Assembly: GCF_037935975.1 (NCBI RefSeq)
Contig: NZ_CP149817.1
Coordinates: 3,782,001-3,846,000 of the forward strand
Origin: Teredinibacter turnerae
GTDB lineage: Bacteria > Pseudomonadota > Gammaproteobacteria > Pseudomonadales > Cellvibrionaceae
Direction of reading: 5' to 3'
Length of the DNA stretch: 64,000 nucleotides
Every line of letters starts with the position of its first letter. Position 1 is the stretch's first letter. The notes under the pieces are model-generated. The model saw only the letters and a list, made by a program, of their open reading frames with translations, was not told the origin of the DNA and made no database searches. Below are positions 1-64,000 of the stretch, piece by piece. The position numbers and the translations under genes are program-made.

Positions 1-1078
1 ACTGGGGTTGTGCTGCTGTAAACAAGTTCCGTTTACTCCACCGAATAAACCGCCAAGACCGCTTCATCAGCAGTTGATAAAGCAAAACCAGAACAACTGC
101 ACACAAAAACGAAAACCAGTCCGGTGCTTTGTACACGTGCAGTGTGGCGCCTACCACCACAAACAACCCCTGCACGCACAGCATAATGTACAAGGTTTGT
201 TTCGCGTTAAAGCCTGCCCGCAGAATAATGTGGTGGATATGGGTTCGATCTGGCGCCATGGGTGAGCGACCGCGTTTTACTCGGCGGTACATGATGGTGA
301 ACATATCGGTGATGGGCAGCAGTACAAACCAGAGCGCGGTAACCGGGCTAAATGCAGCGGACTCGCCTTGGGAGCCGTAAATAAGCAACACCCCTAACGA
401 CAACCCCATAAACATACTGCCGGAGTCGCCCATAAAGATTTTGCCAATGCGCTTGGGCTTTCTGGCGCCCCACAGGTTAAAAATAAGGAAGGCACCGGTA
501 GAGCCGATAAAGGTCATGCACAGGTACTGGAAGGTGGTATTGCCATTTGCGCCGAAGAGCGCGACCAGGCCAATAAAGGAAACCATGGCGATGGAGCCTA
601 CCAGGCCGTCCATGCCATCCATCATGTTCATGGCGTTAATCGCCGCCATAATGGAGAGCACAGCCAGCGGGTAGCCCAGCCAGCCGGGGTTTAGCTCGCC
701 AATACCAAACAAGTCTCCAAACGAATGAAAGTGCACCTCCAGCGCGTAGACAAAAATGCAGGAGATCAGGAACTGACCCACCAGGCGAAAGCGCGCGCTG
801 AGTTCATAACGGTCGTCGACCATTCCCATAAACACGATTAGCCCACCAGCCAATAGAAAAAGCCGTATTTCTATTGGCTGCTCAATAAAGAGAAAGGTGG
901 TTAGCAAAATACTGGCATAAATAGCCAGTCCACCGACTAACGGAATAACGCCTTGATGCTGTTTACGCCCGCCGGGTTTGTCGACAAGTTGCGCCCAGTC
1001 GGCAAGAGGCTGAAGTAACTTTACTGCGGCAAATGCGAGTACAAAAGACATTGCCAAAATAATGTAGCCTAGTTCCAT
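1..1078 (-). CDS. wecA: WecA/MraY-type undecaprenyl-phosphate sugar-1-phosphate transferase (3' end cut by window edge)
   Basis: Integral membrane enzyme that moves a HexNAc-1-phosphate from a UDP-sugar to undecaprenyl phosphate, the first step of lipid-linked surface-glycan synthesis. I translated it from the minus strand: ATG at 1078-1076, about 359 codons, still open at base 1, so only the extreme C-terminus should be missing (family about 350-390 aa). Family motifs appear in order: GMVDDRYELS (Asp-Asp), NAMNMMDGMDGL, IFMGDSGSMFMG and the HIHH box, separated by many hydrophobic helices. It starts 36 bp after the manC stop, so the two look like one operon. Members of this family accept different UDP-HexNAc donors, so the name wecA marks the family and not a proven substrate. 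Confidence 0.85.
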   Translation of the reverse strand, partial: MELGYIILAMSFVLAFAAVKLLQPLADWAQLVDKPGGRKQHQGVIPLVGGLAIYASILLTTFLFIEQPIEIRLFLLAGGLIVFMGMVDDRYELSARFRLVGQFLISCIFVYALEVHFHSFGDLFGIGELNPGWLGYPLAVLSIMAAINAMNMMDGMDGLVGSIAMVSFIGLVALFGANGNTTFQYLCMTFIGSTGAFLIFNLWGARKPKRIGKIFMGDSGSMFMGLSLGVLLIYGSQGESAAFSPVTALWFVLLPITDMFTIMYRRVKRGRSPMAPDRTHIHHIILRAGFNAKQTLYIMLCVQGLFVVVGATLHVYKAPDWFSFLCAVVLVLLYQLLMKRSWRFIRWSKRNLFTAAQPQ

Positions 1079-1114
1079 GTTGTTTCGCTTACTCTTTAGG
1101 TAGGTTTAACTGTT

Positions 1115-2575
1115 TTATTCCGCTCTGCCGTAGGCATCCTGAAAACGTACAATGTCGTCTTCACCCAGGTAACCACCACTGCGCACCTCAATAAGGTGTA
1201 ATGGCAGCTTGCCTGGATTGCTCAGACGGTGCTTTTCCCCTAGAGGAATGTAGATAGATTCATTCTCGCCGAGCAGCTGCTCCTGCTCGCCCTTTTGAAC
1301 GAGCGCTGTTCCTTCCACCACCACCCAGTGTTCCGCGCGATGGTGATGCATTTGCAACGAAATACTGGCGCCGGGTTTTACTTCTATTCTTTTTACCTGG
1401 AAACGCTTGCCTGCATCGAGGGTATCGAAGCTGCCCCATGGACGGTGCACCTGGCGGTGATGCTGAAACTCGTTGCGATCCTGCTGTTTCAGCCAATCCA
1501 CCACGTATTTTACATCCTGAGTTGCTTCGCGATTGACAACCAGTAAGGCATCATCGCTCTCGATAATAGCGATATTCTCCAGGCCAATTGCGGCCACGAA
1601 ACGATCTTCTGAGTGGATCAGACTGCCAGTGCAGTTTTTGATAAAGGCGTCGCCAAAGACGGCATTGCCGTTTTCGTCCTTCGCGCTGGACTCCCAAAGA
1701 GATTCCCAACTGCCAAGGTCACTCCAACCCGCATCCAGGGGCACCATCCAGGCCTTTGGCGTTTTCTCCATCACAGCATAGTCAATTGAGATATTTTCAC
1801 ATTGCGCGAACTCAGGCTCTGCGAGACGAATAAAGTCGAGATCGGTTTCGGCGTTAACTAACGATGCTTCACAATGCGCTAACCAATCGCCGCCCAGACT
1901 GGCCACTTCGGCAAGCAGCAGATCTGCTGGAAAAACAAACATGCCGCTGTTCCAGGTGTAAGTACCTGCTGCCAGGTAAGATTGCGCGGTGGCGAGATCT
2001 GGCTTCTCTACAAATTGAACGATTTTGCTTCCGCTGGCGGACGTCGCATTCTCACTTTGTATATAGCCATAACCGGTTTCCGGCTTATGCGGAATTACAC
2101 CAAAGGCAACCAGACGCTCTTGCTCCGCCGCCGTAATCGCCTGCTCGAGGGCGCCGTGAAACGCATTGAGATCGCTAATAAGGTGATCCGCAGCCAATAC
2201 CACCAGAATGGGGTTTGGGTAAAGCTGCTTAGCGCGATAAGCCGCGACAGCGATTGCAGGAGCCGTGTTACGGGCGCAGGGCTCGAGAATAATTTCCGCT
2301 TTGCGGGAATCAATTTCTACGATCTGGCTGGCCACCATAAAACGCTGATCGTTATTACACACCACAATTGGCGGCGCAAACTGTTGCACACGCTTCATGG
2401 TGTGCTGAAGCATGGTCATATCGCCGTAGAGTTTGTGGAGCTGTTTGGGGTATGCCTTGCGGGATTTTGGCCACAGTCGAGTGCCACTGCCGCCGGAGAG
2501 TATGACCGGAACAACGGTCCGTGTTTCTGATTGGTTTTCCTGCACGAGAACTATCCGAACTTTGATGTAGTACAC
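1115..2575 (-). CDS. manC: Mannose-1-phosphate guanylyltransferase / mannose-6-phosphate isomerase (type II PMI)
   Basis: Bifunctional cytoplasmic enzyme making GDP-mannose: isomerisation of fructose-6-P to mannose-6-P and GTP-dependent guanylylation of mannose-1-P. The N-terminal nucleotidyltransferase domain carries the signature GGSGTRLWP and the PKQ motif. The C-terminal cupin domain carries PWGSFDTLDAG and QMHHHRAEHW with metal-binding histidines. Length (486 aa) fits AlgA/ManC/XanB. The start is uncertain: the given ATG has no clear ribosome site, and a TATAAT box at 2587-2592 would leave almost no leader, so a GTG at 2545 is a good alternative (476 aa). It is followed after 36 bp by the wecA-like gene and probably feeds the same surface-polysaccharide pathway. 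Confidence 0.92.
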   Translation of the reverse strand: MYYIKVRIVLVQENQSETRTVVPVILSGGSGTRLWPKSRKAYPKQLHKLYGDMTMLQHTMKRVQQFAPPIVVCNNDQRFMVASQIVEIDSRKAEIILEPCARNTAPAIAVAAYRAKQLYPNPILVVLAADHLISDLNAFHGALEQAITAAEQERLVAFGVIPHKPETGYGYIQSENATSASGSKIVQFVEKPDLATAQSYLAAGTYTWNSGMFVFPADLLLAEVASLGGDWLAHCEASLVNAETDLDFIRLAEPEFAQCENISIDYAVMEKTPKAWMVPLDAGWSDLGSWESLWESSAKDENGNAVFGDAFIKNCTGSLIHSEDRFVAAIGLENIAIIESDDALLVVNREATQDVKYVVDWLKQQDRNEFQHHRQVHRPWGSFDTLDAGKRFQVKRIEVKPGASISLQMHHHRAEHWVVVEGTALVQKGEQEQLLGENESIYIPLGEKHRLSNPGKLPLHLIEVRSGGYLGEDDIVRFQDAYGRAE

Positions 2576-3286
2576 AATTTGCGGGGATTATAAAGCAATG
2601 ACTACAAGTTGTGTTGTTCGCAAAGTGTAATATCCCCAACCTGAGCTTGTGATTTTGCTTCACTGACTAGCCCGCTCGTATGCAGCTTTAATTTACTGCT
2701 TGATAGCCATTGCCAGGACCGCTTCAAACTCCAGATTTTTATCGATACACCTGCCCGTTTGTCGGTTTTATAGGGACCGGTTTGTCTTGTTCTCTTGACA
2801 GAGCAACCCTAAAACAGAGTGAAATTTAAGCTGTTTAAGATAACGGCCAAGATGCGCAGGACAATTTAAAATTTTTTCAATCCGATTTTCCGACGCAACA
2901 AAAATACATTAAACATGCCAGCGCGCCGGCGAATATGCGCTCAATAAACAGCCAAACTGACTCGGGTTTGCACCACCGGGTGCTGAATTTACCTCGACAC
3001 TCGTTTGTTCACCCCTATTTTCCGTAAAACACGCCACTTATTGCCGAACAAATTTACAGATTCGATTTAGAAATACCGCTTTCTGCCTGGCCAGCTAAAA
3101 TGAAAACGGCGCCGCATACCCTCACATCATGCGTTGACTCGCAGGAAATTCTAAAATAGGAAAATCAATTACACGCTAGCGCTCAAACAACCTCATACGC
3201 TAGCAACTAACTCGCGATCTGCGGCTATCGATGGTTGGGCTGAAAACAAAAAGAGATAACCAGCGTGGGCTGGCCATGCAGGGAAG
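2576..3286. other. 711-bp intergenic region between ihfB and manC
   Basis: No convincing gene in either strand. It is more AT-rich than the flanks and should hold the manC promoter. I looked for an ops/JUMPstart element (GGCGGTAG), often found before polysaccharide operons, and did not find one. No convincing intrinsic terminator for ihfB was seen. Confidence 0.5.
2587..2592 (-). promoter_or_regulatory. Possible -10 box for manC
   Basis: The minus strand reads TATAAT here, 12 bases upstream of the ATG at 2575. No good -35 lies 16-18 bases further up, so the promoter call is weak. If real, transcription would begin near 2580, favouring a downstream start codon for manC. Confidence 0.3.
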
Positions 3287-3583
3287 TTATGGCAACTCTT
3301 CCAGGCTCTCGTTTACGCGGTCTCGCATTTCTTTGCCGGGCTTGAAGTGCGGAACAAACTTACCTTCCAGCTCGACAGATTCACCGGTTTTAGGGTTGCG
3401 GCCTGTACGCGGTGCACGGTAGTGAAGTGAGAAACTGCCAAACCCGCGGATCTCGATGCGATCACCGTTGGCCAGGCATTGGGACATATACTCAAGAATA
3501 AGCTTTACCGCCAACTCAATGTCCTTTGCGGAGAGTTGGTCCTGCCTTTCAGCGATGCGTTCTATCAGCTCTGACTTTGTCAT
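3287..3583 (-). CDS. ihfB: Integration host factor beta subunit
   Basis: Small DNA-bending protein that pairs with IhfA. It acts in recombination, replication and, importantly here, in sigma-54 promoter activation. The 98-aa product begins [11 protein letters not shown] and carries the HU/IHF core [17 protein letters not shown] followed by the arm region RTGRNPKTG with the DNA-intercalating proline. Its usual partner rpsA is present, but the two are separated by about 2.1 kb of repeats and rpsA has its own terminator, so ihfB must have a separate promoter in 3584-3827 (none identified with confidence). Confidence 0.97.
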
Positions 3584-3827
3584 AGGATTTGGCCAAGCTT
3601 GAGTGGTGAAGAAAAGTTAGCGAATAACCGCTGCCGCCCGCAAGGGAGCAAAGCACAAACCTGAATATGTTACCCACAGGATTGGCAATTTTATCAACCA
3701 AGGCGCGTTGGTACCTGCGCCGCAGTTCGAGCTAACCAGATACTAGTCCAAAAGTTGGGTAATATCATTGTGTTAGCGCAATCTGTAAATGTATTTGCTA
3801 CTTTTTTTGGTTAAGTTGTTGTTTATA

Positions 3828-3860
3828 CAACAAAAACTGGCGTTTCGCCAGTTTTTGTTG
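3828..3860. terminator. Perfect 15-bp palindrome, probable bidirectional terminator
   Basis: CAACAAAAACTGGCG, loop TTT, then the exact reverse complement. The A/T-rich outer stem gives a U-rich run inside the 3' arm on either strand. It lies between the S23-like gene and ihfB and would insulate ihfB from the repeat region. Confidence 0.6.
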
Positions 3861-3866
3861 TGGAAC

Positions 3867-3981
3867 GCCCCGCTAGGCGGGGCTGCTGGGGCGCTTCCTT
3901 TGGTCGCTTTAGGGGCGCCGCCCATGGCGGCTTCTGGGAACGCTCGCATTGCTTCGCTTCTGGGGGGCGCTGCGCAGGTGG
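3867..3981. repeat. Short hairpin array (linker type CTTCTGGGAACG)
   Basis: Two clear hairpins: GCCCCGC-TAG-GCGGGGC (3867-3883) and GCCGCC-CAT-GGCGGC (3917-3931). The second is followed directly by the linker CTTCTGGGAACG (3931-3942). The array ends at the stop codon of the S23-like gene. Same family as the arrays at 4441, 4918, 5417, 7502 and 13180. Confidence 0.75.
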
Positions 3982-4287
3982 TTAGCTTTGGTTTGTGTTC
4001 CGCTTTTTTCTTGCTCTGATCAAGGCGCCGAGTTGGTGTGAAATAGTCGTCGCTTTAGCGAGCAAGTCTTTGCCTAGCGCTTGTTCCACATAGCCAATCT
4101 CGATCCCTATGTATAGCTGGGTAATCAATTCTGCGGTTGAGCCTTTGGCGATATTTGACGGTATTGAGAGGGCGGAGCGCGTAATCTGATCTCGAAAGCC
4201 ATAATCCCGCAGTGTGCCAAGATTTTTGTACACCTCAACACACAAACGCGCGCTCTCCTTCCAAACATCCAGTTTTTTGAACTTCAT
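3982..4287 (-). CDS. S23/IVP-type four-helix bundle protein, internally deleted copy
   Basis: About 101 aa. It starts at the ATG at 4287, chosen because AAGGGA sits 6 bases upstream; a longer reading from 4305 is less likely. The N-terminal MKFKKLDVWKES and ITRSALSIPSNIA are typical of the four-helix-bundle family first described in 23S rRNA intervening sequences and related to the Avd accessory protein of diversity-generating retroelements. The usual stretch between SNIAEG and the AxGSxAELETQL helix (about 20 residues) is missing: the sequence goes straight from SNIAKGS to TAELITQLYIG. That looks like a deletion between two IA(E/K)G-like direct repeats. It is the only one of three tandem copies with a full C-terminus. 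Function unknown; whether it still folds is unclear. Confidence 0.65.
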   Translation of the reverse strand: MKFKKLDVWKESARLCVEVYKNLGTLRDYGFRDQITRSALSIPSNIAKGSTAELITQLYIGIEIGYVEQALGKDLLAKATTISHQLGALIRARKKRNTNQS

Positions 4288-4440
4288 CGAAAATCCCTTT
4301 TCCATGGCAAGTTAAGAACGCTCCGCTTCTGGGGCGCTTGATTTGCGATCCATCATACCGCCTAAACCGACAAACCTCTTCTACCTACCCCAGCTCTGCC
4401 CTACCAAGTCAAATCATAAGGCAGCCAAAGGGTTTCTTCC

Positions 4441-4550
4441 CCCAGCAGGGCGAAGCCCGCTCCCAGCAGCCGCCAAGGGCGGCGCCCCCAGAAGCGAAGC
4501 GTTCCTAGCAGCGAAGCGTTCCCAAAAGCGCAACGCCCCAAATTTACCAA
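4441..4550. repeat. Short hairpin array, tandem unit 1
   Basis: Hairpins GGGC-GAA-GCCC (4448-4458) and GCCGCC-AAG-GGCGGC (4469-4483), followed by repeats of AAGCG, GTTCC and CAGCAG. Here the linker runs as GTTCCCAGAAG/GCTCCCAGCAG, the reverse complement of the type at 3931. Confidence 0.7.
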
Positions 4551-4554
4551 GTTC

Positions 4555-4760
4555 TTCTTCCTCAAAACCAATCTCGCCCCCTATGTATATCTGGATGATA
4601 TTTGTGCGCTTGAACCTTTGGCGATATTTGACGGTATAGAGAGAGCGGAGCGAGTAATCTGATCTCGAAAGCCATAGTCCCGCAGTGTGCCAAGGTTTTT
4701 GTACACCTCGACGCACAAACGCGCACTTTCCTTCCAAACATCCAGCTTTTTGAACTTCAC
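4555..4760 (-). pseudogene. Truncated S23/IVP-type four-helix bundle gene, copy 2
   Basis: GTG at 4760 (ATG in copy 1), then KFKKLDVWKES to SIPSNIAKGS, nearly identical to copy 1. After that it reads SAQISSRYT and stops at 4581. The DNA beyond still resembles copy 1 (ATACATAGGG, GAGATTGG), but one extra base relative to copy 1 throws it out of frame, and it runs into hairpin-array sequence. A decayed fragment. Confidence 0.7.
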
Positions 4761-4917
4761 CGAAAATTCCTTTTCCATGGCAAGTTAAGAACGCTCCGCT
4801 TCTGGGGCGCTTGATTTGCGATCCATCATACCGCCTAAACCGACAAACCTCCTCTACCCACCCCAGCCCAGCCCAGCCGAGCCAAATCATATGGTCGCCA
4901 AAGGTTTTCTCTTCCCC

Positions 4918-5030
4918 CCAGCAGGGCGAAGCCCGTTCCCAGCAGCCGCCAAGGGCGGCGCCCCCAGAAGGGAAGCGTTCCCAGAAGCGCAGCAAAGCAA
5001 AGCGTTCCCAAAAGCGCAACGCCCCAAATT
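4918..5030. repeat. Short hairpin array, tandem unit 2
   Basis: Same pattern as unit 1: GGGC-GAA-GCCC, then GCCGCC-AAG-GGCGGC, linked by GTTCCCAGCAG, then GAAGCGTTCCCAGAAGCG runs. It differs from unit 1 by small indels. Confidence 0.7.
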
Positions 5031-5034
5031 TACC

Positions 5035-5246
5035 AAGTTCTTCTTCCTCAAAACCAATCTCGCCCCCTATGTATATCTGGATGATATTTCTGGGCTTGAA
5101 CCTTTGGCGATATTTGACGGTATTGAGAGGGCGGAGCGGGTAATCTGATCTCGAAAGCCATAATCCCGCAGAGTGCCGAGATTTTTGTACACCTCGACAC
5201 ACAAACGCGCACTTTCCTTCCAAACATCCAGTTTTTTGAACTTCAC
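5035..5246 (-). pseudogene. Truncated S23/IVP-type four-helix bundle gene, copy 3
   Basis: GTG at 5246, KFKKLDVWKES to SIPSNIAKGS, then SPEISSRYT and a stop at 5067. It has the same frameshift and the same array-derived 3' junction as copy 2, so copies 2 and 3 share a damaged ancestor. Confidence 0.7.
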
Positions 5247-5416
5247 CGAAAATCCCTTTTCCATGGCAAGCAAGTTGAGAACGCCCCACTTTACTCCGCA
5301 ACTGGGGCGCTTGATTTGCGATCCATCATACCGCCTAAACCGACAAACCTCTTCTACCTACCCCAGCTCTGCCCTACCAAGTCAAATCATAACGAAGCCG
5401 AAGGCTCCCCCTCCCC

Positions 5417-5578
5417 AGCAGGGCGAAGCCCGTTAGCCGCCAACGGCGGCGCCCCAGAAGCGAAGCGTTCCTAGCAGCGAAGCAAAGCGGAGTGTTCCCA
5501 GAAGCGCAGCAAAGCGAAGCGTTCCCAGCAGCGAAGCAAAGCAAGCGTTCCAAAAGCGCAGCGCCCCAAAACCGAGCC
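5417..5578. repeat. Short hairpin array, tandem unit 3
   Basis: GGGC-GAA-GCCC and GCCGCC-AAC-GGCGGC, then an expanded series of GAAGCG / AGCAAAGC / GTTCCCAGCAG modules up to the rpsA terminator. It is the longest of the three tandem-unit arrays. Confidence 0.7.
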
Positions 5579-5600
5579 AAAGCGAACGCTTTTTTTCCCT

Positions 5601-5638
5601 AAAAAAAACCGACAACCCCTTTCGAGATTGTCGGTTTT
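5601..5638 (-). terminator. Intrinsic terminator of rpsA
   Basis: On the minus strand, an 11-bp stem AAAACCGACAA/TTGTCGGTTTT with a 12-nt loop is followed by a run of eight T. It sits 33 bp after the rpsA stop. A smaller hairpin AAGCGC/GCGCTT lies just before it. It separates rpsA from ihfB. Confidence 0.9.
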
Positions 5639-5670
5639 CGAAATTAGAGAAGCGCTATTCGCGCTTGCTC

Positions 5671-7353
5671 TTATTTTTCTTTGGATTGCATTTCTGCTTT
5701 GATCAGGTCGCCCAGCGTAGTAGGAGCTGCAATTTCTGCTTGCTTGGCGCTGTGGTCTTTGATCGCTTGCTTCTCGTCGTCTGAATCCTTGGCTTTGATG
5801 CTGAGGATGATCGTACGATTTTTACGGTCAACGTTGGTGATTTTGGCTTCTACGTCGTCGCCTTCTTTCAGCGCGTTGCGGGCATCTTCTACCTTGTCGC
5901 GGCTGATTTCAGAAGCTTTCAGTGTACCTTCAACGTCGTCGGCCAGAGCGATTACCGCTTCTTTAGCGTCAACAGTTTTCACGGTACCGTTAACGATGGA
6001 GCCTTTATCGTTGTTGGTTACGTATACGGAGAACGGATCTTCGTCCAGCTGCTTGATACCCAGGGAGATACGCTCACGCTCTGGATCAATTGCCAGTACA
6101 ACGGTTTCCAGCTCGTCGCCTTTCTTGTACTTGCGTACGGCTTCTTCGCCAGCTTCGTTCCAGCTGATGTCGGACAGGTGAACCAGACCATCAATACCGC
6201 CTTCCAGGCCGATGAAGATACCGAAGTCGGTGATCGACTTGATTTTGCCGGTGATCTTGTCGCCTTTCGCGTACTGGTTAGAGAACGCATCCCACGGATT
6301 TTCTTGACACTGCTTGATACCCAGAGAAATACGACGACGCTCTTCGTCGATATCCAGAATCATCACTTCCACTTCGTCGCCCAGGTTTACAACCTTGCTT
6401 GGGTGGATGTTTTTGTTGGTCCAATCCATTTCGGAAACGTGTACCAGACCTTCAACACCTTCTTCGATTTCAGCGAAACAGCCGTAGTCGGTAAGGTTGG
6501 TGATGGTGGCTTTAACCTTGGCACCTTCTGGGTAACGCTGAGTGATAGCGGCCCATGGATCTTCGCCCAATTGCTTGAGGCCAAGAGAAACACGGTTGCG
6601 CTCGCGGTCGAACTTGAGCACTTTAACTTCGATTTCATCGCCAACAGCAACGATTTCGCTCGGATGCTTGATACGCTTCCAAGCCATGTCGGTGATGTGC
6701 AACAGACCGTCTACGCCGCCCAGGTCAACGAAGGCACCGTAATCGGTAAGGTTCTTAACGATACCTTTAACTGCCTGACCTTCTTGCAGAGTAGCGAGCA
6801 GCTCTTCGCGCTCTTCAGTGTTGGTCTGCTCCATAACCGCACGACGGGATACAACCACGTTGTTGCGCTTTTGATCCAGCTTGATAACTTTGAACTCGAG
6901 CTCTTTGCCTTCCAGGTGAGTCGTTTCACGTACAGGACGTACGTCGACCAGAGAGCCCGGCAGGAACGCGCGAATGCCAGCAACGTCAACAGTGAAACCA
7001 CCTTTAACTTTGCCGTTAATAACACCAGTAATAACTTCTTCAGACTCGTGAGCAGCTTCCAGAACTTTCCAGGACTCTGCACGCTTGGCTTTTTCGCGAG
7101 AAAGGCGAGTTTCACCGAAACCGTCTTCTACGGTTTCCAGAGCAACTTGAACTTCGTCACCGATACTGAGGTCGAGTTCGCCTTTTTCGTTAAGGAATTG
7201 TGCGGCGGGAATAACGCCTTCAGACTTGAGACCTGCGTGAACAGTTACCCAATCTTGGTCGATGTCGATAACAACACCGGTTACGATGGTGCCTGGCACC
7301 ATATCTATCGTTTGTAAGCTCTCTTCAAAGAGTTCTGCAAAGCTTTCGCTCAT
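5671..7353 (-). CDS. rpsA: 30S ribosomal protein S1
   Basis: RNA-binding protein of the small ribosomal subunit that helps recruit mRNAs, especially those with weak ribosome sites. The 560-aa product has the standard six S1 repeats: two ribosome-binding repeats at the N-terminus ([31 protein letters not shown]) and four mRNA-binding repeats with the pattern [17 protein letters not shown] / [18 protein letters not shown] / [18 protein letters not shown]. The last repeat ([18 protein letters not shown]) is more divergent, as usual. Length and order match the family. The upstream gap to lapB (571 bp) is mostly a hairpin array instead of the usual cmk gene. Confidence 0.98.
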
Positions 7354-7501
7354 TGCGCTACCTGTAAGAAATACACCACACGCCAGTATGTGGGTCTGTT
7401 TGCGAATACCGAAAACCGCTGAATTTCTGGCTGACAGCCGGTTCGGGTGGAATTTTAGGGGCGCGAAGGTAACAGGTTATTGCGCTGGGATCAAGGGGAA
7501 T

Positions 7502-7924
7502 CACGCGCGGAGCGCGTGGTTTCGGGGAACGGGCGCAGGCGCCCTTCTGGGGCGCGGCGGGGCCGCTTTGGGGAACGTCCACTGCGTGGACTTCTGGGAA
7601 CGGGCGGCAAGCGCCCTTCTGGGACGCGGCAAAGCCGCTTCGGGGAACGGGCTTCGCCCTTCTGGGTTTAGAAAACTTTTGGCTTTTCCTAGCAGGGAGC
7701 GCAGCTCCCGTCCCAGAAGCGGGCGCAGACCGCGTTCCCCAAGTGGCCAAAGGCCACGCCCCAGCAGCTGGACAAAGTCCAGCGTTCCACCAATTCCTTC
7801 GAGTTGGCCCCTAGAAGGGCGAAGCCCGTTCCCAGCAGCCGCCAACGGCGGCGTTCCAAAAGCGAGCACCGCGAGCGCACCCAGCAGTGTAGCGAAGCGA
7901 AACGTTCCGCCCGCGCCAGCGGGC
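7502..7924. repeat. Array of about 13 different hairpins with conserved linkers, between lapB and rpsA
   Basis: Hairpins follow every 25-40 bp with unrelated stems: CACGCGC-GGA-GCGCGTG (7502), GGGCGC-AG-GCGCCC (7531), GCGGC/GCCGC (7554), GTCCAC-TGC-GTGGAC (7577), GGGCG/CGCCC (7602), GCGGC-AAA-GCCGC (7626), GGGC-TTC-GCCC (7649), GGGAGC-GCA-GCTCCC (7695), GCGG/CCGC (7719), GTGGCC-AAA-GGCCAC (7743), CTGGAC-AAA-GTCCAG (7768), GGGC-GAA-GCCC (7817), GCCGCC-AAC-GGCGGC (7838) and GCCCGC-GCCA-GCGGGC (7909-7924). Linkers are TTCTGGGAACG in the left half and CGTTCCC-AGAAG/AGCAG in the right half, so polarity flips near 7680. The last hairpin abuts the lapB stop codon. The remaining 7354-7501 should hold the rpsA promoter and leader. 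Confidence 0.85.
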
Positions 7925-9109
7925 TCACTCTGCCATCCCCATTTTCCCCCAACTCCGACAACTCGGGCAGAGCCAGTGATTGGCTTGCGCGGTGAAACCG
8001 CAGGTGCTGCATATATAGAAGAAATAGTTATCTAAAATTTGAGTGATGGCAGGCTTGAGCTTTTCGTAGGGGATCTGTTCGCTGGCAGGTTCCGCAGTAC
8101 AGAGGGTCAGGAGGGTTTGTACAGCGACCATTTCCGGGTAATGAGCGATTCCTTCATACAGTATGCGGCAGGCGGCCTCTGGGCCGTTTAACTTCTCCGT
8201 TGCACAGGTCAGGTGCCACAAAAGCATAAGGCTGGGTTGCGCCAAATGAATATCGTTAAGCAGCTGAAGATAGTCGCGGTCGCTCTTTAATGCGATATAG
8301 CATTCGCGCATGAGGGGTAAGGCTTCAGAAATAACCTGGGGACTTTGGTAGGGAAGCTTTTTAAGAATGCCAAGTGCGGCAGCAGCGGCGCCATCGTTGA
8401 GTTCTATCTGCGCCTGCATTAGTTGAGCGCGGGCGCACTGTTTATCAAAACGCAGTGCATTGCGCAGCAGGCGACGCGCTTCCAGTACCTGGTTGTTGGC
8501 CAGCGCTTTCTCGGCCAACTCGCAGCTGAAGTGCGCCTGCATCTCGCGCCAGTTGTCTGCGGTGGAGGCGAATTTTCGACTGGTAAGGCGATCTGCGACA
8601 TCTATTGCGTCGAGCCAGTCACTGGTTTCCCGGTATAACTCCACCAGGTAGCTGAGCGCTTGTTCACGAACTTTTTTCTCGGTGTGTTTAGCGTCTGCCA
8701 GCTCTTTGAAGAGAGACTCGGCTCTGTCCAGTAAGCCCGCTTTCAGAAAATCAACGCCCAGTTCCAGTTGGGCCAATTGCAATTGTGGGCGCGGCAGACT
8801 TGGACGCGCCAACAGATTTTGATGGACGCGAATTGCGCGCGCAGTTTCACCTCGGCGGCGAAGCAAGGCGCCCAACGCGAGATGCGTCTCCAGGGTTTCG
8901 CTGTTGACCTCCAGCGCGCTGATGAAGGTGTCGACAGCGGCGTCCGGCTCGTCGTTAAGCAGTTGGTTGAGGCCAACATAATAATTGCGCTTCAACCAAC
9001 TGGACGATTGTTGCTGCGGCAGGCGACCGGGCCCGCGAGGCAGTCGCCCTAACGCGAACCCTATTGCCAGGGCGGCAAACAGCAGAACAAAAACGATTGG
9101 GTCGGACAT
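7925..9109 (-). CDS. lapB: Lipopolysaccharide assembly protein B (TPR protein with rubredoxin-like metal site)
   Basis: Inner-membrane-anchored, cytoplasm-facing TPR protein. In E. coli it works with FtsH and YejM to control LpxC turnover and so LPS amount. The 394-aa product has an N-terminal membrane helix (DPIVFVLLFAALAIGFALG), a series of TPR helices, and a C-terminal rubredoxin-like domain with two CxxC pairs (CSTCGF and CPSC). The ATG at 9109 is chosen; a GTG two codons earlier overlaps the lapA stop. lapA and lapB are adjacent as in other proteobacteria, and lapB is probably translationally coupled to lapA because no clear ribosome site precedes it. Confidence 0.93.
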   Translation of the reverse strand: MSDPIVFVLLFAALAIGFALGRLPRGPGRLPQQQSSSWLKRNYYVGLNQLLNDEPDAAVDTFISALEVNSETLETHLALGALLRRRGETARAIRVHQNLLARPSLPRPQLQLAQLELGVDFLKAGLLDRAESLFKELADAKHTEKKVREQALSYLVELYRETSDWLDAIDVADRLTSRKFASTADNWREMQAHFSCELAEKALANNQVLEARRLLRNALRFDKQCARAQLMQAQIELNDGAAAAALGILKKLPYQSPQVISEALPLMRECYIALKSDRDYLQLLNDIHLAQPSLMLLWHLTCATEKLNGPEAACRILYEGIAHYPEMVAVQTLLTLCTAEPASEQIPYEKLKPAITQILDNYFFYICSTCGFTAQANHWLCPSCRSWGKMGMAE

Positions 9110-9114
9110 AAACA

Positions 9115-9420
9115 CTAGGGGCTAAGTTGTGCGGCTCGCAGCTTGTCCACTTCTTTTTTCGCCTTGTTCAATTCACGTTTGCGCGCAAGCAACTTGGTAT
9201 TCGCCAGTATCAGTGTGCCGAACCAACCCAATAAAATACCGAGCGCAAAGGTAAAGCACAGGTAGAACCCAATGCTGAGCTGAGGAAACTGGATCGCAAA
9301 CAGGTTCACCGAGATAAGATCGGCGTTGGCCCAAGCGATCCAACCTGCGATTGCGCACACCAGAAACAGCCACACCAGAATAAACAACCGACGGAACCAG
9401 CGATAAATTCGCGCAAACAC
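9115..9420 (-). CDS. lapA: Lipopolysaccharide assembly protein A domain protein
   Basis: Small inner-membrane protein of the LapA/YciS family, partner of LapB. In 101 aa it shows two hydrophobic helices (LFILVWLFLVCAIAGWIAW and the stretch around FYLCFTFALGILLGWFGTL) and a charged C-terminal coiled tail (ARKRELNKAKKEVDKLRAAQ). Length and two-helix layout fit the family. It starts 42 bp after cmk and ends 5 bp before the lapB ATG. In many gammaproteobacteria lapA follows ihfB; here it follows cmk. Confidence 0.9.
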   Translation of the reverse strand: MFARIYRWFRRLFILVWLFLVCAIAGWIAWANADLISVNLFAIQFPQLSIGFYLCFTFALGILLGWFGTLILANTKLLARKRELNKAKKEVDKLRAAQLSP

Positions 9421-9462
9421 AAATATCTCCTTAGAGCCTATACAAATGAGTTAACTAGCGCA

Positions 9463-10149
9463 TCACCCGAGCAGAGCGCGAGATTTTATCAACGCCATAA
9501 TCTCCGCCAACACCTGATCAATTGTGCGTGCCGTGCTGTCTAAAACTAACGCGTCGGCGGCAGGCACCAGCGGTGAAGTCGCTCGATTGGTGTCTCTCTC
9601 GTCGCGGGCAATGATATCGGCGAGAATCTGGCCGCGATCGACGCTCGTTTGCCCAGCGTCCTGCAACTGCTTTACACGGCGGTCCGCGCGAATTTCTGCG
9701 CTGGCGGTAAGAAATACTTTACAGCCCGCGGTGGGAAACACCACGGTTCCCATGTCTCTGCCGTCGGCCACCAAACCTGGAGGCTGCTGAAAACTGCGCT
9801 GGCAGTCCAGCAGGCTTGCGCGCACGCTCGGGAAAGCGGCTATTGTCGATGCCGCCATACCGACGTTTTCCTGCCGGATATCACGCGTAACGTCGTCCTG
9901 AGCAAGAAACACAACTACGCCCGCCGCGCCAACATCGAAGCGAATATCCAATGCCTGCGCAACCCGATTGACCGCGTCGCCATCTTCGATATCTGTATTT
10001 TCACGCAGACACGCCAGCGCGCAAAGACGGTAGATGGCTCCACTATCGAGTAGATGAAAGCCGGTTTGTTCCGCGATTAAGCGAGAAATGGTGCCTTTAC
10101 CGGAACCGCTTGGGCCATCGATTGTGACTACTGGCGCTACCTCTGCCAT
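9463..10149 (-). CDS. cmk: Cytidylate kinase
   Basis: Cytoplasmic kinase that phosphorylates CMP and dCMP with ATP, recycling pyrimidine nucleotides. The 228-aa product has the P-loop GPSGSGKGTIS near residue 12, the substrate-binding LDSGAIYR, and the VADGRDMGTVVFP and SAEIRADRR motifs of the CMP kinase family. It begins 15 bp after pyrF stops, so both are likely cotranscribed. Usually cmk is followed directly by rpsA; here lapA-lapB and a hairpin array lie between. Confidence 0.97.
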   Translation of the reverse strand: MAEVAPVVTIDGPSGSGKGTISRLIAEQTGFHLLDSGAIYRLCALACLRENTDIEDGDAVNRVAQALDIRFDVGAAGVVVFLAQDDVTRDIRQENVGMAASTIAAFPSVRASLLDCQRSFQQPPGLVADGRDMGTVVFPTAGCKVFLTASAEIRADRRVKQLQDAGQTSVDRGQILADIIARDERDTNRATSPLVPAADALVLDSTARTIDQVLAEIMALIKSRALLG

Positions 10150-10164
10150 GTTGAAACCACCCCG

Positions 10165-10863
10165 TTATTGAATGCTGTTAACGATTTGGGCACAAGCGGC
10201 AGCAGGATCTTCCGCTTGTGTTATAGGACGGCCAACAACAATATAATCACTGCCGTTGGCAATGGCTTGCTCTGGTGTAACAACCCGGCGCTGGTCTCCA
10301 GCTTCGGTTGAGGCGGGTCGAATGCCAGGAGTAACGGTCAGGAAATCTGTGCCTTGCTGGGCTTTCATGGCGCCCGCTTCCAGGGCGGAACAGACTACGC
10401 CATCCATACCTGATACTTTTGCCAGTGACGCAAGGCGCGTCACCATGGCCTCGGGCGATTCGGTTATACCGATTCCATTAAGATCGGACTGGTCCATACT
10501 CGTAAGTACCGTTACCGCAATCAACAGCGGCTTGTGGCTGAACAACACCAAAGACTCTCGTGCCGCTTCCATCATCCTTTGTCCACCGCTGGCGTGGACA
10601 TTCACCATCCACACCCCCATGTTCGCCGCTGCTTTAACCGCACCAGCCACCGTGTTGGGGATATCGTGAAACTTGAGATCGAGAAATACGTCGAAACCCA
10701 GCTTTTGCACGCTGTCCACCACAGCAGGGCCCGCTGTAGTAAAGAGTTCTTTGCCAATTTTCAAACGGCAGGATTGTGGATCGAGTTGACGCGCCAGTGC
10801 AAGGCAGTCGTTAATATCATTAAAGTCCATTGCGACTAGCAGTTGGGGACCGGTTACAGACAT
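10165..10863 (-). CDS. pyrF: Orotidine 5'-phosphate decarboxylase
   Basis: Last step of UMP synthesis: decarboxylation of OMP. The 232-aa TIM-barrel protein has the type I bacterial motifs [12 protein letters not shown] and [13 protein letters not shown] (the catalytic Asp-Lys-Asp network), and the phosphate-binding VTPGIRP and YIVVGRPI segments at the C-terminus. It leads a pyrF-cmk pair, two pyrimidine genes 15 bp apart, and is separated from the upstream comEA-like gene by a strong hairpin. In relatives pyrF often follows lapB instead. Confidence 0.97.
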
Positions 10864-10963
10864 ACAAATCTCCAGGTTGTTACCCGGCTATTCTACCCCG
10901 AGCGGCGCGTGAATGGCTGCCCTATTTTGCAAACCCAACCTGAGCTGCAACGACTCTATACGT

Positions 10964-11001
10964 GAGAAAGCCGCCACACCCCAGAGTGCGGCGGCTTTCT
11001 C
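10964..11001. terminator. Hairpin terminator between comEA-like gene and pyrF
   Basis: 12-bp perfect stem GAGAAAGCCGCC/GGCGGCTTTCTC with a 14-nt loop, 80 bp after the comEA-like stop. There is no long T-run beyond the stem, but the outer stem is A/T-rich on both strands. Confidence 0.65.
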
Positions 11002-11080
11002 GAAATACCAATATAACACCGATCAACCAGGGTAGTGCGGGGTAGGGTCTCGCTGCCCGTAAGGCTGTGGTGTCTGTCGG

Positions 11081-11440
11081 CTAGAGAGCAATAAGACTTT
11101 TATTTTTCTCCAGCGTTGCCTTGCCTACGCCTTTGACCGCCAGCAGGTCGTCCATCGATTTGAATTTTCCATTCTTCTCGCGATAAGCCACAATCGCCTG
11201 AGCCTTTTTAAGGCCAATCCCCTTGAGGGTATCGGCAATTGTTTGTGCGTCGGCTTTGTTGATATTAACGCTACTTGCCATCAGCGCTGCCTTAGCCTGA
11301 TCTGCCGCTTTATCGGCACTGCCTGCAAAAGTGAGGGGCGAGGCTACCAGCATAGCTGCCAGAAGCAGTGCAAATACACAGGTGTAAAAATCGCGGAAAA
11401 AAATGGCTCGGAATGAGCGTGAGAATAGTCCTTGCTTCAT
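11081..11440 (-). CDS. ComEA-type secreted helix-hairpin-helix protein
   Basis: Small exported DNA-binding protein of the ComEA family. The 119-aa product starts at the ATG at 11440, preceded by AAGGAG at the right distance; a longer reading lacks a ribosome site. It has a basic N-terminus and a hydrophobic signal segment (FALLLAAMLVASPLTFA), then two helix-hairpin-helix motifs (VNINKADAQTIADTLKGIG and MDDLLAVKGVGKATLEK). In competent bacteria such proteins bind incoming DNA in the periplasm. No other competence gene is nearby, so a role in DNA uptake is inference. It is flanked by hairpins on its downstream side and by the cysN terminator region upstream. Confidence 0.85.
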   Translation of the reverse strand: MKQGLFSRSFRAIFFRDFYTCVFALLLAAMLVASPLTFAGSADKAADQAKAALMASSVNINKADAQTIADTLKGIGLKKAQAIVAYREKNGKFKSMDDLLAVKGVGKATLEKNKSLIAL

Positions 11441-11678
11441 GGTTCGACTCCTTGTCGTTACTTGATGTGCTGTCTTGTTGTCTGGGGAAATCCCATAAGC
11501 CACTCTAAAACAACTCGAGCCCAAAAATATGTGAACAAATTAACATTTTCTCTGCGAAACCGAACAATCTGGCGGGCAGGCGGGCGGATACATTGGGAGC
11601 GAATTTTAAAGAAATGACGCTAACACGCGCGCTTTAGACAAGCACGGTCGAGCGGAAGGTACAGTAGGAAGAGAGAGC

Positions 11679-11720
11679 CCCCCAGTACCGCAAAAAATGG
11701 CGTTCATGCGGTACTGGGGG
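11679..11720 (-). terminator. 14-bp inverted repeat downstream of cysN
   Basis: CCCCCAGTACCGCA and its exact complement flank a 14-nt loop that contains a run of six A (T on the minus strand). It lies 23 bp after the cysN stop. No T-run follows the stem, so it may be a terminator or an mRNA-stabilising stem. Confidence 0.55.
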
Positions 11721-11743
11721 CGTATGTAGAAGCTCAGCGAGAC

Positions 11744-13150
11744 CTAACCGATTTTCTTAGCATCCCAATGAGGGAAGTGCTTGCGGACGAGGGCATTGAG
11801 TTCGACTTCAAACTCCGAGTAATCGCCTTTGGTCGCCGCAGCCGAGGCCAGCGCCTCTATCGCCATGCCCGCCCCAACTGTAATGTTGGTGAGCCTGTCG
11901 ATCACGATAAACGCGCCGGTTGCCCGGTTTTGCTGGTAAGCATCTACAACAACTTCTTGTTCCATCTGTACGTCAACAACCGCAATATCGTTCAACTGCA
12001 TTGCCGACTCTTCAGATTTTTCGAAGGTATTGACGTCTACCCGGTATTCGATATCCGCAACCACACCCGGGGTAACTTTGCTTGCAAATTTAAACAAGTA
12101 TTGTTTACCTGGCTTGAGTTCCGCTTCGGACATCCACACCAAATGAGCGCGTAAGCGGTTGGATTGCGTTTGCTCGGAATCGGCCAATACAATCATATCG
12201 CCACGGCTGATATCGATTTCGTCCGCGAGCGTCAGCGTAACCGCCTGACCAACAAATGCTTGATCAAGCTCGCCGTCAAAAGTAACAATCGATTTAACGG
12301 TACTGGTTTTACCCGAGGGTAGCGCTTTCACCGTATCGCCAACCTTTACCACACCAGAAGCCACCGTGCCGCAAAAGCCACGGAAGTTCAGGTTCGGACG
12401 ATTCACAAACTGCACTGGAAAACGAAAATCGTCCGCATTTTTATCGCTGGCAATTTCTACGGTTTCGAGAATTTGCATCAGTGATTTGCCGGAATACCAG
12501 GGCGTGCGCTCGCTGATATTAACCACGTTGTCGCCGTCCAGTGCTGACATGGGAACAAAGTGCAATTCCGCCGGATTGAGCGATTTTGAAAGATCCAGGT
12601 ACGACTGCTTGATTTCTTCGAAGCGACTCTCGCTGAACTCGACCAAATCCATTTTGTTAATCGCCACTACCACGTGCTTAATACCCAGCAGAGAAGCGAT
12701 GTACGAATGGCGACGCGTTTGGGTTTGCACACCGTAGCGGGCGTCGATCAGAATTACCGCCAAATCACAGGTAGACGCGCCTGTCGCCATGTTGCGTGTG
12801 TATTGCTCGTGCCCTGGCGTATCCGCAATAATAAATTTACGCTTAGCGGTAGAGAAATAGCGGTAAGCAACATCGATGGTGATGCCCTGCTCCCGCTCAG
12901 CTTGCAGGCCATCGACCAGCAACGCCAAATCGATTTTTTCGCCGGTAGTGCCGTGCTTGGAGGTATCCGATGCAACGGCCGCAAGTTGATCTTCGTAAAT
13001 CATTTTGGAGTCGTGCAGGAGACGGCCAATGAGTGTGGATTTACCATCGTCGACACTGCCGCAGGTTAAAAACCGCAACAATTCCTTGCGCTCATGCTGC
13101 GCAAGATACGCATCAATATCTGTTTCTATTAATTCTGACTGGTGAGACAT
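11744..13150 (-). CDS. cysN: Sulfate adenylyltransferase subunit 1 (GTPase)
   Basis: Regulatory GTPase subunit of ATP sulfurylase. GTP hydrolysis drives formation of adenosine phosphosulfate by CysD in sulfate assimilation. The 468-aa product has the EF-Tu-like G motifs GSVDDGKST (P-loop), [12 protein letters not shown] and NKMDL, followed by two beta-barrel domains. There is no fused APS kinase (CysC) domain, and the protein ends after the third barrel, so cysC must lie elsewhere if present. Normally cysN follows cysD within a few bases. Here 405 bp of repeats and a terminator stand between, which should reduce or uncouple cysN expression. Confidence 0.96.
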
Positions 13151-13179
13151 AATAAAAATTTTCTCCGAAAATTTTTGGA

Positions 13180-13526
13180 GCGCCGCCGCCTTTCGGCGGT
13201 GGCTGCTGGGAACGGCCTTTGGCCCTCTCGGAACGCTGCGCTACTGGGTACGCTCGCTTCACTCACTTCTGGGAGCAACTCAGGGTCGCATTCCCGAAAT
13301 ACGCAAAACAACTGTTCCTACAAGTGGCTCAAAGCCACGTTCCATCTAACTTTCCGCGATTAACTGCGGGTTAAAAACTGTCTTATTCGGCTCCATCGAA
13401 CCAGCCGCTTGAAGCCAAAAAACTAACGGTAGTTTCCGTTGCCCCACTCTTGCCCAGAAGCAGCAATACTGCGTTCCCGCCAAGTCGCGAAGCGACTGTT
13501 CCCAGAAGTGGCTGTATGCCACGCTC
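13180..13526. repeat. Degenerate hairpin array between cysD and cysN
   Basis: Hairpins with differing stems include GCCGCC-TTTC-GGCGGT, GGCC-TTT-GGCC, GTGGCT-CAA-AGCCAC (13324), GCAG/CTGC (13460), GTCGC-GAA-GCGAC (13484) and GTGGC-TGTAT-GCCAC (13508). Linkers are of the CTGCTGGGAACG type on the left and GTTCCCAGAAG on the right. The stems are less regular than at 7502-7924, suggesting decay. Confidence 0.75.
13362..13402 (-). pseudogene. Possible partial duplicate of the cysD 3' end
   Basis: The minus strand reads GSMEPNKTVF-stop, then AACCCGC and a GC hairpin. The true cysD end reads [12 protein letters not shown]-stop, then AACCCG and a GC hairpin. The similarity in protein, stop position and following hairpin suggests a short, degenerate direct duplication on the far side of the array. 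It is short enough that chance cannot be excluded. Confidence 0.4.
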
Positions 13527-13527
13527 T

Positions 13528-13556
13528 AAAAAAACCACCCGCGCTAACGCACGGGT
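13528..13556 (-). terminator. Intrinsic terminator directly after cysD
   Basis: On the minus strand the cysD stop codon runs into ACCCG...CGGGT with an inner GCG/CGC pair, then GG and seven T. This looks like a working terminator between cysD and cysN, two subunits usually made from one transcript. Confidence 0.7.
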
Positions 13557-14467
13557 TAAAAATAACCTTCCTGCTTTTTCTTCTCCATTGAGCCGGAGGA
13601 GTCGTGGTCGATAACACGGCCCTGGCGCTCGGAGGTTTTGGTAAGCAGCATTTCTTGAATAATTTCCGGCAGCGTGGTCGCGGTGGACTCCACAGCACCA
13701 GTAAGCGGGTAGCAACCGAGTGTACGGAAGCGCACCATTTTTTCTTCGATCACGTCATCTTCGCCAATTGGCATACGATCGTCGTCCACCATAATCAACA
13801 CGCCGTCTTTTTCGACGACCGGACGTTTGGCGGCAAAGTAAAGCGGCACAATGGGGATATTTTCCAGGTGAATATATTGCCAGATATCCAGCTCAGTCCA
13901 GTTACTCAGCGGGAACACGCGAATGCTCTCGCCTTTGTCCACACGGCCGTTGTAAAGGTTCCACAATTCCGGGCGTTGGTTTTTCGGGTCCCAGCGATGG
14001 TTTTTGTCGCGGAACGAGTACACACGCTCTTTAGCCCGGGATTTTTCTTCGTCGCGACGGGCTCCGCCAAATGCGGCGTCGAAACCGTATTTATCAAGCG
14101 CCTGTTTAAGCGACTGGGTTTTCATAATATCGGTGTGCTTGGCACTGCCATGGGTAAACGGACCTACGCCCATTTCCACACCTTCCTGGTTAATATGCAC
14201 AATTAAATCCCAGCCCAGCTCTTTTAGCCGGTTATCGCGGAACTCAATCATTTCCTTAAACTTCCAGGTGGTATCCACATGCATCAGCGGAAACGGCGGC
14301 TTGCCGGGGGCGAACGCCTTCATTGCCAGGTGCATCATCACAGCGGAATCTTTACCGATGGAATAGAGCATCACCGGGTTGTCGAATTCCGCAGCCACCT
14401 CACGAATAATGTGGATGCTTTCGGCCTCAAGCTGCTTGAGGTGCGTCATTTGAAACTGGTTAGACAT
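13556..14467 (-). CDS. cysD: Sulfate adenylyltransferase subunit 2
   Basis: Catalytic subunit of ATP sulfurylase; makes adenosine 5'-phosphosulfate from ATP and sulfate together with CysN. The 303-aa product matches the family length (about 302). It contains the PP-loop type motif [14 protein letters not shown], the [14 protein letters not shown] segment, and the conserved C-terminal end [12 protein letters not shown]. The start at 14467 is chosen because [17 protein letters not shown] aligns with the family N-terminus; an ATG five codons upstream is possible, and neither has a strong ribosome site. A TATAAT box lies at 14554-14559. Confidence 0.96.
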
Positions 14468-14553
14468 GAGTGACTCGTCCATAATTTTTCGCCAACATTC
14501 GTAAACAGCTACCTTAAAAGAAACTACCTAAAAAAGGAGCTACGAGTTGACCG

Positions 14554-14559
14554 ATTATA
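14554..14559 (-). promoter_or_regulatory. Possible -10 box for cysD
   Basis: TATAAT on the minus strand, about 87 bp upstream of the cysD start, in an AT-rich gap after tyrA-aroA. No good -35 sequence is seen, which would fit an activator-dependent (CysB-type) promoter, but that is inference. Confidence 0.35.
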
Positions 14560-14577
14560 AAGAAATCTAATAAGTAA

Positions 14578-16806
14578 TTAAGAATGATTTACTTCTAAGC
14601 TTATGCCCACGGTTTTTGCCAAGGTGACAAAGTTCGGGAATGAAGTCGCCACATTTGCACAGTTATTTACCGTAATTGGGCCAGATGCGCGCAACGCGGC
14701 AACGGTAAAAGACATTGCAATGCGGTGGTCGTGAAAACTTTCCACGGCACCGCCGCTCAGCGTACCGCCAATAACCCGAATACCGTCCGGCGTTGGGTAA
14801 CATTCAATACCCAATGCTTGCAAACCATCGGCCATCGCCTGAATACGATCTGTTTCTTTTACGCGCAGCTCTTCCGCGCCGGTCAAAACTGTTTCGCCTT
14901 CGGCGCAGGCAGCCGCAACCAGGAGCGCGGGGAATTCATCAATCGCCAAAGGCACCTGGTCTTCCGGAATCGCAATACCTTTGAGCGGAGCATACTGCAC
15001 CCGAATATCGGCGACAGGTTCACCTCCGACTTCACGCTCATTTTGCAATGTCAGGTTCGCACCCATTTCCCGCAAAATATTAATTACACCAATGCGCGTC
15101 GGATTAATGCCAACATGGGTCAGTGTAATATCCGAGCCCGGCGCGATGGCTGCTGCCACCATGAAAAACGTCGCGGAAGAAATATCCGCAGGGATATCAA
15201 TATCGGCGGCGGTAAGTTTGCCTCCCGACCGCAAAGAAATAGTGCTGCCGTTACGGTTCACCTGATACCCGAAGCCACGCAGCATACGTTCGGTGTGGTC
15301 GCGCGTTGGCGCTGGTTCTGTGACTTGCGTTTCCCCATCAGCGTAGAGTCCTGCGAGCAGCACACAGGATTTAACCTGCGCACTGGCCATCGGCATAACA
15401 TAGTCAATCGCGCGCAACGCACTGCCACCGCTCACTCTTACCGGTGGCCGCCCTTCTTCGCCGGTTTCCACTGTCGCGCCCATCTCACGCAACGGGTTCG
15501 CTACCCGGTTCATCGGGCGCTTGCTCAACGATTCATCGCCAGTCAGTTCGCTGGTGAATGCCTGCCCGGCAAGAATGCCGGAGAGCAATCGCATGGACGT
15601 TCCGGAGTTGCCGACATACAAGGGGCCGGAAGGCTGCTTCAAGCCGTGCAAACCTACGCCATGCACCGTCACCGCGCCGTTTTCCGGGCCTTCGATAACC
15701 ACACCCATATCGCGAAATGCCTGCAAGGTCGCAAGTGCATCTTCACCCTCCAGAAAACCCTCAATATGGGTTACGCCTTCCGCCAGCGAACCGAGCATAA
15801 TCGAGCGATGCGAAATAGATTTATCGCCGGGAACACGAATAGTGCCGGTTACGGAACCGCCTGGCGCCACTGAGTAAACCACATTTTTATGTTCTGAATT
15901 TTGCATATTTCGTAAGTAAGCTTTGTGCTCAAGCATGTTGGTGAATCGGTCTCGGGCGGACTTCGCCCGGGTGAAGACGCCGGTCATTTCTACTGCATCT
16001 TCGCGGCTGATGATGTCCCGCAGGCGCGAAAGATTATCGGAAAACAAGTCGATAGCTTCCAGTACACTCGCCTTATTCGCCAGCATAATGTCGCGCCACA
16101 TAATGGCATCACTGGATGCAATTCGTGTGAAATCGCGAAAGCCGCCGGCCGCATAGCGAAAAATATTCTCATTCTTGCTGTCGTGAGCGAGTGTATCGAC
16201 CAGTGAAAACGCGATGACATGCGGCAAATGGCTGGTGCAGCCCAGCACCATGTCATGTTCTTCCACCGGCATTTCCAAGACTTCCGCACCTACGGCATGC
16301 CACAGTTTCGCCACCGCTTGCACGGCAGCAGGGTCGTTCTCAGCCACCGGTGTGAGAATCACCCGGTGATCCACATATAATTCACTCTCGGCCGCTTCTA
16401 CGCCACTTTTCTCTGAGCCGGCAATGGGGTGCCCCAGCACGACAGCCGGTGGAAATTCACCGAAGATCTCCCGCACATCGCGCTCCACGCTCCCTTTTAC
16501 GCTGGCCCCATCGGTAACAATCACACCCTCGGCCAAACGCCCTTTAAGCGCTTTGAATACCTCGCGCAAGGTGAGGGTAGGCACGGCAATAAAAATAATA
16601 TCGCCTGACTGAAGCTGTTCCAGCACATCGCCCAGGCTGCAGTAGGCCGAATCCACTACCCCCATTTCCCGTGCTTTAACACAGGTTTCCGGGCGCCGTG
16701 CAACGCCGATAACTTCTCTGCAAACTGCGCGTTTGCGCAAACCCGCAGCCAGACTCCCACCAATCAGCCCGAGGCCGACAATGACCACCTTGTTGAATTG
16801 TGTCAT
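14578..16806 (-). CDS. tyrA-aroA: Prephenate dehydrogenase / 3-phosphoshikimate 1-carboxyvinyltransferase fusion
   Basis: One 742-aa protein with two aromatic amino-acid enzymes. Residues 1 to about 295 form an NAD-dependent prephenate dehydrogenase (GLGLIGGSLA nucleotide motif; LGHPIAGSEKSG; SHLPHVIAFSL). Residues from about 310 form EPSP synthase (PGDKSISHRSIM; GNSGTSMRLLSGILAG; GDESLSKRPM; KETDRI; FHDHRIAMSF). The same fusion is known in Pseudomonas and relatives. It follows pheA after 80 bp containing a hairpin. The usual next gene, cmk, is not here; the cysDN pair follows instead. Confidence 0.96.
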   Translation of the reverse strand: MTQFNKVVIVGLGLIGGSLAAGLRKRAVCREVIGVARRPETCVKAREMGVVDSAYCSLGDVLEQLQSGDIIFIAVPTLTLREVFKALKGRLAEGVIVTDGASVKGSVERDVREIFGEFPPAVVLGHPIAGSEKSGVEAAESELYVDHRVILTPVAENDPAAVQAVAKLWHAVGAEVLEMPVEEHDMVLGCTSHLPHVIAFSLVDTLAHDSKNENIFRYAAGGFRDFTRIASSDAIMWRDIMLANKASVLEAIDLFSDNLSRLRDIISREDAVEMTGVFTRAKSARDRFTNMLEHKAYLRNMQNSEHKNVVYSVAPGGSVTGTIRVPGDKSISHRSIMLGSLAEGVTHIEGFLEGEDALATLQAFRDMGVVIEGPENGAVTVHGVGLHGLKQPSGPLYVGNSGTSMRLLSGILAGQAFTSELTGDESLSKRPMNRVANPLREMGATVETGEEGRPPVRVSGGSALRAIDYVMPMASAQVKSCVLLAGLYADGETQVTEPAPTRDHTERMLRGFGYQVNRNGSTISLRSGGKLTAADIDIPADISSATFFMVAAAIAPGSDITLTHVGINPTRIGVINILREMGANLTLQNEREVGGEPVADIRVQYAPLKGIAIPEDQVPLAIDEFPALLVAAACAEGETVLTGAEELRVKETDRIQAMADGLQALGIECYPTPDGIRVIGGTLSGGAVESFHDHRIAMSFTVAALRASGPITVNNCANVATSFPNFVTLAKTVGISLEVNHS

Positions 16807-16849
16807 AGCAATTTTGAAGCGAAAGGTTACTTGGGTACGTGAACCAACG

Positions 16850-16872
16850 AGCGCCGCAGATCTCGCGGCGCT
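16850..16872. terminator. GC hairpin between pheA and tyrA-aroA
   Basis: 8-bp stem AGCGCCGC/GCGGCGCT with a 7-nt loop AGATCTC, 14 bp after the pheA stop. No T-run follows, so it may only weaken read-through or protect the 3' end of the pheA message. Confidence 0.4.
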
Positions 16873-16886
16873 GGCTGAAATGGATA

Positions 16887-18020
16887 CTACAATACCCCTT
16901 TTGGATAGGAGCCCAGGATCTTCAGGTCTGCGACCCGACTGGACACCTCACTGAGCGCCGCCTGAATAGTGCTGTCACTCACGTGACCGGAGAAATCGAT
17001 AAAAAACACGTAATTCCAGGTCCCGGTCAGGGATGGACGTGTTTCCACGCGAGTTAAGTCGACGTTGTGACGGTGGAAAGGCTCGAGCAAGCCGTGCAAC
17101 GCACCGGGCTCATTGCGAGTAGACACAACGATCGAGGTTTTGTCGTCGCCGCTGGCTTCCACTTCGTCCGCACCGATAATCAGAAAACGGGTCGAATTGT
17201 CCGGCTGGTCTTCGATACTTTCGGCATGCAAATTTAAATCGTATAACTCGGCCGCCATTTTGCCAGCGATAGCAGCAGCGTTCCATTCACCTTTGACCCG
17301 CTTGGCCGCCTCGGCATTGCTGCTCACAGCCACCCGCTCCGCGCGCGGATAATGGGCATCCAGCCATTTTCGGCATTGCGACAGCGATTGCGCATGGGAA
17401 TACACGCGGGAAATGCTGTCGACTCTCGTGATATCGGAAACCAAAAAGTTGTGGTGAATACGCAATACGACTTCGCCGCAGATTTTTACGCTACTGCCAA
17501 GAAAGTTGTCGAGCGTGTGAGTCACCACGCCTTCGGTGGAGTTTTCTACCGGCACCACACCAAAATGGGCTGCGCCTGAAGCCACTTCGCGGAACACCTC
17601 GTCGATTGCGCTCAGCGAAACCGTGTGTGCAGAGTGACCGAAATGCTTAATCGCTGCCTGTTGTGTAAAAGTGCCTTCAGGGCCGAGATAGGCCACTTTT
17701 ACCGGCGCTTCGAGGGCCAGACACGCGGACATGATCTCTCTGAACAGACGCGCGAACTCTTCGTTGTCCAACGGGCCTGTGTTGCGCTCCATTGCGCGGC
17801 GCAGCACCTGCGCCTCTCGCTCAGGGCGGTAAAACGTGGATATTTCACCGTCTGCCGAGTGGCGTTTTTTTATTTCCGCGACTTCCTGCGCGCAGCGGGC
17901 ACGAGCGTTAATCAGCTCGCCAATCTGTTCATCGATGGAATCGATTTTTACCCGCAACTGGGACAGCGCCTCGCGCTCACTGTCTTGTCCGGCCGGGTTG
18001 TCAGAATCTGAATCCTTCAC
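16887..18020 (-). CDS. pheA: Chorismate mutase / prephenate dehydratase (P-protein)
   Basis: Bifunctional enzyme from chorismate to phenylpyruvate on the phenylalanine pathway. The 377-aa product has an AroQ chorismate mutase domain at about residues 18-100 (LRVKIDSIDEQIGELINAR), a prephenate dehydratase domain (YLGPEGTFTQQAA; catalytic DNSTRF) and a C-terminal ACT regulatory domain (GALHGLL; LTRVETRP) for feedback by phenylalanine. It starts 15 bp after gyrA, so it is probably cotranscribed. In Pseudomonas serC lies between gyrA and pheA; it is absent here. Confidence 0.97.
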   Translation of the reverse strand: MKDSDSDNPAGQDSEREALSQLRVKIDSIDEQIGELINARARCAQEVAEIKKRHSADGEISTFYRPEREAQVLRRAMERNTGPLDNEEFARLFREIMSACLALEAPVKVAYLGPEGTFTQQAAIKHFGHSAHTVSLSAIDEVFREVASGAAHFGVVPVENSTEGVVTHTLDNFLGSSVKICGEVVLRIHHNFLVSDITRVDSISRVYSHAQSLSQCRKWLDAHYPRAERVAVSSNAEAAKRVKGEWNAAAIAGKMAAELYDLNLHAESIEDQPDNSTRFLIIGADEVEASGDDKTSIVVSTRNEPGALHGLLEPFHRHNVDLTRVETRPSLTGTWNYVFFIDFSGHVSDSTIQAALSEVSSRVADLKILGSYPKGVL

Positions 18021-18035
18021 AAGCCACCTCGCTGG

Positions 18036-20606
18036 TTATTCCTCATTGGACTCCATCTCGTCGTCTGCGCCCTGATCGAATTGCTCAGCAATACGCGCAA
18101 CGCCAACAATATGCTCACTCTCGCGGACCTTGATGAGGCGCACGCCCTGGGTGTTGCGGCTCAGCAGGGAGACTTCGTCGCCACGCGTGCGCACCAATGT
18201 ACCCTGATCTGAGATCATCATCAGCTCATCGCCATCGAATATCTGTACCGCGCCCACGAGGCCACCATTGCGCTCGCTAACCTGCATCGCAATTACGCCC
18301 TGCGAACCACGGCCTTTGGTTGGAAAGTCGTCGACATCGGTGCGCTTACCGTAGCCGTTTTCGCTGACAGTTAATACTTTGCCCCCCTCTGCAGGAACGA
18401 CCATGGCGATAACCCTGTGCTCATCCGCCATGCGAATACCACGTACGCCACGCGATGTACGTCCCATCGAACGCACTTGTTCTTCAGCAAAACGCGCCGC
18501 TTTACCACTGGAGGCGAGCAGCATAATGTCCTGCTGGCCATCGGTAATTGCGGTTCCCACCAGGTGGTCGCCTTCAACCAGATCAATCGCCCGGAGCCCG
18601 ACCGAACGTGGCCGCGCAAACTGGGACAGTGGGGTTTTCTTTACCGTGCCCTGCGATGTGGCCATAACAATAAAGCGGTCTTCGTCGAACTCGCGCACAG
18701 GGAGAATGGACGTAATACGTTCGCCCTGCTCCAGCGGCAGCAGGTTCACCATAGGGCGACCGCGGGACTGACGACCGGCAACCGGAATCTGGTACACCTT
18801 GAGCCAGAAAACCTTGCCCGCATTGGTAAAACAGAGAATGTAATCGTGGGTGTTGGCGATTAACAAATGCTCGACAAAGTCTTCGTCTTTCACCGAGGTT
18901 GCGGCCTTACCCATACCCCCGCGACGCTGCGCCTGATAAGCATCCAATGGCTGAGTTTTGGCGTAACCACCGTGGGAAATGGTAACCACGCGGTCTTCTT
19001 CGTTGATCAGATCTTCTACGGTGAGATCCTGCTGCGAGTTCTGGATGTCGGTACGGCGCTCGTCGCCGTATTCCGCCATAACCGCTTCCAGCTCCTCGCG
19101 GATAACTTCCATCAAGCGCACAGCATTACTGAGAATTTCGAGATATTCGGAGATCTGCTGCAGTTTTTCTTCGTACTCAGCAAGCAGCTTATCGTGCTCC
19201 ATCCCGGTAAGGCGGTGTAACCGCAATTCGAGAATCGCCTGAACCTGCGCAGGTGACAGAAAATACTGGCCGTCGCGCATGCCAAACTCGGCACCGAGGT
19301 CGTCTGGACGACACGCATCCGCGCCCGCACGTTCCAAAAACTGCGAAATGGTGTTGGTGCCCCAGCCGCGAGCCAGGAGCGCTTCGCGTGCCTCCGCCGG
19401 CGTTTGCGAGGCTTTGATCAATGCGATCACTTCGTCGATGTTGGCAATCGCAACCGCCAGACCTTCCAGCACATGGCCGCGCTCACGCGCCTTGCGCAAC
19501 AGGTACACGGTACGGCGGGTCACAACCTCGCGGCGATGCGAGATAAAATGTTCAAGCATCTGCTTGAGGTTCAGCACTTTGGGCTGATCATCAACCAGGG
19601 CAACGATATTAATGCCGAAAACGCTTTGCAGCTGGGTTTGTGCGTACAGGTTGTTGAGCACCACATCGCCCATGTCGCCGCGCTTGATTTCGATAACCAC
19701 CCGCAAGCCGTCTTTGTCGGACTCGTCGCGAATCTCAGAAATACCTTCGATTTTCTTGTCTTTTACCAACTCCGCGATCTTTTCAATCAGGCGCGCTTTG
19801 TTCACCTGATAGGGGATTTCGTGGATGATAATGGTGTCGCGATTGGTTTTTTCGTCGGTGACGACTTCCGCTTTGGCGCGCACATAAATACGCCCACGGC
19901 CGGTGCGGTATGCCATTAAAATACCGGCGCGGCCGTTAATGATGCCGCCGGTGGGGAAATCAGGACCGGGAATGTCTTCAATCAGCTCATCGACAGTGGC
20001 ATCCGGATTTTCGATTAAACGAATACAGCCGGTAATCACTTCGCGCAGGTTGTGCGGCGGGATATTGGTCGCCATTCCTACCGCAATACCGGAAGAACCG
20101 TTAATCAGCAGATTGGGGACCCGTGTCGGCAGCACCGCAGGGATCTGTTCGGTGCCGTCGTAGTTGGGCACGAAATCCACGGTTTCTTTATCCAGATCGG
20201 CGAGCAGATCATGGGACAGTTTCTGCATGCGAATTTCGGTATATCGCATAGCCGCGGCGCCGTCGCCATCGATAGAGCCGAAGTTGCCCTGCCCGTCTAC
20301 CAGTGTGTAACGCAAGCTAAACGGCTGCGCCATGCGTACAATGGTGTCGTACACGGCCGAGTCGCCATGCGGGTGGTATTTACCGATAACATCACCCACC
20401 ACACGGGCGGACTTTTTGTAAGGCTTGTTCCAGTCGTTGTTTAGCTCGCTCATGGCGAAGAGCACACGTCGATGCACCGGCTTGAGGCCGTCACGCACAT
20501 CGGGCAGTGCCCGGCCAACGATAACGCTCATGGCGTAGTCGAGGTAAGATTGTTTGAGTTCGTCTTCGATGCTGACGGGAAGGATTTCTTTTGCGATATC
20601 GCCCAT
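18036..20606 (-). CDS. gyrA: DNA gyrase subunit A
   Basis: Breakage-reunion subunit of DNA gyrase, a GyrA2GyrB2 topoisomerase that introduces negative supercoils. The 856-aa product aligns residue for residue with E. coli numbering at the quinolone region: [10 protein letters not shown] with Ser83 and Asp87, the sensitive type. The active-site tyrosine is in AAMRYTEIR (Tyr122). The GyrA box QRRGGMG starts the C-terminal beta-pinwheel, and the protein ends in an acidic tail. It heads the minus-strand aromatic operon (pheA 15 bp downstream) and is divergent from mtaD, with 220 bp between them for both promoters. Confidence 0.98.
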
Positions 20607-20826
20607 GAAGTACTCGCCCTAAACCGGGCCTTGCCTTGTTATTGTGAATACTGAACCGGAGCCCAGCTAAGCGCTGATCCGAAGTTAAACAAACGGCGAA
20701 TACTACCACAAAATCAACATGATAAGCACTTAAAGGCGCTGTTACAGTGGCGAAATTTACGGTTATACTCACGCCCCCTCTGGCGCTCCATGCTGCTGCT
20801 TACTTCACACGCAACCCGACCATCCT

Positions 20827-22155
20827 ATGACCAACACCACAACAATAGATTATTCGCTCGATGCCAGCTGGATTCTGCCGGTAGTACCCCACCAGAGGCT
20901 ATTTAAAGATTGTAGCCTGCTGATAAGTCGCGATCGCATTCACAGCATTGTGCCTACCAGTCAAAGCCTGCGCGACTACAGCGTGCGCGAGCGTATTTCC
21001 CTGCCGGGTCAGTTGCTGATGCCCGGCCTTATCAACTGCCACGGCCACGCGGCAATGACCTTGTTGCGCGGGTTCGCCGACGATATGCCCCTGGAAACCT
21101 GGCTGAAAGACCACATATGGCCTGTTGAAGCCCAGTGGGCCGGAGAAGAGTTTGTCCGCGACGGTGGCGAGCTGGCGATGGCAGAAATGCTACTCAGCGG
21201 CACCACCTGCTTCGCCGACATGTACTTCTTCGGCGAAGCGCTGGCGAGCGCGGTTCACAAAGCGGGAATGCGCGCGCAGCTGTATTTCCCGATTGTGGAC
21301 TTCCCGACCGCCTGGGCGCAGAACCCGGATGAATATATCCACAAAGGGCTGAAACTGCGCGACACCTATCGCTCGCATCCACTGATTAACGTCCACTTCG
21401 GCCCTCATGCGCCATACACCGTTGGGAATGCGCCACTCGAGCGTATTGCGGTCTACGCAGATGAGTTGCAGGCACAGGTTCACATTCACCTGCACGAAAC
21501 AGCAGAGGAAATTGAATCCTCACTAAAAGAGTTTGGTAAACGCCCTCTGCAACGCCTCGCGGATATGGGGTTGCTGACTCCACTTACGCACTGTGTCCAT
21601 ATGACGCAGACCAACGCCGACGATATTGCGTTACTCGCCAGCAGCGGCGCCCATGTTATCCATTGCCCGCGCTCCAACTTAAAACTGGCCAGCGGCAGCT
21701 GCCCGGCCGCAGCCCTCACCCAACAGGGGGTTAATGTGGCCCTGGGAACCGACGGAGCGGCCAGCAATAACAGCCTCGATATGTTTGCCGAACTTCAAGC
21801 GGCGGCACTTTTCGGTAAACTGGTCGCCGGCGATGCAGCGGCACTGGACGCCCACAGCGCGATTGCAATGGCAACCATTAACGGTGCCAAAGCCATCGGC
21901 CTTGAAGATCAGCTGGGATCGCTGGAACCAGGCAAGCAGGCCGATGTTATCGCTATCGACATGAACGATTTAGACCTGCAACCCGTACACAACCCTGTAA
22001 GCCAATTGGTGTATACCCAAATGGGTCACCGCGTATCCAATGTCTGGGTCGCAGGAGAACAACTGGTGAAAAGCCGCGACCTGACGACGCTCAGCCGCAA
22101 AGAGATAGCCGCAAACGCAGCGCACTGGCGAGAAAAACTGGGAGCTAACCGATGA
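20827..22155 (+). CDS. mtaD: Amidohydrolase, 5-methylthioadenosine / S-adenosylhomocysteine deaminase type
   Basis: 442-aa TRZ/ATZ-family amidohydrolase. In Pseudomonas the orthologue deaminates methylthioadenosine to methylthioinosine for sulfur salvage. Metal-binding residues are visible: NCHGHA near residue 66, [16 protein letters not shown] and GTDGAASNN. The gene overlaps ubiG by four bases (ATGA) and belongs to the mtaD-ubiG-mupP-yciK order found in pseudomonads. The start at 20827 lacks a strong ribosome site but fits the family. Exact substrate is inferred from context. Confidence 0.88.
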
Positions 22156-22946
22156 ACAGCGACACCCTGCAACACTCAAACGAAGCCTCGCAACATTCAA
22201 ACGAAACCCTTCAACATGCCCACGAAACCTTAGAGCATCCCCGCGATACCGAAAACGTTGATGCCGCCGAAATAGCCAAGTTCGAGCGCATGGCCAGCCG
22301 CTGGTGGGACCCGAGCGGCGAGTTCAAACCGCTACATGACATCAACCCACTGCGCGCAAATTACATCGATCAACGCGCCCCGGTAGCGGAAAAACACGTT
22401 TTGGACATCGGCTGCGGTGGCGGCCTGCTCACCGAAGCACTCTGGCAGCGCGGTGCAAAAGTCACCGGCATCGATATGGGTGAGGCGCCGCTCGAAGTCG
22501 CGCGCTTACATGCGCTGGAGTCCGGTGCGGTGGTCGACTACCAACGCATCACTGCAGAAGACTTTGCACAGAGCCACCAAGCCTCATTCGACCTGGTCAC
22601 CTGCCTCGAAATGCTGGAGCATGTTCCCAACCCGCAGAGTACGCTCAAGGCTTGCGCGACGCTGGTAAAGCCCGGTGGTGATCTATTTTTCTCGACCATT
22701 AACCGCAACCCCAAAGCCTATGCATTCGCCATTCTAGGGGCCGAGTACGTATTGAGGCTGCTGCCCAAAGGCACCCACGAATACCGCAAATTTATCCGCC
22801 CTGCGGAACTGACGCAATGGCTGCGCGACGCGGGTCTACAGGCTGTTGATATGGTTGGGCTCACCTATAACCCCATCACCAAGCAGTACAAAATTAACCC
22901 TAATGACGTTGACGTTAACTACATAATTCACGCCAAGAAGGTGTAA
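22152..22946 (+). CDS. ubiG: Ubiquinone biosynthesis O-methyltransferase UbiG with repetitive N-terminal extension
   Basis: SAM-dependent methyltransferase for two O-methylations in ubiquinone synthesis. The conserved part starts at [11 protein letters not shown] and includes [15 protein letters not shown], the SAM motif [10 protein letters not shown], and [13 protein letters not shown]. Before it lies an unusual extension of about 33 residues made of four seven-residue units: [28 protein letters not shown], encoded by imperfect 21-bp repeats at 22164-22247. E. coli UbiG has only a short tail there. An alternative start inside the extension is not obvious (no Met/Val with a ribosome site), and the ATGA overlap with mtaD supports the long form. 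Confidence 0.94.
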
Positions 22947-22951
22947 CACCC

Positions 22952-23614
22952 ATGTCGCTGAAAGCGGTTTTTTTCGATCTGGACGGAACCCTGTTGGACA
23001 CCGCGCCCAACTTTGTTATTGCCATGAACAAGATGCTCGCGCGCCGGGATCGTGCCCCTATAGCGGAGCAGGCGCTGCGCGCCGTGGTGTCTGATGGCGC
23101 CAACGCAATGCTCCAACTGGTATTTGGCACAACACCAGATGATGCCGAATTCCCCGCATTGCGGCAGGAATTTCTGGATTGCTATCTGGAGGATCTCGCC
23201 TCTGTTACCACCGCATATCCGGGAATAGATTCCTTGATTGGCGAGCTGGCAGCGCGAGGCGTCGCCTGGGGCATCGTTACCAATAAGCCAGCCACCTACG
23301 CCGAGCCGTTGATGACCTTTTTCGATTTCGCCAGCGAACCCAGTGCGCTCATCTGCCCCGATCACGTGACCGAACGCAAACCCGCGCCAGACGCGCTCCT
23401 GCTGGCCTGCGAACAAACCGGATGCAGCCCTGACCAGGCCATTTACGTGGGCGATCACCAGCGGGACATCGAATGTGGCATCAATGCAGGAATGCCAACC
23501 GTCGCGGTTGGATACGGCTATATTCACACTAACGACAGCCACACCTGCTGGAATGCTGACCACACAGTGGAAAGCGCCAACGAAATCTGGCCCATCGTCC
23601 ACCGCTACCTGTAA
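22952..23614 (+). CDS. mupP: HAD-family phosphatase, MupP/Gph type
   Basis: 220-aa haloacid dehalogenase-type phosphatase. Motif I is FFDLDGTLLDT, motif II IVTNKP, and motif III/IV lies in VTERKPAPD and YVGDHQRDIE. The nearest families are phosphoglycolate phosphatase (Gph) and MupP, which dephosphorylates MurNAc-6-phosphate in peptidoglycan recycling. Its place directly after ubiG and before yciK is where MupP sits in Pseudomonas, so MupP is the better call, though sequence reading alone cannot separate the two. It starts 5 bp after ubiG stops. Confidence 0.8.
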   Translation: MSLKAVFFDLDGTLLDTAPNFVIAMNKMLARRDRAPIAEQALRAVVSDGANAMLQLVFGTTPDDAEFPALRQEFLDCYLEDLASVTTAYPGIDSLIGELAARGVAWGIVTNKPATYAEPLMTFFDFASEPSALICPDHVTERKPAPDALLLACEQTGCSPDQAIYVGDHQRDIECGINAGMPTVAVGYGYIHTNDSHTCWNADHTVESANEIWPIVHRYL

Positions 23615-23665
23615 CGTCGATTGCCAGACCTTGGCGAGACGCGAAACGCAGTAACAGGAAACACT

Positions 23666-24433
23666 ATGACTGATTCAATACTTTTACCGGACTATCAACC
23701 AGCACCGGGACTGCTGCGAGACAAAATTATTCTGGTTACCGGTGCCGGTGATGGCATCGGCAAAACCGCATCACTCACCTTCGCCGCACATGGCGCTACG
23801 GTTATTTTGCTCGGCCGAACTATCGCCAAACTGGAAGCCGTCTACGACCAGATCGAAGCCGCTGGCGGGGCAAAGCCCGCGATTATTCCGATGAATTTTG
23901 AAGGGGCGACCGAGCAGGATTATGTCGAGATACACAACGTGCTGGAGCAGGAATTCGGCCGTTTGGATGGCTTACTGCACAACGCAGCAGAATTAGGGCC
24001 ACGCACTCCAATCGCCAATTACGGCCTGGAAGCCTGGCAGAAAGTGATGACGGTGAACGTCACCGCGCCCTTTCAACTCACCAAAGCTGTACTGCCTCTG
24101 CTGAAACAGGCACCGAGCGCGAGCGTGGTATTCACCAGTTCGGGCGTCGGTCGCAAAGGACATGCTTATTGGGGTGGTTATGCCGTCAGCAAGGCTGCGA
24201 GCGACAATCTAATGGAAACCCTTGCAGACGAAATGGACGGTCTACCGGGGCCCCGCGTAAATGCACTGAACCCTGGGCCTGTGCGCACCCGTATGCGCGC
24301 CACCGCGTTTCCCGCAGAAGACCCAGCAACGGTAACCGACGCGCAGGCGGTTATGTCGGCGTACCTTTACCTGATGGGCGATGACAGCATTGGGGTTAAC
24401 GGAAAGCTTTTCGACGCCCAGGCAACTCGTTAA
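23666..24433 (+). CDS. yciK: Short-chain dehydrogenase/reductase YciK
   Basis: 255-aa classical SDR oxidoreductase of unknown substrate. NAD(P)-binding VTGAGDGIGKTAS, the NAAELG motif, the catalytic serine in VVFTSSGVG, and YAVSKAA (Tyr and Lys) are all present. The ATG at 23666 is chosen because AGGAA lies 5-7 bases before it. The gene closes the mtaD-ubiG-mupP-yciK operon and its stop overlaps by four bases the stop of the convergent lipoprotein gene. Confidence 0.92.
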   Translation: MTDSILLPDYQPAPGLLRDKIILVTGAGDGIGKTASLTFAAHGATVILLGRTIAKLEAVYDQIEAAGGAKPAIIPMNFEGATEQDYVEIHNVLEQEFGRLDGLLHNAAELGPRTPIANYGLEAWQKVMTVNVTAPFQLTKAVLPLLKQAPSASVVFTSSGVGRKGHAYWGGYAVSKAASDNLMETLADEMDGLPGPRVNALNPGPVRTRMRATAFPAEDPATVTDAQAVMSAYLYLMGDDSIGVNGKLFDAQATR

Positions 24434-24978
24434 ATCCGAAAATCGTCCGCTTTCGGCTGATAGTAATCAGCCGGCGCTGGCGTGTTTTTGGGTAGGGGTT
24501 CGGGTGACGGTTGCGCAGAAGGTTTAGGCGTGCCGGGCATGGCATCGACTTTCGGCTCCCACGGCAATGGGGTTGGCTCCGTAATCGGTTTTTTTGTTTT
24601 CTTGAAGTAGCGCTCGGCCTGTACCTGAGCGTAATCATCCAGCCAATATCGTTTCACCACATCTTCCTGAAACACCACATGAAAGTACTCGGTTTCAAGG
24701 TTCGCACCATCGTAGCGAAAAAAGAACAGCAGATTTCCATGGCGGGATTTGGCGCGACTAAAACGATAGGTATAGATTTCCTGCGCCAGTGGCCCTTCCT
24801 GAATAAAGTCCGGGTCTCCGAGGTTTGCTGTGATCCAGTACTTCTCGGTTTTATTGCGGCGAATATCATCGAGAAACGAGTCGGGAATTCTCCCTTCCCC
24901 GTCAAAATGAGTCACCTTGCTGGAAATCGCGCAAGCGCCGAGCAACAACAGCAGAGAAACCAACGCTATTTTATTCAT
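24430..24978 (-). CDS. Predicted lipoprotein at the end of the chemotaxis operon
   Basis: 182 aa. The N-terminus is a lipoprotein signal with lipobox LLGAC (Cys near residue 15). A soluble region follows (GRIPDSFLDDIRRNKTEKYWITANLGDP) that resembles SmpA/BamE-type folds only in a general way, then a proline-rich tail (PTPLPWEPKVDAMPGTPKPS). I do not recognise a family. It overlaps the DUF2802 gene by eight bases, so it is probably cotranscribed with the che genes. Convergent with yciK, overlapping it by four bases. Confidence 0.7.
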   Translation of the reverse strand: MNKIALVSLLLLLGACAISSKVTHFDGEGRIPDSFLDDIRRNKTEKYWITANLGDPDFIQEGPLAQEIYTYRFSRAKSRHGNLLFFFRYDGANLETEYFHVVFQEDVVKRYWLDDYAQVQAERYFKKTKKPITEPTPLPWEPKVDAMPGTPKPSAQPSPEPLPKNTPAPADYYQPKADDFRI

Positions 24979-25384
24979 AGACAGTGGGGCGGGATGTTTT
25001 ATGGAGCAGTTCCATCAATTCAATTTCGGAGACGGTAAGGCCGGTGTTCGCTGCCACCGTTGAGGCGTCCACACCTTGATCGATCATGGTGTGAGCTTGT
25101 GAGTAAGAAAAATCAGATTCTGCTGCGTTGTAATGGTGTTGCTGATCAGATACTTCGCGAAGCTTTTTCTCTAACGCCATAATTCGCTGCCCCATACCCA
25201 ACGAGCCGGAAATCATAGTCGCGGTTTTTTTCTCCATCGCCTGTAACTGTCGTGCGAGCGTGAGATACTGCTCCCGCAGCGCCGCAGCGTCCGCCCTTGC
25301 CTGCCGAGCCCCAACCAGGCCAACCGCACAGGCGAATACCGCAAGCGCAATGGCCAATACCGGGATAAACAGGTCCAGATCCAC
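24971..25384 (-). CDS. DUF2802 family protein
   Basis: 137 aa with an N-terminal membrane helix (LFIPVLAIALAVFACAVGLVG), a coiled coil (LREQYLTLARQLQAMEKK...MALEKKLREVSDQQ), and a C-terminal helical motif YSQAHTMIDQGVDASTVA followed by LTVSEIELMELLH, the DUF2802 signature. In Pseudomonas and Shewanella a DUF2802 gene follows the last cheW of the flagellar che operon, exactly as here. The C-terminal motif resembles helix-turn-helix sequences, but no function is established. Confidence 0.82.
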   Translation of the reverse strand: MDLDLFIPVLAIALAVFACAVGLVGARQARADAAALREQYLTLARQLQAMEKKTATMISGSLGMGQRIMALEKKLREVSDQQHHYNAAESDFSYSQAHTMIDQGVDASTVAANTGLTVSEIELMELLHKTSRPTVYE

Positions 25385-25445
25385 AACAGTAAACCTCTTT
25401 TGTAACGATGGGACGAATATTAAACGGTGCCAATATTAAACAGTG

Positions 25446-25931
25446 CTATACCGCTTCAATCTCAGCCCACTCTCCGTCTGTCAATAATTTGTCGAGCTCA
25501 ATCAAAATCAGCAACTCGTTGTTTTTGTGGCACACACCCTGGATAAACTTGGCGCTTTCCTCGTTGCCCACATTGGGCGCGGTTTCAATTTCTGACTGCC
25601 GCAGGTAAACCACTTCGGCAACGCTATCGACCAAAATACCCACGACATGGCTGTCGGCCTCGATAATAACAATGCGCGTGTTGTCGGTAATTTCTCCCGG
25701 CGGTAAAGCAAAACGCTCGCGTGTATCAATAACGGTTACGACATTGCCGCGCAGGTTAATAATCCCAATCACGTAAGATGGCGCACCCGGTACCGGCGCA
25801 ATTTCGCTATAGCGCAGTACTTCCTGTACCTGCATCACGTTCACACCGTAGGTTTCTCCGGCCAGTTTGAAAGTGACCCACTGTAAGACCGGGTCTTCGC
25901 TGGATTTACGGTTGTTCGGGTTTGCCGCCAT
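25446..25931 (-). CDS. cheW: Chemotaxis coupling protein CheW
   Basis: Adaptor linking receptors to CheA in the main chemotaxis array. 161 aa from the ATG at 25931, preceded by GAGGAAAAACTC (good ribosome site); a reading from 25952 is less likely. A single CheW fold: VLQWVTFKLAGETYGVNV, IINLRGNVVTVIDTRERF (receptor/CheA contact loop) and VVGILVDSVAEV. It is the last core chemotaxis gene of the cluster, after parP and before DUF2802, as in pseudomonads and vibrios. Confidence 0.96.
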   Translation of the reverse strand: MAANPNNRKSSEDPVLQWVTFKLAGETYGVNVMQVQEVLRYSEIAPVPGAPSYVIGIINLRGNVVTVIDTRERFALPPGEITDNTRIVIIEADSHVVGILVDSVAEVVYLRQSEIETAPNVGNEESAKFIQGVCHKNNELLILIELDKLLTDGEWAEIEAV

Positions 25932-26073
25932 GAGTTTTTCCTCAGATATCACTTCAGTGTTATTTCGGTCAGGCGTAGAAATTTCAAAGCGTCAAAATTC
26001 AGCCGCAAAGTGCCTGACTAACACCTACAAATATAGTTAATTGCACCATCTATGCCAGCGGACTGGCGTATTT

Positions 26074-27063
26074 TTACCGCCGCCGCTCGGTTGCCAGCAG
26101 TAAAGTAGCCATACGTGGAATGTCGATCAACGCGCACATCGCTGACTTAACCGTTCCGGCAAGCCAGGGCCGACTGGTGCGCTGACTGCGCCATTTGACA
26201 TCGGAGGGTTCCAACGTAATAGGCTGGTTAACGGTATCTACGGCCAGCCCCCAGTTCAAACCATCAATGGAGATAACATACTTCGCGGTTTCGAGGAATT
26301 TAGGCGAGTATTTTTCCGGCATCACGAATAACGCCGTATTAACTGTCTTTATTTGCCCCATAGGGGAATTCAGCAAACCCATAAACCAATCGGATTGGCC
26401 AAAGATCGGGGTGAGTTGATCGCCAATCGTTTGAATTTGTCCCAAGGCAATCAGCGGCACCGCCAACGTTAGACCCGACACATCAAACAGCAATACCTCA
26501 AAGCGGGATTGGGCCCACTGTGGGCGACCGTTTTCCGCCCAATGCAAAAGCGGGTTGTCCAGTGTCTGCGCGTTTTGTTCAGCGACCTCTGCCACTTGCA
26601 CGGTTTCCACCGGAGCCTTTGCCACCACTTTTGGCGCAGGCGCAACAATCTTTGCTGGCGTGTGTGGCTGGGCCTTTTCAGTGACAGGTGGGGCAACAGC
26701 GACTTTTTTTTGTGTTTGCACTGCCGGTTGCGTTTTTACTATTGGTTGCGCTGTCACTACTGGCGGCGCCACAGGGGCAGGTGCAGTTACCGTTTTTTGC
26801 TCAGTAACTGTTTTCGGTTTGGGTGCTGACGCAGGTGCGGGAGTGATTTGCTGGTTAAGCAGCGCCTGCAATTGCTGTCGTTTGCTCGCTTCCAGTTCGC
26901 GCTGATCCAACGTCTGCGCTGTCTGATGTACAGCGGGTGCAGGCGCGGGTTCGGGCTTGCGCGCTGGCACAGGCTCAGGCGCCTGGGTTGGCTCAGGCTG
27001 CAGATCACCTAACAGCTCGTCAAAATAGCTGAGCAACGAATCCTGCGCATTGTGTTTATCCAT
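26074..27063 (-). CDS. parP: ParP-like CheW-domain protein (polar array anchor)
   Basis: 329 aa. Residues 1-30 form a short conserved start (DSLLSYFDELLGDLQPE), residues about 30-180 a long Pro/Ala/Val/Thr-rich linker, and the rest a CheW-like domain (RFEVLLFDVSGLTLAVPL; GLLNSPMGQIKTVNTALFV; GLAVDTVNQPITLE). In Vibrio, ParP joins ParC to CheA and receptors, holding the array at the old pole. Its ATG overlaps the parC stop by one base, and parC-parP-cheW matches the Vibrio/Pseudomonas order. The name is by domain layout and context. Confidence 0.82.
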   Translation of the reverse strand: MDKHNAQDSLLSYFDELLGDLQPEPTQAPEPVPARKPEPAPAPAVHQTAQTLDQRELEASKRQQLQALLNQQITPAPASAPKPKTVTEQKTVTAPAPVAPPVVTAQPIVKTQPAVQTQKKVAVAPPVTEKAQPHTPAKIVAPAPKVVAKAPVETVQVAEVAEQNAQTLDNPLLHWAENGRPQWAQSRFEVLLFDVSGLTLAVPLIALGQIQTIGDQLTPIFGQSDWFMGLLNSPMGQIKTVNTALFVMPEKYSPKFLETAKYVISIDGLNWGLAVDTVNQPITLEPSDVKWRSQRTSRPWLAGTVKSAMCALIDIPRMATLLLATERRR

Positions 27064-27860
27064 CAGTGCATACCCGCTTGTTGCAGCTGGCGCGCATTGG
27101 CGGTATTCAGAAACTGTAACAACGAGCGATAAGCAATTACACCGCGAGAGTTGGCATCAAACAAGTGTGGCGGCAACCCGGCCTTGCTGGCGTCGCGAAA
27201 CCGGGTATCGATAGGGATTTTGCCGGCCCACACCTGCTCGCCATACTTGTTGCGAATGGTGCGCAAGCTGGTCACCGACGCTTGCGTGCGCCGGTCGTAC
27301 ATGGTGGGCAGAATATGATAAAGCAATGCCTGCTTGCGGGATTTCCCCATCATGTTCAGGGTATGCAGAATGCGCTCTAAACCTTTAATGGCCAGAAATT
27401 CGGTTTGTACCGGAATAATTAACTGGCTACAGGCGGCAATGGCGTTAATCATCAAAACCCCGAGTTGCGGCGGACAATCAATAATTGCCAAATCGTATTC
27501 CGATGCAACAGCAGCAAGGCTGCGGGACAATACCAGCCCCATTCCACCGCCCACCGCTTTTCGCTCCAGTGTCGCCAGCGCGGTTGAGGCGGGCAGTAGA
27601 TGCAAATTGGCGAAGGGTGTTGGCAGTATAATTTTTTCCACCAGGTTGTGATTAATTGCAGCGGGGTTATCGAACAGAGTAAAGGCGGAGTCTCGGATTT
27701 CGTCCGGATTTTGTCGAAAATAACAACTCAACGACCCCTGTGGATCGATATCAACGAGCAAGACGCGCAGACCGGCCTCGGCAGCCAGACCGCCCAAGGC
27801 TACACTGGTGGTGGTTTTACCTACTCCACCTTTTTGATTGGCTACAGTCCAAACCTGCAC
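27063..27860 (-). CDS. parC: ParA-family ATPase ParC
   Basis: 265-aa MinD/ParA-type ATPase. Deviant Walker A NQKGGVGKTTTS near residue 9, Walker A' VDIDPQGSLSCY, Walker B IIDCPPQLG. In Vibrio the homologue ParC places chemotaxis arrays at the pole and segregates them at division. The GTG start at 27860 has GAAGG seven bases upstream. Only 21 bases before the start lies a full intrinsic terminator, so expression may depend on read-through from motD. Not to be confused with topoisomerase IV ParC. Confidence 0.88.
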   Translation of the reverse strand: MQVWTVANQKGGVGKTTTSVALGGLAAEAGLRVLLVDIDPQGSLSCYFRQNPDEIRDSAFTLFDNPAAINHNLVEKIILPTPFANLHLLPASTALATLERKAVGGGMGLVLSRSLAAVASEYDLAIIDCPPQLGVLMINAIAACSQLIIPVQTEFLAIKGLERILHTLNMMGKSRKQALLYHILPTMYDRRTQASVTSLRTIRNKYGEQVWAGKIPIDTRFRDASKAGLPPHLFDANSRGVIAYRSLLQFLNTANARQLQQAGMH

Positions 27861-27881
27861 AAAACAACCTTCGTTCTAGGG

Positions 27882-27910
27882 AAAAAAATTGCCGCAGGCG
27901 CGGCAATTTT
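27882..27910 (-). terminator. Intrinsic terminator 21 nt upstream of parC
   Basis: Minus strand: 11-bp stem AAAATTGCCGC/GCGGCAATTTT with a 4-nt loop, running into seven consecutive T. It is 190 bp after motD and so close to the parC ribosome site that no promoter fits between, suggesting attenuation or leaky read-through. Confidence 0.85.
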
Positions 27911-28099
27911 CCTTAAATCACTGCGCAACACACCGGTGTGAGTCTCGCGTTCGCTTAATGATAAATCCTGCTTACGCCGCGCTGTTAGACGATACCCAGG
28001 TCCTGTTGGTCTAGCGCCATTAAAACAGCAGTACACAGCGTTAACCACGATTAGGCAATTAATGTGCCTGCAATTCATACATTACCATTAAATACAGTC

Positions 28100-29017
28100 T
28101 TATTGCTTGCCTCTCGCCTGATCCGGGTCGCTGGTAAAGAGCAATCCACCATTATTTAATTTTACCGGTTTAATCGGCGCAGTTTCGCGATAATCAATGG
28201 CAGATTCCTCTGCTGAATCCACCGCTCGTCGGTTCTGCACATCTCGAGCGGCTTCAGGTTCCTCACTCGCGGGCCCGGGTATGGACACTGGCACAGGCGA
28301 TGGTGATGGAGAGGCCTCGACCGCGTCACCTGCTGGCAGCCGCGGTGCCTCGCGTTTAGTTCGCGCAATGCGTAACACAACCCGGCGATTGGCTGCGCGC
28401 CCCTGTGCTGAATTGTTATCGGCCACAGGCTGGAATTCTCCATAGCCAGTGGCTGCCAAACGTTCGGGAGCCACACCGGCATACGCCAGCAGGTTCACCA
28501 CTGCCACCGCACGCGCGGCGGACAGCTCCCAGTTATTCTGAAATTGCTGATTGCGAATGGGAACATTGTCCGTGTGCCCGCTTACCGCAATGGCATTTTC
28601 AAACGGCGCCAATACATCGGCTAATTCGCTAAAAACCTGCTGTGCTGTGGCGCTCGGGGCAGCGCTACCGGATGCAAACAGTAGCTGTGATTTCACGGCA
28701 ATTTCGACCCAGTCCTCATTGCCCGTTACGGTAACCATGCCTGCGCCAATTTGCTGAGACAAAACCGCATTCAGGGTGGTCAATAGATCATCTGGTGCTA
28801 CCAGAGCCGTGCGCGTGAGGTTCGCGGGAGGTGCTTGCTCCGCGCCGCTAAATGCCCCGCTCAGCGTTTCCGAAAGCGTGCGATATTTGGTTTCGCTCAC
28901 TTGTGATACGGAATACATCACCACAAAAAAGCCAAAGAGCAAGGTAACAAAGTCTGCGTAGGAAACGAGCCAGCGTTCATGGTTTATTTTGGTTTCGACA
29001 GGGGGTCGTCTAATCAT
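28100..29017 (-). CDS. motD: Flagellar motor stator protein MotD (MotB family)
   Basis: 305-aa stator subunit. N-terminal membrane helix with the proton-channel aspartate in SYADFVTLLFGFFVVMYS, a plug/linker, and a C-terminal OmpA-like peptidoglycan-binding domain (SGHTDNVPIRNQQFQNNWELSAARA and GRAANRRVVLRI). The C-terminus is longer than in E. coli MotB and rich in Pro/Ser. Paired with motC 10 bp upstream, as in Pseudomonas, where MotCD powers motility in viscous media and swarming. Another stator pair may exist elsewhere. Confidence 0.92.
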   Translation of the reverse strand: MIRRPPVETKINHERWLVSYADFVTLLFGFFVVMYSVSQVSETKYRTLSETLSGAFSGAEQAPPANLTRTALVAPDDLLTTLNAVLSQQIGAGMVTVTGNEDWVEIAVKSQLLFASGSAAPSATAQQVFSELADVLAPFENAIAVSGHTDNVPIRNQQFQNNWELSAARAVAVVNLLAYAGVAPERLAATGYGEFQPVADNNSAQGRAANRRVVLRIARTKREAPRLPAGDAVEASPSPSPVPVSIPGPASEEPEAARDVQNRRAVDSAEESAIDYRETAPIKPVKLNNGGLLFTSDPDQARGKQ

Positions 29018-29027
29018 GAACGCGGCC

Positions 29028-29768
29028 TCAGTGGAGGTAACCGCTTAATTTCATTTCGATAGCGCGAGGATTATCTCCATCGGCAATGGAGATAATCCCT
29101 TCAATCAACAATTCACGATATTGTGATTGCTGTCGAATACAGGCTTTTAATTTATTTGCGATGGGTAACAACAGTAAATTAGCAAACGCAACCCCGTAAA
29201 TAGTTGCCACAAAAGCGATGGCGATACCTGGACCCAATTCGGCCGGGTCAGATAAATGCTGCATAACATGTATCAAGCCCATTACTGCGCCGATAATACC
29301 AATGGTCGGCGCATAACCGCCCATGCTCTCGTAAAACTGAACAGCCTCACTATCGCGCTGCTCAGCAACTATGAGATCCGTCTCCAGCACGTGGCGAATT
29401 ACTTCAGGTTCGCTGCCGTCTACCAATAACTGTAAGCCTTTGCGACAAAATTTATCGCGTTCCCGCTCAGCGATATTTTCAAGGCCCAGAAGCCCGTCGC
29501 GACGCGCGGATTTCGCCCAGCCAACCACCCGGGTTATACCCAGCTTAAACTGCACGCGCGGCGGTTTAAATATCCATTTAAAAAGAGAAAGCGCTCGTTT
29601 CAACCCCGCCATCGGGGTTTGTAGCATGGCAGCGCCAATAGTGCCACCAATAACGATAAGTGCCGCAGGCCCATTGACCAACGAGCCCCAACTGCCGCCT
29701 TCGATAAAATTGCCGCCCAGTAGCGCGGCAAACCCGATGACAACACCAAGTACACTGAGTAGATCCAT
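29028..29768 (-). CDS. motC: Flagellar motor stator protein MotC (MotA family)
   Basis: 246-aa inner-membrane stator subunit with four hydrophobic helices. The N-terminal helix SVLGVVIGFAALLGGNFIEGG, the cytoplasmic loop, and the pair GGYAPTIGIIGAVMGLIHVM and GIAIAFVATIYGVAFANLLLLPI are typical of MotA/PomA. It forms the ion channel with MotD. It starts 10 bp after cheB and ends 10 bp before motD, so all are in one operon. Confidence 0.94.
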   Translation of the reverse strand: MDLLSVLGVVIGFAALLGGNFIEGGSWGSLVNGPAALIVIGGTIGAAMLQTPMAGLKRALSLFKWIFKPPRVQFKLGITRVVGWAKSARRDGLLGLENIAERERDKFCRKGLQLLVDGSEPEVIRHVLETDLIVAEQRDSEAVQFYESMGGYAPTIGIIGAVMGLIHVMQHLSDPAELGPGIAIAFVATIYGVAFANLLLLPIANKLKACIRQQSQYRELLIEGIISIADGDNPRAIEMKLSGYLH

Positions 29769-29778
29769 ACCCTCGCCG

Positions 29779-30915
29779 CTAAAATTCGCTTAACAATCGG
29801 GGGCATACTTCATCTAAAGGAAGAACTTCATCACTTAAGCCAGCACGGGCAACAGCCGCGGGCATGCCGTAAACCACACTGGTTTCCTGATCCTGCGACC
29901 AAATAGCTGCACCCTTGCTTTTAAGCAGTTTTGCCCCCTCGCAACCATCCGCTCCCATACCTGTTAACACAATAGCTAATGCGTCTCCCCCCATGTTCGA
30001 CGCGATGGAAGCGAAGGTAATATCAACACACGGCTTGTAGTTAACACGATCATCGCCATCAATAATTTTTACGCTGCGACCACCACGATCGACAATCATC
30101 TGCTTACCGCCCGGCGCAATTAACACGTGACCTGGCAACAGCGCATCGCCGCTCTCCGCCTCTTTTACGTTGACGCTTGCCAGGCGATTGAGGCGTTCGG
30201 CGAATGCACGGGTGAAGTTTTCCGGCATGTGCTGCACAACAACAAGCGGTAAAGGAAAATTTGCAGGCAGGTTAGTGATAATGTCGGACAGCGCTACCGG
30301 CCCGCCGGTGGACGCACCTATCGCAACGATTTTTACACGGCCTTTGAGTCTAACCGAAGCGCGTGGGGACGGCGCCGCGGGCGCTGAGGGCGATGGGGAA
30401 GCCTCCGACCGCGCAGACATGCGTGCGCGAAGAGCCGCAGTGCGCTCTTTCGCGCGCTGGGACCGCTCATTGGCCTCCGCCGCTAAATCCGCTGTATTAC
30501 GGCGTGCCGAAGGATTGGCGTTACTGGCAAAACCAATCAGCTTTTCGTGGAGTTTTTTCTTCAGGATCGCCGAATTGCGCGACACTTCCGCGAAATTTTT
30601 CGGGATAAAATCGACGGCTCCCGCATCGAGCGCTTCCAGCGTAATAGTTGCGCCTTCGTATGTCATCGACGAAAACATCACAATGGGGACTGGGCGCTCA
30701 GCCATAATTGCGCGCACCGCAGACACGCCGTCAAGATACGGCATTTCGTAATCCATCGAAATAATATCGGGTTCCAACTGCTGCGCCTTGTCAATTGCTT
30801 CGCGACCGTTGGACGCGATACCCACGACTTCAAGGTCCGGGTGTTCGCCAATAATTTCTTTTAAGCGATGCTGAAAAAAACTGGAATCATCTACAATGAG
30901 CACCTTATAGGCCAC
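29779..30915 (-). CDS. cheB: Protein-glutamate methylesterase CheB (flagellar cluster)
   Basis: 378-aa response regulator-methylesterase for receptor adaptation. Receiver at residues 1-120 (VLIVDDSSFFQ; phospho-Asp in IISMDYEMPYLDG; Lys in FIPKNF), then a linker of about 60 residues rich in Arg/Ala/Ser/Pro, then the esterase domain with catalytic Ser in IGASTGGPVAL, His in VVQHMPENF, and Asp in LTGMGADG. It follows cheA after 199 bp and is 10 bp from motC. A second cheB lies at 56287. Confidence 0.96.
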   Translation of the reverse strand: MAYKVLIVDDSSFFQHRLKEIIGEHPDLEVVGIASNGREAIDKAQQLEPDIISMDYEMPYLDGVSAVRAIMAERPVPIVMFSSMTYEGATITLEALDAGAVDFIPKNFAEVSRNSAILKKKLHEKLIGFASNANPSARRNTADLAAEANERSQRAKERTAALRARMSARSEASPSPSAPAAPSPRASVRLKGRVKIVAIGASTGGPVALSDIITNLPANFPLPLVVVQHMPENFTRAFAERLNRLASVNVKEAESGDALLPGHVLIAPGGKQMIVDRGGRSVKIIDGDDRVNYKPCVDITFASIASNMGGDALAIVLTGMGADGCEGAKLLKSKGAAIWSQDQETSVVYGMPAAVARAGLSDEVLPLDEVCPRLLSEF

Positions 30916-31114
30916 AACAAATCCTCATTACCTGGCACGTCAAGAATTGCCCACTCACTCACGTGAACGGCCTAGCCCCCAATCATGCAAATAGTCTGTA
31001 CATGCGGCAGTTTAGTCGAGTGCGAACAATTAGCGCATCTATGCGTACAATCGCGCCCAAATTAATCGCAACTCGCCCCCGCTGAAGATCCTCGACACGC
31101 ATTTTTATTGTGCG

Positions 31115-33508
31115 CTAGGCGTTACCCGCGTAGCGTTTCAGCATGCTCGGCACATCCAAGATCAAGGCGATTGTGCCATCGCCGGTGATGGTTGCCCCGG
31201 CCATACCCGGGGTACCGTGCAGCATTTTACCCAGAGGCTTAATCACCACCTCTTCCTGCCCGATAAGCTGGTCCACCACAAACCCAACTCGTTGTGTTCC
31301 CACAGAAACAATAACAACGTGACCTTCTTTAGGTTTATCCTTAGTCACATGTTTTTTCACCAGCCAGCGCTTTAAGTGAAAAATTGGTACAGCTTTTTCA
31401 CGAATGGTGATGCATTCCTGACCGTCAACAATATTGCTCTTGGTGAGGTCCATATGGAATATTTCATTCACACTCACCAGCGGCAGAGCAAACGTCTGCT
31501 GGCCCAACATAATCATCAGGGTTGGCATAATTGCCAGCGTTAGCGGCACCTTGATACGAATTTGCGTACCCGCTCCAATCTTTGAGTCTATTTCAATCGA
31601 GCCATTTAACTGGGTAATTTTGGTTTTCACCACATCCATACCCACGCCACGACCGGAAACGTCAGAGATTTCTTTTTTGGTTGAAAAGCCTGGAGCGAAT
31701 ATCAGGTTAAACGCCTCAGTATCTGTTAAGCGGGCTGCAGCGTCTTCATCGTACAACCCTTTTTCCACCGCCTTGGAGCGCAGCACGTCCGGGTCCATAC
31801 CGCCGCCGTCATCGCTGATGGAAAGCAAGATATGATCGCCTTCCTGTTCCGCCGCGAGAATAACTTTACCTACGCGCGATTTACCTTTCGCTTCGCGGTC
31901 TGCGGGCAATTCAATGCCGTGATCCACCGAGTTGCGAACCAAATGCACCAATGGGTCTGCCAACGCTTCGACCAGGTTTTTATCCAGGTCAGTTTCTTCG
32001 CCCTGAAGCTCCAGATTAATTTCTTTTTTAAGGTTGCGTGCGAGGTCACGCACGACCCGAGGAAAACGCCCAAACACCTTTTTGATTGGCTGCATGCGCG
32101 TTTTCATTACCGAGGTTTGGAGATCGGCCGTTACCACATCGAGATTGGCAACCGCCTTTTGCATCGACTCGTCGTTAGACTCGAGACCAAGGCGAACCAG
32201 ACGGTTGCGCACCAATACCAGCTCGCCCACCATATTCATAATATCGTCGAGCCGCTGCGTATCCACACGCACCGTTGTTTCGGTGTTAGCCGCCTGCGCG
32301 GCTTGAGCCTCCCGGGGCTTGGGCGCACTGGTTTGCGCCGCAGCAGCCGGTGCTCGTTCCCGAGGAGCATCGTCCTCCGGAGCAGCGCGGCTGGGTGCAG
32401 GTTTGGCTGCCGGGGTGCTGGGTGATGCAGGTGCAGGTGTCGGCTTGGCACTGGCTGCTGGGGGCGGGGGCGGAGGTGGCGCTGCCGCAGCCGCTGGCTC
32501 GGCAGGCTGATCGGCCGTTACCGATGGCCCTTTACCCACACCATGGAGCTGGTCGAGCAGGTCTTCGAATTCGTCTTCAGAGATGATATCGCCGGTCGCT
32601 TTGGGTTTAGTCGCATCGGTATGCTTGGGCGCGGCGTTGCCTGGGCTTTTACCAGAGCCATGGAGCTGATCCAGGAGGCTTTCAAATTCATCTGGGGTGA
32701 TTTCATCAGAGTCGCCGCCACTGACTGATTCAGCGGGGGCAGAAGGCGCAACAGCCTCGCTTGCAGCCGCTGGCTCGGCTTCAGTTTCACCACCGGTCGG
32801 TCCTTTCCCCGAACCATGCAGTTGATCAAGCAGGGCTTCAAACTCGTCCTCACTGATTTCGTCACCGCCAGCAGCAGGCGGTGCAGTTCCTGGCGCCGCG
32901 CCTGCTGGTTCTGGTGCAGCTGCAGATTCCTCGCCATCGTTGATGGCATCGAGAAACCCTTCAAACTCGTCATCGGTAAGGTCGATATCACTGCCGCTAG
33001 CGTCCGCGTCCGGTCCAGCGGACTCAGGTTCAGCTTCAAACGGGTCTGCACCAGCGGGTTCAGGTTCAGGTTCAGGTTCAGGTTCCGGCGCAGGTGCGGC
33101 GGCCGTCGTGCCAAGATCTTCCCCGGAGCTGAGCTTTTCCAGAGCAACAATAAGTTCCCGGTCTACCGGTGAAGGCTCTTCCCGTCTCGAGACTTGCGCA
33201 AACTGTTCATTTACAGCGTCCAGCGCACGCAGCACCACATCCATCAGCTCGGAGGTAACAGAACGCTGCCCGTTGCGTAAGTGGTCGAACAGGTTCTCTG
33301 TCGCGTGGCAGCAATCCACCATCGCATTGAGTTGCAAAAACCCGGCACCACCTTTTACTGTGTGAAAGCCGCGAAAAATTGCGTTCAGCAGATCTCTATC
33401 GTCCGGACGCTGTTCCAGATCTACTAATTGCTCAGAGAGCTGCTCGATGATTTCCCCGGCTTCAACCAAGAAGTCCTGAAGGATATCTTCATCATCGCCA
33501 AACGCCAT
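31115..33508 (-). CDS. cheA: Chemotaxis histidine kinase CheA (flagellar cluster)
   Basis: 797-aa kinase of the main chemotaxis array, phosphorylating CheY and CheB. N-terminal Hpt domain with phospho-His in FHTVKGGAGFLQL. A long acidic, Pro/Ala-rich linker replaces an ordinary P2 domain and contains three near-identical motifs (DEFEALLDQLHGSGK, DEFESLLDQLHGSGK, DEFEDLLDQLHGVGK) plus a weaker one (DDEFEGFLDAIND). Then come the dimerisation domain, the HATPase domain (LVHLVRNSVDHGIE; SDDGGGMD; GRGVGMDVV) and the CheW-like regulatory domain. It follows cheZ, 25 bp apart. Confidence 0.97.
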   Translation of the reverse strand: MAFGDDEDILQDFLVEAGEIIEQLSEQLVDLEQRPDDRDLLNAIFRGFHTVKGGAGFLQLNAMVDCCHATENLFDHLRNGQRSVTSELMDVVLRALDAVNEQFAQVSRREEPSPVDRELIVALEKLSSGEDLGTTAAAPAPEPEPEPEPEPAGADPFEAEPESAGPDADASGSDIDLTDDEFEGFLDAINDGEESAAAPEPAGAAPGTAPPAAGGDEISEDEFEALLDQLHGSGKGPTGGETEAEPAAASEAVAPSAPAESVSGGDSDEITPDEFESLLDQLHGSGKSPGNAAPKHTDATKPKATGDIISEDEFEDLLDQLHGVGKGPSVTADQPAEPAAAAAPPPPPPPAASAKPTPAPASPSTPAAKPAPSRAAPEDDAPRERAPAAAAQTSAPKPREAQAAQAANTETTVRVDTQRLDDIMNMVGELVLVRNRLVRLGLESNDESMQKAVANLDVVTADLQTSVMKTRMQPIKKVFGRFPRVVRDLARNLKKEINLELQGEETDLDKNLVEALADPLVHLVRNSVDHGIELPADREAKGKSRVGKVILAAEQEGDHILLSISDDGGGMDPDVLRSKAVEKGLYDEDAAARLTDTEAFNLIFAPGFSTKKEISDVSGRGVGMDVVKTKITQLNGSIEIDSKIGAGTQIRIKVPLTLAIMPTLMIMLGQQTFALPLVSVNEIFHMDLTKSNIVDGQECITIREKAVPIFHLKRWLVKKHVTKDKPKEGHVVIVSVGTQRVGFVVDQLIGQEEVVIKPLGKMLHGTPGMAGATITGDGTIALILDVPSMLKRYAGNA

Positions 33509-33533
33509 TCATAAATCCTCAGTGCATCAGGGC

Positions 33534-34328
33534 CTAGAAGCCCAAGCTGGATAACAAATCGTCAACGTCGTCCTGGCTGGACACCACATCTTCACGCTTG
33601 TCGGCATGAATCTGCGGGCCTTCACCACGACTGCTATCGCTGTCGGTCTTCAGAGTTTGCTTGTTCGCATCCTCTGCCATACCAGTAACCTGCTCCACCT
33701 GTCCGGCGATACGCATCAGGTTTACGAGCTCATTTTCCACATCGGTGATAAGCCCAATAACTTTCTGCAATACCTGCCCGGTTAAATCCTGGTAACCCTG
33801 CTCGAGAATAATGTCCTGCAAGGTTTTGTTCAGCTGCTGGGTCCCGTCGTCCATCTGGTCGAGAAACTCGCCCATTTGGCTGTACAAGTCTCTAAATTCT
33901 TCCTTGCTCATTTCGCGGCGGCGCAGCCGGTGCCACTCTTCGCGTAACCGGTGTGCCTCCTGACCGAGATTCATGGCGATTGGCGCGGCAGCTTCCACTT
34001 TGTCCATGGTTTTGTCAGCCGCTTTCTGGGTCATTTCAATGACATATTGCAGACGGTTCGTCGCGTCGCGAATCTCCGATTTATTCACCTCTACAGGCTC
34101 CGATGCGAAGTCTGCGTCCACATTGAAATTAACGATTGCCTCGTGCAATGCGCGAGTCAGTTGCCCCACGCTTTTAAATATGTGTCGGTCCCGCGCTTCC
34201 ACCAAACTGTGAATTAACGCAGATGCCTCCTCCAGATTGTCACCTTGCAGTTGCTCGACCAGTTGCGTTGCACTATCTTGCAACTGGGTTAAAAACTGCT
34301 CGTCGTGCTCTTGTATCGTTTTATCCAT
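33534..34328 (-). CDS. cheZ: Chemotaxis phosphatase CheZ
   Basis: 264-aa phosphatase that removes phosphate from CheY-P. A long helical hairpin contains the catalytic glutamine in LNKTLQDIILEQGYQDLTGQVLQ, and the C-terminal CheY-docking peptide SSQDDVDDLLSSLGF is nearly identical to that of enteric CheZ. It lies 18 bp after cheY and is likely cotranscribed with it and with cheA. Confidence 0.96.
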   Translation of the reverse strand: MDKTIQEHDEQFLTQLQDSATQLVEQLQGDNLEEASALIHSLVEARDRHIFKSVGQLTRALHEAIVNFNVDADFASEPVEVNKSEIRDATNRLQYVIEMTQKAADKTMDKVEAAAPIAMNLGQEAHRLREEWHRLRRREMSKEEFRDLYSQMGEFLDQMDDGTQQLNKTLQDIILEQGYQDLTGQVLQKVIGLITDVENELVNLMRIAGQVEQVTGMAEDANKQTLKTDSDSSRGEGPQIHADKREDVVSSQDDVDDLLSSLGF

Positions 34329-34346
34329 CAGCCGACCCGCTCGGGC

Positions 34347-34721
34347 TTAACCCGCAACACGCTCAAAAATCTTATCGATTTTTTCTTTGAGCACCTGCGC
34401 AGTAAAGGGTTTTACAACATAGCCATTGACGCCCGCCTGGGCCGCTTCAATGATCTGATCTCGCTTCGCTTCCGCGGTAACCATCAACACCGGAAGACCT
34501 GCAAGTTTGGCATCAGCACGCACTTCTTTTAACAAATCGATCCCGGTCATGCCTGGCATGTTCCAGTCAGTTACCAGAAAATCAAAATCACCACTTCGCA
34601 ACATTGGCAGCGCGGTGGTGCCGTCATCTGCCTCGTGGGTATTGGTAAAGCCCAAATCCCGCAATAAATTTTTAATGATGCGCCTCATCGTCGAAAAGTC
34701 GTCAACGATCAGGATTTTCAT
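34347..34721 (-). CDS. cheY: Chemotaxis response regulator CheY
   Basis: 124-aa single-domain receiver that binds FliM when phosphorylated and reverses or slows the motor. Acidic pocket [13 protein letters not shown], phospho-Asp in [13 protein letters not shown], Thr in MVTAEA, Lys in YVVKPFT. The start at 34721 is chosen by alignment to the family; a reading from 34769 adds 16 untypical residues. 148 bp separate it from fliA, enough for its own promoter, but I could not identify one. Confidence 0.97.
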
Positions 34722-34869
34722 GTTTTTGTCCAATGCAGCCTCCGATATCCCGTGCGCTGGGGTAAACAAATCTCAGTGAGAGACCATAAAAACAATTCTA
34801 GACGCTCGTTGCCAGTCAGCCAGTTTTAGCGACAATTTTCTGGCGACCAAATGATGTGTGTTTGATTTA

Positions 34870-35577
34870 TCACCATCCGGTCAACTTCGCTTTCAGGCGC
34901 AGTGCCGCTTGACTGTGGATCTGGCTAATGCGCGACTCGGATACACCCAGCACCAAGCCTATTTCTTTTAAGTTCATTTCCTGTTCGTAGTAAAGCGAAA
35001 GCACGAGTTGCTCCCTCTCCGGTAGACCCTCAATGGCCCCGGCCAGCGCTTCGCGCATGGCGTCTCTTTGTACCTTTTCGGCAGGTTCGTCCAAACCTTC
35101 AGTGCCAAGGGAAAATTGGTTTTCGTTTTCCTCGAACGTTTCTTCCAGGCTGTAAAGTCGTGTCGAGGTGCTATCGCGGAGAATATCGTGATATTCGTCC
35201 AGCGACATTTGCAGCTCGTCGGCGATCTCGCCATCCCGCGCATCCCTGCCCAAGCGCGCTTCCACATTGCCGATGGCTTCGGACACGCGCCTGGCATTTC
35301 GGTGAACACTGCGCGGCGCCCAATCGCCGCGCCGCATTTCGTCCACTATCGCACCGCGAATGCGTATACCGGCGTAGGTCTCGAAACTCGCACCTTTGCC
35401 GGCATCGTATTTTTGCGCAGCTTCCAACAGGCCAATCATGCCCGCCTGCATTAAATCATCCACCAGCACATGGCTCGGCATTCGCGCCATCATGTGATGC
35501 GCAATTCGCTTAACCAGGGGAACATAATCCTCGACCCGAATCGCAACAGCAGCTTCCTGGGCCTGTTCGTAAACCAT
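34870..35577 (-). CDS. fliA: RNA polymerase sigma factor FliA (sigma-28)
   Basis: 235-aa flagellar sigma factor for late genes. Region 2 has DLMQAGMIGLLEAAQKYD and the following FETYAGIRIRGAIVDEMRRGDW, region 3 lies around DEYHDILRD, and region 4 has the helix-turn-helix LKEIGLVLGVSESRISQIHSQA. The ATG at 35577 is preceded by AGGAAATCTC and is preferred over an upstream ATG. It lies 63 bp after fleN. Its anti-sigma factor flgM is not in this window. Confidence 0.97.
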   Translation of the reverse strand: MVYEQAQEAAVAIRVEDYVPLVKRIAHHMMARMPSHVLVDDLMQAGMIGLLEAAQKYDAGKGASFETYAGIRIRGAIVDEMRRGDWAPRSVHRNARRVSEAIGNVEARLGRDARDGEIADELQMSLDEYHDILRDSTSTRLYSLEETFEENENQFSLGTEGLDEPAEKVQRDAMREALAGAIEGLPEREQLVLSLYYEQEMNLKEIGLVLGVSESRISQIHSQAALRLKAKLTGW

Positions 35578-35640
35578 GAGATTTCCTACCGAGGAGAGTG
35601 CCATAAGTCGCCGCCGGGGACTGAACACTGATAACCGCCG

Positions 35641-36459
35641 CTAGCCATTGGCCGCCACGAGTCGTTCCAGAAAAAACTCCAGGTGGCCACGCGCGCTTGT
35701 TTGCACCGGCCACTGATCGATTTTTTGAGCAATGACCCGCATCGCGGCTGCCGCTTTACAGCGGGGGGCGAATTCAAGCAGAGGTTGGCGTTTCTGTACA
35801 GCTTTTCTCACGTTTTCATCAAAGGGTACATGCCCCAGGTATTGCAGCGATGCATCCAAAAATTTTTCGCACACGCCGTTTAACTTGTTAAAAAGATTAA
35901 TACCTTCCTGCGTAGTACGTGTCATATTGGCGATAACACGGAAGCGAAATACTCCGTGCTCGGCATTCAATAATTTAATCAGTGCGTAGGCATCGGTAAT
36001 CGACGAAGGTTCATCGCACACCACAACGATAACTTCCTGTGCAGCGCGCACGAAGCTGATAACGGTTTCGGATATGCCCGCAGCCGTATCCACCACTAAC
36101 ACATCCAGTTGATCGCTCAAATCGTTAAACGCGTAGACCAGCGCCGCGTGCTCCTGTGGCGACAGGTGGGTCATTTGTTGCACCCCAGAGGATGCGGGAA
36201 CCACTTTAATTCCGCCCGGCCCGTTGAGCAGTACCTCGCGCAATGACTTGCTGCCGTCGAGCACATCGGCCAGGTTATAACGTGCCTGCAAGCCCAATAG
36301 AACATCCACATTCGCCAATCCAAGGTCGGCATCCATCAATACCACGCGACGACGCAATTCCGCCAACCCAATACTGAGGTTAACAGACAGATTGGTCTTA
36401 CCGACGCCACCCTTGCCGCCAGTGACAGCGATGACTTTAATCGGATTCTTGGCACTCAT
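35641..36459 (-). CDS. fleN: Flagellar number regulator FleN (FlhG), MinD-type ATPase
   Basis: 272-aa ParA/MinD-family ATPase that limits flagellar number, in Pseudomonas by inhibiting FleQ. Deviant Walker A VTGGKGGVGKTN near residue 12, VLMDADLGLANVDVLLG, and Walker B LVVDTAAG are present. It ends in a hydrophobic-basic helix typical of MinD membrane tips (LEFFLERLVA). The ATG at 36459 has AAGAGA upstream. It lies between flhF and fliA as in other polarly flagellated bacteria. Confidence 0.96.
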   Translation of the reverse strand: MSAKNPIKVIAVTGGKGGVGKTNLSVNLSIGLAELRRRVVLMDADLGLANVDVLLGLQARYNLADVLDGSKSLREVLLNGPGGIKVVPASSGVQQMTHLSPQEHAALVYAFNDLSDQLDVLVVDTAAGISETVISFVRAAQEVIVVVCDEPSSITDAYALIKLLNAEHGVFRFRVIANMTRTTQEGINLFNKLNGVCEKFLDASLQYLGHVPFDENVRKAVQKRQPLLEFAPRCKAAAAMRVIAQKIDQWPVQTSARGHLEFFLERLVAANG

Positions 36460-36566
36460 AATTTCTCTTTCCCGGCGGGATGTGTGAGGGGCTAGATTTA
36501 TAACCCGGTTCATCGGATTTATGCTCCAACAAGTATAGATGACGATAGCCAGTACGCCCGGTGGGC

Positions 36567-38072
36567 TTAGCCACCGGTCTGGCTCGTGTGCTGATCGCCT
36601 TCCGCGCGCAACAGTGCAACCGCAGTGGCAACTAGCTGATGTGCCGAAGCACGGGCTATATCGCGGGGTATTTCCTGCCCGTTCGTGGTATAAGCCACAG
36701 GCAGCTGACGTTCGACCAACACGCTCAGGGCTTCGCCCAGGCTTGCGGCCTCGTCCAGTTTGGTCAGGACACAGGCGTCAATTCCCTGACGACTGGCGTA
36801 TGCGTGGGTACTGGCGGTCATGGTCTGGCGCTGACTGTTGCAGGCCAGTACAAGCACACGTTTCACTGCCGGGCAGCTGTCCAGTTTGCGCAGCTGTTCC
36901 TTCAGCAGTGGGTCGCCGTGACGAAATCCAGCGGTATCGATCAGAATCAACGGGAACTGCTTGAGAGACGCCAATACGCGCAGCAGACTGTTCTCCGCAT
37001 CCACCGCACGCACAGGCACATTGAGAATGCGCCCCAGCGAACGCAGTTGGTCGTAGGCGCCCACCCGGTAGGTATCGGTGGTAATTAGCGCGACCTTGCC
37101 GGGGCCGTGATCCAGCACATAGCGGGCAGCCAGTTTGGCAATGGTCGTCGTCTTGCCTACCCCGGTTTGGCCGACAAAAGCGAATACACCGCCCTGCTGG
37201 ACCAGATCCTGGCCCGCTATCGGCAACTGCCGTGAGAGGTGAGCCATACATTGACGCCAGGTTTTACTCATGCTGCTTTGCTGGCCTGCGCTTTCCAGCA
37301 GGCGATCGGCCAACGAATCGGGCAGACCGAGGCGGGCAAGGCGATCATTAATAATGGAGTAGCGGCCAGGCATCTGTACCTGCCCAGGCATTGACACTTC
37401 CGGCCGACGAGCCATCTGCCACATTTGTTGCTCAATGAGCATGCGCATATCGGCAATATCACTCTGCAACTGCTCCAGGCGCGCGTCGTCTTGTACAGCG
37501 CCAGCGCTGCTGCGGGAGTCACCCAGTTCGGCCTGCACTTGCGCGTCTTGCAACGCGGAGTCTGGGTAGATCGGTGCGCGGGGGTTGGGGGTGCGCGATG
37601 CCTGCGATGCGTGGGCCTGGGTAGGTGTTGGCTCTGTCGCCTGCGCTCGTGGCGCGGGTGCTTCAGTCGCTTTTGCCCGCCGCTTGGCATCCAGCATACG
37701 CTCTCGCGCAAGCTCTATTTCTCGGGCCAGTTCTTCACTGCGCGAGGCTGAGATTGATGGCTCGTTCATCTCGACCCGCGCGCCGCTCTTGGCCGCAGCT
37801 TGCTCAATACCGGCATGAGTTTGCCAGGCGGCATCGCTCGACATGGCGGTGTCCAGCTCCGCGTCAAAATGTCGACCAAAATCACGCCGAGCGCCAATTT
37901 CACTGGTGGGCAGATCCGGCTCAACAGCAGTGATCACCTCTACACCTTCAGGGACCTTGCGGCTGGACAGAATCACCGCTTCCGGCCCCATCTCGGCACC
38001 CACCAGATCCAGTGCACGCCGCATAGTCGGGGCGACAAAACGTTTTACCTGGGCTCGATCTTGCGCGGCCAT
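36567..38072 (-). CDS. flhF: Flagellar biosynthesis protein FlhF (SRP-type GTPase)
   Basis: 501-aa SRP-family GTPase that sets the polar position of the flagellum. N-terminal basic segment (KRFVAPTMRRALDLV), a middle variable region rich in Ala/Gln/Pro, then the NG domains with P-loop GQTGVGKTTTIAKLAARY near residue 300, DTYRVGAYDQL, LIDTAGFRHGD and TKLDEAASLGEAL. Preceded by AGGAG. It lies 31 bp after flhA and before fleN, the standard flhA-flhF-fleN-fliA order. Confidence 0.97.
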   Translation of the reverse strand: MAAQDRAQVKRFVAPTMRRALDLVGAEMGPEAVILSSRKVPEGVEVITAVEPDLPTSEIGARRDFGRHFDAELDTAMSSDAAWQTHAGIEQAAAKSGARVEMNEPSISASRSEELAREIELARERMLDAKRRAKATEAPAPRAQATEPTPTQAHASQASRTPNPRAPIYPDSALQDAQVQAELGDSRSSAGAVQDDARLEQLQSDIADMRMLIEQQMWQMARRPEVSMPGQVQMPGRYSIINDRLARLGLPDSLADRLLESAGQQSSMSKTWRQCMAHLSRQLPIAGQDLVQQGGVFAFVGQTGVGKTTTIAKLAARYVLDHGPGKVALITTDTYRVGAYDQLRSLGRILNVPVRAVDAENSLLRVLASLKQFPLILIDTAGFRHGDPLLKEQLRKLDSCPAVKRVLVLACNSQRQTMTASTHAYASRQGIDACVLTKLDEAASLGEALSVLVERQLPVAYTTNGQEIPRDIARASAHQLVATAVALLRAEGDQHTSQTGG

Positions 38073-38103
38073 GATTCAGTCTCCTGAAATAAATTCAATA
38101 AAA

Positions 38104-40338
38104 TCAATTACCTAAAACTTCCCCACCCACACTGGCATCAATACTCAAGGCCTTGTTGTCGGAGACTTCGTTGTACGCCAGCACCCGCATTTGCGGAATA
38201 TTGAAGCGGACAAACTGCGCCATCATCGAACGCAGGGGTACGGCTACCAGCAGCACTATGGGTTTTCCGGCGGCTTCCTGGTTTTTGGCGGCGCTCACCA
38301 GCGCGTTGTTCAATCGTTCCGCCAGTTGCGGCTCTAATAGGGCGCCGTCATCAGCGCCAGATTTTTGTGCCTGCTGAACCGACTGGAGCAACAACTGTTC
38401 CAATGCAGGATCCAGGGTGATAACCGGTAAATTTGCGTCCTGACCGACAATGCTCTGCACAATCTGGCGCGCGAGCGACGCCCGGGCGGCGGCCGTGAGG
38501 GTGTTGGTGTCCATGTTTTTATTGCCGTGTGCGGCCAGCGCTTCAGCGATGGTTCGCATATCGCGAATCGGGACATGCTCGCGGAGAAGAGACTGGAGTA
38601 CTTTAAGCAGCTGATTAATGCTGATGGTATTGGGCACCAGCTCCTCCACCAGTTTCGGCGACTTTTCGGCGAGGAGATCGAGCCACTTCTGCACATCTTC
38701 ATGGCCGATAAGCTCGTGAATATGCTGCTGGATTATCTGGTTCAAGTGGGTGGCTGCCACAGTCGCCGCATCTACCACCGTGTAGCCCAGGGTTTGCGCC
38801 TGATCGCGGTGGGACTCATCGACCCAGACCGCCTCCAGGCCAAAGGCCGGGTCGCGGGTTTTCGTGCCGTCGAGTCGGCCAAACACCTGCCCGGGGTTAA
38901 TCGCCATGTACCTGTCCGGGTAGACTTCACCCTCACCGATAGTCACCCCCATCAACGTGATGCGGTAAGCGCTTGGCAGCAAATCCAGGTTGTCGCGTAT
39001 ATGCACCGCAGGAATCAGAAAACCCATTTCCTGTGACAGCTTTTTGCGTACGCCTTTGATCCGGCCTAACAGTTCGCCACTTTGATTTTTATCCACCAGC
39101 GGAATCAACCGGTAACCCACTTCGAGGCCAATAATATCCACCGGAGTAACGTCGTCCCAACTCACCTCGGTTGGCTCCTGCGTGGCGGGCCGGTCAGGCG
39201 CAGGTAAAGACGCTGAAGGCGCTTGCCCTGCGCCGGCCGGTGAACCAGAGGTTTTCGGCACACCGGCGTTGCGCTGGGTGAATCCACCCTCTTCAACCAC
39301 CTCTACCTGCTGATGTTTGAAGTGGATAAAGTACGCGAGCAGCCCACACACAAATGCCAAACTGAGAAACGGCACATGCGGCATTCCAGGTACCACGCCC
39401 ATAACGAACAAAATGAAAGCAGCAACGGCCATCGCGCGGGGCGACTCAAACATCTGCGACAGCACCTGGCGATTCATGTCCTCCGAGCTGTTGACGCGCG
39501 TCACCATAATGGCGGTAGCGGTAGAAAGCAGTAGTGATGGAATCTGAGCAACCAGGCCGTCACCGATGGTCAGCAGCACGTATTTTTCCAGCGCTTCCAT
39601 AAACTCGAGATCGTGCTGCGCCATACCCACCGCAAGACCGCCGATAATATTGATTACGAGAATCAGAATGCCCGCTACCGCATCGCCGCGAACAAACTTA
39701 CTGGCGCCGTCCATTGCACCGTAAAAATCGGCTTCGGCGGCGACGTCGGCGCGCCGGGTTCGCGCTTCATCCTGATCGATAAGGCCCGCGTTCAAATCTG
39801 CATCGATCGCCATTTGCTTGCCAGGCATAGCGTCCAATGTAAAGCGAGCGCTCACTTCCGAAATTCGGCCCGCGCCCTTGGTTACCACGACAAAGTTGAT
39901 AATCATCAGAATGATGAACACCACCAGACCGACCGCGTAGTTGCCGCCAATCACCACCTCGCCAAACGCCTGAATTACCTTGCCCGCAGCGTCGCCACCT
40001 TCGTGACCATTGAGCAGTACCACCCGTGTCGACGCGACATTAAGTGCTAGCCTCAGCAGTGTGGCAACCAACAGAATCGTGGGGAATACGGCGAAATCCA
40101 GCGGCCGCAGGGTGTAAACACCCACCAGCAGAACAACAATGGAAAGCGCGATATTGAACGAGAAAAACACGTCCAGTAAAAACGCCGGCAGAGGCAGCGT
40201 CATCATGCCGAGCAGCATCAGCAGCAGGATCGGAATACTCAGGTTGCTGCGACTGACTCCGCGCACCCCCTGAAGCGCGGAATCGCGCGTTAGGGTGCTC
40301 GGGAGCGAACGGAGATGCGAAAAAAACGGTTCTGCCAT
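38104..40338 (-). CDS. flhA: Flagellar export gate protein FlhA
   Basis: 744-aa integral protein of the flagellar type III export apparatus. About eight hydrophobic helices fill the first 350 residues, including DVFFSFNIALSIVVLL, the conserved FHIPEP-region stretch with ARFTLDAMPGKQMAID and ADFYGAMDGASKF, then a large cytoplasmic domain that docks chaperones. The N-terminus is about 25-30 residues longer than in E. coli. A sigma-54-type promoter is centred 82 bp upstream (40413-40427). In pseudomonads flhB directly precedes flhA; here three opposite-strand genes intervene. Confidence 0.97.
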   Translation of the reverse strand: MAEPFFSHLRSLPSTLTRDSALQGVRGVSRSNLSIPILLLMLLGMMTLPLPAFLLDVFFSFNIALSIVVLLVGVYTLRPLDFAVFPTILLVATLLRLALNVASTRVVLLNGHEGGDAAGKVIQAFGEVVIGGNYAVGLVVFIILMIINFVVVTKGAGRISEVSARFTLDAMPGKQMAIDADLNAGLIDQDEARTRRADVAAEADFYGAMDGASKFVRGDAVAGILILVINIIGGLAVGMAQHDLEFMEALEKYVLLTIGDGLVAQIPSLLLSTATAIMVTRVNSSEDMNRQVLSQMFESPRAMAVAAFILFVMGVVPGMPHVPFLSLAFVCGLLAYFIHFKHQQVEVVEEGGFTQRNAGVPKTSGSPAGAGQAPSASLPAPDRPATQEPTEVSWDDVTPVDIIGLEVGYRLIPLVDKNQSGELLGRIKGVRKKLSQEMGFLIPAVHIRDNLDLLPSAYRITLMGVTIGEGEVYPDRYMAINPGQVFGRLDGTKTRDPAFGLEAVWVDESHRDQAQTLGYTVVDAATVAATHLNQIIQQHIHELIGHEDVQKWLDLLAEKSPKLVEELVPNTISINQLLKVLQSLLREHVPIRDMRTIAEALAAHGNKNMDTNTLTAAARASLARQIVQSIVGQDANLPVITLDPALEQLLLQSVQQAQKSGADDGALLEPQLAERLNNALVSAAKNQEAAGKPIVLLVAVPLRSMMAQFVRFNIPQMRVLAYNEVSDNKALSIDASVGGEVLGN

Positions 40339-40743
40339 GCGTACGTCTTCACCAATACAGCGCCAGGTTTTTGGCGCTTTAGTACCAACTAAGGGCTAAT
40401 TTCAGAGTTATGGCAAGAACCGTTCCCGCACGTTAAAAAAGGGAGCGCGAGCAGGTTTCCCGCGGGCATGAGGCAGTACGTATTAGCCGTCGGCGGGTTC
40501 CGCACGATCGGTTGATCCCGCGCAATCGGCATAAGCGTTAATTTCTGTCATTTGGGCGCTGAAGACCCTATGCTTGAAGTAATCTGATATGACCCTGCAC
40601 ACCTGCGGTCAGAGGCGCGGTAGTCTGTGGGCAACTTGCCCGCAGGCAGCTAATTACAAGCACAAAAGCGCGATGCTAGGGGTATACAACCCAACCGGCA
40701 CGCAAGCGCCAATAGCCGCCATGCTTTTACAAGCGAGGTTTCT
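40339..40743. other. Intergenic region between flhA and the TPR gene
   Basis: 405 bp between divergent genes. It holds the flhA sigma-54 promoter near its left end. Near the right end are the small inverted repeat GGGCAACTTGCCC and the ribosome site GCGAGG before the ATG at 40744. Otherwise nothing recognised. Confidence 0.5.
40413..40427 (-). promoter_or_regulatory. Sigma-54-type promoter of flhA
   Basis: Minus strand GGGAACG-GTTC-TTGC against consensus TGGCACG-N4-TTGC: the invariant GG and GC are present at exact spacing and the ACG and TTGC blocks match. Predicted start near 40401, 63 nt before the flhA ATG. Confidence 0.7.
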
Positions 40744-41877
40744 ATGTTTTCGCGCAGCCCATTTCTGCCTCTACTAAGCCTGGCCGTTATCCTATTGTTT
40801 TGCGCCCGCGCGGGGTTCGCCAACACGCCTGAGGGGCCGCTCGATCTCGCCACCATTCCGGACGTGCCAGAGGCCAACCTGCTTAAGATTGATGCGCGCG
40901 TAAGAGCCGTGTTGGACGAAAAAATTGGCGGTATTCGTGATATGCGCGCCCGCGCTTTTGCCCTGCATACCCTGTTGTTTGGCAGCGAAGCTCTGGGCAT
41001 TGTTTACGATGACAGTATCACCCACACCGCCCAGCAAACCTTCGTCACCCGACGTGGCAACTGCTTGTCGCACGCGAGCCTCTACCTGGCTGCCGCGCGC
41101 TATGTCGGCCTGAACGCACGATTCCAGCTGGTGTCCATTCCTCGCGAGTGGGTGCCCAACGAAAAATTCAATATCGTACCCGGCCATATCAATGTAGCTG
41201 TTGCGATTCCGGGCCATAAGATCACAGTTGAATTCAGTAATATTGTGAACGCAGAAGAGTCACAACACATGCGTTCGCGCACGGTTGCCGATTCCAGAGC
41301 GCTGGCGGAGTATTACAACAACCTCGGTACAGAGGCAGCGCAAAATGGCAATCCGTCGACAGCCATCGCCTACTTGCGAAAAGCGATAAAAACAGACGGA
41401 CGTGTGGCCTACGCGTGGTCAAACCTGGGGGTGATGTATAAAATGAACGGCCACACCAAACTGGCGCAGCGCGCGTACGAGAAAGGTTTAAAGTTAGATA
41501 AAGACAACCTTTCTATCTTGAATAATATTTATATTCTCTACCGGGAAACCGGCCAGCATGCGCGAGCGGAAAAAATAGCCGCGCGAGTGGAACGCTATAG
41601 CCGCCGCAACCCCTATTATCTGGCGAAGCTGGCAAAATCCGACCTCGCCGAACGACAGATACCCGAAGCTATCCAGAAACTTAAACGGGCGATTACCCTC
41701 AAACCTGAAGAAGCCGATTTTTACCTCGCACTAGCGCGAGCATACTTCGCCAATGGCGATGCCCGCTCGGGTAAACGGCAATTGCACGTGGGTATGCGGC
41801 GCATGCAAACGCAGGAAGAGCGGCAAAAACTCAAGTTCAAACTCAGTCAGCTCAAGCGATCTGAAGCAGGTGCATAA
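40744..41877 (+). CDS. Secreted transglutaminase-like / TPR protein
   Basis: 377 aa. Signal peptide at residues 1-26 (LLSLAVILLFCARAGFA), then a transglutaminase-like domain at about 60-165 with the catalytic Cys in RRGNCLSHASLYLAAARYVG and His in PGHINVAV. Then come TPR repeats (AEYYNNLGTEAAQNGNPSTA; AWSNLGVMYKMNGHTKLA; DFYLALARAYFANGDARSG). Proteins with this layout are widespread in gammaproteobacteria but poorly studied; the domain may be a protease or a binding module. Ribosome site GAGG seven bases before the ATG. It heads the plus-strand island that splits flhB from flhA; there is no evidence for a flagellar role. Confidence 0.8.
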   Translation: MFSRSPFLPLLSLAVILLFCARAGFANTPEGPLDLATIPDVPEANLLKIDARVRAVLDEKIGGIRDMRARAFALHTLLFGSEALGIVYDDSITHTAQQTFVTRRGNCLSHASLYLAAARYVGLNARFQLVSIPREWVPNEKFNIVPGHINVAVAIPGHKITVEFSNIVNAEESQHMRSRTVADSRALAEYYNNLGTEAAQNGNPSTAIAYLRKAIKTDGRVAYAWSNLGVMYKMNGHTKLAQRAYEKGLKLDKDNLSILNNIYILYRETGQHARAEKIAARVERYSRRNPYYLAKLAKSDLAERQIPEAIQKLKRAITLKPEEADFYLALARAYFANGDARSGKRQLHVGMRRMQTQEERQKLKFKLSQLKRSEAGA

Positions 41878-42061
41878 CGGAACTGGCATCTATTTAGCTT
41901 GACCTGTTCCAACGACGCGGCGCGTCAAATTCGCTATAGTTGAGGTCACCTGCACGCAAAGAACGCGGCAGAACAACACTCCCGCAGCGGAGCGTTGACT
42001 TCTGTCGGCAATTGCTGCCATTTTTCTATTCGCCCTCAATACTAAGTGAGCACCAATTTTC

Positions 42062-43669
42062 ATGAAACTAACTGGTCTGGACCTCCTCACCAACCCCCGC
42101 TTCAACAAAGGCACCGCCTTCACACTCCAAGAACGCGAAGATTATGGCTTGACTGGCCTGTTGCCTCCCGTAGTCAGCACCCAGGAACAACAGATGCAAC
42201 GCTCGTTACTTAACTTGCGAAACAAAACCCGCCACATCGATAAATACCTGTTCCTCACCGCCCTGCAAAAGCGTAACGAGCGGGTTTTCTACCGCATTCT
42301 GCTCGAAAATATTGAAGAGATGATGCCGCTGGTGTACACGCCCACCGTTGGGCAAGCCTGTCAGGAATTCGCGATTAATTTCCGCGAAACCCACGGTTGT
42401 TATATCTCCTGGCAGGATCGGGGCAATATTGCCAATGCCCTGCGCAATTGGCCGGATAAAGATGTGCGATTGATTGTCGTCTCCGACGGTGAGCGCATTC
42501 TGGGGCTGGGAGATCTCGGTAGTAACGGCATGGGCATTCCCATCGGCAAACTTACGCTCTATTGTGCCTGTGCGGGTATCGACCCCGCCCACTGCCTGCC
42601 GATCATGGTTGACCTCGGCACCGAAAACGAAGCGCTTCGCACCGACCCATTTTATCTCGGCGTGCGGGAAGCACGCATTCGCGGTGAAGACTACGACGCA
42701 TTTATGGCCGAATTTTGTCAAGCCGTGCAGGACGTATTCCCACAGGCGCTGCTGCAATTCGAAGACTTCGCCACCCCAAATGCCATCGCCCTGCTCGAGC
42801 GCTATCGCGACAAGCAGCTCTGCTTCAATGACGATATTCAAGGCACCGCGTCTGTGGCTCTGGCCGGTTTGCTCGCCGCTACCCGCATCAATGGCAAGCG
42901 CATCAGCGATATGCGTTTTATGTTTTTGGGGGCAGGCTCGGCGGCAACGGGTATTGGCGAACTGTTAGTTAAAGCGATGCAACGGGAAGGTATCAGCGAA
43001 GCTCAGGCACGCTCACAACTCGCATTTAACGACAGCAAGGGGCTGATCGTCCGCAGCCGGGATCAGCTCACCGACCACGCGCGCCCCTTCGCAGCAGATT
43101 TACCGGCGATGGACGCCGCTGCCGCCTTGGAAGCGTTCAAACCTGACGTTTTAATTGGTGCCAGTGGTCGACCCGGAATTATTACTGAGTCAATGGTAAA
43201 AGCGCTGTGCACGATTCACCAACGGCCCGCGATTTTCGCACTGTCCAACCCTACCGCTAACGCCGAATGTACAGCTAAACAGGCCTACGAGTGGAGTGAC
43301 GGCAAAGCCATTTTTGCCAGCGGCAGCCCGTTTTCAGCAGTTGAATACAAAGGCACGACCTTTATTCCCGGGCAGGGCAACAACGCCTATATTTTCCCCG
43401 GCTTAGGCCTTGGCGTGCTGTTGAGCGGAGCCACCCGAATCAACGACGATATGTTAATAAGCGCTGCTGAGTGCCTGGCCGCCTGTGTTGAGCAAACACA
43501 AATTGATGCAGGCTGTTTGTATCCTCCCCTTACTGATATTCGCGAAGTGTCCGCAAAAATTGCCGTCGCAGTGGCGAAAACAGCGGAGAAAGCCGGGTTT
43601 TTACCAGCGCCTCTCGCGTTGGATTTTGCCGACCAGGTACGTGCTCAGCAGTACGATCCCAAGTATTAG
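42062..43669 (+). CDS. maeA: NAD-dependent malic enzyme
   Basis: 535-aa enzyme converting malate to pyruvate and CO2 with reduction of NAD. It carries the large-type malic enzyme signature: catalytic Tyr in LVYTPTVGQACQEF, LGSNGMGIPIGKL, metal-binding FNDDIQGTASVAL, and the nucleotide-binding FLGAGSAATGIGE. Length fits the E. coli MaeA/SfcA group rather than the longer MaeB with a phosphotransacetylase domain. Cofactor choice is inferred from family. It sits between the TPR gene and katG, each with its own intergenic region, and is followed by a hairpin. Confidence 0.95.
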   Translation: MKLTGLDLLTNPRFNKGTAFTLQEREDYGLTGLLPPVVSTQEQQMQRSLLNLRNKTRHIDKYLFLTALQKRNERVFYRILLENIEEMMPLVYTPTVGQACQEFAINFRETHGCYISWQDRGNIANALRNWPDKDVRLIVVSDGERILGLGDLGSNGMGIPIGKLTLYCACAGIDPAHCLPIMVDLGTENEALRTDPFYLGVREARIRGEDYDAFMAEFCQAVQDVFPQALLQFEDFATPNAIALLERYRDKQLCFNDDIQGTASVALAGLLAATRINGKRISDMRFMFLGAGSAATGIGELLVKAMQREGISEAQARSQLAFNDSKGLIVRSRDQLTDHARPFAADLPAMDAAAALEAFKPDVLIGASGRPGIITESMVKALCTIHQRPAIFALSNPTANAECTAKQAYEWSDGKAIFASGSPFSAVEYKGTTFIPGQGNNAYIFPGLGLGVLLSGATRINDDMLISAAECLAACVEQTQIDAGCLYPPLTDIREVSAKIAVAVAKTAEKAGFLPAPLALDFADQVRAQQYDPKY

Positions 43670-43713
43670 GGGGGCACACATCAGGGCATGTTAACGCTGA
43701 CTTAGTTAGCTTT

Positions 43714-43740
43714 GCGCTGCGGTTTTGTTGACCGCAGCGC
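43714..43740 (+). terminator. Hairpin downstream of maeA
   Basis: 10-bp stem GCGCTGCGGT/ACCGCAGCGC with loop TTTGTTG, 45 bp after the maeA stop. No T-run follows the stem, so its strength as a terminator is uncertain. Confidence 0.55.
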
Positions 43741-43829
43741 GCCTTCAATACCTCACAAGCAATACCTCGCCTTCAACACCTCGCCTTCACCCCTCGCCTT
43801 CAACACCTCGCTTCCAATATTTCGCTTCC
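43741..43829. repeat. Degenerate 14-bp tandem repeat
   Basis: About six imperfect copies of CTCGCCTTCAACAC (variants CTCGCCTTCACCC, CTCGCTTCCAATAT), immediately after the maeA hairpin. The rest of the 354-bp maeA-katG gap is AT-rich and must hold the katG promoter, which I could not place. Confidence 0.75.
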
Positions 43830-44023
43830 TATAGCTGGTAAATGAGCCGTGCACGGGAACTGTTTCGATCACAAGGAAATAAACAACCGACAATTAAGTT
43901 GGAATTAAGATAAAAGCGAATTAAATTTTTCCTATCGTATTTTTCTATTATTCAGCAACGGCCCTCTGACCTAGACTCATCGAGTTACCCGCCAAAAACC
44001 ACCAAACACGATGAGGCTATAAC

Positions 44024-46276
44024 ATGAATAATCGATTCGAGTTTTTCTCCAGGTTTTGCTCCTCCGTCACAATTGCTCTCACCCTGACATGCTCTAACCT
44101 GTACGCTAAAGACGCGCCAATGAGTAAGCCCTCCGGCACAGTCGGTATGGGTACTGTGGCCCCAACGCAAGTTAAATCCAACCTTTTCTGGTGGCCCGAC
44201 CAGCTCGATCTTAGCCCGTTGCGCGACCACGATGCCCGCTCCAACCCGCTGGGAAAAGATTTCAACTATAAAAAAGCGTTTGCTGAATTAGACATGGCTG
44301 CATTAAAGCAGGATATCGACGCGGTGCTCACCAATTCACAAGATTGGTGGCCTGCCGATTGGGGCAACTACGGGCCATTTTTTATTCGCATGACGTGGCA
44401 TGCGGCCGGAACCTATCGCACTATGGATGGCCGTGGCGGTGCCGGCGGTGGACAACAGCGTTTCGATCCGCTCAACAGCTGGCCGGATAACGGCAACCTG
44501 GATAAAGCCCGTCGTCTGTTGTGGTCGGTAAAACAAAAGTACGGCGAACACATATCCTGGGGTGACCTGATTGTTTTGGCAGGCAACGTGGCTTTAGAAA
44601 ACATGGGCTTTAAGACCTACGGTTTTGCCGCTGGCCGAGACGACGACTGGGAACCGGATATGGTGTACTGGGGCCCAGAGGTGGAAATGCTCGCCAGCGA
44701 CCGCCGCGAGACTGACGGCACCCTGAAAAAACCCCTGGCAGCAGTCCACATGGGGCTTATTTACGTCAACCCAGAGGGCCCTGGCGGGGTACCTGATCCT
44801 GTCGCCTCAGCCAAAAACATTCGCGAAGCTTTCGCCCGCATGGCGATGAACGATGAAGAAACGCTGGCCTTAATCGCAGGCGGACACACGTTTGGCAAAA
44901 TGCATGGTGCCCACAAAGCCAATGACTGTCTTGCACCGGAACCCGGCGCAGCCCCCGTTGAACAACAGGGCCTTGGCTGGAAAAACCGCTGCGGTAAGGG
45001 CAATGCTGAAGACACCATCACCAGTGGACTGGAAGGTGCCTGGACCCAGGCGCCGACACGTTGGACATCGCTTTATTTAAGTAATTTACTGACGTTTGAC
45101 TGGAAAAAAACGCGCAGCCCCGCAGGCGCTATTATCTGGATTCCCACCGACGAGTCGGTTCACAACGCCGTGCCCGATGCACATGTTAAAGGGAAGTTTA
45201 ACCCGCCGGTGATGACCACAGCGGACCTCGCATTGAAATTTGATCCAGCGTACCGAAAAATTGCTGAACGATTTTTAGCGAACCCGGAAGAATACCAGCT
45301 CGCATTTGCCAAGGCCTGGTTTAAGCTGACTCACAGAGATATGGGGCCAATGGCGAATTACCTCGGCAAGGATTTCCCCGCAACGCCCCACTTGTGGCAA
45401 GACCCGATACCCGATCCCGGTTATATCAACCTGAGTAAGCGAGAGATTGCTAAATTGAAAAAAGCCATTGCTGGCTCGGGGCTCTCCGTTCGTGAACTAG
45501 TCAGTGTTGCCTGGGCATCCGCGTCCACCTACCGTGATTCCGATATGCGGGGCGGCGCCAACGGAGCACGAATAGCCCTGCTACCACAAAAACAGTGGGC
45601 GGCCAACGATCCGGAATCTACCGCACGCGTGATAAACCAACTAAAAAAAGTCCAGCAGAAATACAAAAAGGTAAGCCTCGCAGACCTTATTGTGCTCGGC
45701 GGTGCTGTTGGCATTGAGCGAGCCGCCGCTGCGGCAGGTACAAAAGTGAAGGTACCGTTTGCCGCCGGTCGCGGCGACGCTGTCCAGGAGCAAACGGATA
45801 TACATTCGTTTGCGCTTCTCGAACCCGAGGCGGATGGATTTCGCAACTACTACACCAAGGGGTTTTACAAATCTCCCACCGAGGCACTTGTCGACAAAGC
45901 GGATCAATTAGCGCTAACCGTGCCGGAAATGACAGTACTCGTTGGCGGTCTGCGCGTATTAGGGGCCAACACCGGCAACAGTCCGCACGGAGTATTCACC
46001 GATCGTCCCGGCGTATTGAGCAATGACTTTTTCGTTAATCTATTAGACATGTCGTTTAAATGGCAGCGTGAGGGTGAAATCTACCACGGTATTGAGCGCA
46101 AAACCGGAAAGCGAAAATTTACCGCCACGCCGGTTGATTTAATATTTGGCTCGAGCTCAGAATTACGCGCTGTGGCCGAGGTCTATGCATTTGATAATGC
46201 ACAAGAGCGCTTCGTAAATGACTTTGTCGACGCATGGGTAAAAGTGATGCAGGCCGACAGATTTGATTTGCGCTAG
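44024..46276 (+). CDS. katG: Catalase-peroxidase KatG, predicted secreted form
   Basis: 750-aa heme enzyme breaking down hydrogen peroxide. Distal site [11 protein letters not shown] (Arg, Trp, His), proximal His in [11 protein letters not shown]. The Met-Tyr-Trp cross-link partners are present: Trp in MTWHA, Tyr in [10 protein letters not shown], Met in FARMAMND. The second, non-heme half is complete ([16 protein letters not shown]). The first 28 residues form a signal peptide ([16 protein letters not shown], cleavage after YA), placing it in the periplasm like Legionella KatA and E. coli KatP. Ribosome site GAGG before the ATG; terminator at 46294. Confidence 0.95.
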
Positions 46277-46293
46277 ATCGTATTCCCAATTAC

Positions 46294-46328
46294 GGCACTG
46301 TGTACACTAACAGTGCCGTCCTTTTCAA
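46294..46328 (+). terminator. Intrinsic terminator of katG
   Basis: 9-bp stem ACGGCACTG/CAGTGCCGT with a 10-nt loop followed by CCTTTTC, 18 bp after the katG stop and just before the convergent flhB stop. Confidence 0.75.
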
Positions 46329-46341
46329 TCCTGAGAGGTGA

Positions 46342-47475
46342 TTAGTACTTCCGCATATCTGGAGGAATAGTCAAATTGCGCGGGTAGTCCGGGCGCTCAC
46401 CGTGCCCCTTGCGAAATTCCCGTAACTGGAATACATAGGCCAGCACCTGTGCAACAGCCACATATAGGCCCTCAGGAATTTCGTCTTCCAAATCGGTGGT
46501 GGCATAGATTGCCCGAGCCAGAAGTGGTGCCTGAACAAACTCGATCTTATTCTCGCGAGCAATTTCGCGGATTTTCATGGCAACAAAATCAATACCTTTT
46601 GCCACCACAACAGGCGTACTCATGGTATTCGGATCGTACCGCAGGGCAATGGAATAGTGCGTCGGGTTGGTAATCACCACATCTGCTTCTGGAACCGCAG
46701 ACATCATACGGTTCTGCGCCATTTCCTGCTGCATCTGGCGAATTTTACTTTTAACCTCGGGCTTGCCCTCCGTGTCTTTCATCTCGTCGCGAATATCCTG
46801 ACGGGACATTTTTAACTTTTTGCTGTGGTCCCAGATCTGAAAAGGTATATCCATCGCGGCGATAACAATGGTAGACGCGGATAACAATACCGCGGCCCAC
46901 AAACTCAGCGTCAACGAATGTATTATCGCCTGCTCAAGCCCTTCCTGGGAGAGCCCCAGTAATGCGGTTTTCATTTGCGTAAGCAACACAAAAGCAACGC
47001 CGACCACAACCGCCACTTTACCAATGGACTTCACCAGTTCAATAAGCGACTTCATGGAAAACATGCGGCCCAACCCTTTAATCGGGTTCATCCGGTTTAA
47101 CTGAGGCGCTAAGGCTTTGCTACTGAACAGCCAACCACCTAGGGCCACCGGGCCGGCAATCGCTGCCACCAAAATAACGGCAAATAGCGGCATCAAGCTG
47201 AGTAGCGCCTCTTTAAAGGACGTTCCCAGCTGAGCGAACATCAACTCAGGATCGAATATCACCTCCCGCGGCAAATCAAAATTGAGGCGCATAATGTCCA
47301 ACTGGGCATTAGCCATCACCCCGCCAAATAAAACCAGACTGATTGTACCGGCCAGCAGCACGGCAGTGGTGGTAAGCTCTCGGGAACGCGGAACCTGGCC
47401 CTCTTCCCGTGCTTTTTGCAAGCGCCTGGGCGTGGCCTCTTCCGTTTTTTCCTGCGAACTGTCTTGTTCTGCCAT
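46342..47475 (-). CDS. flhB: Flagellar export switch protein FlhB
   Basis: 377-aa membrane protein of the flagellar type III export apparatus that switches substrate class after autocleavage. N-terminal basic stretch (EEATPRRLQKAREEGQVPRS), four hydrophobic helices, and the cytoplasmic domain with the autocleavage motif NPTH in VITNPTHYSIALRY. It starts 21 bp after fliR. It is the last gene of the fliL operon; flhA does not follow directly because maeA, katG and the TPR gene lie in between on the other strand. Confidence 0.97.
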   Translation of the reverse strand: MAEQDSSQEKTEEATPRRLQKAREEGQVPRSRELTTTAVLLAGTISLVLFGGVMANAQLDIMRLNFDLPREVIFDPELMFAQLGTSFKEALLSLMPLFAVILVAAIAGPVALGGWLFSSKALAPQLNRMNPIKGLGRMFSMKSLIELVKSIGKVAVVVGVAFVLLTQMKTALLGLSQEGLEQAIIHSLTLSLWAAVLLSASTIVIAAMDIPFQIWDHSKKLKMSRQDIRDEMKDTEGKPEVKSKIRQMQQEMAQNRMMSAVPEADVVITNPTHYSIALRYDPNTMSTPVVVAKGIDFVAMKIREIARENKIEFVQAPLLARAIYATTDLEDEIPEGLYVAVAQVLAYVFQLREFRKGHGERPDYPRNLTIPPDMRKY

Positions 47476-47496
47476 ATTTCCGGTCCATCCGCCCGC

Positions 47497-48270
47497 TTAC
47501 AGTTTTAGCATGCGACCGACCTGGTCAAAGCCGTAGCTGATCGCTGTTTCAAAAATTTCAGAGAAATGCGTCAACCCAAGCCAGACAAGCAGCAAACCGC
47601 ACATCAGCGTGAACGGAAAGCCAACCGCGAAAATATTCAACTGGGGGGCCGCGCGGCTCATAATCCCGAACGCGATATTGACAAATAATAACGACGTTAG
47701 CACCGGCAGCGCCATCAGCAGGGCTGCGGCAAACATCCATGAGCCTAAATTTACGATGTCGTAAAAATTGCTGGATGAAAACACAAAGCGTGCCGGTTGT
47801 AAGGTTTGAAAGCTATCGACGATCAAACTGATTAACACCAAATGGCCTTCAACAGCCACAAACATCAGGGTGACCAGCATAAGAAAAAACTGGGATAACA
47901 CCGTCGTTTGCACGCCGTTTGTCGGGTCGTTCATTGAGGCAAAACCCAGCCCCATTTTCATAGCCATAAATTGTCCGCCGAGCACAAACATTTGGAAGAC
48001 AACCTGAAACGTAAACCCGATAGCCGCCCCCAAAACCACTTCTTGCGCAACAAAAAACAGAGCCTGCCAGCTGAGTGGGGGCACACTTGGCAGCGCGGGC
48101 AGCAGTGGTACCACGAGCACGGTAATGAGAAACGCCAACACCAGCCGCACTCGTGGGCTAACAATGCGCGAGCCGAATACGGGCATTACCAGAAACATAA
48201 CGCCGATCCGAACAAAGGGAAGAAAATACTGCTGAATAAAGCGGGTAATTTCCGCTTCGCTGAATTCCAT
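47497..48270 (-). CDS. fliR: Flagellar export apparatus protein FliR
   Basis: 257-aa inner-membrane protein of the FliP-FliQ-FliR export gate. About six hydrophobic helices, including FVRIGVMFLVMPVFGS and LVLAFLITVLVVPLLPALP. Its start overlaps the fliQ stop by one base, indicating translational coupling. Length matches the family. Confidence 0.95.
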   Translation of the reverse strand: MEFSEAEITRFIQQYFLPFVRIGVMFLVMPVFGSRIVSPRVRLVLAFLITVLVVPLLPALPSVPPLSWQALFFVAQEVVLGAAIGFTFQVVFQMFVLGGQFMAMKMGLGFASMNDPTNGVQTTVLSQFFLMLVTLMFVAVEGHLVLISLIVDSFQTLQPARFVFSSSNFYDIVNLGSWMFAAALLMALPVLTSLLFVNIAFGIMSRAAPQLNIFAVGFPFTLMCGLLLVWLGLTHFSEIFETAISYGFDQVGRMLKL

Positions 48271-48539
48271 CAGCCAATGATTTCCGGTATTTGCATCATC
48301 AAACCGGTAAATAAGTCCATAAGTCGCTGCAACAACCAGGGCCCAACCAGCATAATTGTGGCAATGGTTACCAGTAGGCGAGGAAGAAAGCTCAGTGTTT
48401 GTTCATTAATCTGGGTCGCCGCCTGAAATGTGCTCACCAGCAAACCGACTGCCAGACTTGGGCCGACAATTACCGCCACCATTACGACGGTTAGAAAAAA
48501 CGCATCACCAAACAACTGCAGGGCTATCTCGGGTGTCAT
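48270..48539 (-). CDS. fliQ: Flagellar export apparatus protein FliQ
   Basis: 89-aa protein with two hydrophobic helices (FFLTVVMVAVIVGPSLAVG and LVTIATIMLVGPWLLQRLM) and the conserved STFQAATQINEQTLSF between them. Member of the FliPQR gate. 8 bp after fliP, one base overlap with fliR. Confidence 0.96.
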   Translation of the reverse strand: MTPEIALQLFGDAFFLTVVMVAVIVGPSLAVGLLVSTFQAATQINEQTLSFLPRLLVTIATIMLVGPWLLQRLMDLFTGLMMQIPEIIG

Positions 48540-48547
48540 GGCGTCCT

Positions 48548-49399
48548 CTAAATCCCAAAGCTTGCGGCAAGCGTACCCATAATCAGCCCCCAGCCATCAA
48601 CCAGTACAAACAACATAATTTTGAAAGGCAATGAAATAATTAACGGCGACAGCATCATCATACCCATCGCCATCAGAACGCTTGCCACCACAATATCAAT
48701 AACCAAAAATGGAATAAATATAATGAAGCCGATTTGAAAAGCCGTTTTCAGCTCGGAGGTAACAAAGGCCGGCATAAGTACAGTGAAAGGGACATCTTGT
48801 GGTGTTGCCACCGGTGCAATATCGCCAATCCGAAAAAACAAATCGAGGTCTGATTCACGTGTGTTTGCAATCATAAAGGCATGGAACGGTAGCTTTGCAT
48901 TATCCAGTGCCTGCCGCGCAGACATCTGCTCGTTCATGTAAGGTTGCAACGCAGTGCTATTCACCTCGTCCAACACGGGCGTCATAATAAAAAGCGTTAA
49001 AAACAGCGCAAGCCCAATAAGTATTTGATTAGACGGCGATTGCTGTAAACCCATCGCCTGACGCAGAATGGCGAACACGATGATGATGCGTGTAAATGAG
49101 GTCATCATCATCAATATCGCGGGCAAAAACGTCAGCGCCGTCATCAGCATCAGGATTTGCAGCGTGACTGTGTAATCCTGACTGCCATCGGCATTGGTTT
49201 TTACGGTAAATGCGGGCAAGCCTTCAATAGGCTTAAAGCCTTTAGCACCCTGCTCCAGCATCTGCTCCGCAGTATTCAACGGTGCATTCAAATTCGTACC
49301 GGAACTTTCTTCCGACTGTGCCCACCCGTGTGGTGTAAAAACGCAAACAAGCAGCAGTGCCACAAGGAGTCCTGTGGCCTGTTTACCCCAGATTTTCAT
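48548..49399 (-). CDS. fliP: Flagellar export apparatus protein FliP
   Basis: 283-aa membrane protein of the export gate. It has a cleavable N-terminal signal ([18 protein letters not shown]), a periplasmic stretch, then helices with [20 protein letters not shown] and the C-terminal [19 protein letters not shown] and [19 protein letters not shown] motifs. It is longer than E. coli FliP because of its periplasmic region, as in Pseudomonas. It overlaps fliO by four bases. Confidence 0.97.
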
Positions 49400-49899
49400 G
49401 CGCTGTTTTTTCCAGAGCCAATGATTGTTTTTAAGTAAGCGCTAAAATCCTGGCCTTTACTAACAGGGCGCTGCGCTGTCTCAAGCACAGCATCCGGCGA
49501 TTGCATATCCAGTTCCTGCAAAAAAGACACGCGACCAGGTGCAACGCCAAGTAATAATGTTTTACCACATGCGTCCACAATCACCGCTTTTTCGCGCGTA
49601 CCGAGCGGAATACTGGCAATGATTTTAAGTTGCCCCTGGCTGGCAATACCGCCATAGCCCATACGTTTGGCCAGCCACGCCATCACCATAATCAGCGCTA
49701 TCACCGCCATCAAACCACCGAGCACCTGCCCTACCACGCCAGCGGCGGACGGTGCGATTCTGACTGCGGGTTTAACGGGCGTTGTTTTATCCGCTTTTTC
49801 CTGGGTGACGGTTTGCTCGCCCGCAGACGTTAGATCACCGTTTTGAGCAATTGCCAACGGTATCCAGAGCAAACACAACATCAGCAACAGGTTTTTCAT
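49396..49899 (-). CDS. fliO: Flagellar protein FliO
   Basis: 167-aa small membrane protein that helps FliP assemble. N-terminal signal-like helix ([15 protein letters not shown]), then a transmembrane helix ([22 protein letters not shown]) and a cytoplasmic domain with the conserved [19 protein letters not shown] and [13 protein letters not shown]. Overlaps fliP by four bases and follows fliN by 12 bp. Confidence 0.92.
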
Positions 49900-49911
49900 C
49901 GGCTTAGATTC

Positions 49912-50358
49912 CTAACGCAGTTTTTTTATTCGCTCGGAAGGACTAATCACATCGGTCATGCGGATGCCGAACTTTTCATTCACCACGACAACTTCACCGT
50001 GTGCGATTAAAGTACCGTTCACCAACACATCCAAGGGTTCACCTGCAAGGCGATCCAACTCAATAACCGACCCTTGATTCAGCTGTAATAAATTCCGAAT
50101 CGTGATCGACGTGCAGCCGACTTCCATCGATATGGAAACCGGAATATCCAGAATAACATCCAAATCCGGATTGTTGCCCTGGCCTGCCGGTGCCGCCGCC
50201 GCAGGTTCATCGAATTCGCTCAATTCCATAGGTGCGGCGCCCACATCCTCTGCAGCCGCCTCGTCTTCAGCAACACCATCAATTTCGGCCTGCTCTTCCA
50301 TCGCAGCCGCCCATTCGTCGGCCATGCTGTCCTGATCGACTTCGTCGTCATCACTCAT
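49912..50358 (-). CDS. fliN: Flagellar motor switch protein FliN
   Basis: 148-aa C-ring protein. Acidic N-terminal half rich in Ala/Glu/Asp, then one SpoA domain (LDVILDIPVSISMEVGC; VIELDRLAGEPLDVLVNGT; GEVVVVNEKFGIRMTDV). Binds FliM and export components. Overlaps fliM by four bases. Confidence 0.96.
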   Translation of the reverse strand: MSDDDEVDQDSMADEWAAAMEEQAEIDGVAEDEAAAEDVGAAPMELSEFDEPAAAAPAGQGNNPDLDVILDIPVSISMEVGCTSITIRNLLQLNQGSVIELDRLAGEPLDVLVNGTLIAHGEVVVVNEKFGIRMTDVISPSERIKKLR

Positions 50359-51353
50359 GACTTGGCGTCCTCATCAGTTGCGCTTTGCGATCTCGTTCGG
50401 TCTACATAATCGAGAATACGCAGCGCCAGGTTGTTGTTACACTGCCCGATCTTGGCTTGAAACATGGGCACTCCATTGGCTGTAGCGATATGCACGTCCG
50501 GCATTGTCACCGGAATAATATCGCCTACTTTCAAATCAACAATTTCACGCAGGGTGATATCCCGCCGTACCACATCGCACTCCAGGTCCACTCGCGCGCG
50601 CATAACATCTTCGCGCAGCGCTTGTACCCAACGGTCGTCGCGCTCATCAGTATCCGACTGCAGGCCAGCATCAAGAATTTCCCGAATGGGTTCCACCATG
50701 GAGTACGGCATGGTGATATGCAATTCACCACCGCCGCCATCCAATTCCACATGAAAGGTGCTCACTACCACAACTTCGCTCGGGCTGACAATATTAGCCA
50801 TGGAAGGGTTAACTTCGGAATTAATATATTCAAAGTCAATGAGCTTTACCGCTTTCCAGGCTTCGCGAAGATCGACGAAAACCTGATCCAACACCATCTG
50901 CACAACGCGTAGTTCAGTCGGCGTAAATTCTCGGCCTTCAATTTTTGCATGACGACCATCGCCGCCAAAAAAGTTATCGACGAGTTTAAATACCAGCTTC
51001 GCGTCGAGAATAATCAGCGCGGTTCCGCGCAACGGCCTGAACTTCACCATATTCAAACTGGTCGGTACGTACAGGGTATGGACGTACTCGCCAAACTTCT
51101 GAATTTGTATGCCACCCACAGATACGTCGGCAGTACGCCGCAACAGGTTAAACATACTGATGCGGGTGTAGCGGGCAAAACGCTCGTTTATCATTTCGAG
51201 CGTGGGCATGCGCCCGCGCACAATTCGGTCCTGGCTGGTTAAATCGTATGACTTGACCCCGCCAACATCGAAATCACTTTCTGTTTCTATATCACCGTCA
51301 TCAACGCCGTGTAAGAGCGCGTCGATTTCGTCTTGAGAAAGTAAGTCCTGCAC
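50355..51353 (-). CDS. fliM: Flagellar motor switch protein FliM
   Basis: 332-aa C-ring protein, target of CheY-P. The N-terminal CheY-binding peptide LLSQDEIDALLHGV is intact. The middle CheC-like domain includes RIVRGRMPTLEMINERFAR and the C-terminal SpoA domain includes VKLGDIIPV-like LKVGDIIPVTMP. It starts 24 bp after fliL. This N-terminal motif is the point where the chemotaxis signal reaches the motor. Confidence 0.97.
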   Translation of the reverse strand: MQDLLSQDEIDALLHGVDDGDIETESDFDVGGVKSYDLTSQDRIVRGRMPTLEMINERFARYTRISMFNLLRRTADVSVGGIQIQKFGEYVHTLYVPTSLNMVKFRPLRGTALIILDAKLVFKLVDNFFGGDGRHAKIEGREFTPTELRVVQMVLDQVFVDLREAWKAVKLIDFEYINSEVNPSMANIVSPSEVVVVSTFHVELDGGGGELHITMPYSMVEPIREILDAGLQSDTDERDDRWVQALREDVMRARVDLECDVVRRDITLREIVDLKVGDIIPVTMPDVHIATANGVPMFQAKIGQCNNNLALRILDYVDRTRSQSATDEDAKS

Positions 51354-51377
51354 TAACGACCTCGAAGAAATGCAGTA

Positions 51378-51908
51378 TTACTGCATTACAAAATTAGTAA
51401 ACAAAACCTGTTCAATGCCAGGTTTGCCAATTTCCTGCTGCATAACGTCCTGTAGTTCCTGCAGGCACCTTTGTCGCAACAACTCCTTGCCTTCGGCAGT
51501 AAGTAGTTCTTCGTAAACTTCACCACCAATTAACAAAATAAGATTATTGCGAATTTTAGACATATGCAGCTCGATCGCGGCAATAACATCTTCTTCCCGC
51601 ACGAGCAACGTCAGTTCAGCCTGCAAGTACCGCTGCCTGCCGCGAACATTAAAATTAACAATCAGCTCCGGCTTAATTGGGAAATAAATCGCGGGCGCAG
51701 GCGGTGGCGTTGGCTCCTCGGCCGCAGCATCTTCCGCGCCTTCCTCTACTGGCGGAGGCGGCGTGAGTAATTTAAGTGCGGCCAAAGTTCCCCCAACCGA
51801 GAGACCGGCAATCACCAAACCGAGCACGACAAGCATGATCAGTTTCTTCTTTCCCCCACCACCGTCTTCGGCGTTTTCGTCTTGTGTATCGTTATCGGCA
51901 TCCGCCAT
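51378..51908 (-). CDS. fliL: Flagellar basal body-associated protein FliL
   Basis: 176-aa single-pass membrane protein around the stator. Acidic N-terminus with a Gly/Lys patch, one helix (LIMLVVLGLVIAGLSVGGTLAA), a Pro/Glu-rich linker, then the FliL domain (YFPIKPELIVNFNVRGRQRYLQ) and C-terminal VLFTNFVMQ. First gene of fliLMNOPQR-flhB, with GGAAG before the ATG and a sigma-54 promoter at 51948-51965. Confidence 0.96.
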   Translation of the reverse strand: MADADNDTQDENAEDGGGGKKKLIMLVVLGLVIAGLSVGGTLAALKLLTPPPPVEEGAEDAAAEEPTPPPAPAIYFPIKPELIVNFNVRGRQRYLQAELTLLVREEDVIAAIELHMSKIRNNLILLIGGEVYEELLTAEGKELLRQRCLQELQDVMQQEIGKPGIEQVLFTNFVMQ

Positions 51909-52317
51909 GTCAAACTTCCGACTACCTCTGTTTAATTTAGGGTGAAGAGCAATACATATGCCAAACGCCCGTGCGCCTGTGTGCGCACATAGCGTTCGGC
52001 AATTGTCCCTGAAGTCTTAACAAAACTCAGGAGTTAGCGCCTGCTATGGATACCCACGCATTGCAAGGGTCGAACGCAACAGCAAAATGTCCGGGTTAGA
52101 ATGCACTCCGCAACAATTGTCGCAACCTAAGGTTAGTCGAATCTGGGTGGGGCTGCTTTGCTGTCAGAAAATTGGCACTAACGGAAAATAGTCAGCAGAC
52201 GGACAATACCGCCTGCCGCTAAAATGGATGGGGCTAAGAGATAGGGTCGAAGATTTATTCGCGAGCGATTGCCACTACTCCTCTGTTTTCACTACACGTA
52301 TTCACTATGCGTATTCA
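51909..52317. other. Intergenic region between fliK and fliL
   Basis: 409 bp containing the fliL promoter at its left end and a 13-bp repeat at the fliK stop. No gene seen. It is rich in GCAA/TTGC words, which could hide further regulatory sites. Confidence 0.45.
51948..51965 (-). promoter_or_regulatory. Sigma-54-type promoter of the fliL operon
   Basis: Minus strand TTGGCATA-TGTA-TTGCTC: TGGCA and TTGC with exact spacing of GG and GC. Predicted start near 51937, 28 nt before the fliL ATG. Confidence 0.85.
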
Positions 52318-52324
52318 CTATGCG
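52299..52324. repeat. Two perfect 13-bp copies at the fliK stop codon
   Basis: TATTCACTATGCG twice in a row, a third partial copy before it (ATTCAC/TTCACTACACG). The second copy includes the fliK stop, so slippage here could alter the end of FliK. Confidence 0.7.
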
Positions 52325-53649
52325 TAATAGTCCACGCCAGTGGGGGCAGCCCAGACAGTAACGGGAGCGGCATCCTCCCCGTCGAGCAACTCAGCACTCG
52401 AACCGGCTCCACGTGGGGAATGCGTTTCACCGTCTTGTGATTGCTCACGGCCAGATTGCTGCGACGACTGGTCTGAAACATTCACATCACCCAGTGCAAC
52501 CCCCTGCTGACCTAGCATATCTCGCAACCGGTTCGCAGACTGGTCAAGCGCTTCCCGCACTTGCGCATTTGCAGAAACAAAAGTCACCGTTGCCTGGTCG
52601 TTGTGAACGGTGACTTTTACCTGCAGCGGACCCAACTCCGGTGGGTCAAGTTGCAATTCTGCTGTACTCAAATTTTGCGCGACCATCATTGCGGTGCGCT
52701 CGGCCACCTGACCCGCCCAGGCAGTTTGGCCAAAACGAATCGTCACCGGGATTTTATCGGCCCCTTGCGCCAAGGCGTAGGGTGTCATCTCCGCTTTTGC
52801 GGCGGACATCGCCGTTTGCGTGTTTCCGGATGCCTGCGCCATCACCTCTGCAAATTCCTTGAGCTCTCCTTCTCCAGATAGGCGGGAAAAAGTTTCGGAA
52901 GCCAGCATCTTAGTGGCCGGGCTACTCGCGACCAAGCCAGACAGTTTGCCACTGGCGAGATCGGTGTTTAGCTGGTCAGTGGGTTTTAGTGGCTCGCTCT
53001 GAGGGCTTGGTGCGTCAGTGAGAGAAGCGACATCCGCCCCGTTTGACCCGTTCGCCCCGTTCGCTAAGGACACTGTTACAGTGGACGTCGCTCCCCCCGC
53101 CGATGCGAGCGGCGAAGCGGGGGTTCGACCAGTTGAATGGGTATTGCCGACCACGGTTTGAGCCGACGAAACCTCGAGTCCAGATGCGGGAATTGCCGAA
53201 TTTTTCCCGGGGTGCTTAGCAGGCAACACCCCTGAATCGATTTCCAACCCAGCATCGGCAGTATCACGCTTGGCTTGCGCCTCTATGGTGGCGGCCAGTC
53301 CCGGTGACGCTGTGGTCTCCGGCTTGGTTTGGGGTGCGGCCTGCGCCACCGCTGAGCCTTCCGGTTGTTGTGCTGAGGTTGAATCCTGCTCAGGGTTGCC
53401 GGCGGCTAAAGTATCCTCAGTGCCCGCGTCGGCTTCATCTTTTTTTACTGCGGAGTCCGCCTCTTGCAAGCCGTCCGTTTTTCGCTCTCTCCCGGCATCC
53501 GTGCGCGATTGAGTTTGGCGCTCTTGGTCGAGAGCGCGACGAAACGCGTCGCGATCATCTGTGGACGAAAACGAATCATGCTTTTTCGCCGAGTTCTTTT
53601 GAGTAGAGACTGTGTCGAGCGAGGAAGCGCTTTCAAGTAGAGATTGCAT
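52318..53649 (-). CDS. fliK: Flagellar hook-length control protein FliK
   Basis: 443-aa secreted ruler that measures hook length and signals FlhB. The long N-terminal and middle part is rich in Ser/Ala/Thr/Gln/Glu, without fixed structure. The conserved C-terminal domain has LSTAELQLDPPELGPLQVKV and VTFVSANAQVREALDQSANRLRDML. The ATG at 53649 is preferred because AAGGTG lies seven bases before it; an ATG at 53664 has no ribosome site. A sigma-54 promoter lies at 53694-53710, giving a 33-nt leader. Confidence 0.93.
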   Translation of the reverse strand: MQSLLESASSLDTVSTQKNSAKKHDSFSSTDDRDAFRRALDQERQTQSRTDAGRERKTDGLQEADSAVKKDEADAGTEDTLAAGNPEQDSTSAQQPEGSAVAQAAPQTKPETTASPGLAATIEAQAKRDTADAGLEIDSGVLPAKHPGKNSAIPASGLEVSSAQTVVGNTHSTGRTPASPLASAGGATSTVTVSLANGANGSNGADVASLTDAPSPQSEPLKPTDQLNTDLASGKLSGLVASSPATKMLASETFSRLSGEGELKEFAEVMAQASGNTQTAMSAAKAEMTPYALAQGADKIPVTIRFGQTAWAGQVAERTAMMVAQNLSTAELQLDPPELGPLQVKVTVHNDQATVTFVSANAQVREALDQSANRLRDMLGQQGVALGDVNVSDQSSQQSGREQSQDGETHSPRGAGSSAELLDGEDAAPVTVWAAPTGVDYYA

Positions 53650-53693
53650 TAGCCGCACCTTCATGTATGGCTTAGTCAGACATTACTCGGTAG

Positions 53694-53710
53694 AGCAAAG
53701 CCTGTGCCAT
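53694..53710 (-). promoter_or_regulatory. Sigma-54-type promoter of fliK
   Basis: Minus strand ATGGCACA-GGCT-TTGCT: matches TGGCAC-N5-TTGCW with exact spacing. It lies in the 89-bp gap between hptB and fliK. Predicted start near 53683. Confidence 0.88.
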
Positions 53711-53738
53711 ACACAAAGGGGCTAGGGTCTTGAAGTAA

Positions 53739-54083
53739 TCAGGCAATAAGTTGGGTTAGCTCAGCGGAAACAACGGCAAAATCTTGCTCAATAGCGGTAA
53801 AAAGTTGCTCCATACCGGCGGGATCCTGTGCGCGCGCTTTTTGCTCAAGTTGTTCACACAAATCGGCTAACGAATTCGCACCAATATTGCGGCTGCTACC
53901 TTTTATACCGTGGGCTTCGTGGTTAATAACTGAGAATTCAGGCGCCAGCAGCGCACTGCGTATCGCATCTATTCGCAATGCGCAATCGCGGTTGTAGGTT
54001 GTTACCAGCTCGACAAATTTGTCTGCGAGGAGTTCGCGTAAACTGGCAAGCATCGCTGTATCCAGCTCTACATTATTCTGCAT
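53739..54083 (-). CDS. hptB: Histidine phosphotransfer protein HptB
   Basis: 114-aa single Hpt domain. The phospho-accepting His is in NHEAHGIKGSSRNIGA, followed by LADLCEQLEQKAR as in the family. In P. aeruginosa HptB passes phosphate from several hybrid sensor kinases to HsbR and thus controls swarming, biofilm and Gac/Rsm output. Here it overlaps hsbR by one base and so is translationally coupled. The name follows the operon context (hsbA-hsbR-hptB). Confidence 0.85.
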   Translation of the reverse strand: MQNNVELDTAMLASLRELLADKFVELVTTYNRDCALRIDAIRSALLAPEFSVINHEAHGIKGSSRNIGANSLADLCEQLEQKARAQDPAGMEQLFTAIEQDFAVVSAELTQLIA

Positions 54084-55804
54084 TAATCGTGACCATCGTC
54101 GTAAGTCCAGCGGAAGTTCACTTCGATATCATTGCCGGGGGGATGAATAGTGAGATTTTCGCAGATTGATGTGAGCAGCGACAGACCGCGTCCGAAATAA
54201 TCCGGTTTGTCTTTCGTTTTTTCGGCGCGCTTGCTAGGGTCAAAGCCTTTGCCGCTGTCCCTGACGCGAATAGTCAGCATTCCCCCATGGGGCGCAGCGT
54301 GGTGTTCCAGGTCGAAACTCACGAATCCTTCTGCCAACTCCGACAGCCGCTGGCGACGCAAGCGATAGAACTCGGTAAAACCAGCCGGGGTATCTTTAAG
54401 TCGCGATTCAAGCCCCAGCACCCCGTGCTCAAGTGCGTTCGCATAAAGCTCAGACAAGACGGTGTACAGGGTGGTGCTGCGATCTTTTAACCCCGGTACC
54501 TCCGAAATCACATTCACCAAAAGCGGCAAAGGATCGAATTCTTTTAAACTGGTCGACGCAATCGTAAATGCCATTGACCAATCGACTAAACGGCTTTTCA
54601 CATGCGTGTGAACGTCTTCTTCCGGGAGGCCAATTTCTACATCAGCAACACACACCTCTACCAGCGAAATATCATCGTCTTTATCCGTTTCACCGATATG
54701 CCCATGCACCTCGCGAAGTATCTCATCAAACAATCCTGGCAGCCCCATGTGTCGGTGCATCAACTGTTTGAGACGCTCTTCGCCAAACATGCTGCCAGTG
54801 CGATCACGCGCTTCAACAATGCCATCGGACCACATAAAAAACCGGTCGCCGATATCCAATGGAATGCGACGCGTCGCTTTTTCAAAATCCTGCTCCGCGA
54901 GAACCCCTAATGGAAGATTTTTTGATTGCAGCAACTCATAACTGTGGGTTTTAGCGCGGTATAAATAGCTTTCCGGCAAGCCGCCATTCCAGATGCGCAT
55001 CCGGCGCTTTTCGATGTGGATATCGATACAGGTTGCACAGCAAAAAAAACCAACGGGTAGTATCTGATGCAACTTTGCATTGATTTCTTTCATGATGTCC
55101 GGCAGAGCAAAACCCTTGCGAACCATGCCATAGAAGGTCGACGCCAGTGGCATAGAGCCGATTGCCGCCGGGAGCCCGTGACCAGTAAAGTCGCCCAGTA
55201 AAATCATCACACTACCACTGGGGCTGACCTCTGCAACGAGGACGTCGCCATTGAACACCGATAATGGCGACATGTAGGAGCGAATGATGTCGAGATCAAG
55301 GCAGCCCGAATGGGCAATTTTGTCGTACACCTGTTTCGCGACTGTCTGCTCTTGAATCAGATGCTGGTTGTGAGTTTCTATTAAAGATTTTTGGTGGGCC
55401 AGGGTTTTATGCATTTCCCGCATACGGGAAAATGCTTTAACTTTTGACTGTAGAACAACCGGATTATACGGCTTGGGTAAAAAGTCGTCGCCGCCGGACT
55501 CAATACACTCCACCAGGGATTCTTCACCAGAGAGCGAGGTAAGAAACACAATAGGAATAAATTCATCGTCCGCCAGTGCGCGTATTTTGCGCGCGGCTTC
55601 AATACCGCCCATTACCGGCATCAGCACATCTAAGAATATGAGATCTGGTGTGGAGGCTTGAAAAGAGGCGACGGCCTCTGCGCCGTTCTCCACGAGAGTG
55701 GGCGCGTACCCCGCGCGCGCGAAAATCGATTCTAATATTAGGCGGTCTGCGGCAGAATCTTCTGCGATAAGTATGTTCAGCGGGATTTCACTCTCTTCCG
55801 ACAC
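54083..55804 (-). CDS. hsbR: HsbR-type response regulator with PP2C phosphatase and serine-kinase domains
   Basis: 573 aa. Receiver at residues 1-125 (ILIAEDSAADR; phospho-Asp in LIFLDVLMPVMGG; Lys in FLPKPYN), SpoIIE/PP2C phosphatase at about 180-400 (SVMILLGDFTGHGLPAAIGS; FFMWSDGIVEAR), and a C-terminal anti-sigma-type HATPase kinase (LSELYANALEHGVLG; IRVRDSGKGFDPS). This three-part layout and length match P. aeruginosa HsbR, which phosphorylates or dephosphorylates HsbA depending on its own state. It lies between hsbA and hptB. Confidence 0.88.
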   Translation of the reverse strand: MSEESEIPLNILIAEDSAADRLILESIFARAGYAPTLVENGAEAVASFQASTPDLIFLDVLMPVMGGIEAARKIRALADDEFIPIVFLTSLSGEESLVECIESGGDDFLPKPYNPVVLQSKVKAFSRMREMHKTLAHQKSLIETHNQHLIQEQTVAKQVYDKIAHSGCLDLDIIRSYMSPLSVFNGDVLVAEVSPSGSVMILLGDFTGHGLPAAIGSMPLASTFYGMVRKGFALPDIMKEINAKLHQILPVGFFCCATCIDIHIEKRRMRIWNGGLPESYLYRAKTHSYELLQSKNLPLGVLAEQDFEKATRRIPLDIGDRFFMWSDGIVEARDRTGSMFGEERLKQLMHRHMGLPGLFDEILREVHGHIGETDKDDDISLVEVCVADVEIGLPEEDVHTHVKSRLVDWSMAFTIASTSLKEFDPLPLLVNVISEVPGLKDRSTTLYTVLSELYANALEHGVLGLESRLKDTPAGFTEFYRLRRQRLSELAEGFVSFDLEHHAAPHGGMLTIRVRDSGKGFDPSKRAEKTKDKPDYFGRGLSLLTSICENLTIHPPGNDIEVNFRWTYDDGHD

Positions 55805-55903
55805 GCATCACCGCCTTAGGGATTAAAGCTTGTTCTCCGAACGCCAATAGCGAGAGGTGGATCGCGTTGCTACTCTCGTCTCCAAGTGTGCTCAAACTTA
55901 ACA

Positions 55904-56212
55904 CTACTGAATAGTGAAGAGCTGTTCAAAACTGGAGATAGCAAAAATCTTCTTCACCTCTGGACTGCAATTATTGATGACAATATTGGCGTTATCGCCG
56001 CCAGCAAAATCCCGTAAAACCAATAACATTCCCAATGCGGAACTGTCCAAATGAACGGTGTCCTTTAAATCGACACAATAGGACTCCAATGAATTGGAAT
56101 CCACTTCCTCGTAAGCCCGCCGGAAATCGTCAAGGGACGATGCATCGAAGCGCCCGTCTATAGAAATTTTCAATATTTTTCCATCACTGGAAACATCTGA
56201 GGTTATTGCCAT
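55904..56212 (-). CDS. hsbA: Anti-sigma factor antagonist HsbA (STAS domain)
   Basis: 102-aa STAS protein. The likely phosphorylated serine is in VHLDSSALGMLLVLRDF. In P. aeruginosa unphosphorylated HsbA binds FlgM, freeing FliA, while phosphorylated HsbA binds the diguanylate cyclase HsbD. The ATG at 56212 (AAGAGA upstream) is preferred to a longer reading from 56278. It follows cheB2 by 74 bp and precedes hsbR. Confidence 0.85.
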   Translation of the reverse strand: MAITSDVSSDGKILKISIDGRFDASSLDDFRRAYEEVDSNSLESYCVDLKDTVHLDSSALGMLLVLRDFAGGDNANIVINNCSPEVKKIFAISSFEQLFTIQ

Positions 56213-56286
56213 ATCGCAGTCTCTTGTTTTTCCTGTCTCTGGTACCCCGCCCGACATCGTCGGGCAAACGTCCTTCAACCAACGTT

Positions 56287-57351
56287 TTACTGATAAGCTC
56301 TTGTAAGTATATACCGTGTTATCTTATCCAGCGGTAAAACCTGGTCTGCGGCACCTAATTTTACTGCTGCGCCAGGCATCCCCCAAACCACGCTTGTCGC
56401 TTCATCTTGCGCAACAGTTACGCAACCTGCCTGCTTCATGCGCAACAAAGCCGCTGCCCCATCCGCACCCATACCGGTTAGTATGACGCCCATGGCTTTG
56501 GCGCCCACATGCTTGGTCACCGAGTCGAAAAGCGCCTCTACAGAGGGGCGGTGACGATTGATATGATCATCCGTTCCAAGTTGACAAATATAGCTGCCCT
56601 GACGCTCGATCACACGTAAATGCGCATCACCCGGGGCGATATAAACGGAACCAGGTTCAATTTTTTGATTATTTTCGGCTTCGTACACGTGTACAGCCGA
56701 AAGGGTATCGACGCGCTTCGCAAAGGACGAACTGAAAACGGCGGGGATGTGCTGGGCGATGACTACGGCAGGTGAGTTCGCGGGCAACGATTTCACTACA
56801 TCTTTAATCGCCTCTGTGCCACCGGTAGAGGCGCCAATGGCACACAAAAATCCAGGTTTTAACGTTTTACCATAGGTTAGCGCTGTCGCGACAGCCGAAT
56901 CCGGGGTTTGCACTTTTTTGTCTTCAATGCGTGGCGCCACATTGGCCCGCGCCGCACAGAGCACTTTTTCAATAATTTCTTCACTGTATTTTTCGAGTGC
57001 AACCGCCCCTTCGGTTTTCGGTTTAGGGACGAAATCTACAGCGCCGAGCTCCAGAGCTTCCAAAGTGGCGGGGGCACCCTGTTGGGTAAGGGTGGAAATC
57101 ATAACGACGGGCATAGGCCGCAAACGCATCAGGTTTTTGAGAAAAGCAATGCCGTTCATGCGCGGCATTTCAATGTCAAGCGTGAGCACATCCGGATTGA
57201 GCTGCTTGATCATTTCTCGGGCATCGTAAGGATCAGATGCGCTGCCTACAACATCGATATTTTCGTGCTCCGATAAAATCTCAGAAAGGAGTGCACGCAC
57301 CAGTGCGGAGTCATCGATGATCAGAACTTTTACCGGCCCACGTTTCGCCAC
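56287..57351 (-). CDS. cheB2: Protein-glutamate methylesterase CheB (second, che2-type cluster)
   Basis: 354-aa receiver plus methylesterase. VLIIDDSALVR, phospho-Asp in LTLDIEMPRMNG, Lys in FVPKPKTE; esterase Ser in IGASTGGTEAI, His in IAQHIPAVFSS, Asp in LTGMGADGA. Start taken as GTG at 57351 because GGAGAGG lies eight bases before it; ATGs at 57375 and 57369 are alternatives. It follows cheD and would demethylate the soluble PAS receptor of this cluster. Confidence 0.95.
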   Translation of the reverse strand: MAKRGPVKVLIIDDSALVRALLSEILSEHENIDVVGSASDPYDAREMIKQLNPDVLTLDIEMPRMNGIAFLKNLMRLRPMPVVMISTLTQQGAPATLEALELGAVDFVPKPKTEGAVALEKYSEEIIEKVLCAARANVAPRIEDKKVQTPDSAVATALTYGKTLKPGFLCAIGASTGGTEAIKDVVKSLPANSPAVVIAQHIPAVFSSSFAKRVDTLSAVHVYEAENNQKIEPGSVYIAPGDAHLRVIERQGSYICQLGTDDHINRHRPSVEALFDSVTKHVGAKAMGVILTGMGADGAAALLRMKQAGCVTVAQDEATSVVWGMPGAAVKLGAADQVLPLDKITRYILTRAYQ

Positions 57352-57428
57352 AAATATCCTCTCCACCATTAACACTTACTTAAGCAGGTTACGAGCGCGC
57401 TCGGGCGTAAAAATCTGTAAACTGCAAT

Positions 57429-58070
57429 TTAAAACAATTCGATATCGCCTTCTGCAGGCTTGGATACCATAGAATCCAGATACGCTTTCTCGCGTCGTTC
57501 AATAGTGGTATTGGCTCGTGTGCGCAATTTTTTCAGTTTCACGGCACCGGTATCTGGAAAATAGAGTACTTTTCTCGGGTAATCGTGCCCCAGGTCCTGC
57601 GCGCTAATAGCTAAACCGTCGCGCTCCAGATAATTCAATAGAAAATCAATGTTGCGCTTACCTACATCGATATTTGTCATGCAGGTCAGCACCCGACCAC
57701 CGCCAAATACTTTCACCTCAAGTCGGTCACGCTTACCACCTTGCTTTAATATGGCATTAATCAAATACTCCATCGCCCAGTTGCCGTAACACAATTCCTT
57801 GTTCACGGCATTTGGGCGCGTAATCATGGTATCGCTGGAGGCCACCGGCAACATAAAGTGATTCATACCGCCAATGCCAATCACGCGGTCTCGAATACAC
57901 GCCGAAATACAGGACCCCAAAACCGTAACAATCATTTCGCCCGTCCGACTCACATAGCATTCTCCCGGCAAAATTTTTGCAGCGGCGGTGTTCATACGCT
58001 TATCCCAATAGCGGTTGATGTGTTCAAACCCCTTAAGTGGCCTTTCGGGTTTGTAATCTGAACTGAACAC
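57429..58070 (-). CDS. cheD: Chemoreceptor glutamine deamidase CheD
   Basis: 213-aa CheD protein, converting receptor glutamines to glutamates and often interacting with CheC or CheB. Catalytic Cys in VTVLGSCISACIRD and His in GGMNHFMLP; Thr in the middle of the conserved RPNAVNKELCYGN region. GTG start at 58070, 25 bp after cheR. Both N- and C-terminal tails are longer than in Thermotoga CheD. Confidence 0.93.
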   Translation of the reverse strand: MFSSDYKPERPLKGFEHINRYWDKRMNTAAAKILPGECYVSRTGEMIVTVLGSCISACIRDRVIGIGGMNHFMLPVASSDTMITRPNAVNKELCYGNWAMEYLINAILKQGGKRDRLEVKVFGGGRVLTCMTNIDVGKRNIDFLLNYLERDGLAISAQDLGHDYPRKVLYFPDTGAVKLKKLRTRANTTIERREKAYLDSMVSKPAEGDIELF

Positions 58071-58095
58071 TGGGCTCTAAGCTCCTCTGGACGGC

Positions 58096-58941
58096 TCAAT
58101 GGGCCTTTTTGTAAATAGTTCGACCAAGGGCTTGAAAGCGATTGGTAACATTATGCAAATTTTCTGAATGACCAATAAACAAATGGCCATCATCGGTCAA
58201 TATATTGGCGTAGCGGTCGAATAGTTTTTTCTGCGTTGGGGTGTCGAAGTAAATCACCACGTTACGGCAAAAAATTATGTCAAACGGCCCTTTCATTGGC
58301 CAATCTTGAAGCAGGTTGAGCTGTTTAAACGTGATTAGATCACAGACGCTGCTTTTAACCCTCACCCACTCGTGATTTTTATCTGTTTTTAAAAATCGCC
58401 GATATTCGTCCGGAATATTTTCCGCCCGATCAACCGGGTAGACGCCATTCTTTCCTTTGTTAACAACGTTAGTATCTAAATCTGTCGCCAGAACACGAAC
58501 ATCCCAACCTGATAAAGACGCTAACGAACGCAGCACCATTGCAATCGAGTATGGCTCTTCACCGGTTGAGCACCCTGCAGACCACACCCGAAGGCGCTTG
58601 GTTTTCAGATTTTTACGCATAAGCTGGGGTAACAGTTGCCCGGCCATAAAATCGAAATGATGTTTTTCCCGGAAAAAAGACGTTAAATTAGTGGTAATGG
58701 AATTGATAAACTCCACATGCTCACTGCAATTTTCCTGGTCTATTAACGCGCAATACTGGTCAAATGAGTTCAGTCGCAGTACGCGCAGCCGCCGAGCAAG
58801 GCGGCCGTACACCATATTTTTCTTGTGATCCGACAAGCTGATTCCCGTCAGCTTGTAGGCTATGGCCTTTATCATCCCGAAATTTTTTTCCGTCATCGGG
58901 AATTCTTTATCAGAAAATTCGTCCCTCGCTGTCGCTAACAC
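58096..58941 (-). CDS. cheR: Chemoreceptor methyltransferase CheR (che2-type cluster)
   Basis: 281-aa SAM-dependent methyltransferase that methylates receptor glutamates. N-terminal helical domain with GISLSDHKKNMVYGRLARRLR, SAM motif RVWSAGCSTGEEPYSIAM, RVLATDLDTNV, and FDIIFCRNVVIYFD. GTG start at 58941; an ATG at 58896 is possible, but the DEF...NF segment before it resembles family N-termini. The preceding receptor ends in a pentapeptide of the kind that tethers this enzyme. Confidence 0.94.
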   Translation of the reverse strand: MLATARDEFSDKEFPMTEKNFGMIKAIAYKLTGISLSDHKKNMVYGRLARRLRVLRLNSFDQYCALIDQENCSEHVEFINSITTNLTSFFREKHHFDFMAGQLLPQLMRKNLKTKRLRVWSAGCSTGEEPYSIAMVLRSLASLSGWDVRVLATDLDTNVVNKGKNGVYPVDRAENIPDEYRRFLKTDKNHEWVRVKSSVCDLITFKQLNLLQDWPMKGPFDIIFCRNVVIYFDTPTQKKLFDRYANILTDDGHLFIGHSENLHNVTNRFQALGRTIYKKAH

Positions 58942-58962
58942 TTAGGCCACCCGTCCGCCGAG

Positions 58963-61704
58963 TTAAAAGTCTTCCCATTCATCATCAGTCGAGGTACTGC
59001 GCGCTGACGCCGCTGGCGATGATCCCGAGCGAGACGAAGTCACCGCCTGTCGTTTTCTAGCGCTGTGCACCTCCAGCGTCTGGCGAGCTTCATCGTTTTT
59101 GCCCACAACCGAGAAGAAATCGACAATCTGATTCATGGCACGAGCCTGCTCTGCCATCGATTCACCTGCGGCCGACACCTGCTCCACCAAGGCCGCGTTT
59201 TGCTGGGTCATTTCATCCATTTGCGCGACCGCAGTGTTCACCTGCTCAATCCCCGAGGTTTGCTCTTTGGACGCGTCGGCAATCTCACGCATCATCGACG
59301 TCACTTCTTCGACCGAAGCGACGATCTCGCTCAAAGTGGTGCCCGATTCGTTCACCAGCGCGGTACCGTCCTGAACTTTCTTCACACTGTCGCGGATCAG
59401 ATCTTTAATTTCTTTAGCCGCTGCCGCTGAGCGCTGAGCCAAGTTGCGCACCTCACCCGCTACCACCGCGAATCCACGGCCTTGCTCACCGGCGCGCGCC
59501 GCTTCAACGGCAGCGTTCAACGCAAGCAGGTTAGTCTGGAATGCAATTTCGTCGATAACCCCGATAATATCGCTGATACGTTTACTCGCTGCGTTAATTT
59601 CGTCCATCGAATTGACTGCGCGACTAACGACTTCACCACCGGTGCGTGCTTTGTTTTGCGCATCCAGTGCGGACGTACTCGCCTGCCCGGCATTATCCGC
59701 ACTTTGTTTCACCGTGGAGGTCATCTCCTCCATGCTCGACGCAGTTTCTTCCAGTGACGACGCCTGTTGCTCGGTGCGTTGACTGAGATCCGCATTGCCC
59801 TGCGCGATTTCATTTGCCGCAGCGCTAATAGAACCCGCGGCAGTACGCAACTTGCTAATTACATCGGTAAGTTTATCTGCTGTTTCGTTTGCATCGTCTT
59901 TCATCCGACCAAACGAGCCTTGGTAGTCCCGAGTGATTCGCTCTGAAAGATCGCCGCGAGCCATAGCGCCAAGCATACGAATAATATCGTTCAGCGCGAC
60001 TTCAGTTGTACTGATAAGGTCGTTCAATCCTTTCGCCAGCACCTCAAAAAACCCGGTTTTTCCATCCAGTACAATGTGCTTACTGAAATCACCGGACGAT
60101 GCTGCTTCGATTATTTCATCCACTTCTCTTTCGATCGCCACTTCTTCTGTACGATCTTTCCACTCAACGACCGTGCCGATTCGCTGACCGTCAACCGTTA
60201 CGGGGTTTGCAGTAACCGTGAATGTACGCCCTCCCACTTCGGCTTTTCCTTCGTAGGTGGATTTTAAATTGTTTACCAAACCTCGCTGGTGGGCTGGGTT
60301 TTTATGGAATATATCCATGTTGGCACCCATCAGCTTGCTTGCATCGAAGCCGGTGAGAGACTTGCGAAGATCGGACTCCGCGTTTTTCATCATGTTTACG
60401 ACAGCCGCATTCATATAGATGATGTTTGCATCGTTGTCTGCAATCATCACATTGGTGGTCACATTATCCAGTGCTTGCCGCACCCGGGCATTTTCTTCCG
60501 CTTCGGCTTTTTCCACCCGTTCTTTGGCAACCGCATCTGTTCGGTCATCCCATTCAACAACGGTACCGAGATGGTTACCGGTGCTGTCGTGGATTGGTGT
60601 TGCGATCAAGTTGAAATTCAATTCACCTAAATCCAGGCTAGTTTTATAGGGTTGTTTCAAAGTTGCGAGCATCGACCGCTGATGCTGCGGATTTTTATGG
60701 AATTGATCCACATTAGCGCCCATTAACTGGCTCGCATTAAAGCTGGGCAGTACTTTTCGCAGCTCGCTCTCCCGCCGCTCCATCATTTTGCGAACGGCGT
60801 TATTCATGTAAATAATATTGAGATCCACATCCGCCATCATCACCGATGTATTACACACATCCAGCGATTGACGAATACGGGCGTTTTCCTCCGCAAGGAG
60901 TTTCTCTTTCAACTCCTGTGCGAGGCGTTCTGTTTTGTCGTCCCACTCCAACACCAATCCGAGTCGCTTTCCGCTAGAATCCTTCCAGGGTGAAATAATC
61001 AGTCCAAAAGTCAAGCCAGAAATCGTAAAATCTTTTCGGTAGGTTTCACTAATACCGGATAAGCGCTGTTTCAATTCGCTATCGGAAGAAAAAAGCGTAC
61101 CCAAATTAAAACCCATGATGGAGGATACACTGAAACCTGGAACGTCTTTGCTCAGCAGACTCTCGCGCTGGGCGAACATCTCTTTGATAACCTTGTTGAG
61201 GTAGACCACTTCCAGCTGCTCATTAACAAACATCACCCGCGACTGACAAATATTCAGCGCATCCGCCAACTCTGCGAGCTTTCGGCTTTCAGCTTCCTGG
61301 CGTTTTTGAGCGGTAATATCAATGGCGTACTTGATGACTTTATACACGCGGCCATCGCGGCCTTTTAACGGGTTGTATGACGCTTCGATCCAAATCGCAT
61401 CGCCGTTGCGCGCGAACCGTTTAAACTGCGTCTGCTGCCTCTCACCTCGAGCAAGGGATTCCCAAAACTGGCGGTATTCGTTAGAATTCCCATACTCCGG
61501 TTCAACAAACAGACGGTGATGTTTACCAACGAGCTCCTGGGGGCTGTAGCCCATAGTGCTCGCAAAGTTTGTGTTGGCGTATAGAATATTACCGGATGGG
61601 TCAAACTCAATAACTGCCATTGCATCGCTGGCCGCTTCTAGCTTTAGCTTTAACTCATAGGTGTCATCTGACCCAAGCCCGAGCTTGGAAAGGATACTAG
61701 TCAT
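58963..61704 (-). CDS. Soluble methyl-accepting chemotaxis protein with four PAS domains
   Basis: 913 aa, no transmembrane helix, so probably cytoplasmic. PAS 1 (about 20-145; [19 protein letters not shown]) is Aer-like. Three further PAS domains (about 150-525) are repeats of one another ([45 protein letters not shown], each ending near EWDD/EWKD-R/KT). A HAMP-like region (about 530-630) and the signalling hairpin ([20 protein letters not shown]) follow. It ends in DEWEDF, a CheR-tethering xWxxF pentapeptide. The ATG at 61704 has AAGGA eight bases upstream. Ligand or cofactor (oxygen, redox, heme or flavin) cannot be read from sequence. Confidence 0.92.
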
Positions 61705-61944
61705 TTTTAAGTTCCTTAATCTCTTCTGAACTTTTTCGCAATGGGATAGAAATCCCCCGCCATCGAAAGCACTGTACGAACCCAAGGCATGTTACGCCGC
61801 ACAATCACTTTCAGATTGGAATACCAAATGATCATTTCGACCAATTACCAAAATCTGGTGCGTTGTTGCACACCCTTCGCGTCCATCGTAAGTTGCACCC
61901 ACGATGGAAAGACTGCAACTTTACTTTCCAAAATTCTATTTTTG

Positions 61945-62514
61945 CTATCCCACCGAACTTTGAATTTGCTTGGCGACATTAGCGAGGTTAGGCACGTCCT
62001 CTAACGTTAACAGCTCATCAATATCCAGCAGAATGACCATTTTGTCTTCGACGTTAACCAGACCTTTTACAAAATCGGTATTCACAGCGTTCGATAAATC
62101 GGGCGGTGGCCGCATATCTTTTTTGCCGAGTGAATACACATCCGATACTGCATCCACAACAATACCCATTACCCGATACTCACTGCTCTCTGATTTAACC
62201 TTGAGCACGATCACCACCGTTACCGGGGTGTAATCAATGGCTTCCATGCCAAAACACTGCCGCAGGTCAACGATAGGAACAATAGTACCGCGCAAATTAA
62301 TCACGCCTTTTATATGTGCAGGCGCATTTGGCAGGGGCGTGGCACTCTCCCAGCCGCGAATTTCCTGTACACATAAAATATCAACCCCGTACTCTTCACC
62401 CGCCATAATGAAGGTCAGGTATTGATCTGTCTGGTGACTATCGGGACTGATACCGTCACCTGCATTCGCCACGTTTGCCGCCACGGCACTATCGGCATTT
62501 GCGTTAGCCTGCAT
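61945..62514 (-). CDS. cheW2: Chemotaxis coupling protein CheW (che2-type cluster)
   Basis: 189-aa CheW. N-terminal tail of about 30 residues rich in Ala/Asn, then the fold YLTFIMAGEEYGVDI, HIKGVINLRGTIVPIVDLR and YRVMGIVVDAVSDVY. The ATG at 62514 follows GAGG; a GTG two codons up is possible. Between cheA2 and the PAS receptor; 240 bp separate it from the receptor gene, in which I could not identify a promoter. Confidence 0.95.
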   Translation of the reverse strand: MQANANADSAVAANVANAGDGISPDSHQTDQYLTFIMAGEEYGVDILCVQEIRGWESATPLPNAPAHIKGVINLRGTIVPIVDLRQCFGMEAIDYTPVTVVIVLKVKSESSEYRVMGIVVDAVSDVYSLGKKDMRPPPDLSNAVNTDFVKGLVNVEDKMVILLDIDELLTLEDVPNLANVAKQIQSSVG

Positions 62515-62608
62515 ATTCACCTCACTATTTACCCGGCAGCCTCCGGGGCTACACGAAAAAAGTTGAACGCATCCTTGTTTCTACTTTCTTCGTTTCCTCA
62601 TTTTTTAA

Positions 62609-62639
62609 CGGAAAAACGCTTCCGGGCTTTTTCAGCCCG
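62609..62639 (-). terminator. Hairpins after cheA2
   Basis: CGGGCT-GAAAA-AGCCCG on the minus strand starts two bases after the cheA2 stop and is followed by GAAGCGTTTTTCC, which itself forms CGGAA/TTCCG. Possibly a weak terminator between cheA2 and cheW2. Confidence 0.45.
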
Positions 62640-62640
62640 A

Positions 62641-64000
62641 CTAGCTGGCGAGCTGAGCCAGCCCCTGTAAGCCCTCTTGTGACATCCGCGCCCGCGCGCT
62701 TGTTTGCACAAATTTATCACCAGCGAGTTTTACGATACCGGTTATATCCAGAATCAATGCAACAGTGCCATCACCCAATATTGTCGCACCAGAAATTCCA
62801 TCAACCCTTCGGTAGTTTTGCTCCAGGCTCTTAATCACAACTTGCTGTTGCGCCAAGAGTTCATCCACAACAACGCCAACTTTACCACCTTCGTAATCGA
62901 CCACCACGATGAGAGAATGGTCCATATCTATCGCATCCGGCTGCACACTGAATGTTTTGTACAATTCAATAATAGGCACATAATCATCACGAAGTTTAAA
63001 AACATTACAGCCACCAGCGACTTTGTTAATAAACTCGCGGCGACAATGCAGCGATTCAATAATCGACACAAGCGGAAAGATGTAGGTGTTATTGCCCACC
63101 CGCACCAACTGGCCATCCAAAATGGCAAGGGTTAGTGGCAAACGGATCGTAATGGTCGATCCTTTGTCTTTTGTTGAGCGTATTTCGACAATTCCGTTAA
63201 GGGCTTGAATATTGCGTTTAACAACATCCATACCTACGCCGCGACCAGATAAATCACTGACTGCCTGCGCCGTTGAGAAACCAGGCTGAAAAATCAGATC
63301 GTAAGCCTGTTCATCAGTGAAGGTTTCACATTCCAAGGGCGTTACCAGATTCTTCTCAATGGCCTTTTCAACTATTTTTTCTCGATCCAAACCCTTGCCA
63401 TCGTCACTGATTTCAATCACGACGTTGCCGCCCTGATGGTAGGCATTCAAGGTTATTTTACCGTTTGCGGGTTTGCCTTTCGCCAGCCGGTCCGCTGGCA
63501 TCTCGATGCCATGATCCACCGCATTTCTTACCAAGTGAACCAGCGGATCACCTATTTTTTCCATCACGGTTTTATCGAGTTCGGTGTGTTCACCGAGCAT
63601 TTCCAGTTGAAGATCTTTACCCAACGCCTGACCTAGATCTCGCACCATGCGCGGAAAACGGCTAAACGCAAAACTGATTGGGAGCATGCGAATTCGCATC
63701 ACAGACTCTTGCAATTCGCGCGTGTTTTGCTCGAGCTGGCTGAGACCCTCGAGCAATTTTGGCAGCCTGTTAACGTCGAAATCAGTGCCCAGTTGGCCAA
63801 GCATGGACTGGGTAATAACCAGCTCCCCAACCATATTGATCAGGTTATCTACTTTATCGATGCCGACCCGGATGGACCCCGTTTCCGCCGATTTTTTAGC
63901 GGGTGCCGGTTTGGCTTTTGGCGCACTGTCGGCAGGTTTCGCTGTTGGCACGCTAGCCCTACTTTCGGCCGCTACCTGCGGTTTGGTCTGCGGTATCTCA
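62641..64000 (-). CDS. cheA2: Chemotaxis histidine kinase CheA (second, che2-type cluster; 5' end outside window)
   Basis: At least 453 residues, open to the right edge, so the Hpt domain and the true start are outside. Visible parts are a Pro/Ala/Lys-rich linker (KPAPAKK), the dimerisation domain (IDKVDNLINMVGELVITQSML), the HATPase domain (LVHLVRNAVDHGIEM; ISDDGKGLD; GRGVGMDVVKRN) and the CheW-like domain. An internal GTG at 63951 is not the start, since coding sequence continues upstream in frame. It heads the module cheA2-cheW2-receptor-cheR-cheD-cheB2. Confidence 0.95.
   Translation of the reverse strand, partial: EIPQTKPQVAAESRASVPTAKPADSAPKAKPAPAKKSAETGSIRVGIDKVDNLINMVGELVITQSMLGQLGTDFDVNRLPKLLEGLSQLEQNTRELQESVMRIRMLPISFAFSRFPRMVRDLGQALGKDLQLEMLGEHTELDKTVMEKIGDPLVHLVRNAVDHGIEMPADRLAKGKPANGKITLNAYHQGGNVVIEISDDGKGLDREKIVEKAIEKNLVTPLECETFTDEQAYDLIFQPGFSTAQAVSDLSGRGVGMDVVKRNIQALNGIVEIRSTKDKGSTITIRLPLTLAILDGQLVRVGNNTYIFPLVSIIESLHCRREFINKVAGGCNVFKLRDDYVPIIELYKTFSVQPDAIDMDHSLIVVVDYEGGKVGVVVDELLAQQQVVIKSLEQNYRRVDGISGATILGDGTVALILDITGIVKLAGDKFVQTSARARMSQEGLQGLAQLAS

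Follow-up and report, generated by a model that had tools for sequence, protein, structure and literature searches.

The stretch of DNA analysed here, called the window below, comprises 64,000 nucleotides (positions 3,782,001-3,846,000 of a single 5.35-Mb contig of Teredinibacter turnerae). Between two of its genes, at 7502-7924, a preliminary description had noticed a row of about 13 short hairpins, each with a stem of its own and all joined by conserved linkers, which raises the question of how base pairing can be kept where sequence is not, and to what kind of element such a design belongs. The hairpin array itself is confirmed and the interpretation given to it is partly supported, while three features absent from that description have been added: half of the units are inverted, a second stem type contains tandem G.A pairs, and genes of the S23/IVP family lie nearby. 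The explanation favoured here, with a probability of roughly 0.4, is that an S23/IVP-type mobile element has these arrays as its arms, mostly in the form of arm-only, non-autonomous derivatives, and that they would be recognised in the folded state.

The hairpin array at 7502-7924 and its mirrored halves

The array runs from the lapB stop codon to the region upstream of rpsA, its right end lying directly at the lapB stop (7925). Both host genes are on the minus strand; rpsA (5671-7353) flanks two of the arrays considered below, and lapB (7925-9115) ends at this one (the names rpsA, lapB, ihfB, cysD and cysN are presumed from the translations). Thirteen perfect, non-overlapping hairpins with a stem of at least 4 and a loop of 3-5 were counted in 7495-7930, against a mean of 6.4 and a maximum of 12 in 300 dinucleotide shuffles, and the loops are as first described. 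For stems of at least 6 the count is 8, against a mean of 0.63 and a maximum of 3 in 300 such shuffles. In addition, the array folds far better than shuffled sequence both as RNA (z -7.3) and as DNA (z -7.8), and the array of the related genome G135 gives an RNA z of -18.5 (20 shuffles).

Read on its own strand, the unit has the form CCCAG(A/C)A-[stem-loop-stem]-GTTCC, the CC being common to directly adjoining units. The linker initially reported as conserved, TTCTGGGAACG, is present in the left half of the array (7526-7666) but reads as its reverse complement in the right half (7688-7908), which makes the whole an inverted repeat about 7667-7687. The left half, on the minus strand, contains units at 7526-7551, 7572-7598, 7597-7623 and 7644-7666, with variant-linker hairpins in between, and a covariance model (R1) matches 7526-7551, 7572-7598 and 7644-7666. 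Unit orientation flips in the centre (7667-7687). The right half, on the plus strand, contains units at 7688-7711, 7712-7738, 7760-7788, 7810-7832, 7831-7857 and 7880-7908, among which 7688-7711 is a weak R1 match (E 0.57) and 7810-7832 is without an R1 match. Left and right linkers of the arrays are complementary to each other. Pairing is kept in the stems, but these are not all different, as had been thought, since GGGC-gaa-GCCC and GGGCG..CGCCC each occur twice.

The mirror arrangement extends to other copies. With a cluster defined as two or more units separated by gaps of up to 300 bp, 40 clusters were obtained; 26 of them hold both orientations, and 25 of these 26 run purely minus-then-plus, so that the units point outward from the centre on both sides. 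Strand switches between neighbours are minus-to-plus in 28 cases and the reverse in 2, both of the latter in one G134 cluster that resembles a repeated block.

Maintained pairing and a strand-specific stem type

Inserts were chosen by their linkers alone, with pairing not required, which avoids circularity. They came from the window and from loci L081-L098, four related genomes; these loci had been taken because they held strict matches or, in G135, an S23 gene, and the counts are not genome-wide. The sample comprises 232 units with 138 distinct inserts. At least four perfect outer pairs are present in 75 of the 138, compared with a mean of 17.8 and a maximum of 29 over 1000 swaps of arms of equal length, and these 75 perfect inserts have 44 distinct 5′ stems. 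In the 83 distinct units of 27 nt, 82.1% of cells pair (55.0% in shuffles), double changes affect 131 cells (45.0 in shuffles) and the covariation score is 0.616 (0.192 in shuffles and at most 0.165 for slid structures); none of 500 shuffles reaches any of these values, although the units are related by descent within a genome and shuffle counts are thus not probabilities. Two further measures on the same units, which count how many pairs and how many pair types show changes, are not clearly above shuffles (113 and 128 of 500). When aligned, the 83 units read (C/T)C(C/T)AG(A/C)A before the stem and G(T/C)TCC after it, having been chosen by that linker. The original claim that pairing is kept while sequence is not is therefore borne out by the perfect stems (75 against about 18 after arm swapping) and the double changes alike, whereas the claim that the hairpins are perfect applies to those 75 inserts, the others being 30 with tandem G.A and 33 that fit neither stem design.

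The second stem design, found in 30 distinct inserts, consists of two outer positions, GA opposite GA, inner pairs and a loop. Where GA/GA occupies the middle (33 inserts), the cells around it pair in 111 of 132 cases (swap mean 64.7, maximum 84). A tally of 498 cells gave 399 Watson-Crick pairs, 65 G.A or A.G, 10 G.T, 4 A.C and 4 T.C or C.T. The arrangement GA..GA occurs in 61 units, on both plus and minus strands, and TC..TC in none, while the loops show a bias of the same kind, with GNA in 24 of 70 triloops and its complement TNC in 6. In DNA as in RNA, G.A pairs in tandem are capable of stable stacking, and the complementary T.C pairs much less so. Because tandem G.A and loops of the GNA type are confined to one strand of the unit, the functional form would be that strand, single and folded, either as ssDNA or as RNA of the same strand. 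In G135, whose locus has rpsA on the plus strand, 8 GA..GA units lie on the minus strand and 6 on the plus strand; one sense transcript would thus present many of these units in the wrong form, which is evidence against a role at the messenger level alone. Elsewhere in the own genome, at L081:4627-4837 (approximately G000:C1:3,749,601-3,749,837), five G.A-type units (ACGACC AAA GGGAGT) are spaced about 53 nt apart in one orientation.

Distribution of the arrays and their co-location with S23/IVP genes

The strict pattern occurs at 31 places in the own genome (G000), with 0 and 1 for the reversed control. Within the window, R1 gives 22 matches (E up to 1), located in 3862-5525, 7526-7908 and 13177-13502, together with a stray at 23065. 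The second array region, between rpsA and ihfB (3862-5578), consists of a 473-bp block repeated in tandem about three times, every copy with hairpin units and a shortened S23/IVP gene; TRF reports 3.0 copies of period 473 over 4080-5508, and the units span 3862-5551. The third array (13177-13502) lies between cysN (11744-13150, minus) and cysD (13556-14482, minus) and has minus units followed by plus units, with R1 matches at 13177-13210 and 13247-13273 (minus) and at 13317-13343, 13453-13477 and 13481-13502 (plus), at E values from 0.014 to 0.18.

The hairpin-array family is restricted to one genus among 144 genomes of the family (32 genera). Matches to R1 were obtained in five of them, all of that genus (G000 27, G134 33, G135 26, G136 21, G132 1), and these counts are lower bounds because the best 53 candidates per genome were scored. 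The strict pattern was found in 22 of the 144 genomes, and its reversed control in 6; only G000, G134 and G136 have more than two matches, and in the 19 genomes with one or two, 1 of 20 inserts has at least four outer pairs. A scan of public genomes with a two-unit pattern, which may omit the own genome and near relatives so that close kin could still carry it, gave 23 stretches from scattered phyla; as a single insert among the 23 pairs at four or more positions, these stretches are treated as chance. Copies whose stems are mostly random and non-pairing, which had been named as the outcome that would tell against the preliminary description, are thus the opposite of what the genus loci contain, while outside the genus the rare linker matches do not pair (2 of 43 with at least four outer pairs, two of those pairs being fixed by the search pattern itself). 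As to known families, Rfam gave no match at gathering score in the 64-kb window, in line with what had been supposed, and the array, between lapB and rpsA, does not occupy a 23S rRNA insertion site. A CRISPR array is ruled out, as the inserts pair with themselves and are not unrelated, non-pairing spacers.

Comparison of the same site among relatives reveals both presence and absence of the array. The rpsA-lapB distance is 575-908 bp in the four array genomes. No array is visible in G137, with 164 bp, or in G133, with 251 bp; at 300 bp in G132 and 432 bp in G131, a remnant and a variant array, respectively, were recognised by eye, with weak model matches. The arrays turn over fast: between G000 and G136, whose neighbouring aligned stretches are 92-98% identical, the flanks of the array align almost unchanged and the array itself has been rebuilt. 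The related hairpins GTCCAC-gca-GTGGAC and GTCCGC-gca-GCGGAC are both present in one G136 array. Two further observations concern repeats at such loci. In G134 (L092:12742-12930), three hairpins in repeated blocks share the stem CCGTC/GACGG and have the loops GCA, ACA and TCC, and on the downstream side of rpsA in G131 (L105:601-1400) long GC-rich tandem repeats were seen by eye (GGGTGTCGGGAGCGGCGCGT and relatives).

The rpsA-ihfB region of the window contains an open frame for an internally shortened S23/IVP (four helix bundle) protein (3985-4305, minus; PF05635 in two pieces, E 3.4e-19; TIGR02436) and two more partial copies (4599-4751 and 5091-5237), and the 7502-7924 array itself contains no S23 gene. 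At the same site a full-length S23 gene lies among units in G135 and G136, the latter with a partial copy as well, and G134 has a copy with an in-frame stop. PF05635 is found in four of the eight genus genomes, the same four that have more than 20 R1 matches, and in each of them units lie near an S23 gene; since S23 and arrays share one ancestral site (rpsA-ihfB), the link within the genus counts as one event and not as many. G131 has the variant array at lapB-rpsA but no S23 gene. In G134, G136 and the first G000 block, S23 has minus units as its nearest neighbours on the left and plus units on the right. The G135 gene, placed between two complete arrays, has the opposite neighbours (left plus, right minus), which face it; this tells against a simple model with the gene in the centre. 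Solved structures of the protein family exist (2gsc and 2rld); in the relevant part of PMC4990558 a Xanthomonas member is described as a homopentameric toroid, and the family is presented as being without known function.

Other bacteria have S23 genes between arms of another kind. In a class-wide draw, PF05635 was found in 77 of 369 genomes, and 30 loci (L109-L138) were examined. Strong 7-nt (lag-7) periodicity marks 38 of 60 S23 flanks of 200 nt but none of 365 control windows and a single one of 52 far flanks. At 28 of 30 loci TRF detects period 7 (or 14) no farther than 400 nt from the S23 gene; in 41 control stretches it detects period 7 in none and another period from 5 to 10 in 6. Of the 20 loci that are periodic on both sides, 16 fit the inverted relation better and 4 the direct one, and similar inverted arms were seen by eye at plasmid S23 genes of Nostoc, Riemerella, Picosynechococcus and Geminocystis. 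The nearest subfamily, NF008912, shows strong lag-7 periodicity on at least one side in 11 of 24 loci with a match above cut-off. The bacteria with such arms are very different from one another, and the heptamers at their S23 loci differ between genomes (L109-L138, L144-L147); a 7-nt pattern fitted to G279 and sought in 5 genomes was found at 6 places, all at the G279 S23 locus and none in the other 4. Judged by the longest flanking frames, all genes run in one direction at 14 of the 27 callable loci among the 30.

Inverted, outward-facing repeat arms, as an S23/IVP element would have, are present in the genus (25 of 26 mixed clusters), but an arm unit shared with the S23 loci of other genomes is not, R1 units being absent from 54 such stretches (24 + 30, with many genes in both sets). 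Some of the outward 7-nt repeats, for instance TTCCAGC at L138, look like the linker TTCCCAG, a similarity that need not reflect common descent. Hairpin counts per 250 nt at the 24 NF008912 loci do not discriminate, as the genus's own S23 flanks score the same (1-3), and a 400-nt hairpin measure separates the genus only partly, rising above 20 shuffles in 6 of 8 of its flanks and in 6 of 48 others, so that hairpin arrays with other linkers may exist elsewhere. Hairpin density at the 30 class-wide loci is ordinary except at L130, whose hairpins form a separate repeat about 1 kb upstream and whose S23 flank has 7-nt repeats. That separate repeat (L130:250-690, G265; TCGCGGCCGGGAGGCCGCTCCTAC and partner), a different clustered palindromic one, looks REP-like.

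Three further observations on S23 genes are recorded here. At L138 (G289) the S23 gene is flanked by cysD and cysN (names again presumed), the same pair that holds the S23-less array at 13177-13502 of the window. A type III-B CRISPR operon at L146, on a Picosynechococcus plasmid, has between its cas10 and Cmr3-family genes an S23/IVP gene that overlaps neither. A 1.5-Mb genome (G468:C1) has 11 PF05635 matches, several identical in score and 10 of them at 6-88 kb or 1.415-1.423 Mb, possibly a recent expansion.

Origin of the arrays

Several known systems share part of this design. In the IVS of 23S rRNA that carry an S23 ORF, e.g., in Coxiella, the S23/IVP gene is bracketed by inverted arms, an arrangement resembled here in G134, G136 and the first G000 block, and tandem heptamers are reported upstream of the ORF in the Coxiella IVS; the arrays of the present genus, in contrast, are intergenic, with arms that are arrays of variable hairpins and arm-only copies that are dispersed (compared with the IVS as outlined in PMC4990558). 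Intergenic heptamer repeats (TAACTGA, PMC4679880; GGGAATC, PMC4692102) are short, tandem and sometimes inverted and resemble the 7-nt S23 arms of other bacteria, whereas their unit, as portrayed in the main text of these papers, has no hairpin; the terms ‘IVP’, ‘S23’, ‘four helix’ and ‘intervening’ do not occur in that main text. The repetitive hairpin-forming elements of sponge mitochondria are likewise tandem intergenic hairpins with loops more variable than stems, but their stem sequence is conserved within a type, where here the stems vary and the linkers are conserved (PMC2800124, in its passages on these elements). For a general link of S23/IVP genes with heptamers, or with hairpin arrays, the literature consulted, mainly open-access, gave only the Coxiella case.

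How the stems change bears on the main rival, a mutational one, in which template switching or conversion between units copies one arm onto the other (quasipalindrome correction) and yields complementarity without function. Comparison of 15-nt inserts in 62 nearest pairs gives 62 changes at the 3 loop positions and 76 base changes at the 12 stem positions, so that loops are the more changeable part, and where a stem changes on both sides (17 cases), 15 exchange one Watson-Crick pair for another, as between the two G136 hairpins given above; both results are as this process would have it; the rebuilding of the G000 and G136 arrays between nearly identical flanks also speaks for it. On the other hand, 17 of the 42 one-sided changes are between a Watson-Crick pair and a mismatch, so that broken pairs persist, and mismatches ought to disappear under correction, whereas tandem G.A persists in 61 units, flanked on either side by covarying pairs, and is never replaced by T.C. 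A further 12 of the 42 are single-step exchanges between G.A and a Watson-Crick pair, which keeps the G.A argument from being absolute. Strand bias and the persistence of G.A speak against mutation as the whole story, which we regard as somewhat unlikely, and selection, not mutation alone, may be what keeps the pairing.

The arrays might instead act in the messenger, as 3′-end protectors or segment insulators in operon transcripts (lapB/rpsA, cysD/cysN, rpsA/ihfB) with unequal expression of neighbours. Such a role would suit the placement of all three window arrays between co-directional genes and the strong RNA folding (z -7.3 in the window, -18.5 in G135), but it is made unlikely by the inverted half, which is antisense in any transcript and whose G.A copies would read C.U (as in G135, with 8 minus and 6 plus), by the scarcity of G.U cells (10 against 4 A.C) and by G133 and G137, which have no array at the same gene pair. 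An origin as REP/REPIN-type elements mobilised by a Y1 (RAYT) transposase is improbable. The preliminary description had held that no named element has this design and that it is not REP; tests for REP/RAYT do speak against it, but in the part of PMC3733652 concerned with stem variation, GTAG-type REPs also vary their stems by complementary residues. Like the arrays, the GTAG/CGTC REPs and REPINs of that source are short palindromes with a constant unpaired tag, found as intergenic clusters and dimers in many dispersed copies, and Y1 (PF01797) matches do occur in G134 (4, one over cut-off) and G135 (2). Unlike them, the arrays have other tags, on both sides of the hairpin and with no GTAG or CGTC at the palindrome end, units that follow one another about every 25 nt and share linkers, 5′ stems of 44 different sequences in the 75 perfect inserts, a tandem G.A stem type and outward polarity; moreover, PF01797 has no match in the own genome, which has an S23 gene instead, or in G136, both with many units, and has most in G132 (16) and G131 (7), with few units or none. 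Lastly, a row of Rho-independent terminators or their relics would account for GC-rich stems in intergenic DNA but is most improbable, the linkers being without a T run and 7300-8000 containing 3 terminator-like sites (1.2 in shuffles), 1 of them inside the array.

The array at 7502-7924 belongs to a genus-specific family of intergenic repeat arrays, in which a short constant linker and a hairpin of maintained pairing and free sequence make up a unit repeated head to tail, outward from the centre on both sides. If the arrays are arms of an S23/IVP-type element, as favoured here, the S23 gene between minus-left and plus-right units (G134, G136 and the first G000 block) would be placed much like S23 between inverted 7-nt arms elsewhere. 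In this genus the arm unit would have become a structured hairpin and arms would also have spread alone, their copies settling between genes with no reading frame disturbed and being rebuilt fast by duplication, loss and exchange of units. We infer that S23 or another protein may bind the folded units, and that the S23-type element may move. A much broader proposal, which is quite doubtful at present, is that S23/IVP proteins may define widespread, undescribed mobile elements with outward-facing, fast-evolving arms recognised folded or single-stranded, these arms being 7-nt repeats in most bacteria and variable-stem hairpin units in this genus, where arm-only copies would have spread as hairpin arrays.

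Conserved pairing without conserved sequence, joined to a strand-specific non-canonical motif and a mirror orientation, would imply that a folded single strand is what is recognised. Array pairs between close species offer a natural experiment on whether two-arm changes arise by selection or by templated mutation, and the arrays supply a candidate cis-partner for the S23/IVP family.
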